Of a DNA stretch of 64,000 nt, positions 1 through 64,000 are shown one piece after another. The DNA is from Haloferax denitrificans ATCC 35960. GTDB lineage: Archaea > Halobacteriota > Halobacteria > Halobacteriales > Haloferacaceae. The DNA lies in contig NZ_AOLP01000019.1 in assembly GCF_000337795.1 (NCBI RefSeq), positions 248,001 to 312,000 on the forward strand, in the 5' to 3' direction. Below the pieces are notes generated by a model. It was not told the origin of the DNA, did not search any database, and saw only the letters and a list, made by a program, of their open reading frames with translations. Every line of letters begins with the position of its first letter. Position 1 is the first letter of the stretch. The translations under genes and the position numbers were made by a program.

Positions 1-744
1 CGGCGTCTCGGCGCGGATGATGCGGTCGTCGACCGGAGAGAGGTTCACCGCGCCGCCCCAGACGAGACAGCCGCCGGTCTTCCCGATGATGTCGCGTATC
101 TCCGGCACGGAGAACTCCACGTCGCAGAGGACCTCCATCGTGTCGGCGGTGCCCGCCGCGGAGGTGACGGCCCGCGAGGAGGTCTTCGGAATCTTCAGCC
201 CCGCCGCGGCGACGATGGGGACGAGAATCGGCGTGACGCGGTTGCCCGCGACGCCGCCGATGGAGTGTTTGTCGGCGATGACCGGCTCCTCCCACACGAT
301 GGATTCGCCGATGTCCGCCATCGACTCCGTGAGGTGCATCGTCTCCTCCATGGATAGCCCGTTCGTGTAGGTCGCGGAGACGAACGCGCCGAGTTCCACG
401 TCGGCGAGGCGCTCCTCGTAGATGTCGCGGACGAGTCGGGACAGTTCGTCCGCGTCGAGTTCGATGTCGTCGAGCTTCTTGCGGATGTAGTACACCGAGT
501 CCGGTTGCGGCGCGACCGACACCTCGACTGCGCCTTCGAGGTGGTCGAGACGGCGCGTCACCCCGAGGGTCCCCTCGGCGACGAGTTCGTCCGTCAGCTC
601 CACGATGCCGATAGTCGTCCGCCCGTCCCGGCGCAGTTGGACGCGTTCGAGGGCGTGAACCCCGAGTTCGGCCGCGTCGCTCTCGTTCAGGAGGACCGTC
701 GGCGACCGGGTACCGATGTCGATGTGCTCGGCGAGGAGTTGCAT
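1..744 (-). CDS. deoA: AMP phosphorylase, N-terminal part (gene runs off the window)
   Basis: This enzyme phosphorolyses AMP (and often CMP/UMP) to ribose-1,5-bisphosphate and base in the archaeal nucleotide-salvage pathway that feeds type III RubisCO or related routes. The frame is open from an ATG at 744 down to base 1, giving 248 codons of a protein usually near 500 residues, so the C-terminal half is missing. It begins MQLLAEHIDIG, as archaeal AMP phosphorylases do. It then carries the thymidine phosphorylase-family signatures KHSIGGVAGN and a serine/glycine stretch around TSSRAVTSAAGTADTM, which bind phosphate and substrate. The thioredoxin gene lies just upstream in the same direction but is probably a separate unit. 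The family is clear; nucleotide specificity is inferred. Confidence 0.9.
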   Translation of the reverse strand, partial: MQLLAEHIDIGTRSPTVLLNESDAAELGVHALERVQLRRDGRTTIGIVELTDELVAEGTLGVTRRLDHLEGAVEVSVAPQPDSVYYIRKKLDDIELDADELSRLVRDIYEERLADVELGAFVSATYTNGLSMEETMHLTESMADIGESIVWEEPVIADKHSIGGVAGNRVTPILVPIVAAAGLKIPKTSSRAVTSAAGTADTMEVLCDVEFSVPEIRDIIGKTGGCLVWGGAVNLSPVDDRIIRAETP

Positions 745-804
745 ACCCGAAGGTCGGACGATACCGTCAAGAAATCGACCCCGAGTCTCGGGGAGAGAGA
801 ACGC

Positions 805-1230
805 CTACGCGAGCTGGGACTCGACGAGGTTCTTCAGGTCGTCGTAGCCGCGGACGCCGACGAGCTGTTCGACCGCCTCGCCGCCGGCGAACAGCACCAT
901 CGTCGGGACGCCCCGGACCTGGTACTGGGCGGCGAGCTCCTGGTTCGCGTCCACGTCGACCTTGGCGACCGCGGCGTCGGTGGTCTCCGCGAGCTTCTTC
1001 ACGGTCGGTTCGAGCATCTTGCACGGACCGCACCAGTCCGCGTAGAAGTCGACGAGCACCACGTCGTACGAGGAGACGGCGTCTTCCAGTTCGGACGCGC
1101 CGTCGACGTGGATGGGTTCTGCCGGCCCAGCCGCGGCTTCTTTCGCCGCACTCCCGCCGTCACTGCGGAGCTTGGATTCGAGTTGTTCGCGTTTCTGCTT
1201 CCGGATGTCGGTCAGTTCGTCGTCGGACAT
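805..1230 (-). CDS. trxA: thioredoxin
   Basis: A 141-residue cytoplasmic thiol-disulfide oxidoreductase. The thioredoxin fold occupies residues 40-141 with the active site WCGPC (Cys67 and Cys70) and the cis-proline motif RGVPT further on. About 40 charged residues precede the fold, a common haloarchaeal extension. The start is taken at the ATG at 1230 (MSDDELTD); an upstream in-frame start would add 21 basic residues unlike the acidic proteome and is rejected. Upstream lies a roughly 270-base gap with no gene. Confidence 0.93.
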   Translation of the reverse strand: MSDDELTDIRKQKREQLESKLRSDGGSAAKEAAAGPAEPIHVDGASELEDAVSSYDVVLVDFYADWCGPCKMLEPTVKKLAETTDAAVAKVDVDANQELAAQYQVRGVPTMVLFAGGEAVEQLVGVRGYDDLKNLVESQLA

Positions 1231-1503
1231 ACCTACCGATACCGGCCGCGACCTAATAACGGTTTTGCACGATTTGGACAATAACATCTGCAATCACGGA
1301 GTCGTGATACCAGTGCGCATCGAGCGGAGCGACGCTGTGGCTCACGGCGAGAGTCCGGTGGGAAACGACGGGAGACAACGGGAGCCGGCGGAAAGCGGCG
1401 GAAAGCGGCGGAAAGCGGCGGTGAAGAAACGTGGCGGGCACGACCGCGGTCGGGGTCGGAGGGTCGAAAGCGACTCCGAGCGCCGAAGCGGGTCGGCTCG
1501 CGG
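1231..1503. other. intergenic gap with a short 10-bp tandem repeat
   Basis: No convincing gene is seen on either strand. At 1391-1420 the decamer gaaagcggcg occurs three times in perfect tandem. A TATA-like stretch close to 1260 (taataacgg) could serve the thioredoxin gene. Confidence 0.5.
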
Positions 1504-1797
1504 TCAGTCGACGTACAGCGAGTAGGTGATGACCGCGAAGCCGATGAGCGTCAGCACCGAGTCGATGAGCAGTCCGGTGGCGAGGTCGACGTTGAGAATC
1601 ACGTCGAGCGCGCCGCCGAGCATCGCGCCGAGCGTGACGGTCCCGAAGCCGAGCGCGAGGGCGCGGAGCGACGCCGCCCCGGTGTTCCGGTACGCCTTGT
1701 AGCTGAAGTAGGTGATGAGCCCGCCGAGGACGAGGATGCCCGTCTTGACGACGATTATCATCGTCGCTATCGTCGGCGAGGCGCTGAGGTGCCCCAT
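1504..1797 (-). CDS. small membrane protein paired with a winged-helix regulator
   Basis: A 97-residue hydrophobic protein with about three membrane spans (near residues 10-30, 40-60 and 70-95) and no catalytic motif that I recognise. Its ATG overlaps the stop of the upstream winged-helix gene in an ATGA arrangement, so the two are translated together. Such regulator plus small membrane protein pairs recur in haloarchaea, where the membrane partner is annotated only as a domain of unknown function. A role in sensing or modulating the regulator is inference. Confidence 0.8.
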   Translation of the reverse strand: MGHLSASPTIATMIIVVKTGILVLGGLITYFSYKAYRNTGAASLRALALGFGTVTLGAMLGGALDVILNVDLATGLLIDSVLTLIGFAVITYSLYVD

Positions 1798-2171
1798 CAG
1801 GTCTCCCTCCGGACCCGCGACCAGATGTCCGCGAGGCGTTCGTCGGGCGTCTGCTCGGGGCGGCCGACCGCGACGTCGAAGTCGCGGTCCTCGTTGAGCG
1901 CAATTCGCACCTCGTCGAAGGCGACCTCGTAGGTCGTCGCGTGGTGGCCGTCCGCGCGAATCTGGGTCCCCTCGGCGAGGAGCGCCGCGTCCGTGAGCAG
2001 GTCCAGCTTCCTGTACGTCGTCGAAAGCGGGATGTCACACGTGTCTGAGATTTCGCTTGCCGTCATGGGTTCTTCGAGTCCTCTGATGATGGCTCGGGCG
2101 TCCGCGTCGTCGAGCGCGTCGAGCACCGCCGTCAGTTCGGCCGACTCCATCGCGGACCGGTCGCGCGCCAT
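1797..2171 (-). CDS. ArsR-like winged-helix transcriptional regulator
   Basis: A 124-residue DNA-binding protein. Residues 10-75 form a winged helix: LDDADARAIIRGL, then EPMTASEISDTCDIPLS as the turn and recognition helix, then a wing ending near DGHHATTYEV. The C-terminal 30 residues are acidic. It is the first gene of a two-gene operon with the small membrane protein that overlaps its stop codon. The target is unknown; autoregulation would be typical. Confidence 0.85.
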   Translation of the reverse strand: MARDRSAMESAELTAVLDALDDADARAIIRGLEEPMTASEISDTCDIPLSTTYRKLDLLTDAALLAEGTQIRADGHHATTYEVAFDEVRIALNEDRDFDVAVGRPEQTPDERLADIWSRVRRET

Positions 2172-2198
2172 TACCCAGACTCACCGACGAGAGCCTTA

Positions 2199-3545
2199 TT
2201 AACTCTCCGGGTCGGGCTCATCGCTATCCACCGATTCGGGGGCTGTGTCGTAGGCGCCCTCCATTCTGAGGGTTCCCGCGCGGGCCAACACGGCGGGCGT
2301 TCGACAGACGCCCGGCGCGCCCGTCGCCTGCGGCACCGCGCAGTTGTTGCAGTTCTCGCAGACGACCCGCGTGTCGGTCGAAACGTCCTCACCGAGCAGT
2401 CGCGCCGGGAGTTCCGGTTCGGCGTAGAACGGCCGGGCCATTCCGACGGCGTCGCAGGCGTCGCCGAGCAGTCGGTCGATGTGGCCGCGCTCGCGGATGC
2501 CGCCCTCGCAGAGCACGGGCACCGAGACGGCGTCGCGGACGCGGCGGCACAGGTCGGCGTTCCACGCCGGGTCGAAGTCGTACCACGCCGCTTCGATTCG
2601 GTTGCCGAGTTCGACGAGTCGCGCCCGGAGCGGGCCGCCGAAGGCCGCGGCGTAGCCGTCGCGGTAGCGGTCGTCGCGCCACGCGCGGGCCGGGAACGAC
2701 CCCCGGACGATGCTCGCGTCCCAGAACACCGACCCCGAGACGGGCACGAGCGCGTCGTAGCCCGCCTCGTCGAGGCGGCGGCAGATTGCGACGGCGTCGG
2801 CCTCGGTCAGATGTCGGCGGATGCCGGGCGGCGCGGCCGTCTCCGCCGGCACTTTCGTCATGAGCGGTACGTCGCCCGCCCGCCCGCGGACCTCGTCGGC
2901 GACGACCTCCAGAAACCGGACGCCGTCGCCGAACTCGTCGTCCCGGCGGTTGTAGAACGGCGAGAGGAACTGGTGGACGACGCCCATGTTCGCGCCGGCG
3001 ACGTGGACCACGTCGTAGCCGGCGTCGACGGCCATCGCCGCGGAGCGGCCGAAGTCGGCCGCGAGGTCGTACACCTCCTCGGTCGTCATGACGCGGGCGT
3101 CGTAGTCGAGAAAGCCGAGGCCGTCAAGCAGTCTGAGGAGCCGCGGCGGCCGGGAGACGGCGAGCTGTCGAAGCTCGGGGTGGTCGCGTCGATACGCGGC
3201 GTGCCACGTCTCCATGCTCCGCAGGCCGCCGTACTCCAACTGGACCGCGACGGCCGCGCCGTGGTCGTGGAGGCGCTCCGTCACCGCCGACAGCGACGCC
3301 GCGAACTCGGGGTCCGCGATGCGGGTCATCCCCGGTGCGGCACAGCCGCCCGTCTCGCGGACGATGGTCGCGCCCTGACAGACGAGGCCCGCGCCGGCCC
3401 GCGCCGCGGGTTCGAGTTCCGCCGCGAGGCGCTCGGGCGCGTCGGGGCCGGTGCCCGCGCATTCGAGGACCGGCGCGCGGTAGAGCCGGTTTCGGAGCGT
3501 GAGCCCGCCGATGTCGAGCGGGTCGTCGAGCCGAGGAGTCGCCAT
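2199..3545 (-). CDS. NADH:flavin oxidoreductase, old yellow enzyme family
   Basis: A 448-residue FMN enzyme with a TIM-barrel fold. The N-terminus LDDPLDIGGLTLRNRLYRAPV is typical of the family, and FMN-site segments follow (VCQGATIV, VHVAGANMG, VLCEGGIRE). Near the C-terminus, CENCNNC followed 11 residues later by another Cys matches the [4Fe-4S] ligands of 2,4-dienoyl-CoA reductase-type members. The second FAD/NAD domain of those larger enzymes is absent, so electrons must come from another partner or directly from NAD(P)H. The ATG at 3545 is chosen; a start 20 codons upstream adds basic non-conserved residues. The substrate cannot be told. Confidence 0.87.
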   Translation of the reverse strand: MATPRLDDPLDIGGLTLRNRLYRAPVLECAGTGPDAPERLAAELEPAARAGAGLVCQGATIVRETGGCAAPGMTRIADPEFAASLSAVTERLHDHGAAVAVQLEYGGLRSMETWHAAYRRDHPELRQLAVSRPPRLLRLLDGLGFLDYDARVMTTEEVYDLAADFGRSAAMAVDAGYDVVHVAGANMGVVHQFLSPFYNRRDDEFGDGVRFLEVVADEVRGRAGDVPLMTKVPAETAAPPGIRRHLTEADAVAICRRLDEAGYDALVPVSGSVFWDASIVRGSFPARAWRDDRYRDGYAAAFGGPLRARLVELGNRIEAAWYDFDPAWNADLCRRVRDAVSVPVLCEGGIRERGHIDRLLGDACDAVGMARPFYAEPELPARLLGEDVSTDTRVVCENCNNCAVPQATGAPGVCRTPAVLARAGTLRMEGAYDTAPESVDSDEPDPES

Positions 3546-3637
3546 GAGAGAGACGTGGCGCGCGAGCGACGTAAATCGACGCGGCGGTCGGTCGCCACCG
3601 GTCAACCTTCTTACCCGTCGCCGCCGATGACCGTCTC

Positions 3638-4666
3638 ATGAACCCCGAACCGTTCAGGTACGACTCGGAGGTGCCGCCGGGCGAGGTGCGACACCTCAGG
3701 TACGAAATCAGCGAGACGTACCTCGGCGACCCCGTCGAGATACCCGTCACGGTCATCAACGGCGAGCAGGGCGGGCCGTCGGTCTTCATGACCGCGGCGC
3801 TCCACGGCGACGAACTCAACGGCGTGAAGGTGATGCAGGAGGTCGCGAGTCGGTACAACCCCGCGGACATCCACGGCACCATCGTCTGCATCCACGTGGC
3901 GAACGTCCCCGGCTACCTCGCCCAACAGCGCTACATCCCCATCTACGACCTCGACCTGAACCGGTCGTTCCCCGGCCGCGACGGCGCGAACACGGCCGAG
4001 CGCATGGCGAACCAAATCTACCGGCGGTTCGTCGAGCCCTGCGACCTCGGCATCGACTTCCACACCTCGACGCGCAACCGGACGACGATGTACCACGTCC
4101 GCGCCGACATGAACCGCCCGGAGGTCGCCCGCCTCGCGCGGTCGTTCGGCGCGAACCTCATCCTCTCGGGCGAGGCCGAGGCGAGTTCGCTCCGCACCGT
4201 CGCCACCAACGACGGGATTCCGACCATCACCGTCGAGATGGGCCGCGCCCACCGCTTCCAGCCGGCGATGGTCGACCGCGCGCTCGACGGCGTCGAGAGC
4301 GTCCTCGCCGAGTACGGCGTCCTCCCGGACGAGGCGGTCAGCTGGCCGGGCTGGTCGCGCGTCATCGACTCCGCGACGGACAAGACGTGGCTCCGCGCCG
4401 ACGTGGGCGGCCTCGTCGAGATGCAGTACGGCGACGTGCCCCTCGTCTACGAGGGCGACACCATCTGCACCATCTCGGACCACTTCAAGACGAGAGAAAA
4501 GCGCGTCTCTGCGCCCTTCACCGGCCTCGTCGCCGGCGTCCTCCAGAACCCCGTCGCCGCGCCCGGTCACCCGCTGTGTCACCTCGTCAGCGTCGACGAC
4601 GCGACGCTCCGCGAGATAGAGCGCGAAATCGAGGCCGGCGAGTTCACGGAACGCCCGTGGAGTTAG
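3638..4666 (+). CDS. succinylglutamate desuccinylase/aspartoacylase-family zinc hydrolase
   Basis: A 342-residue M14-type carboxypeptidase-like amidohydrolase. Zinc-site motifs are visible: ALHGDELNG supplies His and Glu, and DFHTSTRNR supplies the second His. DLDLNRSFPG is the substrate-binding segment seen in aspartoacylases. The last 90 residues form a beta-rich domain typical of the family. The true substrate (an N-acyl amino acid or a peptide tag) is not shown by the sequence. It stands alone, with divergent flavin and convergent zinc-finger neighbours. Confidence 0.87.
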   Translation: MNPEPFRYDSEVPPGEVRHLRYEISETYLGDPVEIPVTVINGEQGGPSVFMTAALHGDELNGVKVMQEVASRYNPADIHGTIVCIHVANVPGYLAQQRYIPIYDLDLNRSFPGRDGANTAERMANQIYRRFVEPCDLGIDFHTSTRNRTTMYHVRADMNRPEVARLARSFGANLILSGEAEASSLRTVATNDGIPTITVEMGRAHRFQPAMVDRALDGVESVLAEYGVLPDEAVSWPGWSRVIDSATDKTWLRADVGGLVEMQYGDVPLVYEGDTICTISDHFKTREKRVSAPFTGLVAGVLQNPVAAPGHPLCHLVSVDDATLREIEREIEAGEFTERPWS

Positions 4667-4715
4667 GCGGGGCGCGTCGAATCAGACGCGCTCGTGTCGC
4701 CGCCGCCCCGCTCGG

Positions 4716-4919
4716 TCAGTCGTCCGCGCCGACCTGCTCGTGGGTGTGGTGGAAAAACCGGACGTGCGGCCGCCCGTCGCGTTCGACCGGCTCGAAGCAG
4801 ACGCGCCGGTAGCGCTCGTTGTCGAGGAGGTTGACGAGCAGACCGCGGTCGTGGAGCGAGACCGAGTCGTAGGGCGTCGAACAGACCGGACACAGCTCCG
4901 GGTCGGTCGCGTCGCTCAT
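4716..4919 (-). CDS. small CxxC zinc-finger-like protein
   Basis: A 67-residue protein with an N-terminal CPVC pair and one further Cys (RVCFEP). The rest is polar and ends in His-rich FFHHTHEQ. An alternative GTG at 4925 overlaps the stop of the macro-domain gene in a GTGA arrangement, so translational coupling is likely whichever start is used. Small CPxC proteins are abundant in haloarchaea and mostly uncharacterised. Confidence 0.75.
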   Translation of the reverse strand: MSDATDPELCPVCSTPYDSVSLHDRGLLVNLLDNERYRRVCFEPVERDGRPHVRFFHHTHEQVGADD

Positions 4920-4921
4920 GT

Positions 4922-5440
4922 TCACGCCCCCGTATCCGAACCGACCGCGTCGGCGACCCGCGAAACCGTCTCGAACTCGTCGTCCGCGTAGGCGATGAAC
5001 CGAACGTCGCGGAGCGAACTCGGCTCGAACGCCGCGAGCACCTCGCAGATGAGTCGCGCGCCGTCGGCGAGGTCGAACCCGGCGACGCCACAGCCGAGCG
5101 CCGGAATCACGAGCGACTCACAGCCGCGGTCGTCCGCGGCTCGGAGGGCGTTCCGCGTGGCGTCGCGGATGCTCTCGGCGGTCGCCCGCCCGTCTCCGTA
5201 GTGGGGCATCGCCGCGGCGTGAATCACGACCTCGGCGTCGAGGTCGAAGGCGTCGGTGACGGCGACCGCGCCGAGGGCTATCGGCCCCTTCGCCATCGCC
5301 GCGTCGTTCAGTTCCGGGCCGCCGCCGCGACGGAGCGCGCCCGCGACGCCCGAGCCCATGCGAAGGCTCGTCCCCGCGGCGTTCACCAGCGCGTCGGCCG
5401 ACTGGGCGGCGATATCGCCCCGTACGACGGTGAACTCCAC
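4922..5440 (-). CDS. macro-domain protein (ADP-ribose or O-acetyl-ADP-ribose hydrolase)
   Basis: A 172-residue single macro domain that binds ADP-ribose and probably removes it from proteins or deacetylates O-acetyl-ADP-ribose. VRGDI near residue 7, then VNAAGTSLRMGSGVAGAL (residues 19-36) and the late loop PALGCGVAGF are the family's ligand-binding segments. It sits between an aldo/keto reductase (two-base gap upstream) and a small zinc-finger gene that overlaps its stop, so the three are probably one transcript. Confidence 0.9.
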   Translation of the reverse strand: MEFTVVRGDIAAQSADALVNAAGTSLRMGSGVAGALRRGGGPELNDAAMAKGPIALGAVAVTDAFDLDAEVVIHAAAMPHYGDGRATAESIRDATRNALRAADDRGCESLVIPALGCGVAGFDLADGARLICEVLAAFEPSSLRDVRFIAYADDEFETVSRVADAVGSDTGA

Positions 5441-5441
5441 G

Positions 5442-6287
5442 TCAGGCCAGTCGGTCCATGTCCTCGTCGTCGAGGTCGATGTGCGAGGCCGCCACGTTGT
5501 CGCGGAGGTGCGAGACGCTGGACGTGCCGGGGATGGGGAGCATCACGTCGGAGCGGTGCAGGAGCCACGCGAGGGCGATTTGCTGGGGCGTCGCGTCGTG
5601 TTTCGCCGCGACCGCGGAGACGGCGTCGGCCCGGTCGCCGAGGTCGCCCGCGCCCAGCGGGTACCACGGGATGAAGCCGATACCGTACTCCTCGCAGGCG
5701 TCGAGGCTCGCCTCGAACTCGCGGTCGCCGATGTTGAAGCGGTTCTGGACCGTGGCGATGTCGACGATGTCGCGCGCCTCGTCGAGCTGTTCGACCGAGA
5801 CGTTCGAGAGGCCGACGTGCCGAATCAGTCCCTCGTCTTTCATCTCGGCGAGCGCGTGGACCGAGTCCTCGAAGGGGACGTGCGGGTCCGGGCGGTGGAG
5901 CTGATAGAGGTCGATGGTGTCCACGCGGAGGCGGTCGAGGCTCCCGAGGACGGCGTTTCGGAGGTAGTCGGGGTCGCCGTTGGGCTTCCAGTCGCCGTCG
6001 GTGTTGCGGAGCAGACCGCCCTTCGTGGCGACCACGAGGTCGTCCGGGTAGGGTGCGAGCGCCTCGCCGATGAGGCGCTCGGAGACGGCCGGCCCGTAGG
6101 AGTCCGCCGTGTCGATGAGGTCGACGCCGTGGACGAGCGACTCGTGGAGGACCTTCTTCGCGTTCTCCACGTCGTCCGGCTCGCCGATGATGTCGTCGCC
6201 GGTGATGCGCATCGCGCCGAAGCCGAGTCGGTGAACCGTGAGGTCGCCGCCGATGTCGAACGTGCCGCTGGCGTTTTCGAGTCCCAT
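5442..6287 (-). CDS. aldo/keto reductase
   Basis: A 281-residue NADPH-dependent carbonyl reductase with a TIM barrel. The catalytic tetrad is visible as Asp59 and Tyr64 (DTADSYG), Lys89 (ATKGG) and His131 (QLHRPDP). The C-terminal phosphate-binding segment IPGTSS is present. ATG 6287 is chosen because conserved sequence starts about 12 residues later and longer frames are arginine-rich. It is the first gene of a probable operon with the macro-domain and zinc-finger genes. Substrate unknown. Confidence 0.92.
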   Translation of the reverse strand: MGLENASGTFDIGGDLTVHRLGFGAMRITGDDIIGEPDDVENAKKVLHESLVHGVDLIDTADSYGPAVSERLIGEALAPYPDDLVVATKGGLLRNTDGDWKPNGDPDYLRNAVLGSLDRLRVDTIDLYQLHRPDPHVPFEDSVHALAEMKDEGLIRHVGLSNVSVEQLDEARDIVDIATVQNRFNIGDREFEASLDACEEYGIGFIPWYPLGAGDLGDRADAVSAVAAKHDATPQQIALAWLLHRSDVMLPIPGTSSVSHLRDNVAASHIDLDDEDMDRLA

Positions 6288-6406
6288 GGGAGGTGATTGG
6301 TCGCCAGACAGGTGGTCGTTTCGGCGGTCCGGACGGGAGGCGGCCGGGAACGCGCGGTCACCCAAACCGCCGAAACCCACACCCGTCGTCGGTACGAACG
6401 GCCGCC

Positions 6407-7093
6407 ATGGACCTCCTGTCGATGCGCTGGCGGCACACGCTTTTCGCCCACTGGCCGGTCGCCCCCGAACTCGTGGAACCCCGGCTCCCCGACCGGCTCT
6501 CGGTGGCGACCCACGACGGTCGGGCGTGGCTCGGCGTCGTCTCGTTCGACATGACGGACATCCGCCCGCGCGGGTCGCCAATCGGGCTCGGGTTCCCCGA
6601 GGTGAACCTCCGGACCTACGTCGAACCCGCCGACGGCGGGCCCCGAGGCGTCTACTTTTTCACCCTCGACGCCGCGGACCGCCTCGGCGTGACGATGGCC
6701 CGGCTGGGCTACCGCCTCCCGTACCACTACGCGACCATCTCGGTCGAGGAGCGAGACGGCGCGGTCGACTACGAGAGCTACCGGCCCGCGACGGCCGAGA
6801 CGCCGGAAGCGCGGTTCGAGGCGACCTACCGGCCGACCGGCGAGGTCCGAGCCCTCGACCCCGGGTCGCTCGACGCGTTCCTCGTCGAGAACTACCGCTT
6901 TTACACGGACGACTGGCCCGTCGTCATCGGCGACATCGACCACGACCCGTGGCCGATACAGGACGTGGAGGCCGAGATTCGCGCGAACACGATGTTCGAG
7001 GCCTGCGGCTTCGACCACCCCGGCGGCGACCCGATACTCCACTACGCGGCCGACCTCGACGTGACGGCGAAGCCGCCCGCGGTGCTTCGCTGA
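6407..7093 (+). CDS. YqjF/DUF2071-family protein
   Basis: A 228-residue soluble protein of the YqjF family, a beta-rich fold distantly related to acetoacetate decarboxylase. Family hallmarks are the opening MRWRHTLFAHWPV, the middle GFPEVNLRTYV and FTLDAADR, and a final LHYAADLDVTAKPP. Function in the family is not established. ATG 6407 is chosen; an earlier in-frame start at 6293 would add 38 arginine-rich residues. The gene is divergent from the aldo/keto reductase, so 6288-6406 holds both promoters. Confidence 0.82.
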   Translation: MDLLSMRWRHTLFAHWPVAPELVEPRLPDRLSVATHDGRAWLGVVSFDMTDIRPRGSPIGLGFPEVNLRTYVEPADGGPRGVYFFTLDAADRLGVTMARLGYRLPYHYATISVEERDGAVDYESYRPATAETPEARFEATYRPTGEVRALDPGSLDAFLVENYRFYTDDWPVVIGDIDHDPWPIQDVEAEIRANTMFEACGFDHPGGDPILHYAADLDVTAKPPAVLR

Positions 7094-7207
7094 CCTCGTT
7101 CGCCTCGGGCGAAATCGCTCACGCGTCGCGTTCGCGTAAGGCTGGGCCGCCTCCCTCGCCCGCCCGAAGGTGAAACCTTCAAGCATCGCTGAACTAACCC
7201 GACGGAC

Positions 7208-7654
7208 ATGGCACTCATCGACACCGTGATGGCAACGCTCCACCTCGTCGTCGGCGGACTCTGGACGGGGAGCGTCCTCTTTTTCGCGCTCGCCGTGTTG
7301 CCGACCGCCCGCGCCGGGAACATCCGCGCCGCCGCGTTCGAATCGGTCGTCTCCCGGCTGACGATGTGGTCCCGCGGGGCCTCGCTCGTGATGTTCGCGA
7401 CCGGCGGCCACCTCGCCGGCACGCGCTACACCGCCGAGAGCCTGTTCGGCACCGGCCGCGGCCACCTCGTTCTCGGGATGCTCGTGCTCTGGTTCGTCCT
7501 GACCGGCCTCGTCGAAGTCGGTCGGTCCCGCGCGAAAGACGGCCTCGCGGAGAAGAAGGTCCGCACGCCCGCCGAGAAGGCCGCGCCGTTCTACCTCGGT
7601 GCCGCGCTCGTCGCCGTCTTGCTCCTCGTCGACGCCGGCCTGCTCCTCAACTGA
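7208..7654 (+). CDS. CopD/DUF4149-like integral membrane protein
   Basis: A 148-residue protein with four predicted membrane spans (about residues 7-30, 55-75, 85-105 and 125-147). LHLVVGGLWTGSVLFF near the start resembles the first helix of CopD-like and DUF4149 membrane proteins, which are linked to copper or heme handling. No metal-binding cluster is visible, so copper import is only a suggestion. Monocistronic. Confidence 0.75.
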   Translation: MALIDTVMATLHLVVGGLWTGSVLFFALAVLPTARAGNIRAAAFESVVSRLTMWSRGASLVMFATGGHLAGTRYTAESLFGTGRGHLVLGMLVLWFVLTGLVEVGRSRAKDGLAEKKVRTPAEKAAPFYLGAALVAVLLLVDAGLLLN

Positions 7655-7680
7655 CGCCGGCGCCGACTCCCGAGGACTCC

Positions 7681-7735
7681 GTAGAGTATCTATATCTACG
7701 TTCGAAAATATATATTCTGTACGACATGTTTATGG
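7681..7735 (+). promoter_or_regulatory. AT-rich promoter of the metallophosphoesterase operon
   Basis: A sharply AT-rich island in GC-rich surroundings. The segment gtttatgggc at 7729-7738 is a TATA box about 27 nt before the ATG at 7761, predicting a nearly leaderless transcript. Upstream, 7681-7699 holds a dyad with arms gtaga and tctac. Confidence 0.5.
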
Positions 7736-7760
7736 GCTCGGTCCGGGTGGGTCCACGTGT

Positions 7761-7886
7761 ATGCACGGGGACGAGACGCGCGCCACCGAGTCGCCGCTTC
7801 GAATCGAGCTGTGTCCCGACACCGGGCGGATACGCATCCACCGGGAGACCGCGCTGGGGACGTTCACGCGGACCATCGACCGATGA
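7761..7886 (+). CDS. 41-residue protein translationally coupled to the phosphoesterase
   Basis: A small acidic/basic mixed protein beginning MHGDETRATES and ending FTRTIDR, with no cysteine motif or membrane segment. It is judged real because it starts about 27 nt after a good TATA box and its stop overlaps the phosphoesterase ATG in an ATGA arrangement (7883-7886). The segment CPDTGRIRIHRETALG resembles a beta hairpin. Function unknown; it may be a leader or a partner of the enzyme. Confidence 0.65.
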   Translation: MHGDETRATESPLRIELCPDTGRIRIHRETALGTFTRTIDR

Positions 7887-8920
7887 GTCCGGACGCCCCG
7901 TCGGCCCTCGGAACGTCGCCGGTCGGGAGGTCGGCCGAGCGAGGTCCCGGCCCGGTGCTCGCGCGCCTCGGCCGACCGGTCTCGGAGACGCCGACCCGGC
8001 TCGCGGTCGTCGCCGACCCGCACGTCACGCCGACGGGCTCCGGCACGTGGAAAGCCTACCACCGGAGCGAGACGCGGCTTCGGACCGCCGTCTCGACCAT
8101 CGCCGACCTCGACGTGGACGCGACGGTCCTCCTCGGCGACCTGACCCGCGACGGCCGCCCCGAGGAGTACAACGTAGTCGACGAACTCCTCCGCGACCTG
8201 CCGGGGCCGCGGGTCGCGGTTCCCGGCAACCACGACGTGCCGAAGCGCTGGGACGACTACGACGCCCCGACGCCGGCCGAGTTCGCGGCGCGCTACGCCG
8301 GCGGCTCCCTCCCGTTCGTCCGCCGGGTCGGCGGCGTCGATATCGTCGGTCTCGACTCCGCCAGCGGCGGCCCGGACCTCGCCCTCACCGACACCCACGA
8401 GGGGGCCGTTCCCGGCTCTCAACTCCGCTGGCTCGACGCCGTCCTCGCTGACGCGACGACCCCGGTCGTCGTCCTCCACCACAACGTCTTCCACCCCCGC
8501 CGACACACCGGACAGTTCCCCGACGCCGACTTCTACCAGCTCCGCAACGCCGACGAACTCGCCGCGGTGCTCGCGCGCCACGACGCGCCGCTCGTGCTCT
8601 CCGGGCACATCCACTGGCCCGCGACGGCGGTGCGAGCCGGCGTCCGAGAACTCATCGCCCCGGCGACCTGCTCGTTCCCGCAGTCGTTCATCCTCGTCGA
8701 CGTCGACCGCCGCGGGACGACGGTCCGACTCGTCCCGCTCGCGGGACCGAAGGGCATGGCCGAGGCGTACACCCTCGCCGCCAGCGGGGCCGCCCACGGA
8801 CAGGGCATCGCCGCGCACGCCGACCGCGGACAGCTGTCGGCGCTCCCGCTCGTCGACGAGCGGACGCCGCCGCGGCGGGTCGTCGGCTCGGACGTTCCGG
8901 GGGCGGTTCGATGGCGGTGA
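7883..8920 (+). CDS. calcineurin-like metallophosphoesterase
   Basis: A 345-residue dinuclear metal phosphoesterase resembling CpdA/Icc cyclic-nucleotide phosphodiesterases. All family motifs are in order: DPHVT (Asp-x-His), LLGDLTRDG, VPGNHD, VVLHHNVF and LSGHIHW. There is no signal peptide, so it acts in the cytoplasm. The start is set by the ATGA overlap with the 41-residue gene; the 3' end overlaps the next gene by ten bases. The substrate cannot be named from sequence. Confidence 0.9.
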   Translation: MSPDAPSALGTSPVGRSAERGPGPVLARLGRPVSETPTRLAVVADPHVTPTGSGTWKAYHRSETRLRTAVSTIADLDVDATVLLGDLTRDGRPEEYNVVDELLRDLPGPRVAVPGNHDVPKRWDDYDAPTPAEFAARYAGGSLPFVRRVGGVDIVGLDSASGGPDLALTDTHEGAVPGSQLRWLDAVLADATTPVVVLHHNVFHPRRHTGQFPDADFYQLRNADELAAVLARHDAPLVLSGHIHWPATAVRAGVRELIAPATCSFPQSFILVDVDRRGTTVRLVPLAGPKGMAEAYTLAASGAAHGQGIAAHADRGQLSALPLVDERTPPRRVVGSDVPGAVRWR

Positions 8921-9687
8921 GTCTCGACCGCCTCGCCGACGCCCGCGAGGCACTCCGCGCCGAGCGTCGCCGCTGTGTTGACGAACGCGAGGCGTTCCGG
9001 GCGTTCCGCCGCGAGGTCGCCGCGTCGCAGGCGACGGCGTCGGCTCCGACTCGGACGCCCGCCGCCGCGACGCTCGTCGGCCAGCGGGGCCAGCGGGGCG
9101 GAACCGACGCCGCGCTCTCCGGACTGCGCCGGAGCTACGAGCGGACCGTGATGTCCGTCCCGCACTACGACGAGGAGTACGGCGACGCCTTCGAGGAGAG
9201 CCTCGCCGCCGAGTTCGGCCCGGACGTGGCGACCGCGTTCCAGTCGGCGAGCGTCCTCTCGCCGGCGCTCCGGCGTACGGTCGCGGCGGCGGCCGCGTCG
9301 TCGCTGGACGAGCGCGAGAAGTTCATCGAAGTCGTCGACGAGGAGGCCGAGTCCGTGGCGTCGATGCGCGACGATATCGAAGCGCTCCTCGGGCGGCTCG
9401 GCGACCTCGACCGGACGCCGCTGTCCGAACGCGGCTTCGACGCGCTGTTGGCGCTCTACGAGGAGCTATCGGCGCTCCGCGAGCGACTCGAAGCACTCGT
9501 CGCGGCGCGACAGGAGACGATTTCACACCACCGGCGGGCGCTCTCGGCGCTGGTGCCGGACGTGACGGAGTTCTTCTACGCCGACCTGTCGGTCCGGTAC
9601 CCCGTGCTCGCGACGCTCGCGGAGGTCGGGACGACGCTCGATACCGCGACCCGCCGGGTCGAGCGCCGGCTCGCCGCGACACCGTAA
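8911..9687 (+). CDS. helical protein of unknown function in the phosphoesterase operon
   Basis: A 258-residue protein, largely alpha-helical, rich in Arg, Glu and Ala, with coiled-coil-like stretches at about 1-45 and 150-210 (for example [20 protein letters not shown]). No catalytic motif or membrane segment is seen. It starts ten bases inside the phosphoesterase gene, so it is translated with it. Similar proteins seem restricted to haloarchaea. A structural or regulatory partner of the phosphoesterase is a reasonable inference. Confidence 0.8.
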
Positions 9688-9769
9688 GCCGATTCGCCCC
9701 GGCCACAGTTATTTACCCGTTCGAGGAGACGCCGGAGTATACGATGTTCACGCGCTCGGAGGGATTCCC

Positions 9770-10234
9770 GTGAATCGCCTCCACCCCCGTATCCGTATTC
9801 TCTGGGTCGCCCGAGCGGTCGTGTTCGCGCTCGCCGCCGGCGGCGTGGCGACCGCGGCGACGCTGTTCGCGCCCGTGTCGATACCGACGTTCGTCCCCGT
9901 CGCGGTCGGCGGCGTCTTCCTCGTCGTCGGCGTCGGCTTCGCGCTCCTCCGGTATCGGGCGTGGGGCTACGAGGTCCGCGACGACTCGCTGTACCTCCAG
10001 CGCGGCGTCCTCACCAAGGTCAACACCGTGGTCCCGTTCGTCCGGGTCCAGCACGTCGACTCGACCCGCGGCCCGCTCGAACGGCTCGTCGGCCTCGCGT
10101 CGACCGTCGTCTACACCGCCGGCTCCCGCGGCGCTGACGTGTCGGTTCCGGGGCTGACCCCCGAGGGTGCGGAGGACCTCCAGGACCGACTGAAGCGCCT
10201 CGCAATCGCGTCCGAGGGCGACGACGCGGTATGA
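9770..10234 (+). CDS. PH-domain (bPH2, YdbS-like) membrane protein
   Basis: A 154-residue protein with two membrane helices (about residues 10-32 and 37-57) followed by one bacterial PH domain (about 62-145). [19 protein letters not shown] and [18 protein letters not shown] are the classic segments. The start is GTG at 9770: the only nearby ATG (9744) is out of frame and closes after ten codons. It overlaps the ATG of the larger PH protein (ATGA), the same order as ydbS-ydbT in Bacillus. Function in archaea is unknown; envelope stress or export has been suggested for the bacterial pair. Confidence 0.87.
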
Positions 10235-12081
10235 CCCGGCTGTCGCCGCTTTCGGTCCCCTACCGGGCGGTCCAGCGAAGCGCCAGCGTCGCGTTCGCGC
10301 TCGCCTTCTTCGCGTTCACCGGCGGGACCGCCTTCGGCGGCGTCCTCGGCGGTCTCGGAGCCGTCGCGCTCGTCGGCGTCGCCGTGCTCGGCATCGCCGG
10401 CTACGAAATCGCCTACTTCCGCCGGTTCGAGTACGAACTCACGCCGGACACGCTGGACATTCGGTCGGGCGTGTTCTCCCGGCGCAACCGCGAGATTCCC
10501 TACCGCCGCATCCAGAACGTCGACATCTCCCGCAACGTCGCCCAGCGGCTGGTCGGCATCGCCGCCGTGAACCTCGAAACCGCGGGCGGCGGCGAGACCG
10601 AGGGCAGTCTCCGCTTCGTCAGCTACGAGGAAGCCCGCCGCATCCAGTCGGAGGTCGCCCGCCTGAAACGCGGCGGCAAAGACGGCGACGCGCCCGAGCC
10701 GGAACAGGAACTACTGTTCGAACTGACGCCCCGTGAGCTGGCCATCGTCGGCGCGCTGTCGTTCGACCTCCGACTGCCCGGGCTCGTCTTCGTGTTCGGC
10801 TCCACCGCCTTCCCCATCGTCGCGTCGTACGTGGACGTGCCACTCCCCACCGGGAGCGCCGCGGCCGCGGGGGTCGGCATCGTCGCGCTGGTCCTCCTCG
10901 TCGCGCTCGTCTCGTGGGCCGCCGGCTTCGCCTCCGCGGTGCTGAACTACTACGGCTTCCGGCTGACCCGCGTCGGCGACGAACTCCAGTACGAACGCGG
11001 CCTCCTCCAGCGCTACAACGGGTCGATTCCCCTCGACAAGCTCCAGACGCTCACCGTCGAGGACAACCCCCTGAAGCGCCGGTTCGGCTACGCGACGCTC
11101 CTCGTGGAGACGGCGGGCTACGCGCCCGGCTCCGACGGGACAAACGGGTCGGGCCGCGCCAGTCGCGGCTCCGAGGCGGCCATCCCGCTCGCGACCCGCG
11201 ACCGCGTGCTCGGCCTCGTCGCCGACCTCGAAGGCGTCGAACTACCGACGTTCGAGGGGCCGCCGACGCGCATCCGCCGGCGCTACGCCGTCCGCTACTC
11301 GCTCGTCCTCGGGGCGGCGACGCTCGCGCTCTACGGCGCGAATCGGTTCCTCCCGCAGGAGATTCCGTGGTTCGTCCCGCTGGCGCTCGTCCCGGTGGCC
11401 GTCGTCGCCGGCGCGCTCCAGTGGCGGCACCGCGGCTACGCGCTCGCCGAGGACCACTTCGTCACCCGAAACGGGTTCTGGAAGCGCGAGACGCGCGTTG
11501 TCCCCTACTACCGGGTGCAGACGGTCATCGAGCGCCGGACGATTTTCCAGCGCCGCTGGCGCGTCTCGACGGTCACGGCCGACACCGCGGGGAGCATCTC
11601 CCTCGTCGGCGGCGACGCGACCGCCGTGGACATCGAAGTCGCCGACGCGGCGGAGCTTCGGGAGACGCTGAACGGCCGCCTCCGCGAGGCGCTCTCGGCG
11701 CGCCGCGAGGCGCGACGGCAGTCCCGACAGGCCGCCCTCGGCATCCGCGCCGCGGAACCGGACCGCGACGCCGACGCGTCGGATTCGGGAGCGGTCACCG
11801 ACACCGAGAGCGGCGTGAGCGAAACGCCCGCGTTCGTCGAGGAGGCCGAGCCGACGACCGCGGAAAACGAAGACGAAGGCGAGGGAGGAGGCGAAGACGA
11901 AGGCGAGAATGAGAGCGAACCCGAAATCGAAGATGAAGACGAGGGCGAGAGAGAAGGCGAAGAAGACGAAGACGAAGGCGAGAGCGAGGAGACGGAGGTC
12001 GAACAGGAGGCCGACGACCCCTTCATCTGGGGCGCGTCGGCCGAGTCCGGAGACGACGAATCGGATGATGACGGCCGCTAG
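10231..12081 (+). CDS. triple PH-domain (YdbT-like) membrane protein with acidic tail
   Basis: A 616-residue membrane protein. Three repeats of membrane-helix pairs followed by a bacterial PH domain can be read: PH segments near residues 66-145 ([11 protein letters not shown]), 240-330 ([11 protein letters not shown]) and 395-480 ([11 protein letters not shown]). Residues from about 500 to the end are low-complexity and very acidic (Glu/Asp/Gly runs), an unusual tail probably facing the cytoplasm. It is coupled by ATGA overlap to the smaller PH protein. The molecular role is unknown. Confidence 0.87.
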
Positions 12082-12155
12082 CCGGAGCCGACCGACCGCG
12101 GTGAACACCGCGACGAGCGGGGAGCTATATTGACGCGGAGGTGCAACGTAATCCA

Positions 12156-12851
12156 ATGACGCGAACAGCGCTGGAGTCGCTCTTGGCCGGGAACGCGCGA
12201 CACGTCGAGAGCCTCGGCGCCGACCACTTCGAGGGCGTCCGCGAGGCGCAGTCGCCGGCGGTGGTCTCGGTGAGCTGTTCGGACTCCCGCGTCCCCGCCG
12301 ACGCGGTCTGGAGCGCCGACAGGGCCGGCGAGCTGTTCACGTCGGTCAACGTCGGCAACCAGGTGTGGACCGAGGTCGACGGGCGACTCGTCGTCAACGA
12401 CGCCGTCGGCTACGCCGTGTCGGCGCTCAAGTCGACAGATATCGTCGTCCTCGGGCACACGGGCTGTGGTGCGGTGACGGCGGCCTACGAGACGGTCACC
12501 GACGGGAGCGTCGGGGACCTGCCCGCGGCGGTCGAAGCCGCCGTCTCCCGGCTCGTCCCGCTCGTCGAGGAGGCCCGCGAACTCGGCGTGTTCGACGCGG
12601 ACACGCCGGGCGGCGAGGCGGTCAACCGACTCGTCGAGTACGCGGTCGTCCGGCAGGTGGAGTACCTCACCGAGAGCGACGAGGTGCCCGAGGCGACCGA
12701 CTGCTGGGGCTTCGTCTACGACTTCCAGCGCGTCTACGGCGACGACGACGGCGCGGCCTACCTCGTCGCGGCCAACGGCGAGTCGGACCCCGACGCGCTC
12801 GCGGACGTGGCTCCCGAGGGGTTTGAGGGGCGCGTGCAGTCGATTCGGTAA
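12156..12851 (+). CDS. beta-class carbonic anhydrase
   Basis: A 231-residue zinc enzyme interconverting CO2 and bicarbonate in the cytoplasm. Zinc ligands and the Asp/Arg dyad are visible in SCSDSRVPAD (Cys41, Asp43, Arg45) and GHTGCGAV (His101, Cys104). ATG 12156 is chosen over a GTG 15 bases upstream because it gives the usual start about 40 residues before the first zinc Cys. Monocistronic. Confidence 0.93.
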   Translation: MTRTALESLLAGNARHVESLGADHFEGVREAQSPAVVSVSCSDSRVPADAVWSADRAGELFTSVNVGNQVWTEVDGRLVVNDAVGYAVSALKSTDIVVLGHTGCGAVTAAYETVTDGSVGDLPAAVEAAVSRLVPLVEEARELGVFDADTPGGEAVNRLVEYAVVRQVEYLTESDEVPEATDCWGFVYDFQRVYGDDDGAAYLVAANGESDPDALADVAPEGFEGRVQSIR

Positions 12852-13002
12852 GAAGCGATTGACTGGGAGTTCGAGTCGGAGAGTCTGATTCTGTCGAAAC
12901 CGTGAGTTCCGGGATAGGTAGTGGAAAGGCTCATAGCGAGCGTATTTTCACGGATTTCACTAGCTACACTCTTATCGCTGGGAACCGTACTTTCATTCAG
13001 CG

Positions 13003-13374
13003 ATGTCGATAGACAGGGAGACCTTCGAGAACACGAGTGAAGAGGAACTCACGGACCTGTCTGTCCCGGACCACGTCCTCGGATTCCTCGTCGCCCACGA
13101 CGACCGGGCGTTTCAGGCCCGTGAGATTGCCGCACAGACGGACCTCGACGAGGGGGCGGTGAGCACTGCGCTCACTCGGTTGAAGCAACGCGAACTCGTC
13201 GAACACAAGGCGACCTACTGGGCGGTCACGACTGACGAGGACCGACTGCACTCGTACGGCGGATACGAACGAGCGACGGCACTGTTCAACGAACGACTGG
13301 GAGCCGAGAACAAAGACGAGTGGCGAGAACACGCGCCGGACGAAGCCCATCCGAGTCTGAGGGACGAGGAGTGA
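13003..13374 (+). CDS. MarR-like winged-helix protein, probable antitoxin/regulator
   Basis: A 123-residue protein with a winged helix at about residues 22-85 (VPDHVLGFLVAHDD, REIAAQTDLDEGAVSTALTRL, then a wing at TYWAVTTDEDR). The C-terminal 40 residues are charged and probably disordered, as expected of an antitoxin tail. Its TGA overlaps the GTG of a PemK-like toxin. GC is lower here than in neighbouring genes, hinting at transfer. The winged-helix fold is unlike the usual MazE/PemI antitoxin. Confidence 0.82.
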   Translation: MSIDRETFENTSEEELTDLSVPDHVLGFLVAHDDRAFQAREIAAQTDLDEGAVSTALTRLKQRELVEHKATYWAVTTDEDRLHSYGGYERATALFNERLGAENKDEWREHAPDEAHPSLRDEE

Positions 13375-13724
13375 CGGACGGAGCGAACTCCCCGACGTAC
13401 GAACCCGGGGACGTCGTCTACGGTGACGACCCATTCAAGGGCGATGAGGGCGCGCGCCCGTGGCTCGTCATCTCGAACCACGAGGGGCAACCGTTCCACG
13501 GCGACCAGTACATCGCGTTGACGTTGACGACAAAGACGTGGCACGAGGAATTTCTCGAAATACCCGAGGCGAGTTGGACGCGGGGTGGCACTCCCGACGA
13601 TAGCCGTATCGTCCCTTGGGGCATCCAGTCACTCGGGAGCGGGGATATCGACTACTGGCAAGGGACGCTAACCGATGGACTCGTCGAGGACGCAGTTCAG
13701 TCGTTGATTGGCTATCTCGAATAG
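13371..13724 (+). CDS. PemK/MazF-like toxin (endoribonuclease family)
   Basis: A 117-residue protein with the small SH3-like barrel of the PemK/MazF family. EPGDVVYGDDPF opens the fold, RPWLVISN is the second strand and YIALTLTT the third; these are the family landmarks. It probably cleaves mRNA when unneutralised. GTG 13371 is chosen because it overlaps the upstream stop (GTGA); a longer frame would read through the antitoxin gene. Catalytic residues were not aligned, so activity is inferred. Confidence 0.82.
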   Translation: MTDGANSPTYEPGDVVYGDDPFKGDEGARPWLVISNHEGQPFHGDQYIALTLTTKTWHEEFLEIPEASWTRGGTPDDSRIVPWGIQSLGSGDIDYWQGTLTDGLVEDAVQSLIGYLE

Positions 13725-13854
13725 AGACCGTCTGATAGTCGCCGCGGAGACGTGCTGAATACAGGGCACGCACGATTCCGACAACACAGCACTAAAACGC
13801 CGAAAAGAACCGGATAGTTTTCCGCCCCGATTCCGAGCGCCCCGCCGCTTTTCC

Positions 13855-14514
13855 TCAGTTATCCCGAGCGTCGTCGATGACGTTCGAGAACTCGCGGGCC
13901 GTCTCGGTGATGACTTCGAAGTCGCCGTTTTCGATTGCCTCGTCGTCCATGAGCGCGCCGCCCGCGCCGACGACGACCGCGCCGGCCTCGATGTAGTCCG
14001 CGGCGTTGTCGAGGCCGACGCCGCCGGTCGGCATCATCGGAATCTGCGGGAGCGGCCCCTTCATGCTCTTGAGGTGGCCGGGGCCGAGCGAGGAGGCGGG
14101 GAACACCTTCACGAGGTCAGCGCCCGCGGAGTACGCGTCGGTCGCCTCGGTCGGCGTCATGATGCCCGGCGCGACGAGCGTCCCGTAGCGGTTGCAGGTC
14201 TCGACGACGCCCTCGTCGAAGTTCGGGCCGACGACGAACTCCGCGCCGGCCTGGATGGCCGCGTTGGCGGTCGGCGCGTCGAGGACGGTCCCAGCGCCGA
14301 CGATGGCTTCGCGGTCCGAAAAGGACGCCGACACCTCGCGGATGAGGTCCATCGCGTCGGGGTTGTCGGCCGTGATTTCGTAGGCGGTGACGCCGCCCTC
14401 GTGGAGCGCGTCGGCCACGTCGATGATGGTGTCCGCGTCCGCGCCGCGCATCACCGCGACGACGCCGCTGTCGGCGAGTCGTTGCATGTCCTCGTGTACG
14501 TCGAGTGCGACCAT
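13855..14514 (-). CDS. kdgA: 2-dehydro-3-deoxy-6-phosphogluconate (KDPG) aldolase
   Basis: A 219-residue class I aldolase splitting KDPG into pyruvate and glyceraldehyde-3-phosphate in the semi-phosphorylative Entner-Doudoroff pathway used by haloarchaea. The Schiff-base lysine is Lys136 in DLVKVFPAS, and the catalytic Glu46 lies in TAYEIT. The phosphate-binding loop PTGGVGLDN follows. The start at 14514 lies about 30 nt below a TATA box. Haloarchaeal KDPG aldolases are of this bacterial-like type. Confidence 0.92.
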   Translation of the reverse strand: MVALDVHEDMQRLADSGVVAVMRGADADTIIDVADALHEGGVTAYEITADNPDAMDLIREVSASFSDREAIVGAGTVLDAPTANAAIQAGAEFVVGPNFDEGVVETCNRYGTLVAPGIMTPTEATDAYSAGADLVKVFPASSLGPGHLKSMKGPLPQIPMMPTGGVGLDNAADYIEAGAVVVGAGGALMDDEAIENGDFEVITETAREFSNVIDDARDN

Positions 14515-14540
14515 TGCTGTCTCGACGTTTACTACAGATA

Positions 14541-14550
14541 GTATTAAATT
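14541..14550 (-). promoter_or_regulatory. TATA box of the KDPG aldolase gene
   Basis: On the minus strand this reads aatttaatac and is centred about 32 nt before the start codon, predicting a leader of a few bases. The whole gap 14515-14717 is shared with the divergent protease gene. Confidence 0.55.
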
Positions 14551-14717
14551 GGGGGCCTCGCGGCATCGTTTCGCTCGCACCCCGGGCCGCCGCCACTGAC
14601 CGGGTCGCCGCCCGTGACAGTCGTGTCCGTTGTCACCACGCGACACGCTCAAATCCACTGGGCACTAACCCGAGGTAAGCGACGCCCGAGCGGTATGTGC
14701 CGCCCCGTCGCACCACC

Positions 14718-15785
14718 ATGCCAACGCATCCCGATTTCGAAGCGCTGTACCGCGACGTCATCCCCTCGGTCGTCTCCGTCTACGTCGGCGGCCGCCGCCG
14801 TCCCGGCGGGGCGGGGAGCGCCTTCGTCTACGACGACCGGCATCTCGTCACCAACGAGCACGTCTCGCGGCTCGCCGACGCCGAAGACGCCGGTCGGGTC
14901 GAACTCCGGTTCGCAGACGGGTCGTGGCGCGTCGGCGAGGTCGTCGGTGCCGACGCCTACACCGACCTCGCCGTCGTCGCCGTCGACGACCTGCCCGGCG
15001 ACGCCGCGGCGCTCCCGCTGGCGACCGAGAACCCCGCGCCGGGGCGGTCGGTCGCCGCGCTCGGCAACCCGCTCGGCCTCGACGGCTCCATCTCGGCGGG
15101 CATCGTCTCCGGGGCGAACCGGTCGCTTCCCACCTCGAACGGGTTCGCCATCCCGGACGTGGTCCAGACGGACGCCCCCATCAACCCCGGCAACTCGGGC
15201 GGGCCGCTCGTCGGATTCGCCACCGGGGAATCCGACGGCAACGCCGACGCCGCCGCCGATGATGCCGAGTTCGCCTACGAGGTCGTCGGCGTCAACCGCG
15301 CCAAGCAGGGCGACAACATCGGCTTCGCCGTCTCACCGGTCATCTCCGACCGCATTCTCCCGGCGCTCGTCGCCGACGGCCGCTACCGCCACTCGTACCT
15401 CCGGGCGCGCACCCTCGACGTGACGCCGAGCGTCGCCGAGGCGAACGGCCTCGACGCGCCCCACGGCGTCCTCGTCGTCGACGCCGCAGGTGCAGACGGA
15501 GACGAGGGCTTCCTGCACGGCTGTCGCGGGACGGCCGACTACCGCGGCGCTTCGGTCCCCGTCGGCGGCGACGTGCTCGTCGCCATCGAGGGCAACCCGG
15601 TCCGCACGCACGAGGAACTGATGCGCTATCTCATCACCGAGACCCGCCCCGGCGAACCCGTCGCCGTCGGCATCGTCCGCGAGGGCGACCCGCTGACGCT
15701 CGTCGTCGAACTCGACGAGCGCCCCGCCGTCGACCGCGACGACCGAAGCGAGGGTGGCGGCGGCAGTCGCATCCCCGTGGAGTAA
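14718..15785 (+). CDS. HtrA/DegP-like S1C serine protease with PDZ domain
   Basis: A 355-residue trypsin-like protease. The catalytic triad is His48 (TNEHVS), Asp83 (YTDLAVVAV) and Ser160 (NPGNSGGPLV). A PDZ domain follows at about residues 230-335 (GGDVLVAIEGNPV). No signal peptide or membrane anchor precedes the domain, so this member appears cytoplasmic, unlike most bacterial DegP. ATG 14718 is preferred to a GTG 21 bases upstream. A role in protein quality control is inferred from the family. Confidence 0.9.
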   Translation: MPTHPDFEALYRDVIPSVVSVYVGGRRRPGGAGSAFVYDDRHLVTNEHVSRLADAEDAGRVELRFADGSWRVGEVVGADAYTDLAVVAVDDLPGDAAALPLATENPAPGRSVAALGNPLGLDGSISAGIVSGANRSLPTSNGFAIPDVVQTDAPINPGNSGGPLVGFATGESDGNADAAADDAEFAYEVVGVNRAKQGDNIGFAVSPVISDRILPALVADGRYRHSYLRARTLDVTPSVAEANGLDAPHGVLVVDAAGADGDEGFLHGCRGTADYRGASVPVGGDVLVAIEGNPVRTHEELMRYLITETRPGEPVAVGIVREGDPLTLVVELDERPAVDRDDRSEGGGGSRIPVE

Positions 15786-15808
15786 GCGGACCGCGGCCGC
15801 ACGAGAGA

Positions 15809-15818
15809 ATAGAATTTT
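15809..15818 (+). promoter_or_regulatory. TATA-like promoter before the four-helix membrane protein
   Basis: The segment atagaatttt lies about 30 nt before the GTG at 15844 and supports that start and a nearly leaderless transcript. Confidence 0.45.
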
Positions 15819-15843
15819 GACAGTTCCGGACGAACGTGCGACT

Positions 15844-16245
15844 GTGCCTCCGACATCTACAACACCGGCCGACGGCGGCTCGAACGTCGTTCCGCCGGAC
15901 AAGTCGCTGTTCGCCGAAATCGCCCCGTTCCGGCTGGCGGTCGGCGTCGTCTTCTGTGCCTTCGCCGTCGGCGCGGTCGCCTTCGGTTGGCTCCCGCCGA
16001 TGAGCGCCGACGTGGTCGGCATCGCGCTCCTCTGTGTGGTCTTCCTCGCCGGCGGCTTCGTCCCGTTCAACGGAACCCTCGCGTTCTACGTCGCGCAGGC
16101 CGCGGCGTTCCTCGTCTGGGGGGCGCTCCGACTGGCGGTCGACGGCTTCGACGTGATTCCGCTCCTGTTGGGCGGGGCCGGGGCCGTCGGCCTCGCGGTC
16201 TACGGCCGGCGAGCGCTCCGCGACGGGCTCAGAGCGCTGGTCTGA
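15844..16245 (+). CDS. integral membrane protein of unknown function
   Basis: A 133-residue protein with a polar N-terminus and about four membrane helices (roughly residues 30-50, 55-75, 80-100 and 108-125). No motif is recognised. The GTG start fits a TATA box 30 nt upstream; longer in-frame starts would run back into the protease gene. Ends in a basic helix (YGRRALRDGLRALV). Confidence 0.7.
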   Translation: MPPTSTTPADGGSNVVPPDKSLFAEIAPFRLAVGVVFCAFAVGAVAFGWLPPMSADVVGIALLCVVFLAGGFVPFNGTLAFYVAQAAAFLVWGALRLAVDGFDVIPLLLGGAGAVGLAVYGRRALRDGLRALV

Positions 16246-16305
16246 GTCCGGTCGAGCGGCTCCGACTCCGGCTTTGGCTTTGGCTCCGAGCGAGCGAGTC
16301 CGCGC

Positions 16306-16737
16306 TCACTCTCTGACGGTCAACACGGGAACCTCGGCGAGCCTGACGACCCGTTCGGTCGTGCTCCCGAGAATCGCGTGTTCGAGGCCGGTCCGCCCGT
16401 GGGTCGCCATCACCACGAGGTCCGCGTCGGCCTCGGCGACCGCGTCGAGAATCTCCCGGTACGGGACGCCGATTCGGATTTCGGTCTCGCAGTCGACGCC
16501 CGCGTCTCCGGCGAGCGATGCGACCTCCTCGACGGCCATCTCGGCGGCGTCCCGGAGGCTCGTGCGCACTCGCTCGACCGGGACGTCGGCGGCCGTCCAC
16601 AGCCCGAGGTCGCCGACGTCGACGACCGCGAGGACGTGAATCGCCGCGCCGTAGGCGCTCGCGAGGTCGATTGCCCGACGGGCCGCCGCGCGAGAGCGAG
16701 CGCTCCCGTCGGTGGGGACGAAAACGGTGTCGTACAT
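16306..16737 (-). CDS. universal stress protein (UspA family)
   Basis: A 143-residue single Usp domain. VFVPTDGSARSRAAARRA is the first strand/helix with the conserved Asp. The nucleotide-loop region MATHGRTGLEHAILGST follows, in which the first glycine of the usual G-x2-G-x9-G-S motif is replaced by Ala. ATP binding is thus likely but not certain. Monocistronic. Confidence 0.9.
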   Translation of the reverse strand: MYDTVFVPTDGSARSRAAARRAIDLASAYGAAIHVLAVVDVGDLGLWTAADVPVERVRTSLRDAAEMAVEEVASLAGDAGVDCETEIRIGVPYREILDAVAEADADLVVMATHGRTGLEHAILGSTTERVVRLAEVPVLTVRE

Positions 16738-16898
16738 GTCATTCTATTGGCTCTCCGTCGATATCGCTTTTCCCCTCGGCGGCGCGGCAGGCGTCGGTTC
16801 GAGGGGGTCGTGACAGTCCGCCCGGCGCGGTCGCTCGGCGGGTCGGAAAACGGAGCATGGAGGTCAGCGGAGCCGCGGTGCGGTCGGTGTCGAACGCC

Positions 16899-17120
16899 TC
16901 AGACGCGGGTGCGCGGCTTGGGCGCGACCCGGTGGGCGCTCGCGGCGGCCGCGACGAGCAGGCCGCCGAAGAGGACGGACACGAGGAGTTCAGGTGCGAC
17001 GGTCAGGCCGTCGACGCCGCCGAACGTCGTAAACAGCGCGTAGCCCGCGATAGCCGTGAGGGCGATACCGATGACGACCGCGAGGCCGATGCCGGCCTTC
17101 ATCAAGTCGAGGTTGCTCAT
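16899..17120 (-). CDS. small two-helix membrane protein
   Basis: A 73-residue protein with two membrane helices (about residues 8-32 and 42-62) and a basic C-terminal tail (HRVAPKPRTRV). No motif is recognised. A TATA-like tttatatt about 31-37 nt upstream (17150-17157) supports the ATG at 17120. Confidence 0.7.
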   Translation of the reverse strand: MSNLDLMKAGIGLAVVIGIALTAIAGYALFTTFGGVDGLTVAPELLVSVLFGGLLVAAAASAHRVAPKPRTRV

Positions 17121-17198
17121 GGTCGCTTAGACGTAGGCGAGACGACCCAATATAAACGGAGACTGCTTCCCAGCGGCCGGGAAACTGACCGGGCGTCT

Positions 17199-17216
17199 CC
17201 CCCGCTATCGCGGGGG
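17199..17216. terminator. GC hairpin followed by T-run, possible terminator
   Basis: A perfect 7-bp stem (cccccgc / gcggggg) with a tatc loop, followed on the plus strand by tttta. It lies about 95 bases beyond the stop of the ba3 oxidase operon, but the T-run is on the opposite strand to that operon, so its function is uncertain. Confidence 0.3.
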
Positions 17217-17311
17217 TTTTATGTCGGTTCGGCGGTCGTCGCGTGGCGGGGTTCGCGGCGACGATGCGGAAAATCAGGCGTCGAAACGGCGTTCGAGGCG
17301 TCGGCTGTCAG

Positions 17312-25943: not shown

Positions 25944-27990
25944 CGGCCGCCGCCCCCGGTTCGACCGTCACGCGGACGGCGCTGTGTTTGTACTCGGGTA
26001 TCTTCGCGGTCGGGTCGAGCGCGTCGCCGGTCAGTCGGTTCACGAGCGGTTCCGCGTAGTGGAACGTGGCGAAGACGGTCCCGCGGCGGACGGCCGGCGT
26101 CACCTCGGCCGCGACCGCGATTTCGCCGCGGTCGTTTTCGACGCGGACGGTCGCCCCGTCTTCGATGCCGCGGGCGGCGGCGTCGTCGGGGTGAATCTGC
26201 AGGCTGTCCTCGCCGCGCATCCGCATCAGCACGCCCGAGCGGCGGGTGAGCGCGCCGCTGTTGAAGTGCTGGAGGACCCGCCCCGTCACGAGCACGAGTT
26301 CGCCGTCGGCGACGGGGTCCGCCGGGTCGACGTGTTCGACCGCCCGGAACGGGGCGGTCTTCGACCCCGATTCGAACGCGTCGGCGTGGAGGATTGCGGT
26401 CCCCTCGGTCGCGCCCTCGGGGAACGGCCAGCGCTGGCTCCCCGCGCCGATGCCGTCGTACGACATCCCGGCGTAGATGGGCGTCACCCGCCGGAGTTCG
26501 TCGAAGACGCCCTCGGGGGTCGCCGGCGCGTCGAGGCCGGCCACGCGGGCGGCGAACTCCCGGAGGATGTCGAGGTCGGCGCGGGCGTCGCCCGGCGGCG
26601 CGACGTTCCGGTTCATCCGGATGACCTGCCGGTCGGTGTTCGTCACCGTCCCCGACTTCTCGGCCCAGACGCTCCCGGGAAGCACCACGTCCGCGAACTC
26701 GACCGTCTCGGTCGGGAACACGTCGTGGACGACGCAGAAGTCGAGGGATTCGAACGCCTCGCGGACGCGGTTCGCGTTCGGCTCGGTCACGGCGGGGTTC
26801 TCGCCGAAGACGTAGGCCGCCCGCACCTCGTCGCCGAAGCGGTGGGTGGCTTCGACCTCCGTGAGCCCCGGCAGGGCGGGGGGTTCGAACCCCCACACGT
26901 CCGCGATGGCGGCTCGGGCGTCGTCGTCTGTGACGGGGCGGTACCCCGGCAGGACGTTCGGGAGCGCGCCCACGTCGCCCGCGCCCTGCACGTTGTTCTG
27001 CCCGCGGAGCGGATTGACGCCGGTGCCCGCCTTCCCGACGTTGCCGGTCAGCAGTGGGAGGTTGATGAGCGCCTGCACGTTGTCGGTGCCGCAGTGGTGC
27101 TGGCTCATCCCCATCCCGGTGAAGATGGCCGCGCGGCCGGCCTCGCCGTAGGCTCTCGCGGCGGCCCTGAGGTCCGCCGGGTCGACGCCCGCGCGCTCGG
27201 CCTCCGCGTCGATATCGAGCGCGGAGAGGGACTCGCGGAGCGCCTCGAACCCCGTGGTTCGCTCGGCGACGAACGCCTCGTCGACCAGTCCCTCCTCGAC
27301 GATGACGGCGGCCATCGCGTTGAGAAGCGGGATGTCGAACCCCGGCTTCACCGGGAGGTGGATGTCCGCCGCCTTCGTCGTCTGGTTCTCGCGGGGGTCG
27401 ACGTGAATCATCGTCGTCCCCGACTTGAGCGCCGGAAGCAGGTACGACCGGAAGATGACCGGGTGCTGTTCGGCGGGGTTCGCGCCGGTCACGAGGAACA
27501 CGTCGGCCTCGCCGAGGTCCGAAAGCGAGTTCGTCATCGCCCCCGCGCCGAAGCGGTCGCCCATCGCCGCCACCGTCGAGGCGTGACAGAGCCGCGCGCA
27601 GTTGTCGATGTTGTTCGTCCCGAGCGCCCGCGCCGTCTTCTGAAGCAGGTAGTTCTCCTCGTTCGTGCAGTTCGACGACGAGAAGAAGAACAGCGAGTCC
27701 GGGCCGTGGTCGGCGACGACGCGGGAGAACTCGCGTTCGATGCGGTCGAACGCCTCGTCCCACGTCGCCTCGACGAGCCGACCGTTCACTCGCACCAGCG
27801 GGGTGGTCAGCCGCTCGTCGTGCTCGACGACGTCCCACGCCGCGGCCCCCTTCGGACAGAGTTCGCCCCGCCTGTTGACCGGGCCGTTCCACCCGACTGC
27901 GCTCCCGCGGTCGGCGTCGTAGCGGATGCCACAGCCGACGCCGCAGTACGGACAGACGCTCTCGCTCGATGTCGCCACCCGTTTAGACAC
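25936..27990 (-). CDS. formate dehydrogenase-like molybdopterin oxidoreductase
   Basis: A 684-residue enzyme of the FdhF/NarB superfamily. The N-terminal [4Fe-4S] ligands are Cys13, Cys16, Cys20 and Cys45 (CPYCGVGC ... LCPKG). The metal ligand is Cys135 in NCARLCHASTV, where E. coli FdhF has selenocysteine. Guanine-dinucleotide binding regions follow, including the C-terminal molybdopterin-binding domain (HFNSGALTRRS, VFATFHYAEPLVN). There is no Tat signal, so it is cytoplasmic. The GTG at 27990 is chosen; GTG codons at 28005 and 27978 are alternatives. No beta/gamma subunit adjoins, so the electron acceptor is unknown. Confidence 0.88.
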   Translation of the reverse strand: MSKRVATSSESVCPYCGVGCGIRYDADRGSAVGWNGPVNRRGELCPKGAAAWDVVEHDERLTTPLVRVNGRLVEATWDEAFDRIEREFSRVVADHGPDSLFFFSSSNCTNEENYLLQKTARALGTNNIDNCARLCHASTVAAMGDRFGAGAMTNSLSDLGEADVFLVTGANPAEQHPVIFRSYLLPALKSGTTMIHVDPRENQTTKAADIHLPVKPGFDIPLLNAMAAVIVEEGLVDEAFVAERTTGFEALRESLSALDIDAEAERAGVDPADLRAAARAYGEAGRAAIFTGMGMSQHHCGTDNVQALINLPLLTGNVGKAGTGVNPLRGQNNVQGAGDVGALPNVLPGYRPVTDDDARAAIADVWGFEPPALPGLTEVEATHRFGDEVRAAYVFGENPAVTEPNANRVREAFESLDFCVVHDVFPTETVEFADVVLPGSVWAEKSGTVTNTDRQVIRMNRNVAPPGDARADLDILREFAARVAGLDAPATPEGVFDELRRVTPIYAGMSYDGIGAGSQRWPFPEGATEGTAILHADAFESGSKTAPFRAVEHVDPADPVADGELVLVTGRVLQHFNSGALTRRSGVLMRMRGEDSLQIHPDDAAARGIEDGATVRVENDRGEIAVAAEVTPAVRRGTVFATFHYAEPLVNRLTGDALDPTAKIPEYKHSAVRVTVEPGAAADD

Positions 27991-28073
27991 GCTGACACAC
28001 CACACACATGGTCGAACGTGCGACCCGAACGGTATTCATCGTACCGCCGACTGCGGCGGGGTGAAAATCGCCG

Positions 28074-30897
<2,824 letters not shown>

Positions 30898-30923
<26 letters not shown>

Positions 30924-31614
30924 GCGACCCGAGCGCGCCCATGAGTCGGTCGCGGTAGAGGTAGCCGAGGACCGAGGCGGCGAGCAACGCGCCCACGAAC
31001 ACCGAGGTGAGTTCGGCGTTGCCGTCGGCGGCGGCCGCGCCCGCGAGGTTCACGAGCAGGAAGCCGGGGAGCCGACCCACCGCCGCGACGAGAATTATCC
31101 TGCGGACCGGGATGTCGGTGAGACCGGCGGCGAAGCAGATGGCGTCGTCGGGGAGGCCGGGAACGAGAAAGACGAGAAAGAGGACGGCCAGCCCGTGGGT
31201 CTCCATCGCGTCGTCGAACACGGAGAGCGCGTCGGGCGTGACGACCCGCTCGACGTACGGGCGGCCGAGGAATCGCGCGAGACTCACCGCGAGCGCCGTC
31301 CCGAGGACGATGCCGACCATGCTGTAGACCGTCCCCCAGAGCGCGCCGAACAGGTAGCCGCTGGCGAACCCGAGCGCCTGCCCGGGGATGGGCGCGACGA
31401 TGACCTGCGCGATTTGCACGCCGACAAAAGCGAGGGGCGCGAGCGCTCCGAACCCGAGGAGCCACGCCCGAAGCGCCGTCGGGTCGGCGAGAAACGGGAA
31501 TCGGTCGACGAGCGTCGTTCCGACGAGCGCGACGACGGCCACGGCGACGACGGCGAGCGCGAGCGTCCGCCACCGGTCGCGCCGCGATTCGAACAGTTCG
31601 GGGACGGATAACAC
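30898..31614 (-). CDS. TVP38/TMEM64 (DedA-superfamily) membrane protein
   Basis: A 238-residue protein with five to six membrane helices. The family core is visible: IPGQALGFASGYLFGALWGTVY, then LFLVFLVPGLPDDAICFAAGL. Relatives scramble or flip lipids. Starts with GTG at 31614. Confidence 0.88.
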
Positions 31615-31767
31615 GGGTGGCTACTCGCACGCCGCGGGGAAAAGCCCGGCGCGACCCGCGACCCCGCCGGGACGCCGACGACACCGGCGGAACCGACAGA
31701 ATCGACGGCGACACCCGCCGCTTCCGCGAGAGCGCTTTTGTGCCAAGAAACCGTATAGATAATCGTT

Positions 31768-32208
31768 ATGGAAACGATTCTCGTCGCCGTCGACGGCTCC
31801 CCGCTGTCGAAGCGCGCGTTCGAACAGGCCCTCGCGCACGCCGACTCGACGGTCGTCGCCCTGCACGTCATCAACCCGGCCGACCCCGGCTACAGCGCCC
31901 CGTTCGACGCGGACATCAGCACGGAACCGCTCCACGGCACAGAGGAGTGGTACGAGCGAGCGCAGGAGCTCGCGGACGAAATCTTCGACGAACTCGCGGC
32001 GCTGGCCGACGGGAGCGAGGTGGCACTCAGGACCGAGACGCTCCGCGGCGACCCCGCGCGGACCATCGTCGACTTCGCGCGCCGGGAGGGCGTCGACGCG
32101 GTCTACCTCGGCGGTCACGGCCGCGCCGGCGAGACGGACCTGCTTTTCGGGAGCGTTGCCGAGTTGGTCGCCGGCCGCGCGCCGATGAGCGTGATGGTCG
32201 TTCGCTGA
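31768..32208 (+). CDS. universal stress protein (UspA family)
   Basis: A 146-residue Usp domain with the complete nucleotide loop: GGHGRAGETDLLFGS fits G-x2-G-x9-G-S. The opening ILVAVDGSPLSKRAFEQAL is typical. A TATA-like segment, gtatagataat, lies just before the ATG. Confidence 0.92.
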   Translation: METILVAVDGSPLSKRAFEQALAHADSTVVALHVINPADPGYSAPFDADISTEPLHGTEEWYERAQELADEIFDELAALADGSEVALRTETLRGDPARTIVDFARREGVDAVYLGGHGRAGETDLLFGSVAELVAGRAPMSVMVVR

Positions 32209-32272
32209 CGGTCGCGCTCGCGGCACGGTCGGTCGCTCCCCGGTCGGCCGGTCGGCCGCCGTTCCTGCCGAC

Positions 32273-32698
32273 TCACTCGTCGTCAGCCGGCGGCACGCAC
32301 AGCACCGGGACGTCCGAGAGCCTGACGACTCGCTCTGCGACGCTTCCAAGCAGGTATCGCTCCAGCCCGCTCGTCCCGTGGGTCCCCATCACCACGAGGT
32401 CGATGTCGCGCGCTTCGCCGTAGTCGATGATGACCTCGTGCGGCAGGCCGACGCGAATCTCCGTCTCGACGGGCACGTCGCGGTCGGCGGCACGCGCGGC
32501 GATGTCGCCGACCGCCGACTCCCCGCGCGTCTGCGAATCGTCGTCGTCGACGGGCGCGTCCGCGTGGCCGGTTCGAACGTCGACGACGTAGAGGACGTGC
32601 AGGGCGGCCCCGTAGGTCGCCGCGAGGTCGACCGCGTACTCGGCCGCGCGGGTCGCGTGGGCGCTGCCGTCGGTGGGGACGAGGATGTGGTCGAACAT
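32273..32698 (-). CDS. universal stress protein (UspA family)
   Basis: A 141-residue Usp domain with the canonical loop GTHGTSGLERYLLGS. ATG 32698 (MFDHILVPTDGSA) is chosen because the conserved first strand begins there. It is convergent with the preceding Usp gene, the two stops being about 65 bases apart. Confidence 0.92.
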   Translation of the reverse strand: MFDHILVPTDGSAHATRAAEYAVDLAATYGAALHVLYVVDVRTGHADAPVDDDDSQTRGESAVGDIAARAADRDVPVETEIRVGLPHEVIIDYGEARDIDLVVMGTHGTSGLERYLLGSVAERVVRLSDVPVLCVPPADDE

Positions 32699-32891
32699 GT
32701 CGTCACAGACGCGCGCCGAGCGAATAAAACCGAACCCGGCCCACCCCGCCTCGCACCGACCTCCCGCTCGCACCCCGCACCGACCGCACCCGTCGGTCGC
32801 GCTCGCTCGCGTTCCCGATTCCCGGCCGTCGGGAAGGATACGCTCGCCTTATGCCCGAATCGGGCGTACTCTCTACCGGGTGGTGAGGAGC

Positions 32892-33362
32892 ATGCAGACC
32901 GACGGCGAACGGAGGGTAGAACTGTGGATTCGGCCGATTCGAGACGGCCTCGGTGAGGAACACCAAGCGCTGATCGTCCGACTCGAACGACTCGCAGACG
33001 GGGGGTTCGTCGACGACGTGTGCGTCCGGACGTGGGGGCGGAACGTGGACGTGGAGTCCGACCTCGCACCGACGAAGCGAGACGCCGTCGTCCGCGAGCG
33101 ACTCGCCGAGTGTCGCCACTGGGCGCGAACGAAGGGGGTCGCGCTCCCGACGCTCGACAAGCGGGCGACGGTCGGCTCCGGTCGAATGGGCCCCGAACAC
33201 GACGCGGTCGTCCTCCCGCGGACGCTGGGCATCGTCTTCCGGGGCGACGAAATCGAGGCCGTCTTCCCCCACGAACGAGCCGATGGGGCTCGGACGTTCG
33301 CCGACTGGGTCGAGACCGCGGAGTCGTTCCTCGGCATCGACCACGAACACGTCGAGGTGTGA
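32892..33362 (+). CDS. haloarchaeal protein of unknown function
   Basis: A 156-residue soluble protein beginning MQTDGERRVELWIRP. A ferredoxin-like alpha/beta first half (VELWIRPIRDGLGEEHQALIV ... FVDDVCVRTWG) is followed by a beta-rich second half (VVLPRTLGIVFRGDEIEAVFPH). I do not recognise a family. The ATG at 32892 gives the acidic composition expected; longer starts add basic residues. Confidence 0.7.
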   Translation: MQTDGERRVELWIRPIRDGLGEEHQALIVRLERLADGGFVDDVCVRTWGRNVDVESDLAPTKRDAVVRERLAECRHWARTKGVALPTLDKRATVGSGRMGPEHDAVVLPRTLGIVFRGDEIEAVFPHERADGARTFADWVETAESFLGIDHEHVEV

Positions 33363-33564
33363 TTCGAGTCCGAATCGCCGCCCCGAACACACGGCGAATC
33401 GGGGGACGAATCGGAGAACAGGGATTTTTCGAGCGCCGAGCGTTTTTCGAACGTCGAACGTCGAACGCCGCGAGCGGCGCGCCCGCCCGAGAGATGACAC
33501 GCCGCGTCCGCGGAGCCCTGCGGCGAAGCGTCACCCTTACTCGGGACCGCGCAGTGGTGGAGAT
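33363..33564. other. intergenic gap with short direct repeats
   Basis: No gene seen. Around 33450-33472 the heptamer cgaacgt is repeated (cgaacgtcgaacgtcgaacg), and GC-rich direct repeats follow. A possible promoter for the methyltransferase gene was not recognised. Confidence 0.35.
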
Positions 33565-34551
33565 ATGAACGTCCCCTGCGTCCGCGTGCCCCGCGAGTCG
33601 GGCGAGGCGGCGCGCCGACGCCTCGCCGACGCCGGCCTGCTCGACCACGACCACGAGATTACCGTCGCCGAGGGGACGCTCTACATCCCCGTCGTCGACG
33701 CCGACGCCGTCCCCGACGACTTGGCGGTCGTCGACTACGAACCGCCCGCCCGCGAGACGCAGACCACGCCAGCCGACCTGCTCGGCTTCGAACCCTCCTA
33801 CGAGCGCCTCGGCGACATCGTCATCCTCGACGAGGACGACCCCGACCGCGCCCACGAGATTGCCGACGCCATCGTCGACTCCGACCTCAAAGCCGAGACG
33901 GTCGTCAACCGCGCCTCGAAGGTCAAAGGCGAACTCCGCGTCCGCGACTGGGACGTGCTCGTCGGCGAGTCGACCGAGACGGTCCACCGCGAGTACGGCC
34001 ACGAGTTCCGCCTCGACATCGACACCGTCTACTTCTCCCCTCGACTGGCCACCGAGCGCCACCGCGTCGTCGAGGAGATTCGCGAGGGCGAGCACGTCTT
34101 CGATATGTTCGCCGGGGTCGGTCCGTTCGCCGTCCCCGCCGCCGCCGCGGGCGCGGAAGTCGTCGCCTGCGACCTCAACGAGGCGGCCGTCGCGTTCCTC
34201 CGCGAGAACGCCGCGCGGAACGACGTGGCCGACCGACTCACCGCGATTCACGGCGACGTACGGGAGGTCGCCGCCGACTACGAGGGCTGGGCCGACCGGC
34301 TCATCATGAACCTCCCGCACAGCGCCAGCGACTTCCTCGACACCGCCGTCCGCCTCGCGGGCGACGACTGCGTGATTCACCTCTACGACATCCAACACGA
34401 GGACGACCCGTTCGGCCCGGGACTCGCCGCCGTCCGCGCCGCCGCCGAACCGGCCTACGAGGTCACGGTCGTGAACGAACACGTCGTCCGGTCGTACGCC
34501 CCCCACGAGTACAACGTCTGTCTCGACGTTCGCCTGACGAAGCGGGCGTGA
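33565..34551 (+). CDS. trm5: tRNA (guanine37-N1)-methyltransferase, Trm5 family
   Basis: A 328-residue SAM-dependent enzyme making m1G37 next to the anticodon. The N-terminal domain (about 1-110) is the Trm5 D1/D2 region with ELRVRDWDVLVGE. The catalytic domain has YFSPRLATERHRV, SAM motif DMFAGVGPFAVPAA, motif VACDLNEAAV and the NLP motif NLPHSASDF. Archaeal paralogues that make wyosine derivatives (Taw2/Trm5a) are close, so the exact product is inferred. Confidence 0.9.
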   Translation: MNVPCVRVPRESGEAARRRLADAGLLDHDHEITVAEGTLYIPVVDADAVPDDLAVVDYEPPARETQTTPADLLGFEPSYERLGDIVILDEDDPDRAHEIADAIVDSDLKAETVVNRASKVKGELRVRDWDVLVGESTETVHREYGHEFRLDIDTVYFSPRLATERHRVVEEIREGEHVFDMFAGVGPFAVPAAAAGAEVVACDLNEAAVAFLRENAARNDVADRLTAIHGDVREVAADYEGWADRLIMNLPHSASDFLDTAVRLAGDDCVIHLYDIQHEDDPFGPGLAAVRAAAEPAYEVTVVNEHVVRSYAPHEYNVCLDVRLTKRA

Positions 34552-34643
34552 GCGGGGTGGTGGCGACCGGCAGACACCGGGTTGATTCGCAAGTCTTAAT
34601 TACGTAACCGGGGTACGGAAGAATGCGTTCGAAAGCCCACCGC

Positions 34644-34716
34644 GCCGGTGTAGCTCAGCTGGCAGAGCGATTCCTTCGTAAGGAATAGGCCGAGGGTTCA
34701 AATCCCTCCACCGGCT
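34644..34716 (+). tRNA. tRNA-Thr (anticodon CGT)
   Basis: A 73-nt cloverleaf. The acceptor stem is gccggtg/caccggc, the D stem gctc/gagc, and the anticodon stem attcc/ggaat around loop ttcgtaa with anticodon cgt. The T arm is gaggg-ttcaaat-ccctc and the discriminator base is t. It reads ACG threonine codons. There is no intron and no encoded CCA. A TATA-like cttaatta lies at 34593-34600. Its 3' end is copied about 100 bp downstream. Confidence 0.95.
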
Positions 34717-34819
34717 CTTTCTGTCGAACGAAGTGAGACGAAGAGCCCTGCGTGGAGGATTTGAAGCAGGGAGCAACGCGGAGCGTTGCGAGTGAGGTTC
34801 ACAATCCCCTCCACCGGCT
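34704..34819 (+). repeat. direct repeat of the tRNA-Thr 3' end, possible attachment-site scar
   Basis: The last 13 bases of the tRNA (34704-34716, ccctccaccggct) recur exactly at 34807-34819, and the match extends weakly upstream (ttcaaat versus ttcacaat). Between them lies a perfect hairpin, gcaacgc/gcgttgc at 34773-34789. Tyrosine integrases commonly leave tRNA 3'-end copies at island borders. No integrase gene is seen here. Confidence 0.6.
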
Positions 34820-34967
34820 TCTACTGATTCCTTCATCATCTCGGAACTCAACCCCGGAGACGAAGGCCACCGGCGTTGGGGTGGTCTCGCGCGACTGCCC
34901 CGCGTGCGAGAGCGAGACCTGATTTTGGCGGACGTTCCTCTTTAATCCCACAAGAGACCCTCAGAAA
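34717..34967. other. spacer between tRNA-Thr and the low-GC island
   Basis: No gene is seen. It contains the second copy of the tRNA 3' end and the hairpin noted above. GC falls toward its right end as the island begins. Confidence 0.4.
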
Positions 34968-35906
34968 CTAGTTTTCTGACCCACCATTCGTCTCTGTCGC
35001 TTGAGCAAACTCACCCAGACTCATCTGGCTTGCCTCATCCCCGTCAAGATAATCTCTCACTCGAGTCTGTTCCAGTCTCGTTTGGACCTGCAATAAATTC
35101 CCGAGATGATGGGTGCCGAACACAAACATCCCATCAGTGTTCTGCCGGCAGCCCCCAATCTTTCTCAAAAATCGTAATGCATCCCGAACTTTCTCGAGTG
35201 GAATCTCCCTATGACGGTAGCGTTCTATGACATCCGACGGTGAGATCGCGATTCGGTCGTCCTTCCCCAAATTATTCAAAACAAGGTCATGTGCGATAGA
35301 ATACGCAAGTATCTCTCGATTCGCGTTCTCAGTCAGGTAGATTTTCTTATCAACTAACTTCGGGAGTCGGATGCCTTCGCGAAGAAGTGAGTCAAGATCA
35401 CTACTCTCAAATCCACCTTCCTCAAGTTTAAGTACACCCCCTTTGCCTTGAGAAAGAACAGTACAGTACTGGCTTAGTTCGTTTAGTGCATTCAAGCAAC
35501 CTGGAGCAGTTCGACACTCATCGAGGAAGTCAGAATAGTAGACGATAACTGGCTCAACACTGCTCAGGTTGTTTGGATCGAACTGTCCTTCAAACTCGGC
35601 ATCGCGAAGGAAATCAACTACACTCTCGTAACTGAGGTCGTCACACCGCTCCATCTGCTGAATATCTCGGTTGTTGATATTCGTTCCAGACTTGATCTCA
35701 ATCAGAAGAGCGGTTTCACCATCGAACAGCACGAAGTCGGGTTCGGTTTCGATTTGTCGACGAGAGTCGGCAACCGTGACAAAATTCCCGACAAGCCGAT
35801 AGCCTAAATCGAACAGCGCTTTGTGACCCAAGAGCCCATCGAAAGAACTGAAGAAGAGATTGTAGGAATCAACCTCACGCTGCTGTTTGGCCCACTGTTC
35901 GGTCAT
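34968..35906 (-). CDS. PD-(D/E)XK nuclease-like protein with C-terminal helical/winged domain
   Basis: A 312-residue protein from a low-GC island. An N-terminal restriction-endonuclease-like core is suggested by TEPDFVLFDGETALLIEIKSG, where Asp57, Glu70 and Lys72 form the PD-x12-E-I-K active-site pattern. A charged helical middle follows, then a probable winged helix at about 225-275 (SPSDVIERYRHREIPLEKVR, FLRKIGG). It follows the partner gene with a one-base gap, so the two form an operon. GC is about 45% in sampled lines against about 70% around. No known restriction or defence family is recognised; nuclease function is inferred from the motif. Confidence 0.75.
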   Translation of the reverse strand: MTEQWAKQQREVDSYNLFFSSFDGLLGHKALFDLGYRLVGNFVTVADSRRQIETEPDFVLFDGETALLIEIKSGTNINNRDIQQMERCDDLSYESVVDFLRDAEFEGQFDPNNLSSVEPVIVYYSDFLDECRTAPGCLNALNELSQYCTVLSQGKGGVLKLEEGGFESSDLDSLLREGIRLPKLVDKKIYLTENANREILAYSIAHDLVLNNLGKDDRIAISPSDVIERYRHREIPLEKVRDALRFLRKIGGCRQNTDGMFVFGTHHLGNLLQVQTRLEQTRVRDYLDGDEASQMSLGEFAQATETNGGSEN

Positions 35907-35907
35907 C

Positions 35908-37059
35908 TTACGCCTTCAGCCTCCGAGAGTTCTTTTCTAGGGAATATGTCGAGTCGAACTCTTCAAACACTAAGCTACAGAAATCGCGGAACGTAGTAGA
36001 TGTGGTATTCTCTTTTGCGTGGAGATAGATATCTTCATCTTCAACCGTGATCTCAAACGGCTCACCGGTGTCTTTGTCGAAGACGAAGTAATTACCGTGC
36101 TCCCAGACAGAATATTCGTATCTCCGTTTGTGGTCAAGAATACGTTCCTCAAGGAAATCCGCCGTATCTTGCTCCAGTGAGTAGTCCTCTGAATCGTCAA
36201 TCAGTCTAAGCGTGGTTCCTCCTTCGATTGTGAAACCGTTTTTGAACGTCTCTCGAGTCGGCCTGTGCTTAACCTTGTAATTCTGTTCGTCGTGCGCTTC
36301 AAACCCTTTCGAGAGTTCTTCAAGTGTCTGTGCACCACGCTCTTCCGAACCAGGGCGAACACTGGAGAACGTGAAGTGACCCTCTTGTGCAACTGAACTC
36401 CGAACAGCTGCCTCCGGACTATTTCGTTGGTTGAATTCCAACCTTGTCGGCTTCGCGTCGAAAACGTTCTCGACTTTTTCGAGATCTTCGTCCGTCCCAC
36501 CATGGAAGCGGATACTGGCTCGCTTGTCCGTCTTGTACGAATGGTACTTCGCCGTAAACCCTGCAACTGATGTCCCATACAAATCCGCAACGATATCTTC
36601 TAAATCAGACGGTGTGAGAAAGACTCGCTCTAGAGACGGAAGATACTGGATGAGCTTCTCAACGGTCTTTTCGGTCCACTTCCGGCGTTCCGCAGTAATG
36701 ACACGGAGGTAATCACCATCGTCAACGAAGACAAATTGGTCCGTACGTGCTCGTTTTGGTGTGTCGATTTCGACATACGAGACAGAGTCTCCGAGGCGCT
36801 CTTCGTGAAAATTGTGCTCAGTAATATATCGCTGAATGTACTCGGAAAGACCCTCTCTCTGGGAAAGGTGTTCAATCTCGTCGGTTAGTGAACCTAATTT
36901 AAGCCCATGATTGTTTGCGAGGAAGATCTTGACCTGTGTTTTTCGTTGGCCACGGTCTTTCTCATCTTCAATCTCCTCGTCTGTCCGTGTGATATAATCA
37001 ATGAACAGCGAGATAATCTCGTCTGTATCACCGGACAGTTCATTTGGGTCGAATTTCAT
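35908..37059 (-). CDS. unknown protein, partner of the PD-(D/E)XK-like gene
   Basis: A 383-residue acidic, soluble protein in the same low-GC operon. The N-terminal 90 residues are helical and charged. Residues about 90-200 look alpha/beta (SVSYVEIDTP, QFVFVDDGDYLRVITAERR, LERVFLTPSDLEDIVADLYG). A beta-rich stretch about 180-300 contains ASIRFHGGTDEDLEKVENVF, and the C-terminus has YSVWEHGNYFVFDKDTGEPF. No catalytic motif, membrane segment or Cys cluster is seen. It may sense a signal or bind nucleic acid for the nuclease partner; that is speculation. Confidence 0.7.
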   Translation of the reverse strand: MKFDPNELSGDTDEIISLFIDYITRTDEEIEDEKDRGQRKTQVKIFLANNHGLKLGSLTDEIEHLSQREGLSEYIQRYITEHNFHEERLGDSVSYVEIDTPKRARTDQFVFVDDGDYLRVITAERRKWTEKTVEKLIQYLPSLERVFLTPSDLEDIVADLYGTSVAGFTAKYHSYKTDKRASIRFHGGTDEDLEKVENVFDAKPTRLEFNQRNSPEAAVRSSVAQEGHFTFSSVRPGSEERGAQTLEELSKGFEAHDEQNYKVKHRPTRETFKNGFTIEGGTTLRLIDDSEDYSLEQDTADFLEERILDHKRRYEYSVWEHGNYFVFDKDTGEPFEITVEDEDIYLHAKENTTSTTFRDFCSLVFEEFDSTYSLEKNSRRLKA

Positions 37060-37105
37060 GGCTCACGGGCCTCTCTAATAAATGCTCTTGCCAAGGCTTC
37101 AGTTC

Positions 37106-37122
37106 GAAGAAATTAAAATTTA
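37106..37122 (-). promoter_or_regulatory. AT-rich promoter of the low-GC island operon
   Basis: On the minus strand aaattttaatttctt forms a TATA-like element about 55 nt before the ATG at 37059, predicting a leader near 25-30 nt. Confidence 0.4.
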
Positions 37123-37169
37123 CCGATGAATTGAGAATCGGTAGCGACCAAGTCATATCTAACCTGACG

Positions 37170-39347
37170 TTAGAACGCCGCCCGTTCGAGCAGTCGCTGT
37201 GCGAATCCCGGTCGGCGCGAGTCGTGGGGGTAGACGGTTATCGTTGTACACCGCGGACTCGGGGCGGTCGGTCGGCCGGCGAAGCGGACGTTCCGAAGCC
37301 CGCGGTCGGGGGCGCGACGGACCACCACGTCGGGGCGAGTCGGCCGCCCGCCGTCCGTTCTGAGCGGCGTGGTGCGAACCGGGACCGAAAGCAACGCCGA
37401 GAGTTCGGTCTGATACTCGCCGACCGTCCGTTCGTGCTGTTCGGTCATCTCCGGGTTCGGCGGGTGTTGGAGCAACAGCTCACTCGCGTTGGCGGCGGCG
37501 ACGGCCGCCGCGACGCTGACCGCTCGCGGCGGGTACGGCCCGCCGTCTCCGGAGAGCACGACCCGTTCCGGACTGTCGTAACCGAGGTTATCGACCAGGA
37601 GCACGTCGCAGTGGGCGTGGCGGACGACCCAGTCGATGGGGTCGCCGAACAGCCGCGAGCGGAGTCGAAGCGGCTCGTGTTCGGCCACGATGGCGTCGAT
37701 TCCGCGGCCGGCCGCGAAGTTGACGACCGCGTGTTTCGTGTCGTGGCTCACGATTTCGTCGGCCTCGATGTCGACGTCTAACTCCGCCGCGAGCGCCTCG
37801 ATTCGCGCCTCGTACGAGCGGTCCGCGGGCGACTGCGCCGTGACGGCTTCGGTGAGCGGGACCTGGTCGGGCACCTCCTCGAAGCGGACGACGACGACGC
37901 GGCCGTCGTCGGGGCGAACGAGGTCCGCGGCGACGGAGACGAGCGACCGCTCGCGCCTGTCGTCGAGGTCCTTCGTGAGCGCGACGAGCACCTCGCGGGG
38001 AGGCTCGTCCATCGCCGATTCCGTTCGGCTGAGGGCGCTCTGTCCGACTTGTCGGCGAACGGCGTCCGTGACGACGCCCTCGCGGCTCACCCGCGGCCGG
38101 GCGTACAACACGTACCAGACGACGCTCCCGAGCGTGATGGCGACGGCCCCGAGCAGGGCGGTCGAGCCCATCTGCGTCAGCAGGAGCGCCGCGGTGACGG
38201 CGCCGAACACCTGAAGCCACGGGTACAGCGGCGAGGTGAACTCGGGGTCGTACTCCGCGTTCCCCTCGCGGAAGGCGACGACGGCCACGTTGATGAGGCC
38301 GAACACCAGAATCTGGAAGGCGCTGGCGAGTTTCGCGATGTCGAGAATCGGGACGAACGCGATGAGCACCAACAGCACGGCACCGGTGAGCGTAATCGAG
38401 GCGACGGGCGTCCCGAACCGCTCGCTCACCGCCGAGAACGACGGCGGCGCGAGCTTGTCCCGGCTCATCGCGAAGGGGTACCGCGACGAGGAGAGCACGC
38501 CCGCGTTGGCCGTCGAGACGAGCGCGAGGATGGCCGCGAGGATGACCACGACCACGCCGAACTGGCCGAGCGTCGCCTCGGCGGCGACCGCCATCGGCGT
38601 GAGCGACCCGGCGACGCTCCCGGGGTCGGTGACGCCGACCAGCACCGCCACGATGGCGACGTACAGGACCGTCGTGAACGCGAGCGAGCCGAGGATACCC
38701 AGCGGGATGTTCCGCCCCGGGTTTTCGACCTCCTCGGCGACGCTGGCGACTTTCGTCACGCCGGCGTAGGAGACGAACACGAGGCCGGTCGCGGCGAGGA
38801 GACCGCCGAGACCGGCGTCGAAGAAGCCGGCGTAGTTCGCCTGCTGGACGCTGGGTGCGCTCCCGGCGGCGAACCAGCCGAGGGCGGCCAGCATGATGAC
38901 GACGATGCCGACCTGGAGTCGACCCGTCTGCTTCGCGCCGACGACGTTGACGAGTATCAGCACCGCCGCGACGCCCAGCGCGACCGGTCGAAGCGGGAGG
39001 TCGAACAGGAGAAGCAGATACGGGACGCCGCCGACCAGCGCGAGCGCGCCCTTGAACGACAGGGAGAACCACGTGCCGACGCCGGCGACGGTCCCGAGCA
39101 ACGGTCCCATCCCCCGCTCGATGTAGATGTACGTCCCGCCGGCTTTCGGCATGGCGGTCGCCATCTCGGACTTCGACAGCGCGGCCGGCACGACGAGCAG
39201 GCCCGCGAGGGCGTAGGCGACTATCACCGCCGGGCCGGCGACTTCGAGCGCCAGCGCGGGCAGGATGAAGATGCCACTGCCAATCATCGCACCGATGCTT
39301 ATCGCGAAGACGGACGGCAGACCGAGGTCGCGTTCCAACTCCTTCAT
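37170..39347 (-). CDS. APC-family amino acid permease with C-terminal Usp-like domains
   Basis: A 725-residue protein. Residues 1-420 form a 12-helix APC transporter: FAISIGAMIGSGIFILPALAL is the first-helix substrate motif and SYAGVTKVASVAEEVENPGRNIP the conserved loop. Residues about 440-725 are soluble and resemble two Usp-type domains (EVLVALTKDLDDRRERSLVS; CDVLLVDNLGYDSPERVVLSGDGG), probably regulating transport. It overlaps the upstream TrkA-N gene by ATGA and is likely controlled by the divergent Lrp regulator. Confidence 0.9.
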   Translation of the reverse strand: MKELERDLGLPSVFAISIGAMIGSGIFILPALALEVAGPAVIVAYALAGLLVVPAALSKSEMATAMPKAGGTYIYIERGMGPLLGTVAGVGTWFSLSFKGALALVGGVPYLLLLFDLPLRPVALGVAAVLILVNVVGAKQTGRLQVGIVVIMLAALGWFAAGSAPSVQQANYAGFFDAGLGGLLAATGLVFVSYAGVTKVASVAEEVENPGRNIPLGILGSLAFTTVLYVAIVAVLVGVTDPGSVAGSLTPMAVAAEATLGQFGVVVVILAAILALVSTANAGVLSSSRYPFAMSRDKLAPPSFSAVSERFGTPVASITLTGAVLLVLIAFVPILDIAKLASAFQILVFGLINVAVVAFREGNAEYDPEFTSPLYPWLQVFGAVTAALLLTQMGSTALLGAVAITLGSVVWYVLYARPRVSREGVVTDAVRRQVGQSALSRTESAMDEPPREVLVALTKDLDDRRERSLVSVAADLVRPDDGRVVVVRFEEVPDQVPLTEAVTAQSPADRSYEARIEALAAELDVDIEADEIVSHDTKHAVVNFAAGRGIDAIVAEHEPLRLRSRLFGDPIDWVVRHAHCDVLLVDNLGYDSPERVVLSGDGGPYPPRAVSVAAAVAAANASELLLQHPPNPEMTEQHERTVGEYQTELSALLSVPVRTTPLRTDGGRPTRPDVVVRRAPDRGLRNVRFAGRPTAPSPRCTTITVYPHDSRRPGFAQRLLERAAF

Positions 39348-39766
39348 ACGGCCCCCGCGAGCGTGCCCGAGAGGACGGACGTCGCACAGACCGGCTTGTG
39401 GCCGGCGTCGGCGAACATCTCGAAGCGGTCCGGCGTGTTGACCAACACGACGACGCGTTCGACGTCGAAGCGGGCGCGGACGAGTTGGGCGATAAGCAGG
39501 TTGCGGCTGTCGGACGCCGTGGCGACGACCACCGTCGACGCGGCCGCGACGCCGGCCGCCTCCAGCGTTCGGACGTCCGCCGGGTCGCCTCGCACGCCGT
39601 CGATTTCTGACCGCTCGTGGAATTCGTCGATCACGTAGACGGCGCGACCGGCCGCCTGGAGATGTCGGGCGATGGCAGAGCCGAGGTGTCTGCCGCCCAA
39701 GACGTAGTAGATACTCTGTTCACAGTCCGTGAGCCGCTCGTCTACGACGGATGGATTCGACGTCAT
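39344..39766 (-). CDS. TrkA-N (RCK) domain protein
   Basis: A 140-residue Rossmann-type protein binding NAD(H) or nucleotide: YYVLGGRHLGSAIARHLQAAG is the glycine-rich loop, and IDEFHERSEIDGVRGDPAD and VVVATASDSRNL follow. It has no membrane part, so it probably acts as a regulatory subunit of the permease encoded directly downstream, which it overlaps. Preceded by a TATA box and the palindrome described below. Confidence 0.88.
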   Translation of the reverse strand: MTSNPSVVDERLTDCEQSIYYVLGGRHLGSAIARHLQAAGRAVYVIDEFHERSEIDGVRGDPADVRTLEAAGVAAASTVVVATASDSRNLLIAQLVRARFDVERVVVLVNTPDRFEMFADAGHKPVCATSVLSGTLAGAV

Positions 39767-40017
39767 GTGTGTGCTGATTGTGGAGTCGGCGTTCGTCCGG
39801 CCGTGTGCATCAGCCCCTCGGTGACGGAAGGCCTTAAACTAGCGCACTATTTTGACGAGTTGTCAAATAAACAGCCTAGAAAAGTTAATCCGTCATTTTA
39901 GTTCGGGTCCCTCGTCGCCGGCGTCGATGACGACGACAACGGCGACAACGGCGACGACCGCACCGAGCGCGGGTATGGAACAGACTGATAATCACGCCGA
40001 GTCCAGAGTAGTCACGT
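39767..40017. promoter_or_regulatory. divergent control region of permease operon and Lrp gene
   Basis: The minus-strand TATA box agtttaagg lies near 39832-39841. Directly upstream of it is the perfect dyad TTTGAC-gagtt-GTCAAA (39851-39867). Toward the Lrp gene, ctgataatca (about 39983-39995) is a TATA-like element 25-30 nt before the ATG. A short tandem-like run of gacaacggc follows the palindrome. Confidence 0.55.
39851..39867. promoter_or_regulatory. palindromic operator candidate TTTGAC-N5-GTCAAA
   Basis: A 17-base dyad with 6-base perfect arms, placed just upstream of the TATA box of the TrkA-N/permease operon. Its position suits an activator or autoregulator, most simply the adjacent Lrp-family protein. 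Confidence 0.55.
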
Positions 40018-40497
40018 ATGAAAGACGGTGAGTTAGACTCGACAGACAAGCGCATCCTCTACTATCTCCAGCAGGACGCCCGGGGAACGTCGTCCAGCGA
40101 CATCGCGGAGAAACTCGGCCTCTCGTCGAGCACCGTCAGAACGCGGCTCAACAGACTCGAAGACACCGGCATCGTTCGCGGCTATCACGTCGACATCGAC
40201 TACGACCTCGCGGGCTACCCGCTGTACACGAAGATAATCTGTACCGCGCCCGTGCCCGAGCGCTCCGCGTTGGCGAACCGGGCGCGCGACGTCCACGGCG
40301 TGACCGCGGTTCGGGAGATAATGACCGGCGAGCGAAACGTGTACGTCAACGCCATTGGGAAGGACCACGACGACCTCAATCGCATCACCGAGGAACTGGA
40401 CGGCCTCGGCCTCGATATCGTCGACGAACAGCTCATCCGCGACGAGTTCGTCTGCCCGTATCACGGGTTTCTCGACGAGGACGGCGCTGACCAGTAG
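40018..40497 (+). CDS. Lrp/AsnC-family transcriptional regulator
   Basis: A 159-residue regulator. The N-terminal winged helix (about 5-55; LDSTDKRILYYLQQDARG, SSSDIAEKLGLSSSTVRTRL) is followed by an RAM effector domain (about 65-145; YTKIICTAPVPERSALANRARDV ... NVYVNAIGKDHDDLN). It is divergent from the amino acid permease operon and probably controls it in response to an amino acid. Confidence 0.9.
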   Translation: MKDGELDSTDKRILYYLQQDARGTSSSDIAEKLGLSSSTVRTRLNRLEDTGIVRGYHVDIDYDLAGYPLYTKIICTAPVPERSALANRARDVHGVTAVREIMTGERNVYVNAIGKDHDDLNRITEELDGLGLDIVDEQLIRDEFVCPYHGFLDEDGADQ

Positions 40498-40557
40498 GCG
40501 ACCAGTATCCCGCCGGTGGCGACGACGCGGCGGCGACCGGGCCGCGGCAAGAGGCGC

Positions 40558-41010
40558 TCAGAACCCGATGTGCGACGTCGAACTCGGGATATCGTCGTCC
40601 TCGTCGTCCTCGTCGTCTTTGCCGTCGTCGTCCTCGCCCGCCGCGCCCGCGGAGAGATAGGTGTACTCGTCGTCGGTCAGGAAGACGCCGCCATCGGCGA
40701 CCGTGATGTCCACGTCCGGCAGGCTGGTCCCCGCCGCCTCGCCGTTTTCGCACGCGCCGGAACAGGCGTCGAACATCGACCCGTGTTTCGGGCAGATAAT
40801 CTCGCCGTCGCGCATCGCCGCGCCGGTCCCCCGGTCGAACCGTTGGTTCTCGTGGGTGCAGGTGTTCGGCCACGCTTCGATACCCGGCTCGTCGTCGCAC
40901 CGAACGAGAATGAGCTCCGTCGGCCGCGAATACGCGTCCTCCGCGGTGAACAGATACGACCCGTTTTCGGGGACCTCGTCCACGGCCGCGACTCGGGTTC
41001 CGTCGACCAT
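40558..41010 (-). CDS. Rieske [2Fe-2S] ferredoxin-like protein
   Basis: A 150-residue soluble protein. Rieske ligands are visible in PNTCTHENQRF (Cys-x-His) and CPKHGSMFD (Cys-x2-His). The last 30 residues are a run of Asp/Glu/Lys (EDDDGKDDEDDEDD). The partner enzyme is not in the neighbourhood. Confidence 0.9.
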   Translation of the reverse strand: MVDGTRVAAVDEVPENGSYLFTAEDAYSRPTELILVRCDDEPGIEAWPNTCTHENQRFDRGTGAAMRDGEIICPKHGSMFDACSGACENGEAAGTSLPDVDITVADGGVFLTDDEYTYLSAGAAGEDDDGKDDEDDEDDDIPSSTSHIGF

Positions 41011-41095
41011 CGGACACAGCTATCGACCGCGCCGAAAAGTAGCTATCGGCGACGCCGCGGCTGGCCCCGCGTCGAGGAGCGAACCCCGCCGCCGA

Positions 41096-41212
41096 CTACC
41101 CCGAAGTGAACCGATTCCACACCGCCCGACAGTCGCTACAGAGGAACCCGGTGAACTCGTCTATCGCGTGCCTTCGGACCGTCGTATCTCGTCCGCACCG
41201 TTCACACCACAT
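41096..41212 (-). CDS. 38-residue zinc-finger microprotein
   Basis: A very short gene encoding a protein that starts MWCERCGRDTTVRRHAIDE and continues with LCSDCRAVW, giving two CxxC pairs (Cys3/Cys6 and Cys25/Cys28) 18 residues apart, the spacing of a treble-clef or zinc-ribbon finger. It ends at TAG after ...NRFTSG. A TATA-like ttcataacaa about 25 nt upstream supports a leaderless start. Haloarchaea contain many such microproteins, mostly unstudied. Confidence 0.75.
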   Translation of the reverse strand: MWCERCGRDTTVRRHAIDEFTGFLCSDCRAVWNRFTSG

Positions 41213-41318
41213 ACCCACTCGTTCGGGGGAATGTCGTATTGTTATGAAGCTCATAGTCGCTGACTCGATGCTCGACGGGGCTCGGAGCGAGAGCCGACCC
41301 GAACCACAGGCGGCCGGT

Positions 41319-41528
41319 TCAGCGGTTCTCGTCGAGATTCACGCCGCAGACGCCCGCCTCGTCGCCCATCTTCTCGACGCCGGGGGCGAACCGGCCCAAC
41401 TCCCAGTCGGGGTCGTGTCCGGTCTCCGCGCGGTGTTCTTCGATTCGGAGGCGCGCGTCCGCGAGCTTCGAAAATCGCTCTTCGAGTCCGCAGGTCGGAC
41501 AGGAAACCGTCGCACGGGGAGTCGACAT
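41319..41528 (-). CDS. small zinc-binding protein (CPTCG)
   Basis: A 69-residue protein with VSCPTCGLEERF near the start, a helical HRAETGHDPDWELG middle and a late Cys (GVCGVNLDENR). The HxxxTGHDxxWE pattern is a common haloarchaeal motif in small proteins. Function unknown. Confidence 0.78.
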   Translation of the reverse strand: MSTPRATVSCPTCGLEERFSKLADARLRIEEHRAETGHDPDWELGRFAPGVEKMGDEAGVCGVNLDENR

Positions 41529-41614
41529 AGTCGAGGGAACCACGGCGGTCGAGATAGTTCCGTCGAGTCCGTCCGCGGAGAACGGTGAAAAAAGCAGTCG
41601 CCGGCACGCGGTGG

Positions 41615-42190
41615 TCAGCCCATGACGAGGCTCATCCACCGGTTGCGCCGCACGAACTCCATGTTTTCGAGGTAGGCGTCGACGCCGAGGATGCGGCCCG
41701 CGCCGAACGCGCCGAGGCCGAACAGCAACACCGCGTAGACGATGTGGTCGTCGACGACCCAGCCGTGGGCCAGCGGCAGTCCGGCGAGGATGCCGCCTTC
41801 GAGCGCCGCCGCCCAGTAGAACAGCATCATGACCGCGCCCCAGAAGGCGCTGAAGCGGACGAACGCGCCGAGGATAATCGCCAGTCCGGCCAGCGTCAAC
41901 CCCCACATGTTCAGCATGTCGATGAGGGGGCTCCCGGCCATCGAACTCCACAACCCCATGAGGGGGTTGCCCTCGGGAATCGCGTTGGCGAGGTAGCCCG
42001 CCGCAGTCCAGTTGTTGGAGGGGTCCGAATCCAGGTAGGTCACGAGCTTCGTGATACCGCCTTGGAACAGCGTCCACCCCATCACCACTCTGAGCAGGAA
42101 CAGCGAGTAGCCGACCCAGCGTTCCGAGTAGTCGAACCGCACCGGCCGCCCGAACAGTTCCGTCTCTAGTGTACGGCTATCGGTTGACAT
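41615..42190 (-). CDS. DoxX/DoxD-family membrane protein
   Basis: A 191-residue protein with four membrane helices. SLFLLRVVMGWTLFQGGITKL is the family's first helix, followed by the helix pair near AGLAIILGAFVRFSAFWGAV. Family members are associated with thiosulfate:quinone oxidoreductase or quinol oxidase, but most haloarchaeal ones are uncharacterised. Confidence 0.87.
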   Translation of the reverse strand: MSTDSRTLETELFGRPVRFDYSERWVGYSLFLLRVVMGWTLFQGGITKLVTYLDSDPSNNWTAAGYLANAIPEGNPLMGLWSSMAGSPLIDMLNMWGLTLAGLAIILGAFVRFSAFWGAVMMLFYWAAALEGGILAGLPLAHGWVVDDHIVYAVLLFGLGAFGAGRILGVDAYLENMEFVRRNRWMSLVMG

Positions 42191-42306
42191 ACAGAGGAAA
42201 TATTTTCCGTCAAACTACAATAGTGTGTTGGGTAATCTCACGCAATGGGGTGGGCCGTCTCACCGGAGGTCACGCCGCTTATCACCGCCCGCGACAGAAC
42301 ACGGGC

Positions 42307-43116
42307 ATGCTCACGTTCATCGGACTCGGCCTGTACGACGAGCGCTCCGTCACCGTCGAGGGGCGCGAGGCGCTCGCGGACGCCGACCGCGCCTTTGCGG
42401 AGTTCTACACGAGTCACCTCGTCGGCGCGACCGTCGAGGAACTCGAAGCCTACCACGACATCGACATCGAGGTCCGCGACCGCGCCGGCGTCGAACAGGA
42501 CCCCGGGCCGATACTCGACGCCGCGGAAGACGAACACGTCGCGTTTCTCACCGCCGGCGACACGATGATTTCGACCACGCACGTCGACCTCCGCCTTCGC
42601 GCGGAAGACCGCGGCATCGAGACGCGACTCGTCCACGGCGTGACCGCCCAGTCCGCCGCCAGCGGCCTGACCGGACTCCAGAACTACCGCTTCGGAAAGG
42701 CCGTCACGCTCCCGTTCCCGTACGTCCACGGCGGCGACCCGGTGCCGAAGAGCGTCGTCGACTCCCTCGAAGCGAACCGCGAACTCGGACTGCACACGCT
42801 CGTCTACCTCGACATCAAGGTCGACTGGGAAGGCCGCCGCGGCGTCGAGGTCGACGGCGACCAGTACATGACCGCCGACTACGCGGCGGAGCTGTTCGCC
42901 GAACACTGGGACGGCGACGCCCTCGGCGTGGCCGTCTGCCGGGCCGGGAGTCCCGACCCCGTCGTCGCCGCCGACCGCCTCTCGGCGCTCGCCGAGCGCG
43001 ACTTCGGCGAACCGCTCCACATGCTCGTCATCCCCGGCGAGGTCCACCACGTCGAAGCCGACGCGCTCTCTGCGCTCGGCGGTGCGCCCGAGGAACTGTT
43101 CGACGACGAAAACTAA
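42307..43116 (+). CDS. dphB: diphthine synthase
   Basis: A 269-residue SAM-dependent methyltransferase (Dph5) that methylates the modified histidine of elongation factor 2. MLTFIGLGLYDERSVTVEG is the tetrapyrrole methylase-type opening. AGDTMISTTHVDLRLRA and YRFGKAVTLPFPY are strongly family-specific. ATG 42307 is chosen since conservation starts there. Confidence 0.94.
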   Translation: MLTFIGLGLYDERSVTVEGREALADADRAFAEFYTSHLVGATVEELEAYHDIDIEVRDRAGVEQDPGPILDAAEDEHVAFLTAGDTMISTTHVDLRLRAEDRGIETRLVHGVTAQSAASGLTGLQNYRFGKAVTLPFPYVHGGDPVPKSVVDSLEANRELGLHTLVYLDIKVDWEGRRGVEVDGDQYMTADYAAELFAEHWDGDALGVAVCRAGSPDPVVAADRLSALAERDFGEPLHMLVIPGEVHHVEADALSALGGAPEELFDDEN

Positions 43117-43142
43117 AACTGAACGCGACTCCGACGGCGGTA

Positions 43143-44054
43143 TCAGTCGAGCCCTAACTCGCTTCTGAGGTCGTACTCGTCGCCGGTCACCATGTAGAGC
43201 ACGTCCTCGATGACCGTGAGGAGTTCCGGCACCTCGTGGACGACGAGGTAGGTGATTCCCACGAGCGCGACCACCGCGAGCCCCTGGCTGATGATGCGGT
43301 CGGAGATGAAAAACGACACCATGTACGGGTCGGACGACCCGAAGAGGAACAGAATCTCGTCGACGAACAGGTGGAAGTACTGCTTTCCGACCGAGATGGC
43401 GATGAACGTCGTCCGAAGCAGGTTCAGGGCGTAGATGATGGGGACGGCGATGGCGAGCCCGCGGAGCTTCCGGCGCATCGGGGCGTCGACGGCGGCGATG
43501 AGGCCGGCGAAGATGGCGATGCTCCCGAGGCCGGTGCAGGCGAGGACGACCGAGATTTCGATGCGGTGGGAGCCCTGCATCCAGAGGAACGTGTTCAGAT
43601 AACCCTCGTCGCCCGTAATCATCTGCGGCGCGTAGCCGAGCGACTCGATGAGAAAGCGCGTCTGCGCCGCGACGGTCTCCATGAGGACGCCGCGAGGCGC
43701 GGGGACGGTCGCCCCGAGGAGCGTAAACGCGGGAATGGTCTCGAACGGGAGGTACACCACGCCCATGGCGGCGACGGCGCGCGAGAGGACGAACAGCGTG
43801 TCGCGGCCGTTGTAGAGGAGCCAGCCGGCGTACAGCGACGCCGGGACGGCCGCGATGGTCAATAGGCCCTCGATGTAGCTCTTGTGGACGAGCGTGAAGT
43901 GCGGGATGAGCTGGAGCCAGAAGAGCGCGAACAACACCCACGCGGCAGTCATCACCCGTCGCCCGAGCTCGCGGTCCCGCCCGTGTGCGACCGCGCCGGC
44001 GACGAAGGTTCCGATGGCCACCCACGCGAGGGCGTCGGAGAGGAGACCGGGCAT
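43143..44054 (-). CDS. artA: archaeosortase A
   Basis: A 303-residue membrane protease/transpeptidase with about eight helices that cleaves PGF-CTERM tails and allows lipid anchoring of surface proteins such as the S-layer glycoprotein. The catalytic Cys173 lies in ACTGLGS, with conserved Arg214 (LLRTTF) and Arg253 (SDRIIS), matching residues shown to matter in the Haloferax enzyme. No PGF-CTERM substrate is seen in this window. A TATA-like atttaatc precedes the ATG. Confidence 0.94.
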   Translation of the reverse strand: MPGLLSDALAWVAIGTFVAGAVAHGRDRELGRRVMTAAWVLFALFWLQLIPHFTLVHKSYIEGLLTIAAVPASLYAGWLLYNGRDTLFVLSRAVAAMGVVYLPFETIPAFTLLGATVPAPRGVLMETVAAQTRFLIESLGYAPQMITGDEGYLNTFLWMQGSHRIEISVVLACTGLGSIAIFAGLIAAVDAPMRRKLRGLAIAVPIIYALNLLRTTFIAISVGKQYFHLFVDEILFLFGSSDPYMVSFFISDRIISQGLAVVALVGITYLVVHEVPELLTVIEDVLYMVTGDEYDLRSELGLD

Positions 44055-44213
44055 ACGTATTGGATGTGGTGGACCGATTAAATCCCTTGTCGTTCCGTAC
44101 GTCGCTTCCGGTGCGTGCCGGCGGCCCTACCCCGCAGTGCCGCCGCTGTGTCGATAGTTGACAGTCGACAGTGGTGCGAAACCGAGACGCCGGGGCGTCG
44201 GAACCGAGGCCGG

Positions 44214-44993
44214 TTACTCCGGCGACTCGAAGTCGGCCGGGATGACCTCGATTTCGTGACCGTCGGGGTCTTTCGTGAACGCGAACATGTCGTCGCAGGA
44301 CTCGGGGTCGCGGTAGTCTTCGGCCTCGCGCTCCATGAGCGTCTCCCAGTAGTCGTGGAGGTCGTCGGCGCTGACGGCGAGGTGGCCCCACGCGTCGCCC
44401 ATCTCGTAGCTCCGGCCGTCGTAGTTGTAGGTGAGTTCGACGGCCATCGCCTCTTCGGCCGCGCCCTCGGGCTTCATGAAGTAGTTCGCGAACGTGTCGG
44501 ACTCCCAGCGGCCGGTGTGCTCGTAGCCGAACTTACGGGTCCAGAAGCCGAGCGCCTCGTCGGCGTCCTCGACGCGAATCATGGTGTGGTCGAGGCTCCA
44601 CTTCGCGCCGTGGTCGCGCTTGACGATTTCGACCTCGTGGCCGTCGGGGTCCTTGACGAACGCGTAGCGGCCGCCGCAGGACTCGGGGTCGCGGTAGTCT
44701 TCGACACCCTCGTCCATGAGCTGTTGGTAGGAGGATTCGAGTTCGTCCTCGGGGACGCGGACCGCGATGTGGCCCCACGCGTCGCCCATCTCGTAGGTGT
44801 TGTCGCCGTGGTTGTAGGTGAGTTCGAGGACCGCGCCCTCCTCGTGGAGGTCCTCGGGACCGAGGTAGACGTTGGTGAACGTGTCGGCCTCCCAGCGACC
44901 CTTCTCCTCGTAGCCGAGGTGGGTCGTGTACCAGTCGAGCGACTCCTCGAGGTCTTCGACGCGAATCATCACGTGGTCGAGGGTTCCGGACAT
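44214..44993 (-). CDS. two-domain VOC (glyoxalase/dioxygenase) protein
   Basis: A 259-residue protein of two tandem VOC domains, each with a LDHVMIRVEDLEESLDWYT / LDHTMIRVEDADEALGFWT opening and a KDPDGHEVEI / KDPDGHEIEV metal-binding end. The halves are clear duplicates. Substrate unknown: glyoxalase I-like or a small-molecule dioxygenase are both possible. Confidence 0.9.
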   Translation of the reverse strand: MSGTLDHVMIRVEDLEESLDWYTTHLGYEEKGRWEADTFTNVYLGPEDLHEEGAVLELTYNHGDNTYEMGDAWGHIAVRVPEDELESSYQQLMDEGVEDYRDPESCGGRYAFVKDPDGHEVEIVKRDHGAKWSLDHTMIRVEDADEALGFWTRKFGYEHTGRWESDTFANYFMKPEGAAEEAMAVELTYNYDGRSYEMGDAWGHLAVSADDLHDYWETLMEREAEDYRDPESCDDMFAFTKDPDGHEIEVIPADFESPE

Positions 44994-45096
44994 ACCCGAG
45001 TGATGTGTCGCGCCGGCGAAAAACGTACCGAACGCGGAACCGACCGTCGATGGTTATCACACGCCGTCTACCGGTGTTTTCGGTCCGTTGCGTGGT

Positions 45097-45106
45097 GCAT
45101 AAGTAC
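45097..45106 (+). promoter_or_regulatory. TATA box of the MATE exporter gene
   Basis: The segment cataagtact is centred about 28 nt before the GTG at 45129, predicting a leaderless transcript and supporting that start. Confidence 0.5.
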
Positions 45107-45128
45107 TCCCCGAAGGTACGGTTCAGCA

Positions 45129-46571
45129 GTGTTTCCGGTCCCCAACCCCGTCCGCCTCCTCATCCTCGGTATCGGGCTGGCGCTCGCCCGTGTCGGTCTC
45201 CTCGACCGCGAGCGCGCCGTCCGCATCGCCGACCTCTCGTGGCCCCGCGTCGTCACCGGCATCGCCCGGATGTCGAAAAACGCCGTCGACGTGGCGATGG
45301 TGGGTCTCGCCTCCGGGACCGTCGCAATCACCGGCGTCGGGTTCGCCGGGCCGTACTGGGGACTCGCCTTCGCGCTCGGCGGCGGCATCGCGGGCGGGAC
45401 CATCGCGCTCGTCTCACAGCGCTTCGGCGCGGACGCGATGGACGAACTGGGGCTCGCGGTCCGGTCGAGCGCGCTCTTGACCGTCGTCGCCACGCTCCCG
45501 GTCACGGCCGTCTTCTGGCTGTTTCCCACCGAACTCATCTCCGTGCTGAGTAGCGACCAAGGCGCAATCGAGCTCGGGGCGGCCTACCTCCGAATCGTCG
45601 GACTCGGCGTCCCGTTCGCCGGGCTGAACCTCATCGGGAGTCGCGTCCTCGTCGGCACCGATGACGCGTACACCGCGATGATTCTCCGCGCGACCGGGGC
45701 GGTCATCAACATCGTCCTCAACGCGGTGCTCATCTTCGGGCTCGACCTCGGCGTCGAGGGCGCGGCGCTCGGGACCGTCCTCTCGAACGTCGTCGTCACC
45801 GGCGCGTTCGCGGTCGGTCTCTCGCGGGGGGCGCTCCCCGGCGTCGGGGCGTTCCCGGTCACCATCGACCCCTTCGGGTCGTTCGTCGACCCCGGGACGC
45901 TCGTCGACCTCGTCAAAATCGGCCTGCCCGTGATGGGTCGCGGGCTCGTCTGGACCGTCGCCGAGTTCCCGATGCTCGCCATCCTCGACAGCTTCGGCCC
46001 CGACGTGGTCGCGGCGTTCGTCATCGCCCGCCGCATCTGGGGGCTGATGAACACCCCCGGCTGGGGCTTCGGGCTGGCGTCGTCGAGCCTCGTCGGGCAG
46101 GCGCTCGGCAAGGACGACGAGCGAACCGCCGAGGCCTACGGCAACGAGGTCATTCGGTTCGCCGTCGCCACGTACATCGTCTCGGCGGCGCTCGTGGCGA
46201 TATTCGCCCGCCCAATCGTCCTCGGGTTCGTCGATAACCCGGCGGACCCGGCGGTCCCCATCGCCGTCAACCTCGTCTACGTCGCCTGTCTCGCCGTCAT
46301 CTTACAGGGCGTCTCCGGCGGCTCCGCGGGGCCGCTCGACGCCAGCGGCGACACGCGCTGGACGTTCGGAAGCCAGTTCGTCGGGATGTTCCTCGGGTCG
46401 ATTCCGCTCACCTACATCGGCTCTATCACTTCGCTCGGGCTCACCGGGCTCTACCTGGCGTTCCTCGCCGAGACGACCATCCCGGCGGTGCTGAACTACT
46501 ACCGCTTCAAGACCGGGACGTGGAAGGCGGTGAGTCGGAACTACCGGCCGAAGGCGGCCGCGGACGACTAA
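45129..46571 (+). CDS. MATE-family efflux transporter
   Basis: A 480-residue, 12-helix protein. The MATE pattern is visible in both halves: NAVDVAMVGLASGTVAITGVGFAGPY (helix 1-2) and IGLPVMGRGLVWTVAEFPMLAIL (helix 7). It probably exports organic cations or drugs in exchange for Na+ or H+. GTG 45129 is chosen because of the TATA box 28 nt upstream; the frame is open much further but overlaps the VOC gene on the other strand. Confidence 0.9.
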   Translation: MFPVPNPVRLLILGIGLALARVGLLDRERAVRIADLSWPRVVTGIARMSKNAVDVAMVGLASGTVAITGVGFAGPYWGLAFALGGGIAGGTIALVSQRFGADAMDELGLAVRSSALLTVVATLPVTAVFWLFPTELISVLSSDQGAIELGAAYLRIVGLGVPFAGLNLIGSRVLVGTDDAYTAMILRATGAVINIVLNAVLIFGLDLGVEGAALGTVLSNVVVTGAFAVGLSRGALPGVGAFPVTIDPFGSFVDPGTLVDLVKIGLPVMGRGLVWTVAEFPMLAILDSFGPDVVAAFVIARRIWGLMNTPGWGFGLASSSLVGQALGKDDERTAEAYGNEVIRFAVATYIVSAALVAIFARPIVLGFVDNPADPAVPIAVNLVYVACLAVILQGVSGGSAGPLDASGDTRWTFGSQFVGMFLGSIPLTYIGSITSLGLTGLYLAFLAETTIPAVLNYYRFKTGTWKAVSRNYRPKAAADD

Positions 46572-46578
46572 GCCGGAG

Positions 46579-47061
46579 TCACCGGAGGTCGCGCTCGCTC
46601 GCGCTCGCGCGTGACCAATACAGGAACCCCGCCACGGCCCACAAGAGGACGGTCCCGACCGGCCACGCGGTTCGACCGGGTTGGACCGAAAAGCCGCGGG
46701 CGACCTCCAACTGGGTCACGCCGGCGAGGAGGAGTCCGGCCGCGGTGAGTCGAACGTCCTCGCGTCCGAACAGCGCGCCCGAGAGCGCGCTTCCGAGCGC
46801 GACGAGGTAACAGGCGACGCCGACCGGCCAGACGAGGATGTAGTCCGGCAGTCCCATCGTAAAGCGCAGGAAGAAGTCGGTGATGGTCGTCACGCTCCCG
46901 GTCGCGGGACCGACGAGTCCCCACGGGAACAGGAGCGTGGCGCTCCCGCTCGTGAACGTCTGGACGGACCACGGAACGAGAGCGAGGACGGAGACGAGGA
47001 GTAGGTTGCGACGGCGCGCGGGCGACCGCGGCGCCGACCGGGCCGCCGGGTCGGTCGTCAC
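46579..47061 (-). CDS. membrane protein of unknown function downstream of DRG GTPase
   Basis: A 160-residue protein with about four membrane helices (approximately residues 20-40, 70-95, 105-120 and 130-150). PARRRNLLLVSVLALVPWSVQTF opens the first helix. Its GTG overlaps the stop of the GTPase gene (GTGA), so it is co-translated. The family is haloarchaeal, I believe an entry of the TIGR04206 type, but I am not certain. Confidence 0.75.
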   Translation of the reverse strand: MTTDPAARSAPRSPARRRNLLLVSVLALVPWSVQTFTSGSATLLFPWGLVGPATGSVTTITDFFLRFTMGLPDYILVWPVGVACYLVALGSALSGALFGREDVRLTAAGLLLAGVTQLEVARGFSVQPGRTAWPVGTVLLWAVAGFLYWSRASASERDLR

Positions 47062-48167
47062 CGCTGGGCGATGATGCGGAGCACGTCCTCGTCGGCGAGG
47101 ACGTGGTCGCGGCCGACCTGCTGGTCGTCGTGTTTCGCGCTCGGCCCCGAGACGCGGGCGAACCGGAACCGCTCGTCGAGCTTGGCACCGAGTTCGTGGA
47201 TGGCGTCGTCGATGGTGTCGCCCTCGCGGAGGACGAGCGGCTCGTCGTAGTCGACGCCGCGGCCGGGTTTGTCCATGTAGATGCGGATGAGCCCGAGGGC
47301 GTCCCAAATCTCCTCTTTGAGCGCGTCGAGGCCCTTCTCGGCTTCGGCGCTGATGAACGTCACCTCGTCGGGGTCGAGGCCGACCTCGCGGAGGTTCTCC
47401 TCGACCGTCGGGAGGTAGTCCTTGTCGATGAGGTCGGCCTTGTTGACGGCGACGATAGACGGCAGGTAGACGCGGTTTTTCATGATGCCGTCGACGAGTT
47501 CGTCGATGGTCGTCTCGCCGCGGAGCGTCACCTCGGCGTTGACGAAGCCGTGTTCACGGAGGATGCCCTTGATGGTCTCCTCTTCGAGGTCGACGCTGTC
47601 GCTTTTGGTGACGTTGATGCCGCCTTTGCCCTTCTTGTTGATAGAGAGGTTCGGCGGCGACGTGTCGAGCCGAATCTTGTTGTTGTAAAGCTCCCGTTGC
47701 AGTCGCTCGTAGCGCTCTATCTCGAACACCGAGAGCATGAACACGACGAGGTCGGCGGTGCGGACGACGGAAAGGACCTCCTTGCCGCCGCCGCGACCGC
47801 CCGCGGCCCCTTCGATGAGGCCGGGCACGTCGAGTATCTGGATGTTCGCGCCCTTGTACTTCAGCATCCCCGGGTTGACGTTGAGCGTCGTGAACTCGTA
47901 CTCGCCGGTCTCGCTGTCGGCGTTGGTGAGCGCGTTGATGAGCGTCGATTTGCCGACGCTCGGGAAGCCGACGAGCGCGACCGTGGCGTCGCCGGTCTTC
48001 TCGACGGCGTACCCTTGGCCGCCGCCGGCCGAACTCTGGTTTTCGAGTTTCTCTTTCAGTTCCGCGAGTTTCGCCTTCAGCCGGCCGATGTGCGCCTCGG
48101 TCGACTTGTTGTACGGCGTGTTAGATATCTCCTCGCGGATATCTTCGATCTCCTCCTCCAGTCCCAT
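47058..48167 (-). CDS. drg: DRG/Obg-family GTPase with TGS domain
   Basis: A 369-residue translation-associated GTPase of the DRG/RBG family. A charged coiled coil (residues 1-45) precedes G1 GFPSVGKST (67-75), G3 DVPGLIEGA, G4 NKADL and a C-terminal TGS domain (about 290-369; IRIYMDKPG ... VLREGDTI). ATG 48167 is chosen; a start 21 codons upstream adds basic residues. A membrane-protein gene overlaps its stop. Confidence 0.94.
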   Translation of the reverse strand: MGLEEEIEDIREEISNTPYNKSTEAHIGRLKAKLAELKEKLENQSSAGGGQGYAVEKTGDATVALVGFPSVGKSTLINALTNADSETGEYEFTTLNVNPGMLKYKGANIQILDVPGLIEGAAGGRGGGKEVLSVVRTADLVVFMLSVFEIERYERLQRELYNNKIRLDTSPPNLSINKKGKGGINVTKSDSVDLEEETIKGILREHGFVNAEVTLRGETTIDELVDGIMKNRVYLPSIVAVNKADLIDKDYLPTVEENLREVGLDPDEVTFISAEAEKGLDALKEEIWDALGLIRIYMDKPGRGVDYDEPLVLREGDTIDDAIHELGAKLDERFRFARVSGPSAKHDDQQVGRDHVLADEDVLRIIAQR

Positions 48168-48323
48168 CGTCAACAGTTCCGCCGCGTCCGTCGAAAAACC
48201 CTTTCCTTCCGCGCGGCGGGCCAGCCGCACCGACGCGTCGGATATTGTGGTCGTCTCGCGTGCGCGAAGAGACGAGTTTCGGCACGGTTATACACGACCC
48301 CTTCGACCGCCCGATGAACACCG

Positions 48324-48527
48324 ATGCCCGACCCCCGAACGCTCCGCGACAGCACGCAAATCGTGCTCCCCTGCGACCTCTTGGAGAGCGTGCGCGACGA
48401 CCTCGAAGCGGAGTTCGTCGTCTCCGTCCACCGGGCGGACAGAGGGACGTGCCGTATCATCGGGAGTCCCGTCGAGATTCGCGCGGTCAGCGACTTCCTC
48501 GCCCGACAGGGCATCTCCCTCCGCTAG
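48324..48527 (+). CDS. small conserved haloarchaeal protein
   Basis: A 67-residue protein (MPDPRTLRDSTQIVLPCDLL ... RIIGSPVEIRAVSDFLARQG) with a KH-like alpha/beta pattern. It resembles the short haloarchaeal family named after VNG_1110C. Function unknown. Confidence 0.72.
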   Translation: MPDPRTLRDSTQIVLPCDLLESVRDDLEAEFVVSVHRADRGTCRIIGSPVEIRAVSDFLARQGISLR

Positions 48528-48572
48528 TCGCGGTTCCGAAGGGCTTGTTACCACACAGTCCAACGGACGCGT

Positions 48573-48938
48573 ATGGACGAAGCGCCGGGACTCTCCGACC
48601 AGTACCGCACGGCCAGTCCGTGGCCCGTGTTCATCGCGCTCGGAATCCCCATCTCCGAGTTGGGCCTGTTGTTCGACCTGTTTCCCCTCGCCGTCGGCGG
48701 ACTGCTCCTGTTCGGCGGGAGCGTCGTCGGCATCCTCAAGGAGTCCGGATACGTCACCTCGACGATTCGCGCAGTCACCGCGCTTGCGGTCATCTTCCTC
48801 GCGTTCGGCGCGTGGCTCGCGTTCACCGACATCGCCCTCGTGACCCGGGGCTACGCGGTCATCGCCGCCGCGATTCTGCTGGCGGTCGGCGGCGTCGTCT
48901 TCGAACTGTTCGTCCGCGAACAGCGACAGACGTTCTGA
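48573..48938 (+). CDS. membrane protein of the A-type oxidase cluster
   Basis: A 121-residue protein with four membrane helices (about residues 18-38, 40-60, 64-85 and 90-112). It is the first of three genes running toward the oxidase subunit I. Haloarchaea carry such proteins beside cox genes; its role is not known. Confidence 0.75.
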   Translation: MDEAPGLSDQYRTASPWPVFIALGIPISELGLLFDLFPLAVGGLLLFGGSVVGILKESGYVTSTIRAVTALAVIFLAFGAWLAFTDIALVTRGYAVIAAAILLAVGGVVFELFVREQRQTF

Positions 48939-49011
48939 CCGCCGCGGACGCCCCCGCTGACGACCCCGCGGCCGCTCCCACTCGCCCCGACCGGACGAGA
49001 AACCAACAATC

Positions 49012-49019
49012 TATTTGAA
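49012..49019 (+). promoter_or_regulatory. TATA box of the DUF6684-like gene
   Basis: tatttgaa is centred about 27 nt before the ATG at 49042, which predicts a leaderless transcript and decides that start over one nine codons upstream. Confidence 0.5.
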
Positions 49020-49041
49020 CGGCGTCCCCGACTGTCCCGAT

Positions 49042-49401
49042 ATGGCAACCAAGACGTTCGACAAGGACACCATCCTCGACCTCACGGTCAACATGGTCCC
49101 GCTGGCCATCATCCTGTTTTTCGTGGTGGCGTTCACCTTTGTCAATCCGTTTGGGTTCGAATCGCTCACCTCGGGGCTCCAGTACACACTCCTCATCGCG
49201 CCGTTCGTGCTCCTCGCGGCGCTCACCTACCTCTCGGGGAAGGCCATCGCGGGCTCCGAGAAGGAAGGCACCGTCTACGCGCCCGGACAGGCGACGGTCC
49301 CCGGCGCGAAGCCGCTTCACGAAGAAGAAGGCGAGGAGGCGGCCGAACTCGAAGAATCGCCGGATGACGACACCGTCGAGGCCGCGGACGAGACGGCTTA
49401 A
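49042..49401 (+). CDS. two-helix membrane protein before oxidase subunit I
   Basis: A 119-residue protein with two membrane helices (about residues 18-38 and 48-68) and an acidic C-terminal tail. It resembles the haloarchaeal family DUF6684, which is found next to cox genes. It may be a small subunit or assembly factor of the oxidase. Confidence 0.77.
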   Translation: MATKTFDKDTILDLTVNMVPLAIILFFVVAFTFVNPFGFESLTSGLQYTLLIAPFVLLAALTYLSGKAIAGSEKEGTVYAPGQATVPGAKPLHEEEGEEAAELEESPDDDTVEAADETA

Positions 49402-49463
49402 AGCACCTCGAATCGCAGGGCGGTCCCGAATCTTTCATTACCCTGCACTACTCAGGCACTTCC

Positions 49464-51257
49464 ATGGAGGTTAACGGACAGTTAGCACTGACGGTGCTCA
49501 TGGGGGTCTTCCTCATCGCCGTCGCCGCGTGGCTCGCGCGGGTCGAAGACTGGCGGTCGTACACCCCGCTCGCGGGCGGAGGCACGGTCGGTGGTACCGC
49601 AGAGCAGTACGTCTCGGAGGAGAAACCATCCGGGGTCATCCGTTGGTTGACGACGGTCGACCACAAGGACATCGGGATGCTCTACGGCGCGTACGCGCTC
49701 ATCGCGTTCGCCGTGGGGGGTCTCATGGTCGTCCTGATGCGGATTGAACTGGCGGACCCGTCGATGACGCTTATCTCGAACACGTTCTACAACTCGTTGC
49801 TCACAAGCCACGGGATTACGATGCTGTTCCTGTTCGGGACGCCCATCATCGCCGCGTTCTCGAACTACTTTATCCCGCTTCTCATCGGCGCGGACGACAT
49901 GGCGTTCCCGCGTATCAACGCCATCGCGTTCTGGCTCCTGCCGCCGGCGGCGCTCCTCATCTGGGCCGGGTTCTTCCCCATCCCGGACGTCATCCCGGCG
50001 CAGACGGCCTGGACGATGTACACGCCGCTTTCGGCCGGTGTCGGTTCCGGCAACCAGGTGAACGCGGGCGTCGACCTGATGCTCCTCGGCCTGCACCTCT
50101 CGGGTGTCTCGGCCACGATGGGCGCGATCAACTTCATCGCGACCATCTTCACGGAGCGTGACGAGAAGGTCTCGTGGGCGAACCTCGACATCTTCTCGTG
50201 GACGATTCTCACCCAGTCCGGGCTCATCCTCTTCGCGTTCCCGCTTCTCGGGAGCGCCATCGCGATGTTGCTTCTCGACCGGAACTTCGGCACGATGTTC
50301 TTCTCGGTCGACGGCGGCGCGATTCTGTGGCAACACCTGTTTTGGTTCTTCGGCCACCCCGAAGTGTACATCCTCGTGTTGCCCCCGATGGGTATCGTGA
50401 GCCTCGTGCTCCCGCGCTTCGCGGGCCGGCGGCTCTTCGGGTTCAAGTTCGTCGTCTACTCCACGCTCGCCATCGGCGTCCTCTCGTTCGGCGTCTGGGC
50501 GCACCACATGTTCGCGACGGGTATCGACCCCCGGCTCCGCGCCTCGTTCATGGCCGTCTCGCTGGCCATCGCGATACCGAGCGCGGTCAAGACGTTCAAC
50601 TGGATCACGACGATGTGGAACGGGAAGATTCGCCTCACGACGCCGATGCTGTTCTGTATCGGCTTCGTCTCGAACTTCATCATCGGCGGCGTGACGGGCG
50701 TCTTCCTCGCGTCGATTCCGGTTGACCTCGTGCTCCACGACACCTACTACGTCGTCGGGCACTTCCACTACATCGTCATGGGTGCCATCGCCTTCGCCGG
50801 CTTCGCCGGGCTCTACTACTGGTTCCCCATCTACACCGGCCGGATGTACCAGGTCACGCTCGGTAAGTGGCACTTCTGGCTCTCGATGGTCGGGACGAAC
50901 CTGACGTTCTTCGCGATGATTCTGCTCGGCTACGGCGGCATGCCGCGTCGCTACGCGACCTACCTGCCGCAGTTCGCGACGCTCCACCAGGTCGCCACGG
51001 TCGGCGCGCTCATCCTGCTCGTCGGCCAGATCATCTTCGTCTGGAACTTCGCCCAGTCGTGGCTCGAAGGCCGCGAGGTCGAAGACGGCGACCCGTGGGA
51101 CCTCGCCGACGACGACCTCACCACCGCCGAGTGGACCTGGTTCGAGCGCAAACTGGAGACGGCCGTCACCGACGGCGGCGAAGACGAGACCGAACTCGCC
51201 ACCGACGGCGGGCAGGCGGTCGACGACGCGGACGCGGACTCCGCTGACGACGCGTAA
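49464..51257 (+). CDS. coxA: A-type (cytochrome c/quinol-type) terminal oxidase subunit I
   Basis: A 597-residue heme-copper oxidase core. GHPEVYILVLPPMG gives the CuB His, the conserved Glu and the cross-linked Tyr of the A family. WAHHMFATG supplies the CuB histidines and HDTYYVVGHFHYIV the heme ligands. After about 500 residues comes a long acidic tail. No subunit II gene lies beside it, unlike the ba3 operon at 17-20 kb, so its CuA partner is encoded elsewhere. Confidence 0.93.
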   Translation: MEVNGQLALTVLMGVFLIAVAAWLARVEDWRSYTPLAGGGTVGGTAEQYVSEEKPSGVIRWLTTVDHKDIGMLYGAYALIAFAVGGLMVVLMRIELADPSMTLISNTFYNSLLTSHGITMLFLFGTPIIAAFSNYFIPLLIGADDMAFPRINAIAFWLLPPAALLIWAGFFPIPDVIPAQTAWTMYTPLSAGVGSGNQVNAGVDLMLLGLHLSGVSATMGAINFIATIFTERDEKVSWANLDIFSWTILTQSGLILFAFPLLGSAIAMLLLDRNFGTMFFSVDGGAILWQHLFWFFGHPEVYILVLPPMGIVSLVLPRFAGRRLFGFKFVVYSTLAIGVLSFGVWAHHMFATGIDPRLRASFMAVSLAIAIPSAVKTFNWITTMWNGKIRLTTPMLFCIGFVSNFIIGGVTGVFLASIPVDLVLHDTYYVVGHFHYIVMGAIAFAGFAGLYYWFPIYTGRMYQVTLGKWHFWLSMVGTNLTFFAMILLGYGGMPRRYATYLPQFATLHQVATVGALILLVGQIIFVWNFAQSWLEGREVEDGDPWDLADDDLTTAEWTWFERKLETAVTDGGEDETELATDGGQAVDDADADSADDA

Positions 51258-51485
51258 CCGACGCCGCTCGCTCGCGGTTCGGTCGCGACTCATTTTTCGG
51301 ACGCTGGTCTTCGAGAGCGAACGCGCCCGACGCCGGCGACTGTCCGTCCGCGCCGCCGATGTCGCGTCTCGCGTGGCGCGTGTCGCGGTATCCGTCCCGT
51401 CAGTGCCGCCGCTCACGAGCGTCAGTGGTCACGGCGAATCGAAGCGGCCGCTGTCGGCGGTGGTGACGCGGAAAAACGGGAGCGC
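51258..51485. other. intergenic gap after oxidase subunit I
   Basis: No gene recognised on either strand. GC-rich throughout. The next feature is the 27-residue microprotein on the minus strand. Confidence 0.4.
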
Positions 51486-51569
51486 TCAGACGACGAGGAG
51501 GATGCCCGTCGCGAACATCAGTATCGCGATGGCCCCGAGCACGAGTCCGAGGATATCGGTATCCGACAT
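51486..51569 (-). CDS. 27-residue membrane microprotein
   Basis: A very short gene starting MSDTDILGLVLGAIAILMF and ending in ATGILLVV then TGA. One membrane helix covers nearly the whole protein. It lies between two genes of the oxidase neighbourhood. Single-helix subunits of this size occur in respiratory complexes, but the coding status rests only on composition and position. Confidence 0.55.
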   Translation of the reverse strand: MSDTDILGLVLGAIAILMFATGILLVV

Positions 51570-51678
51570 ACTCGAAGCTTGGTGCGTGCGGTCAAAGGTG
51601 CATCGGTACGCGGACGCCGACTCCCGGGCGACGAGGCGAACGGAAACTCCTAACAGCGTCCGCATCCGACCACAAACC

Positions 51679-51933
51679 GTGAGTTCGAACGTCGGCGGTC
51701 ACCGCTTCGTCCTCGGGTTGTACGCCGCTCTCGTCGCCGTCGCCGGCGTCGCGGGCTACCTCACGGGCACGTTCGTCTCGGGCCTCAGCGCGCCCCGGTT
51801 TCTCTTCTTGGTGCCGTTTCCACCGACGCCGGCCGGCTTCGCGGCCTACGGCGCGCTGACTATCGCGCTCGTCCTCGGCGTCCCGCTCGGGCTCGTCGTC
51901 TACGTCTCGGCGGGACTCGACGACGACGCCTGA
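51679..51933 (+). CDS. small membrane protein of the oxidase cluster
   Basis: An 84-residue protein with two membrane helices (about residues 10-32 and 52-75), starting at GTG 51679. A comparable haloarchaeal family is found near cox genes. Function unknown. Confidence 0.7.
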   Translation: MSSNVGGHRFVLGLYAALVAVAGVAGYLTGTFVSGLSAPRFLFLVPFPPTPAGFAAYGALTIALVLGVPLGLVVYVSAGLDDDA

Positions 51934-51987
51934 TTCAGCATTATCGTTCAGCACAAATACTAAGACCGGTGACCGGGACGTGATAGT

Positions 51988-52392
51988 ATGTACCACGTGG
52001 TAATCGGTATCGATGACGACACGGAGCACGCGCTCGCGTGCGTCGAAGAGGTCGCGAAACTCCCCGGCGAACCCGGCGAAAAGGAGGTGACGCTCATCCA
52101 CAGCTTCACCGACAACCCGACCGGGGCGTCGGCGACGCAGATTCAGTCGGTCCGAGAGGCGTCCGAGTTCCTCGAAGACCGCGGCGTCGAGTACGACGTC
52201 AACGAGTCGTCGGGCGACCCCGCGGATGTCATCCTCGAGTTCGCCGAAGAGGAGGACGCGGACCTCATCGTCACCGCCGGTCGGAAGCGCTCGCCCGCGG
52301 GCAAGGCGCTGTTCGGAAGCGTCACGCAGACGGTGATTCTGAACTCCGACCGGCCCGTCATGGTGACGGGCTCGACGAAGCGGAAACGCTAG
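51988..52392 (+). CDS. universal stress protein with atypical loop
   Basis: A 134-residue Usp domain (HVVIGIDDDTEHALACVEEVA at the start). The nucleotide loop TAGRKRSPAGKALFGS lacks the second glycine of the usual motif, so ATP binding is doubtful. Its stop overlaps the stop of the convergent thioredoxin-like gene within ctag. Confidence 0.87.
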   Translation: MYHVVIGIDDDTEHALACVEEVAKLPGEPGEKEVTLIHSFTDNPTGASATQIQSVREASEFLEDRGVEYDVNESSGDPADVILEFAEEEDADLIVTAGRKRSPAGKALFGSVTQTVILNSDRPVMVTGSTKRKR

Positions 52393-53069
52393 TAAACCCG
52401 GTCGACGACGGCCGCGACCTCGTCGGGGGTCTGGCGGCCGGACGCTCGTTCTCGAAGTTCGCCGTCACGGACACACAGGAGCGTCGGCGCCGCGTCGACC
52501 TCGAATCGCCGACAGAACTCGTCGGCCGCTTCGCCGTCGACGCCCGCGGTCGCGACTCCGTCGGGAACGCGGTCGAGGATGGCGTCGAGGTCCGCTTTCA
52601 TCGCGTCGCAGGGCTCGCAGAAGCGTCGCCACACGAGGATGACGGCGTCCGGGTGCGCGGCGAGGTACGACTCGAAGGAGTCGTCGTCGAGTTCGTCGAG
52701 CGCGCTCGGCACCGGCGACGACGAGGTCATCTCGACGAGCAGACCCGCCATGACGAAAAGCAGGTCGCGCTCGACCGGCACGTCGAGGAACGACTTCGCC
52801 GCGAGATACGCGACCACGTCGGCTCTGGTGACGTCGAACTCGTCGAGGCGCGACTCGACGTTCTCGGGCGCGACGCCGAAGAGGTCCGAGACGGTCTGGT
52901 GGAACTCCTCGGTCGAGACCGCACCGTAGATGTCGTGGTAGACGGCGAGCGTCTTCTCGAACTCCTCCGTGGTCGAGAGCGTCCCGCCGGGCGCTTCGTC
53001 GACCGCGCCGGCTTCGATGAGCGTTTCGAGCGCCGTCTCGGGGTCGGCGTCGATGTCGGTTGCGGCCAT
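52389..53069 (-). CDS. thioredoxin-like protein at the end of the ABC importer operon
   Basis: A 226-residue protein. Residues 1-125 are an unrecognised acidic helical domain; residues about 130-226 form a thioredoxin fold with WRRFCEPCDAM as the CxxC site and DAAPTLL as the cis-proline. There is no signal peptide. The gene begins three bases after the upstream LivF-type gene ends, so it belongs to the importer operon. A redox role for the imported compound or the transporter is possible. Confidence 0.82.
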   Translation of the reverse strand: MAATDIDADPETALETLIEAGAVDEAPGGTLSTTEEFEKTLAVYHDIYGAVSTEEFHQTVSDLFGVAPENVESRLDEFDVTRADVVAYLAAKSFLDVPVERDLLFVMAGLLVEMTSSSPVPSALDELDDDSFESYLAAHPDAVILVWRRFCEPCDAMKADLDAILDRVPDGVATAGVDGEAADEFCRRFEVDAAPTLLCVRDGELRERASGRQTPDEVAAVVDRVY

Positions 53070-53071
53070 CG

Positions 53072-53815
53072 TCAGACCCCCAGATACCGCTCGCGCGTCT
53101 CGTCGTCCTCGCGGAGCTCCTCGGCGCTCCCGTCGAAGACGATGCCGCCCTGGTCGATGACGTACGCGCGGTCGGCGAGCTTGATGGCCGCCGCGGCGTT
53201 CTGCTCGACGAGGAGGATGGTCGTGCCCGCCTCGCTGATGCGTTCGACCGCGTCTTCCACGTCCTCGATAATCTTCGGCGCGAGCCCCTCGTAGGGCTCG
53301 TCGAGGAGGAGCAGGTCCGTGTTCTGCTTCAGGGCGCGCGCGATGGCGAGCATCTGCTGTTCGCCGCCGGAGAGCGTCCCCGCGCGCTGGTCTCGCCGCT
53401 CGTCGAGTCGGGGGAACTGGTCGTAGACCTCCTCGGTCGACATCCCCTTGTGGCCGAACGACAGCGACCGGCCCCACGTGTTCGACTTGTTGTTGACGAC
53501 CTCCGCGAGGTGGAGGTTCTCGGCGACAGAGAGGTTCGGGAAGATGCGCCGCTCCTCGGGCACCAGCGAGATGCCCCGGACCGACACGTCTTCGGCGGGG
53601 ACGCCGGTGATGTCGTCGTCCTTGAACCGGATGTTTCCCTTCCGCACGTCGGGCGGCGTCGCGCCGGCGATACACCGGAGCGTGGTGGTCTTGCCCGCGC
53701 CGTTGCGGCCGAGGAGCGCGCATATCTCGCCCTCCTCGACGCTCATCGAGAGGTTCCGAATGATGTGGCTCTCGCCGTAGTAGGCGTCGATGGCGTCGAT
53801 TTCGAGGAGGCTCAC
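53072..53815 (-). CDS. livF: ABC importer ATPase, LivF type
   Basis: A 247-residue ATPase. Walker A GRNGAGKTT, signature LSGGEQQMLAIARAL and Walker B LLLLDEPYEGLA are complete. The LivF type is shown by IDAYYGESHIIRNLSM at the start. It overlaps the LivG-type gene by four bases (ATGA). Confidence 0.93.
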   Translation of the reverse strand: MSLLEIDAIDAYYGESHIIRNLSMSVEEGEICALLGRNGAGKTTTLRCIAGATPPDVRKGNIRFKDDDITGVPAEDVSVRGISLVPEERRIFPNLSVAENLHLAEVVNNKSNTWGRSLSFGHKGMSTEEVYDQFPRLDERRDQRAGTLSGGEQQMLAIARALKQNTDLLLLDEPYEGLAPKIIEDVEDAVERISEAGTTILLVEQNAAAAIKLADRAYVIDQGGIVFDGSAEELREDDETRERYLGV

Positions 53816-54570
53816 AGCTCGACACCCCCGAGGTACGCCTCTTGGACGGCTTCGTTGCCCCGAATCTCGTCGGGGGTGCCCTCGGCGATGATGCCGCCGC
53901 GGCTGAGGACGACGATGCGGTCTGAGATGCTGAAGACGATTTCCATGTCGTGTTCGACGAGGACGAACGTGAGCCCGAGGTCGCGTTTGACCTGCTCGAT
54001 GAGTTCGACCGTCGACTTCGTCTCCTCGGGAGACATGCCGGCGGTCGGTTCGTCCATGAGAAGCAGGTCGGGGTCGCTCGCGAGCGCGATGCCGATTTCG
54101 AGGCGGCGCTTGTCGCCGTACGGGAGGTCGGTCGCGATAGTGTTCGCGCGGTCCAACAGGCCGACCGAGTCCAGCGTGTCGCGGGCGACGTCGTGGACGT
54201 CGGTGAGGCTGTCGCGGTGTTTCAGGAACTCGAAGCCGAACGCGCCGCGTTCGGACGCCAGCGCCGCGATTTCCGCGTTCTCCCGGACGGTGAGGTCGGG
54301 GAAGATGGAGGCGGTCTGGAACGACTTCGAGACGCCGCGTTGGACCACCTCATGCGGTTCGAGGCCGACGATGGACTCGCCTTTGAAGCGGATGTCGCCG
54401 CTGGTCGGGTCGAGCCGTCGCGTGATGAGGTTGATGAGCGTGGACTTCCCCGCGCCGTTCGGCCCGATGATGGAGACGCGTTCGTCCTCCTCGACGGTGA
54501 GGTTCACGTCGTCGGTGGCGACGAGGCCGCCGAACTCCTTGACGAGGTTCTCGGTTTCGAGGAGCGTCAT
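53812..54570 (-). CDS. livG: ABC importer ATPase, LivG type
   Basis: A 252-residue ATPase. Walker A is GPNGAGKST; the signature is the LivG variant LPYGDKRRLEIGIAL; Walker B is LLLMDEPTAGM. The insert VQRGVSKSFQTASIFPDLTV is typical of LivG. Four-base overlaps join it to the genes on both sides. Confidence 0.93.
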   Translation of the reverse strand: MTLLETENLVKEFGGLVATDDVNLTVEEDERVSIIGPNGAGKSTLINLITRRLDPTSGDIRFKGESIVGLEPHEVVQRGVSKSFQTASIFPDLTVRENAEIAALASERGAFGFEFLKHRDSLTDVHDVARDTLDSVGLLDRANTIATDLPYGDKRRLEIGIALASDPDLLLMDEPTAGMSPEETKSTVELIEQVKRDLGLTFVLVEHDMEIVFSISDRIVVLSRGGIIAEGTPDEIRGNEAVQEAYLGGVEL

Positions 54571-55748
54571 CGACCGTCACCCCCGTTTCCGGAGCGCGAG
54601 CGGAGTCGCTTCGCCGCCTCCGAACCGAGGTCGACCGCGAGTTCGCGGAGGCGGGTCAGGATGCCCCACAGGCCGTCGGGGACGACCCAGACGACCACGA
54701 CGAAGACGAGGCCCAAGAGGAGGTGCCAGTAGAACCCGAAGTCCCTGATGAGCACGATATCCGTGAAGGGAATCGTCAGGGCCTGGATAGTGCTGACGAT
54801 GTTCTCGATGTAGAGGTACAGCCCCACGCCGAGGACCGGCCCGAACATCGAGCCCGCGCCGCCGAGCACCGTCATGACGACGATGTCGCCGGACTCCGTC
54901 CAGAACAGCGACTGGAGCGGGACGTACGCCCCGTGGATGGTAAAGAGGCTCCCGGCGACGCCCGCGAACGCCCCCGAGATGATGAACGCCATGAGCTTGT
55001 AGCGCCAGACGTTGAGGCCGACGAACTCGGCGCGCTGTTCGTTCTCGCGGATGGCGCGGAACACCATCCCGTACGGCGAGTTGAGGATGCGGTAGGCGAC
55101 CGCGACCGCGCCGACGAAGAAGACGCCGACGAAGGCGTACAGCCACGTCCCGAGGAGCATCCCGCCGACAGAGGGCACGTCCGCTTCGAGGTGGATGACG
55201 CCGAGGAAACTGCCGACATCGACGCCGGTCAGGCCGTTTTCGCCGTTGGTCAGGAACGCCAGCGGCGACGCGGCCATGTAGTAGAACATCTGGGCGAACG
55301 CCAGCGTCAGGATGGAGAAGTAGATGCCGCCGCGGCGAAGCGACAGGAAGCCGAGCACCCACGCGAGCAACACGGCGAAAAGCGTCCCCGAGACGACCAT
55401 CACGATGGGGTCGCCGCTGACGTTCTTGGCGACGATACCCGCGGCGTACGCCGCGCCGCCCCAGAAGGCGGCGTGGCCGAACGAGAGCAGTCCGGTGTAG
55501 CCGAGAAGCAGGTCGAATCCGATGGCGAAGATGCCCCAGATGAGGATGAGCGTCGCGAGGCTCTGGTAGCCCTGCAAGATGCCCGAGACGACGGGCGCGC
55601 GGGCGAAGAGGTACGGGAACACCGCGACGAGGACGGCCGTGATACCGACGACCGTCCCCTCGCGGCCGCGGAGCTTCTCCCAGCGGCCGAAGAGCGAGCC
55701 GCCGACGAGCGCGTCCTTCGCGCTCGGGTTGGCGTCTTTTTCGCTCAT
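54567..55748 (-). CDS. livM: ABC importer permease, LivM type
   Basis: A 393-residue permease with about ten helices. GYTGLLSFGHAAFWGGAAY is the LivM signature, and the EAA-like cytoplasmic loop reads FRAIRENEQRAEFVGLNVWRY. The N-terminus is a polar 30-residue extension. It overlaps both neighbours by four bases. Confidence 0.92.
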   Translation of the reverse strand: MSEKDANPSAKDALVGGSLFGRWEKLRGREGTVVGITAVLVAVFPYLFARAPVVSGILQGYQSLATLILIWGIFAIGFDLLLGYTGLLSFGHAAFWGGAAYAAGIVAKNVSGDPIVMVVSGTLFAVLLAWVLGFLSLRRGGIYFSILTLAFAQMFYYMAASPLAFLTNGENGLTGVDVGSFLGVIHLEADVPSVGGMLLGTWLYAFVGVFFVGAVAVAYRILNSPYGMVFRAIRENEQRAEFVGLNVWRYKLMAFIISGAFAGVAGSLFTIHGAYVPLQSLFWTESGDIVVMTVLGGAGSMFGPVLGVGLYLYIENIVSTIQALTIPFTDIVLIRDFGFYWHLLLGLVFVVVVWVVPDGLWGILTRLRELAVDLGSEAAKRLRSRSGNGGDGR

Positions 55749-56713
55749 GGCACAACCTCCTCGTCCCCGAGCAGGCCCTGCGGCCGCGCCAGGAGGACGA
55801 TGGCCGCGATGGCGTACAGGCCGACCTGCGACCACGCGGGCGCGAAGGCGACGAGCGCGGCGGTCGTGAGGCCGAAGACGATGCCGCCGACGACCGCGCC
55901 GGCGATGCTTCCGACCCCGCCGATGACGACGGTCAGGAACGCCGGGACGAGGATGTTCGTCCCGATGGTCGGGTTGACGACGTTCAGCGGGCCGCCGACG
56001 ACGCCCGCCACCCCGGCGAGCGCCGCGCCGATACCGAAGACGACGATGTACGGCCGGGTGATTTTGATGCCGAGGAGTCGGACCATCTCGGCGTCGCGGG
56101 TGCCGGCGCGGACGACGAGACCGAAGTCGGTGTACTCGACGAGCAGGTACACGAGCGCCACGAGGACGGCCGTGATGCCGATGACCCAGAGCCGCCACTG
56201 CGGGAAGTTACCGACGATGGGCAGTGCAATCGGACCGGAGACGGGAATCCCGGCGAACGAGCCGACAGAGAGGATTCGCTCGGGCTGTTCGAACGGCAGG
56301 CTGTTGCTCCCGAACAGGACGCGGAACAGCTCCTGGACGACGATTGCGAGGCCGAACGTGACGAGAATCTGGTCGGTGTCGGGGCGGTCGTAGAACGCCC
56401 GCGCGAGGTACCGCTCCATCAGCAGGCCGACGCCGAAGACGAAAAGCGGCACGAAAAGCAGGGCGGCGAAAAAGCCGATATCGAGCCCGAAGCTCGAAAA
56501 GCCCCACTCCGCCAGCTTCCCGTTCGAAAGCGGCACGTTCAGCGCGACGAACAGCCCCGCGTAGGTGCCGACGAGATACAGCGCGCCGTGCGCGAAGTTG
56601 ACGAACTTGAGCGTGCCGAGGATGATTGAGAGACCGACCGCCAAGAGGACGTAGATGGCCCCCTGCTGTAGTCCGTTGAGCAGGATGACGAGCACGTCCG
56701 ACAGGAGGCTCAT
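55745..56713 (-). CDS. livH: ABC importer permease, LivH type
   Basis: A 322-residue permease with about eight helices; LNGLQQGAIYVLLAVGLSIILG and FVNFAHGALYLVGTY are LivH landmarks, and MVRLLGIKITRPYIVVFGIGA is the cytoplasmic loop. ATG 56713 is preferred to an upstream GTG at 56731. A 122-base gap separates it from the binding-protein gene, which is first in the operon. Confidence 0.92.
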   Translation of the reverse strand: MSLLSDVLVILLNGLQQGAIYVLLAVGLSIILGTLKFVNFAHGALYLVGTYAGLFVALNVPLSNGKLAEWGFSSFGLDIGFFAALLFVPLFVFGVGLLMERYLARAFYDRPDTDQILVTFGLAIVVQELFRVLFGSNSLPFEQPERILSVGSFAGIPVSGPIALPIVGNFPQWRLWVIGITAVLVALVYLLVEYTDFGLVVRAGTRDAEMVRLLGIKITRPYIVVFGIGAALAGVAGVVGGPLNVVNPTIGTNILVPAFLTVVIGGVGSIAGAVVGGIVFGLTTAALVAFAPAWSQVGLYAIAAIVLLARPQGLLGDEEVVP

Positions 56714-56835
56714 CGACCACCACCCCTCCACCGGCTATTCGAGGAGTGAACTACCATGGGTATGCTAATCTTACTCATTTACGTGTGCGTGGTTGTCTGC
56801 GATTAACTTTCATTAAGATAACGGTGGGAGAGTGG

Positions 56836-58251
56836 CTACTCGTAGGACCCGAGTTCGCACTCGGCGGCCGGGCCGGCGTCGCACGCGTAGCCGAGGTCGT
56901 CGCGGCTGGTGACGTTGACGATGTTGAAGTACGTCCCCTCGCTCTGTTCGGAGGCGGAAAGGCCCTGGACGACCGGCACGTCGCGCTGTGCTTGGTGGTC
57001 ACAGCCGCGCATCGTCTCCGCGCCCATGCCGATGTTGTCGTACTCGTAGTCTTCGAGCTGTCTGATGACCTCCGGCGGGTAGAACGTCCCCGCGCGCTCG
57101 ACGGCGGCGGCGTACTGGAGCGTCTGGGCGTACGCCAACTGGGCGGGACCCGAGGGCGTCCGGTCGTACTCGTCGCGGAACGCCTGCGTGAACTCCTGCG
57201 ACGGCGTGTTGTCTATCTGAGAGTCCCACGCGACGGTGCCGTAGATGCCCTCTATCGCGCCGCCCGCCGCCTCCGCCATCGGGCGGTTGTACAGCGGGAC
57301 GATGATCTCCATCTCCTCGTCGATACCGGCGTCGATGGCCTGTTGCATGGAGTTCGCGCCGTCGAGCCCGTAGTGGTTCAAGATGAGGACGTCCGCGTCC
57401 GAGTTCTGTGCGCCCGAGAGGTACGTCGAGTAGTCGGACGTGCCCAGCGGGGTCGCAACGGAGTCCACCTGCTCCCAGCCGGCGACGTCCGTCATGAACT
57501 GCTCCATCGACGCCTGCTGGGTCTGCCCCCAGCTGTAGTCGGCGTAGAGCTGGTAGAACTTCAGGTCCTCGCCGTAGGCGTCGCGGACGACCGGCGCGAG
57601 CGCCTGTCCCGTCATGTAGGCGTTGAACATCTCCCGGAAGGAGTAGCGGACGCAGTCCGACCCGGTGGTGTCGTTCGAGTGCGTCAGACAGCACATGAAC
57701 ATGACCTTCTCGTTTTGACACAGCCCCTGGACCGCGATGGCGACCGCGGAGGACGAGCCGCCCGAAATCATGATTGCGTCGTCGCGCTGAATCATCCCCG
57801 AGGCGGACTGCCGCGCCTGGTCCGCGTCCGTGGCCGTGTCGCCGTCCACGTGGTCGATGGTGTAGCCGAGGACGCCGTCGCCGGAGAGGTCGTCGAACTG
57901 CGAGTCGACCCAGCCGCCGCCCTCGTTGAGGTGCTTCACCGCGAGCTGATAGGCTCGAAGCTCGTCTTCGCCCTCCGAGGCGTACGGTCCCGACTGCGGG
58001 ACGTTGAATCCGAACGTGGCCGTGTCGCCCTCGATTGGGAAGTTGCCCAGCGCCGGGTACTCGTCACCGCCGTCGCCGCCACCGCCGTCGCCGCCGCCGC
58101 CATCGCCACCGTCGCCGCCGTCGTCACCGCCGCCACCGTCGCCGTCACCACCGCCAGTACACCCCGCCAGCCCTGCCAAGCCAGCGGTACCAACAGCACC
58201 AGTCGCCTTCAACACGTCTCGTCGATTGAGCGGCTTGCTATCCCGTGCCAT
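56836..58251 (-). CDS. livJ: ABC importer substrate-binding lipoprotein (Peripla_BP_6 type)
   Basis: A 471-residue exported protein. A Tat signal (LNRRDVLKATGAVGTAGLAG) ends in the lipobox LAGC, so it is lipid-anchored outside the cell. A Gly/Asp linker (residues about 33-62) follows, then a type I periplasmic-binding fold (NVPQSGPYASEGEDELRAYQLAV at the start). It is the first gene of the importer operon. The substrate (branched-chain amino acid, amide or organic acid) cannot be told; nearby acyl-CoA ligases suggest a carboxylate. Confidence 0.9.
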   Translation of the reverse strand: MARDSKPLNRRDVLKATGAVGTAGLAGLAGCTGGGDGDGGGGDDGGDGGDGGGGDGGGGDGGDEYPALGNFPIEGDTATFGFNVPQSGPYASEGEDELRAYQLAVKHLNEGGGWVDSQFDDLSGDGVLGYTIDHVDGDTATDADQARQSASGMIQRDDAIMISGGSSSAVAIAVQGLCQNEKVMFMCCLTHSNDTTGSDCVRYSFREMFNAYMTGQALAPVVRDAYGEDLKFYQLYADYSWGQTQQASMEQFMTDVAGWEQVDSVATPLGTSDYSTYLSGAQNSDADVLILNHYGLDGANSMQQAIDAGIDEEMEIIVPLYNRPMAEAAGGAIEGIYGTVAWDSQIDNTPSQEFTQAFRDEYDRTPSGPAQLAYAQTLQYAAAVERAGTFYPPEVIRQLEDYEYDNIGMGAETMRGCDHQAQRDVPVVQGLSASEQSEGTYFNIVNVTSRDDLGYACDAGPAAECELGSYE

Positions 58252-58743
58252 AGACACATCGGCGGATACATCGTTAATAATAGTTATGTATTGATTCCCT
58301 AATATCCGTATAATCAATCATTATAGAATAGTGTCGTATACGGTACAATATAAGGGGCACATCGAACGGCGACCGCCGACCGACACCCGCAGTGGCACCT
58401 CCGCGTCGCGGGACGTGCCACCGTCGCAAAATACGGGCCGGTGTCGGACTAGCTCGCCGCAGTCGTCCGCGCGGTACGACCGTCGAGAGCGACGAGTCCA
58501 CCGTGCAGTCCGTCTCGGCTCGACGCACGTCGCACCGGTCTCACCGCGTCAGCGACCGCGCGAGCGGGCCGAACGGCCGGCGGACAACTATCAGAATACT
58601 AGATATATATCCCCGAATACCGCCGTTTCAACGCGCTTTCAGCGCGTCCGCTGGCCAGTTAATCTCGTGCCGTCGTGAATGTCGGATTTATAACTAACCC
58701 GGCAAAGCGCAAATAACGCGTCAGCCACGCCCGTGGCACCACT
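58252..58743. other. long intergenic region with divergent promoters
   Basis: No gene is seen in this near-500-base gap. Its left part (58260-58345) is very AT-rich: a minus-strand TATA-like attattaac at about 58273-58283 would give the importer operon a leaderless transcript, and cgtatacg near 58335 is a small palindrome. The right end holds gatttataac (58685-58694) and caaataacgc (about 58709-58718) as TATA candidates for the secreted protein. The middle contains tagatatatatcc at 58601-58613, which has no obvious gene to serve. Confidence 0.5.
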
Positions 58744-59352
58744 ATGACAAACGACACGAACGACGGATTCAGACCGACGAGACGCTCCGTGCTCCGGCTC
58801 GGCGCGATGTCGGCGCTCGGCATCGGTATCGGCATCCCCGCGGTTTCCGGCTCCGTGGCGGCGACCATCTGTCCCAAGACGCCCGGCTACTGGGCGAACA
58901 ACCCGGACTACAGCAGTCCCACCGACAACTGGGCGGTCCTCGGCCCGAACGGCGACGCGAACTACACCCTCCGGGGCGTCACCATGACCCACGACGAGTG
59001 GCGCGAGTTCCTCGTCGCGCCCACGAAGGGCGACAAGGCGAACATCATGGGGAAACACTACCTCGCCATCGTCCTCAACCTCCGGAACAGACCGGGGGAC
59101 GACCCGGGCTGTACGAGCGACGGCGCGACCATTCAGTACGGCGACTACGCGGGCTACACCATCGAGGAAGTCAAAGACATGGCCGGCGCGTGGCTCGGTA
59201 ACTCCGCGTGGTCGAGCGGCGACAAGCAGACGAGCTGGTACGTCAGCGTCGGCGGCGACATGGTCGACGGCGAACCGCTCAAAGACGCCCTCGACGCGTT
59301 CAACAACAACCCCGGGTCGCTCGGCCTCGACTGCCCCTGCAACGACCGCTGA
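58744..59352 (+). CDS. Tat-exported protein with KTPGYW motif
   Basis: A 202-residue secreted protein. The Tat signal TRRSVLRLGAMSALGIGIG is followed by an AxA-like cleavage region. The mature part begins ICPKTPGYWANNPDYSS, a motif shared with many secreted bacterial and archaeal proteins of unknown function, and has Cys residues at the start and end (CPCNDR) that may form disulfides. There is no C-terminal anchor or PGF tail, so it is probably released. Function unknown. Confidence 0.8.
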   Translation: MTNDTNDGFRPTRRSVLRLGAMSALGIGIGIPAVSGSVAATICPKTPGYWANNPDYSSPTDNWAVLGPNGDANYTLRGVTMTHDEWREFLVAPTKGDKANIMGKHYLAIVLNLRNRPGDDPGCTSDGATIQYGDYAGYTIEEVKDMAGAWLGNSAWSSGDKQTSWYVSVGGDMVDGEPLKDALDAFNNNPGSLGLDCPCNDR

Positions 59353-59435
59353 ACCGCGTCCTCCTCGAAACGAGAGGCCGCGGCCGCGGTTAAGCGCCCG
59401 CTATCCGCCGAAACGCGAGCTTAACGCGGTCGTCC

Positions 59436-61058
59436 CTATCCTTCTCCGACCATCCGCCCTTCGTCTTCCCACTCGCGTTCGCGCAGTTCGTACTTCTGAA
59501 TCTTCCCGGTCGCGGTCTTCGGGAGTTCGGCGACGAACTCGATTTCCTTCGGCACCTTGTACGTCGCGATGCGCCCCCGACAGAACTCGATGAGCGCCTG
59601 GCCGGTGACGCCCGGCGCGTCGGGGTCGCCGCTCGTCGGCACGACGAACGCCTTCGGCGACTCGCCCCACTCGTCGGACGGGACGGGGATGACCGCCACG
59701 TCGGCGACCGCGTCGTGGTCGAACAGCGTGTCCTCAAGTTCGATGCTGGAGATGTTCTCGCCGCCGGAGATGATGATGTCCTTCTTGCGGTCCTGGATGC
59801 TGATGAAGCCGTTCTCGTCGACGACCGCGAGGTCGCCCATGTGGTAGTAGCCCTCCAGCCGCGCCGAGAAGGCCTCTTCCGTCTCCTCGGGTTTGTTCCA
59901 GTACTTCTCCATCACCTGATTGCCCGCGACGACGATTTCGCCGACGGACTGGTCGTCTCTCGGCACGTCGTCGCCGTCCTCGTCGACGACGCGAACGTCG
60001 GTGCCGAGGTAGCCGATGCCCTGTTTCTTCTTCACGCCGAAGCGGTCGTCGCCGTCCGTCAGGTAGCGCCCGGCCTCCGAGGTCGTGATGAGCGGGCCGG
60101 TCTCGGTGGCCCCGTAGACGTGCATGAGCCGCCAGCCGAACTCGTCTTCGACGGTTCGAATCGTCGCCTCCGGCGGGGCCGCGCCCGCGGTCGCCGCCCG
60201 GACGGGACTCGCGCCGGTCGTCTCGACGCCGCCCTCCTCGCGGTAGTGTTTCATCAGGATGTTCAGCACCGTCGGCGCGGCGCAGAGATACGACACGTCC
60301 TCGTCGCGGATGGCGTCCAACACGGCCTCCGCCTCCACTCCGCGGGTGCAGACGTGCTTCGCGCCGTGGCCGGTAATCGCGTAGATGTGGCCCCAGCCGT
60401 TGACGTGGAACATCGGGAGCGTCCAGAGATACACGTCGTCGTCGGCGATGTCCTGGTGCATCGAGATGAGATAAGCGTGAATCGTCTCGGCGCGGTGAGT
60501 GCGGCAGACGCCCTTCGGGTCGCCGGTCGTCCCAGACGTGTAGTTGATGGTGATGATGTCGTCTTCGTCCATCTCGGGGCGCTCGTAGTCGGTCGACTCC
60601 GCGACCAACTCGTCGAAGTCGAGCCACTCGCCGTCGGTCGATTCGGCGGCCTTCTCCGGGTCGTTCGTGACGAAAATCTCGGTCGGAATCTCGTCGCGGA
60701 CCTCGTCTATCTTCTCGGCGAAGGCGTAGTCGGCATAGACGGCCGTCACGTCCGCGTCGTTCAGCATGTACTCGAAGTCGGCCGGGACGAGTCGGTAGTT
60801 CAGCGGCATGTGGACGGCCCCCAACTGCATCGACCCGTAAGCGGCTTCGAGGTGGTAGTGCGTGTTGGGGTCGAGTACCGCGACCCGGTCGCCCTTCTCG
60901 ACGCCGCGGGACTGGAGCGCCGCCGAGAAGCCGTCGGCGCGCTCCCCGAGTTCGTCGTACGTGAAGCGCTCGCCCGTCGTGGCCACGACCGCCTCCTCGT
61001 CCCCGTAGTACCGCCGCGCGCGGTCGAGGAACTCCGTCACCAGGAGTGGTTTCTTCAT
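59436..61058 (-). CDS. acyl-CoA synthetase (AMP-forming)
   Basis: A 540-residue adenylate-forming ligase. Motifs are YTSGTTGDPKGV (ATP loop), YGATETGP, YHMGDLAVVDENG and the C-terminal KTATGKIQK with the catalytic Lys. It resembles medium/long-chain or 2-methyl-branched fatty-acid ligases. A dyad lies about 70-90 bp before its start. Chain-length preference is unknown. Confidence 0.92.
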   Translation of the reverse strand: MKKPLLVTEFLDRARRYYGDEEAVVATTGERFTYDELGERADGFSAALQSRGVEKGDRVAVLDPNTHYHLEAAYGSMQLGAVHMPLNYRLVPADFEYMLNDADVTAVYADYAFAEKIDEVRDEIPTEIFVTNDPEKAAESTDGEWLDFDELVAESTDYERPEMDEDDIITINYTSGTTGDPKGVCRTHRAETIHAYLISMHQDIADDDVYLWTLPMFHVNGWGHIYAITGHGAKHVCTRGVEAEAVLDAIRDEDVSYLCAAPTVLNILMKHYREEGGVETTGASPVRAATAGAAPPEATIRTVEDEFGWRLMHVYGATETGPLITTSEAGRYLTDGDDRFGVKKKQGIGYLGTDVRVVDEDGDDVPRDDQSVGEIVVAGNQVMEKYWNKPEETEEAFSARLEGYYHMGDLAVVDENGFISIQDRKKDIIISGGENISSIELEDTLFDHDAVADVAVIPVPSDEWGESPKAFVVPTSGDPDAPGVTGQALIEFCRGRIATYKVPKEIEFVAELPKTATGKIQKYELREREWEDEGRMVGEG

Positions 61059-61128
61059 ACGCGGTATCCTTCACTAACGTTCAAAATAAATGTGCGGGCT
61101 GGTCTCGGTCGAGCCGTGATTGAGAATA

Positions 61129-61149
61129 ATTGCCACACGTGGGCACAAT
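61129..61149. promoter_or_regulatory. imperfect dyad between acyl-CoA synthetase and the next gene
   Basis: attgccacacgtgggcaca followed by at: outer arms ATTG and CAAT enclose CACGTG and a GCC/GGC pair, though the arms are not all in exact register. It lies in the divergent promoter region between the acyl-CoA synthetase and the small gene at 61235, where a fatty-acid or metabolite regulator could bind. Confidence 0.35.
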
Positions 61150-61234
61150 AGTCCACGACTCGCGCCGCGAGAGACTATATTACTACACAAACTATGCAGG
61201 AAAATACCTTGGTCGTGGGGTTCGTAGCGCGCGT

Positions 61235-61480
61235 ATGGCGCTTTCAGACTACACCGGACGCTCGCCGACGGGCCGGGACGAGACCATCGTCCGCGTCGTT
61301 CCCCATCGGCTGTGGCGGCCGGGCGACGAGCGAATCGAACCGTGTACCTACAGCGGCGAGCAGATTCGGCTCTCCGAGAAGCATCTCCTCGCCGTGGTCG
61401 AACGCGACGGCGTCCGCGAGCGGCGCTACTTCCGCGACGAGCAGTCGCTGTCGGCGTGGATGAAAGAGAATCCGCGATAG
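61235..61480 (+). CDS. small basic/acidic protein of unknown function
   Basis: An 81-residue soluble protein (MALSDYTGRSPTGRDETIV ... SEKHLLAVVERDGVRERRYF). The TATA-like aaaataccttgg about 30 nt upstream supports ATG 61235 over longer frames. No family is recognised. It is convergent with the acetyl-CoA synthetase gene, their ends about 30 bases apart. Confidence 0.7.
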   Translation: MALSDYTGRSPTGRDETIVRVVPHRLWRPGDERIEPCTYSGEQIRLSEKHLLAVVERDGVRERRYFRDEQSLSAWMKENPR

Positions 61481-61509
61481 GAGCGGGCCGACGGCGGCGG
61501 AAACGGTGG

Positions 61510-63498
61510 TTACTCGCCTTCGACCTGCCGCTGAATCGACTCGACGACCTCGGGGTTCCGAAGCGTCGTCGTGTCGCCGAGCTCCTCGCCGTTCGCGATT
61601 TCTTCGAGGAGCCGACGCATAATCTTGCCAGACCGCGTCTTCGGCAGTTCGGGCGTGAACACGACCATCTCGGGGCGAGCGATCGGGCCGATGGCGTCCT
61701 CGACGCCCTCGATGATGCGCTGTCGCATCTCGTCGTCTTCGTCCTGTCCCTCCTCGGTGATGACGTAGGCGTAGACGGCCTCGCCTTTCACCTCGTGGTT
61801 CCCGCCGACGACGGCGGCCTCGGCGACGCCCTCGACGCCGACGATGGCCGACTCGATTTCCATCGTCCCGAGGCGGTGGCCCGAGACGTTGATGACGTCG
61901 TCCACGCGCCCGAGGATGGTGATGTAGTCGTCGGCATCGATTTTCGCGCCGTCCTCGGGGAAGTAGACCCAGTCGTCGGGGTCGTTGCTGTCCACGTCGG
62001 AGTACTCCTGCCAGTACTCCTGGATGAAGCGCTCGTCGTTGTTGTAGAGCGTCCGGAGCATCCCCGGCCACGGCTTGTTCACCGTGAGGTAGCCCGCCCG
62101 ACCGGCGTCGACCCGTTTCCCGCTCGTGTCGACGATTTGGGCGTCGATGCCCGGCAGTGGCGGCCCGGCGGAGCCGGGTTTCATCTTCTTGACGCCCGGC
62201 AGGGTCGTTATCATCATCCCGCCGGTCTCGGTCTGCCACCACGTGTCCACGACCGGACAGTCCTCGTTACCGATGTGCTTGTAGTACCACTTCCACGCGC
62301 GGGGGTTGATAGGCTCGCCGACCGTCCCGAGCAGGCGGAGGCTCGACAGGTCGTGCTGTTCGGGGAACCGGCTTCCCCACTTCATGAACGCGCGAATCGC
62401 CGTCGGCGCGGTGTAGAAGATGTCGACCGCGTACTTCTCGATGATGTCCCACAGGCGGTCGCGGTTGGGGAAGTCGGGCGTCCCCTCGTACATCACCGTC
62501 GTCGTGCCGAGCGCCATCGGGCCGTAGACGATGTACGAGTGACCCGTAATCCAGCCGATGTCGGCCGAACACCAGTAGGTGTCTTCCTTCTCGATGTCGA
62601 GGACCGCGTGCGAGGTCCACGCGGCGTACGCGAGGTAGCCGCCGGTGGTGTGTTTGACACCCTTCGGCTGTCCCGTCGTGCCCGACGTGTACATGAGGAA
62701 CAGCATGTCCTCGGCGTCGCGCTCGACGGGGTCGATGCGCTCGCCCGCGTGCTCGTCGAGGAGGTCGTCCCAATCGTGCTGGTTGCCCTTCAGGTCGTGG
62801 CCGAAGCCGTCGTCGCCGAGGCGGTCGACGACGACCGTGGCATCGACGCCGTGGTCGACGCCGTCGAGGCCCTCATTGGCCTTGTCGAGGTGGTCGAGCG
62901 GGTCGCCGCGGCGGTAGTAGCCGTCGCAGGTGACGAGGAACCGCGAGTCCGCGGAGTTCATCCGCGTCGCCAGCGCGTCGGCCGAGAAGCCGCCGAAGAC
63001 GACCGAGTGCGGCGCGCCGATGCGGGCGCAGGCCAGCATGGCGATTGGCAGTTCCGGAATCATCGGCATGTAGAGCGTCACCACGTCGTCTTCCTCGACG
63101 CCGAGGTCGCGCAGGGCCGCCGCGAACTCGTTCACTTCGCGATACAGGTCCTGATACGTGTAGGTCCGCGTCTCGCCGTGTTCACCCTCCCACTTGATGG
63201 CGACGCGGTTCTTGTCGCCGTTTTCGACGTGGCGGTCCACGCAGTTGTACGAGACGTTGAGCTTGCCGCCCGTGAACCACTTGTAGAACGGCGGGTTCGA
63301 GTCGTCCAGCACCTCGTCGTACGCTTCGTCCCAGTCGAGCATCTCGGCGGCCCGCTCCCAACAGTCGGGCCAGTTCTCCTCGAACTCGTCGTAAACGGCC
63401 GGGTCGGAGACGTTCGCTTGCGCGACGAACTCCTCGGAGGGTTCGAACTCCTCTTGCTCGACCAGCCGTGCCTCCAGTTCGGTGTCTCCGTCTGCCAT
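61510..63498 (-). CDS. acs: acetyl-CoA synthetase (AMP-forming)
   Basis: A 662-residue enzyme activating acetate with ATP and CoA. MYTSGTTGQPKGVKHTTGG is the ATP loop; WWQTETGGMMI, VYFPEDGAKIDADDYI and the C-terminal RSGKIMRRLL with the regulatory/catalytic Lys are present. Length and N-terminus are typical of Acs rather than of the ADP-forming archaeal enzyme. A TATA-like gatttatca lies about 30-40 nt before the ATG, with a ggagg between. Confidence 0.95.
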   Translation of the reverse strand: MADGDTELEARLVEQEEFEPSEEFVAQANVSDPAVYDEFEENWPDCWERAAEMLDWDEAYDEVLDDSNPPFYKWFTGGKLNVSYNCVDRHVENGDKNRVAIKWEGEHGETRTYTYQDLYREVNEFAAALRDLGVEEDDVVTLYMPMIPELPIAMLACARIGAPHSVVFGGFSADALATRMNSADSRFLVTCDGYYRRGDPLDHLDKANEGLDGVDHGVDATVVVDRLGDDGFGHDLKGNQHDWDDLLDEHAGERIDPVERDAEDMLFLMYTSGTTGQPKGVKHTTGGYLAYAAWTSHAVLDIEKEDTYWCSADIGWITGHSYIVYGPMALGTTTVMYEGTPDFPNRDRLWDIIEKYAVDIFYTAPTAIRAFMKWGSRFPEQHDLSSLRLLGTVGEPINPRAWKWYYKHIGNEDCPVVDTWWQTETGGMMITTLPGVKKMKPGSAGPPLPGIDAQIVDTSGKRVDAGRAGYLTVNKPWPGMLRTLYNNDERFIQEYWQEYSDVDSNDPDDWVYFPEDGAKIDADDYITILGRVDDVINVSGHRLGTMEIESAIVGVEGVAEAAVVGGNHEVKGEAVYAYVITEEGQDEDDEMRQRIIEGVEDAIGPIARPEMVVFTPELPKTRSGKIMRRLLEEIANGEELGDTTTLRNPEVVESIQRQVEGE

Positions 63499-63528
63499 AG
63501 TACGTGTTACCTACACCAATCCTCCATG

Positions 63529-63538
63529 ATAAATCTAT
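63529..63538 (-). promoter_or_regulatory. TATA box of the acetyl-CoA synthetase gene
   Basis: On the minus strand agatttatca lies about 35 nt before the start, giving a leader under 10 nt; the ggagg found between the two is at the wrong distance to act as a ribosome binding site in such a transcript. Confidence 0.45.
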
Positions 63539-63685
63539 GTAGTCACACAGTCCGGACGGACGAGCCCGCCCCGGGCGGTCGCCGGGCTGTCGGTCGGTTA
63601 CGAACCCCCACCGACGCGCGTATTCATCAGCGAAAAGTCATGTCATCCCCAGCGCTTCGGGGCGGCTCGTCGCGGCGACGACCCC

Positions 63686-64000
63686 TCACATCACGCCGAT
63701 GCTCTCGCGGTAGGTGCCGTACTCCTCGGCGAACACGTCCATGATTTCGCCCATCGTGACGTACTCCTTGACGGCGTCGACGAGCACCGGCATGACGTTG
63801 TCGCCGTCGCGGACCGTCTCGCGGAGGTCGGAGAGCGCCGCTTCGACCGCCGCGTCGTCGCGGTCGTCCTTGACCGATTCGAGCCGCGCGAGCTGTCGGT
63901 CCTGCACCTCGTCTTCGACGTGGAGCAGGTCGGGGCGGGTGTCCCCCTCGGTGTCGTACTTGTTGACGCCGACGACGACCTCCTCGCCGTCTTCGACCCG
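63686..64000 (-). CDS. mcmA: methylmalonyl-CoA mutase large subunit, C-terminal end (gene runs off the window)
   Basis: The frame is open to the right edge, so only the last 104 residues are present. They contain VVVGVNKYDTEGDTRPDLLH and end GTYRESIGVM, as in the catalytic subunits of archaeal methylmalonyl-CoA mutases whose B12-binding domain is a separate protein. The enzyme isomerises methylmalonyl-CoA and succinyl-CoA, consistent with propionate or methylaspartate-cycle metabolism beside Acs. Confidence 0.88.
   Translation of the reverse strand, partial: RVEDGEEVVVGVNKYDTEGDTRPDLLHVEDEVQDRQLARLESVKDDRDDAAVEAALSDLRETVRDGDNVMPVLVDAVKEYVTMGEIMDVFAEEYGTYRESIGVM

Follow-up and report, generated by a model that had tools for sequence, protein, structure and literature searches.

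A two-gene haloarchaeal module pairing a putative sensor of predicted RdgC-like fold with a predicted PD-(D/E)XK nuclease, a candidate Rex-like defense system with an exchangeable effector

In Pseudomonas putida, a RexA-like DNA-binding protein, modeled as a clamp, acts through a membrane effector to abort infection, and its overexpression leads to growth arrest and to membrane damage via the membrane partner (PMC12894663). RexA has been placed in the RdgC/IML3/CHL4 group by its crystal structure (PMC11077077), and RdgC, IML3, CHL4, and RexA have been described as DNA-binding proteins with a single common fold (PMC4080450; PMC11077077). Here we describe a pair of genes, A and B, from a 64,000-nucleotide stretch of Haloferax denitrificans DNA (the window), whose predicted products recall this group on one side and PD-(D/E)XK nucleases on the other. 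We consider it probable, though far from settled, that A-B is a two-gene, Rex-like antiviral module, possibly also directed against plasmids, in which A senses DNA and the nuclease B acts.

The pair had been picked out from sequence alone as two open reading frames one base apart with low GC content. Both frames were found where that reading had placed them, on the minus strand with A first; the gap between the A stop and the B ATG is the single base 35907 (Table 1). The low GC content also held, at 47.8% for A and 48.1% for B against 68.1% for the remaining window, slightly above the 45% first estimated, and among 22 homologous loci there are 21 in which the A-B cassette is poorer in GC than the flanking DNA. 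The copy in Haloferax mediterranei, a cultivated strain, (WP_004060834/WP_004060835) is 85% identical in A and 72% identical in B. Comparison with this copy gave a dN/dS of ~0.05 for A and a dN of 0.19 for B, for which synonymous sites are saturated, hence dN only. Since homologues of both are present in 16 genera and A has a dN/dS of ~0.05, we take A and B to be real genes. The TATA-like element upstream of A is a possible promoter of a leaderless A transcript.

Table 1. Features of the A-B locus and its surroundings, in coordinates of the window
Feature	Position	Strand	Basis
Gene A, 383-aa putative sensor, upstream gene of the pair	35908..37059	-	Open reading frame; 23 full homologues
Gene B, 312-aa putative nuclease effector, downstream gene of the pair	34968..35906	-	Open reading frame; homologues always adjoin A
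Predicted PD-(D/E)XK core of B, residues ~8-170	35397..35885	-	VIA-align of model
Putative catalytic motif of B: D57 (35736-35738), E70 (35697-35699), K72 (35691-35693)	35691..35738	-	Conservation in two-gene loci
Fourth conserved position of B, E11	35874-35876	-	Conservation in two-gene loci
Predicted winged-helix domain of B, residues 196-282	35061..35321	-	VIA-align with BusR, Z 9.7, 79 residues, 2.4 Å
PIP-box-like tail of B, QMSLGEFA, residues 294-301	35004..35027	-	Motif in homologous tails
TATA-like element ATTTATTA, 18-25 bp before the A ATG	37077..37084	-	Sequence only
tRNA-Thr(CGT), marking an insertion-prone site	34644..34717	+	ARAGORN
Repeat of the tRNA-Thr 3' end	34796..34819	+	Self-alignment, 92% over 24 bp
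A-B cassette, approximate extent	34926..37170	.	Flank homology limits to related genomes

Sequence searches did not connect either protein to a described family. Scans of A and B against Pfam, PADLOC, PHROGs, and NCBIfam gave nothing above noise, no PADLOC-DB 2.0.0 model matched A or B at E values up to 1, and profiles of the two proteins run against PDB sequences returned no credible relative. A weak match of B to chlorite dismutase (E of 0.03) was dismissed, and matches of A to internalin (E of 0.2 to 0.7) were rejected as noise. For A, which the initial reading could match to nothing recognizable, these searches gave no sequence relative whose function is known. A scan of genome contigs with B alone found nothing, and a term search of the paper on archaeal 'dark matter islands' found no mention of an A-B module.

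B was detected in 24 of 391 sampled haloarchaeal genomes (~6%), belonging to 16 of 86 genera, and A was present in all 24; the distribution is patchy. A is followed directly by B in 23 of these 24 genomes, while in the remaining one (G345) the two genes lie at the ends of different contigs, which puts their adjacency beyond checking. Among 22 loci, 21 have the two genes spaced by -4 to +5 bp, and five plasmids carry both genes, annotated as hypothetical proteins and in the same A-then-B order in every case. It had been asked whether the two genes would be found apart in other genomes; A and B occurred together in every locus with B. In a sample of 393 genomes from the phylum, all matches to full-length A or B fell within the same order, and outside Halobacteria no A-B pair was found save on one contig labeled Rhizobium sp. 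S152 (L119, NZ_JAUDRZ010000015.1). Its A and B are 68% and 52% identical to those of the window, and its DNA has haloarchaeal composition; this copy is most likely an assembly contamination. A remnant of A comprising the last 125 residues (77% identical), with no B, is present in another genome (G112, L070 4306-4698, minus strand), on a small contig that also carries an Orc1/Cdc6-like gene.

The AlphaFold2 model of A (mean pLDDT of 88) falls into two parts, with residues ~7 to 261 resembling RdgC and CENP-L and residues ~265 to 382 forming a TBP/KA1-like domain. The top Foldseek match in the PDB was RdgC (E. coli 2OWL; E of 4e-5, probability of 1.00, TM-score of 0.29 to 0.35), followed by Iml3 and, slightly lower, CENP-N. 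VIA-align superimposed residues ~7 to 262 of A on RdgC with Z 7.8 (196 residues, 4.9 Å) and on CENP-L with Z 7.6 (197 residues, 5.0 Å), and matched residues ~253 to 380 to KA1- and TBP-like domains with Z 7 to 8. In a viral structure library, three of the top seven matches of A are named phage recombination-associated proteins. These matches are distant, with TM-scores of ~0.3 and Z below 8, a level at which chance arrangements are possible; what speaks for a real relation to the RdgC group is that two libraries and two aligners agree and that the group has already been described as one fold. A is a candidate archaeal member of the fold common to RdgC, RexA, and CENP-L/N. No signal was obtained when profiles of A homologues were compared with four RexA proteins (probability of 0.1%), Pfam scans of 21 A homologues did not bring up RdgC at E values up to 1, and the RexA structure 8TWQ was not among the best 50 matches in either PDB structure search with A. 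Searches of A gave no helicase or ATPase signal. Relatives of its C-terminal domain (residues ~257 to 377) exist in many haloarchaea as separate proteins of ~135 aa with no Pfam family (for example, L026 1447-1848 and L027 1453-1854, both on the minus strand).

For B, the sequence-only reading had proposed a nuclease active site and had named a restriction-endonuclease core as the feature to look for in the predicted fold. The AlphaFold2 model (mean pLDDT of 88) does contain such a core, of the alpha-beta-beta-beta-alpha-beta type, which VIA-align matched to XisH (2okf) with Z 10.4 over 122 residues at 2.9 Å, and to EndoMS/NucS, Bax1, BstEII, and Can2 with Z 7 to 8. Asp57, Glu70, and Lys72 are at the positions claimed for them, and no two-gene homologue covering these positions has lost any of the three. 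By predicted fold and catalytic residues, B is a member of the PD-(D/E)XK superfamily, and as such it would be expected to cleave DNA in a metal-dependent manner. The core is followed by a predicted winged helix, for which BusR and many other winged helices were matched, and then by a tail modeled with low confidence. In this tail, a PIP-like motif recurs: the strict core was found in 11 of 27 homologous tails compared to 0.6 in shuffled tails, while among the remaining tails some fit loosely, several do not fit, and the motif is absent from several lineages. The PIP consensus is QxxI/L/MxxFF/Y, with the aromatic positions relaxed in haloarchaeal polymerases (PMC2737543). Against the pattern Qxx[ILM]xx[FY][FY], the window sequence QMSLGEFA fits at the first aromatic but not at the second; FEN1 of the same genome ends in QTGLDRWT. 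We considered NucS of this genome as further support and rejected it, since its end has no PIP box. Binding of PCNA by the B tail is a lead suggested by these motifs.

A comparison of the active sites across loci separated two kinds of module. In 20 loci, counting that of the window, B is intact at each catalytic position covered (E11, D57, E70, and K72); one of these loci is represented by an open reading frame that does not extend over E11 (L055), and another covers E70 and K72 only (L079). In eight others (L069 and L071-L077), all four positions are changed, and each of the eight carries a further gene, C, immediately upstream of A and in the same orientation. C encodes a protein of ~280 aa with two predicted membrane helices near its N terminus and a soluble domain. 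No C was found in the loci with intact B (the upstream region is visible in 19 of 20; it runs off the contig in L078/L079), and in the genomes sampled, every match to C above 150 bits belongs to one of the eight loci with dead B. Loss of the nuclease is coupled with presence of the membrane protein, suggesting an effector swap in which one sensor can be connected to different effectors. In the B tree the C-carrying loci form one group (94/89), while in the A tree they form two, which points to one or two ancestral events; accordingly, the count of eight loci overstates their independence.

Weaker relatives of C make up a broader haloarchaeal family, a member of which occurs in one genome with neither A nor B (G322). 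On a plasmid of Haladaptatus pallidirubidus (L194 4974-6512), which has neither A nor B in the vicinity, a close relative of C continues in frame into a different C-terminal part that, by eye, resembles that of an Orc1/Cdc6 protein. In one C-carrying genome (G092, L074 11352-12653), C is split by a 434-aa open reading frame taken for a transposase, so that the membrane protein there is probably inactive.

The surroundings of the pair are those of a mobile, defense-rich region. In the window, A-B lies 250 bp from a tRNA-Thr gene, and related genomes carry different DNA at this place. In G152 and G266, of the same species and the same genus, respectively, ~450 bp occupy the place of the A-B cassette. 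G152 has in addition a different 6.7-kb stretch (L110 2062-8749), whose genes are unassigned, between tRNA-Thr and its 3'-end repeat; the filler of G266 is 98% alike to that of G152, and G266 has no large insert. In G155, the gene at the tRNA-Thr site is a tyrosine recombinase, as read by eye. Because different DNA is found there in these three genomes, we regard the site as variable and insertion prone. We found no direct repeat bracketing the A-B cassette, whose exact ends are unmarked by repeats, and no remnant of A or B in the ~450 bp that fill its place in the related genomes.

Proximity to other defense genes had likewise been suggested as a check. Recognized defense genes lie within ~5 kb of at least five loci: an AriA-like ATPase (L060), a type IIG restriction-modification-like protein (L066), an HKD+Snf2/DrmD-like helicase (L057), a DrmMI/IIG-like methylase together with a SoFic protein (L132), and a type IV restriction-like gene (L068). 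At a threshold of 1e-8, 90 neighbors matched 165 PADLOC families, far more than the 10 matched by 90 control proteins sampled at 20 arbitrary positions across these genomes. This enrichment is supportive rather than quantitative, since a few large proteins supply many of the 165 families and the neighbor list was trimmed by eye.

Of three rival explanations, two explain the replacement of a nuclease by a membrane protein worst, namely that A-B is a module for recombination or a factor for repair. In the former case, A would be an RdgC-like modulator and B a processing nuclease, together serving the replication or recombination of the plasmids and islands that carry them. RdgC modulates RecA-dependent recombination (PMC11077077). 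Phages carry RdgC, and several copies of A-B are on plasmids or near integrase, MCM, or Orc1 genes. The window copy, however, stands alone with no integrase beside it, no copy of the module and no A homologue was found in viral contig and phage collections, and a dead nuclease accompanied by a membrane protein would make no sense for recombination; we therefore think this origin unlikely. In a toxin-antitoxin-like addiction pair, either B or C would be the toxin, restrained by A, and the pair would keep plasmids or islands in the cell. The tight two-gene operon, the plasmid copies, and effector types that look toxic would suit such a role, but the usual antitoxins are unlike A, a large protein with a resemblance to a DNA-binding sensor, A precedes B and is conserved as much as B, and no PADLOC toxin model was matched, all of which make an addiction function improbable. 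An accessory DNA repair or replication fork factor working with PCNA outside defense is very improbable: many B proteins have a PIP-like tail, EndoMS/NucS is among the matches of the B core, and RdgC acts in replication restart (PMC11077077), but the module is patchy, being in ~6% of haloarchaeal genomes, a sublineage has lost the B active site, and the window genome has its own NucS and FEN1.

We therefore return to defense. The reading of A-B as a sensor plus a nuclease, first made from the sequence, has gained independent support from the similarity of the A model to a DNA-binding fold, one to which a phage exclusion protein also belongs, and from the dead nuclease accompanied by C beside A. 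In the mechanism that we propose, A would be a sensor of RdgC/RexA/Iml3-like fold that binds DNA and recognizes it as foreign or abnormal. Once A is triggered, B would cut DNA, perhaps while a PCNA-binding tail keeps it at replication forks. In the sister lineage, where the nuclease is dead, the two-helix membrane protein C would take over as effector and probably damage the membrane, in the way that RexB serves RexA; the inactive B, which is retained there, could perhaps serve as an adaptor.

It is conceivable, and we advance it more tentatively, that A-B represents an undescribed archaeal antiviral family built on a sensor of the RdgC/RexA/CENP-L class with interchangeable effectors, either a clamp-tethered nuclease or, after death of the nuclease, a membrane protein. 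If so, an archaeal version of an inner-kinetochore protein fold would be tied to phage exclusion sensors. As a Rex-like module, A-B would extend Rex-type exclusion, described from bacterial prophages, to archaea. It would also offer a natural case in which a DNA-cutting effector is exchanged for a membrane effector while the sensor is conserved, so that the trigger of that sensor would become testable.

Among known systems, RexAB (RexA/RexB of lambda and RexApp/RexBpp of P. putida) is also an operon of two genes, one of them for a soluble sensor that binds DNA, a property that A would share; the fold of RexA is reported to match RdgC, IML3, and CHL4, the group matched by the A model, and the C-carrying lineage has a membrane partner as well. 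In contrast, A has no sequence similarity to RexA, the partner in the window is a predicted soluble nuclease, and A-B lies outside any prophage immunity region. C is likewise unrelated to RexB, which has four membrane helices, while C has two and a large soluble domain. We propose that A-B works in the manner of RexAB but do not file it as such, since sequence homology and a RexB-type partner were both tested for and neither was found. RdgC, Iml3/CENP-L, and Chl4/CENP-N were the best structural matches of the first ~260 residues of A in two libraries; the match is distant (TM-score of ~0.3, rmsd of 5 Å or more), and, unlike these proteins, A continues into a further, TBP/KA1-like domain at its C terminus and has the nuclease as an obligatory partner. 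XisH, EndoMS/NucS, Bax1, Can2, and BstEII share with B the core fold and the E...PD...ExK catalytic residues, but B has a winged helix and a PIP-like tail in addition, always occurs with A, and is catalytically dead in one sublineage. Finally, in two-component nuclease defense systems such as Hachiman (HamAB), the sensor of which is a helicase, a DNA-sensing partner controls a nuclease effector (PMC12278908), as we propose for A and B; searches of A gave no helicase or ATPase signal.
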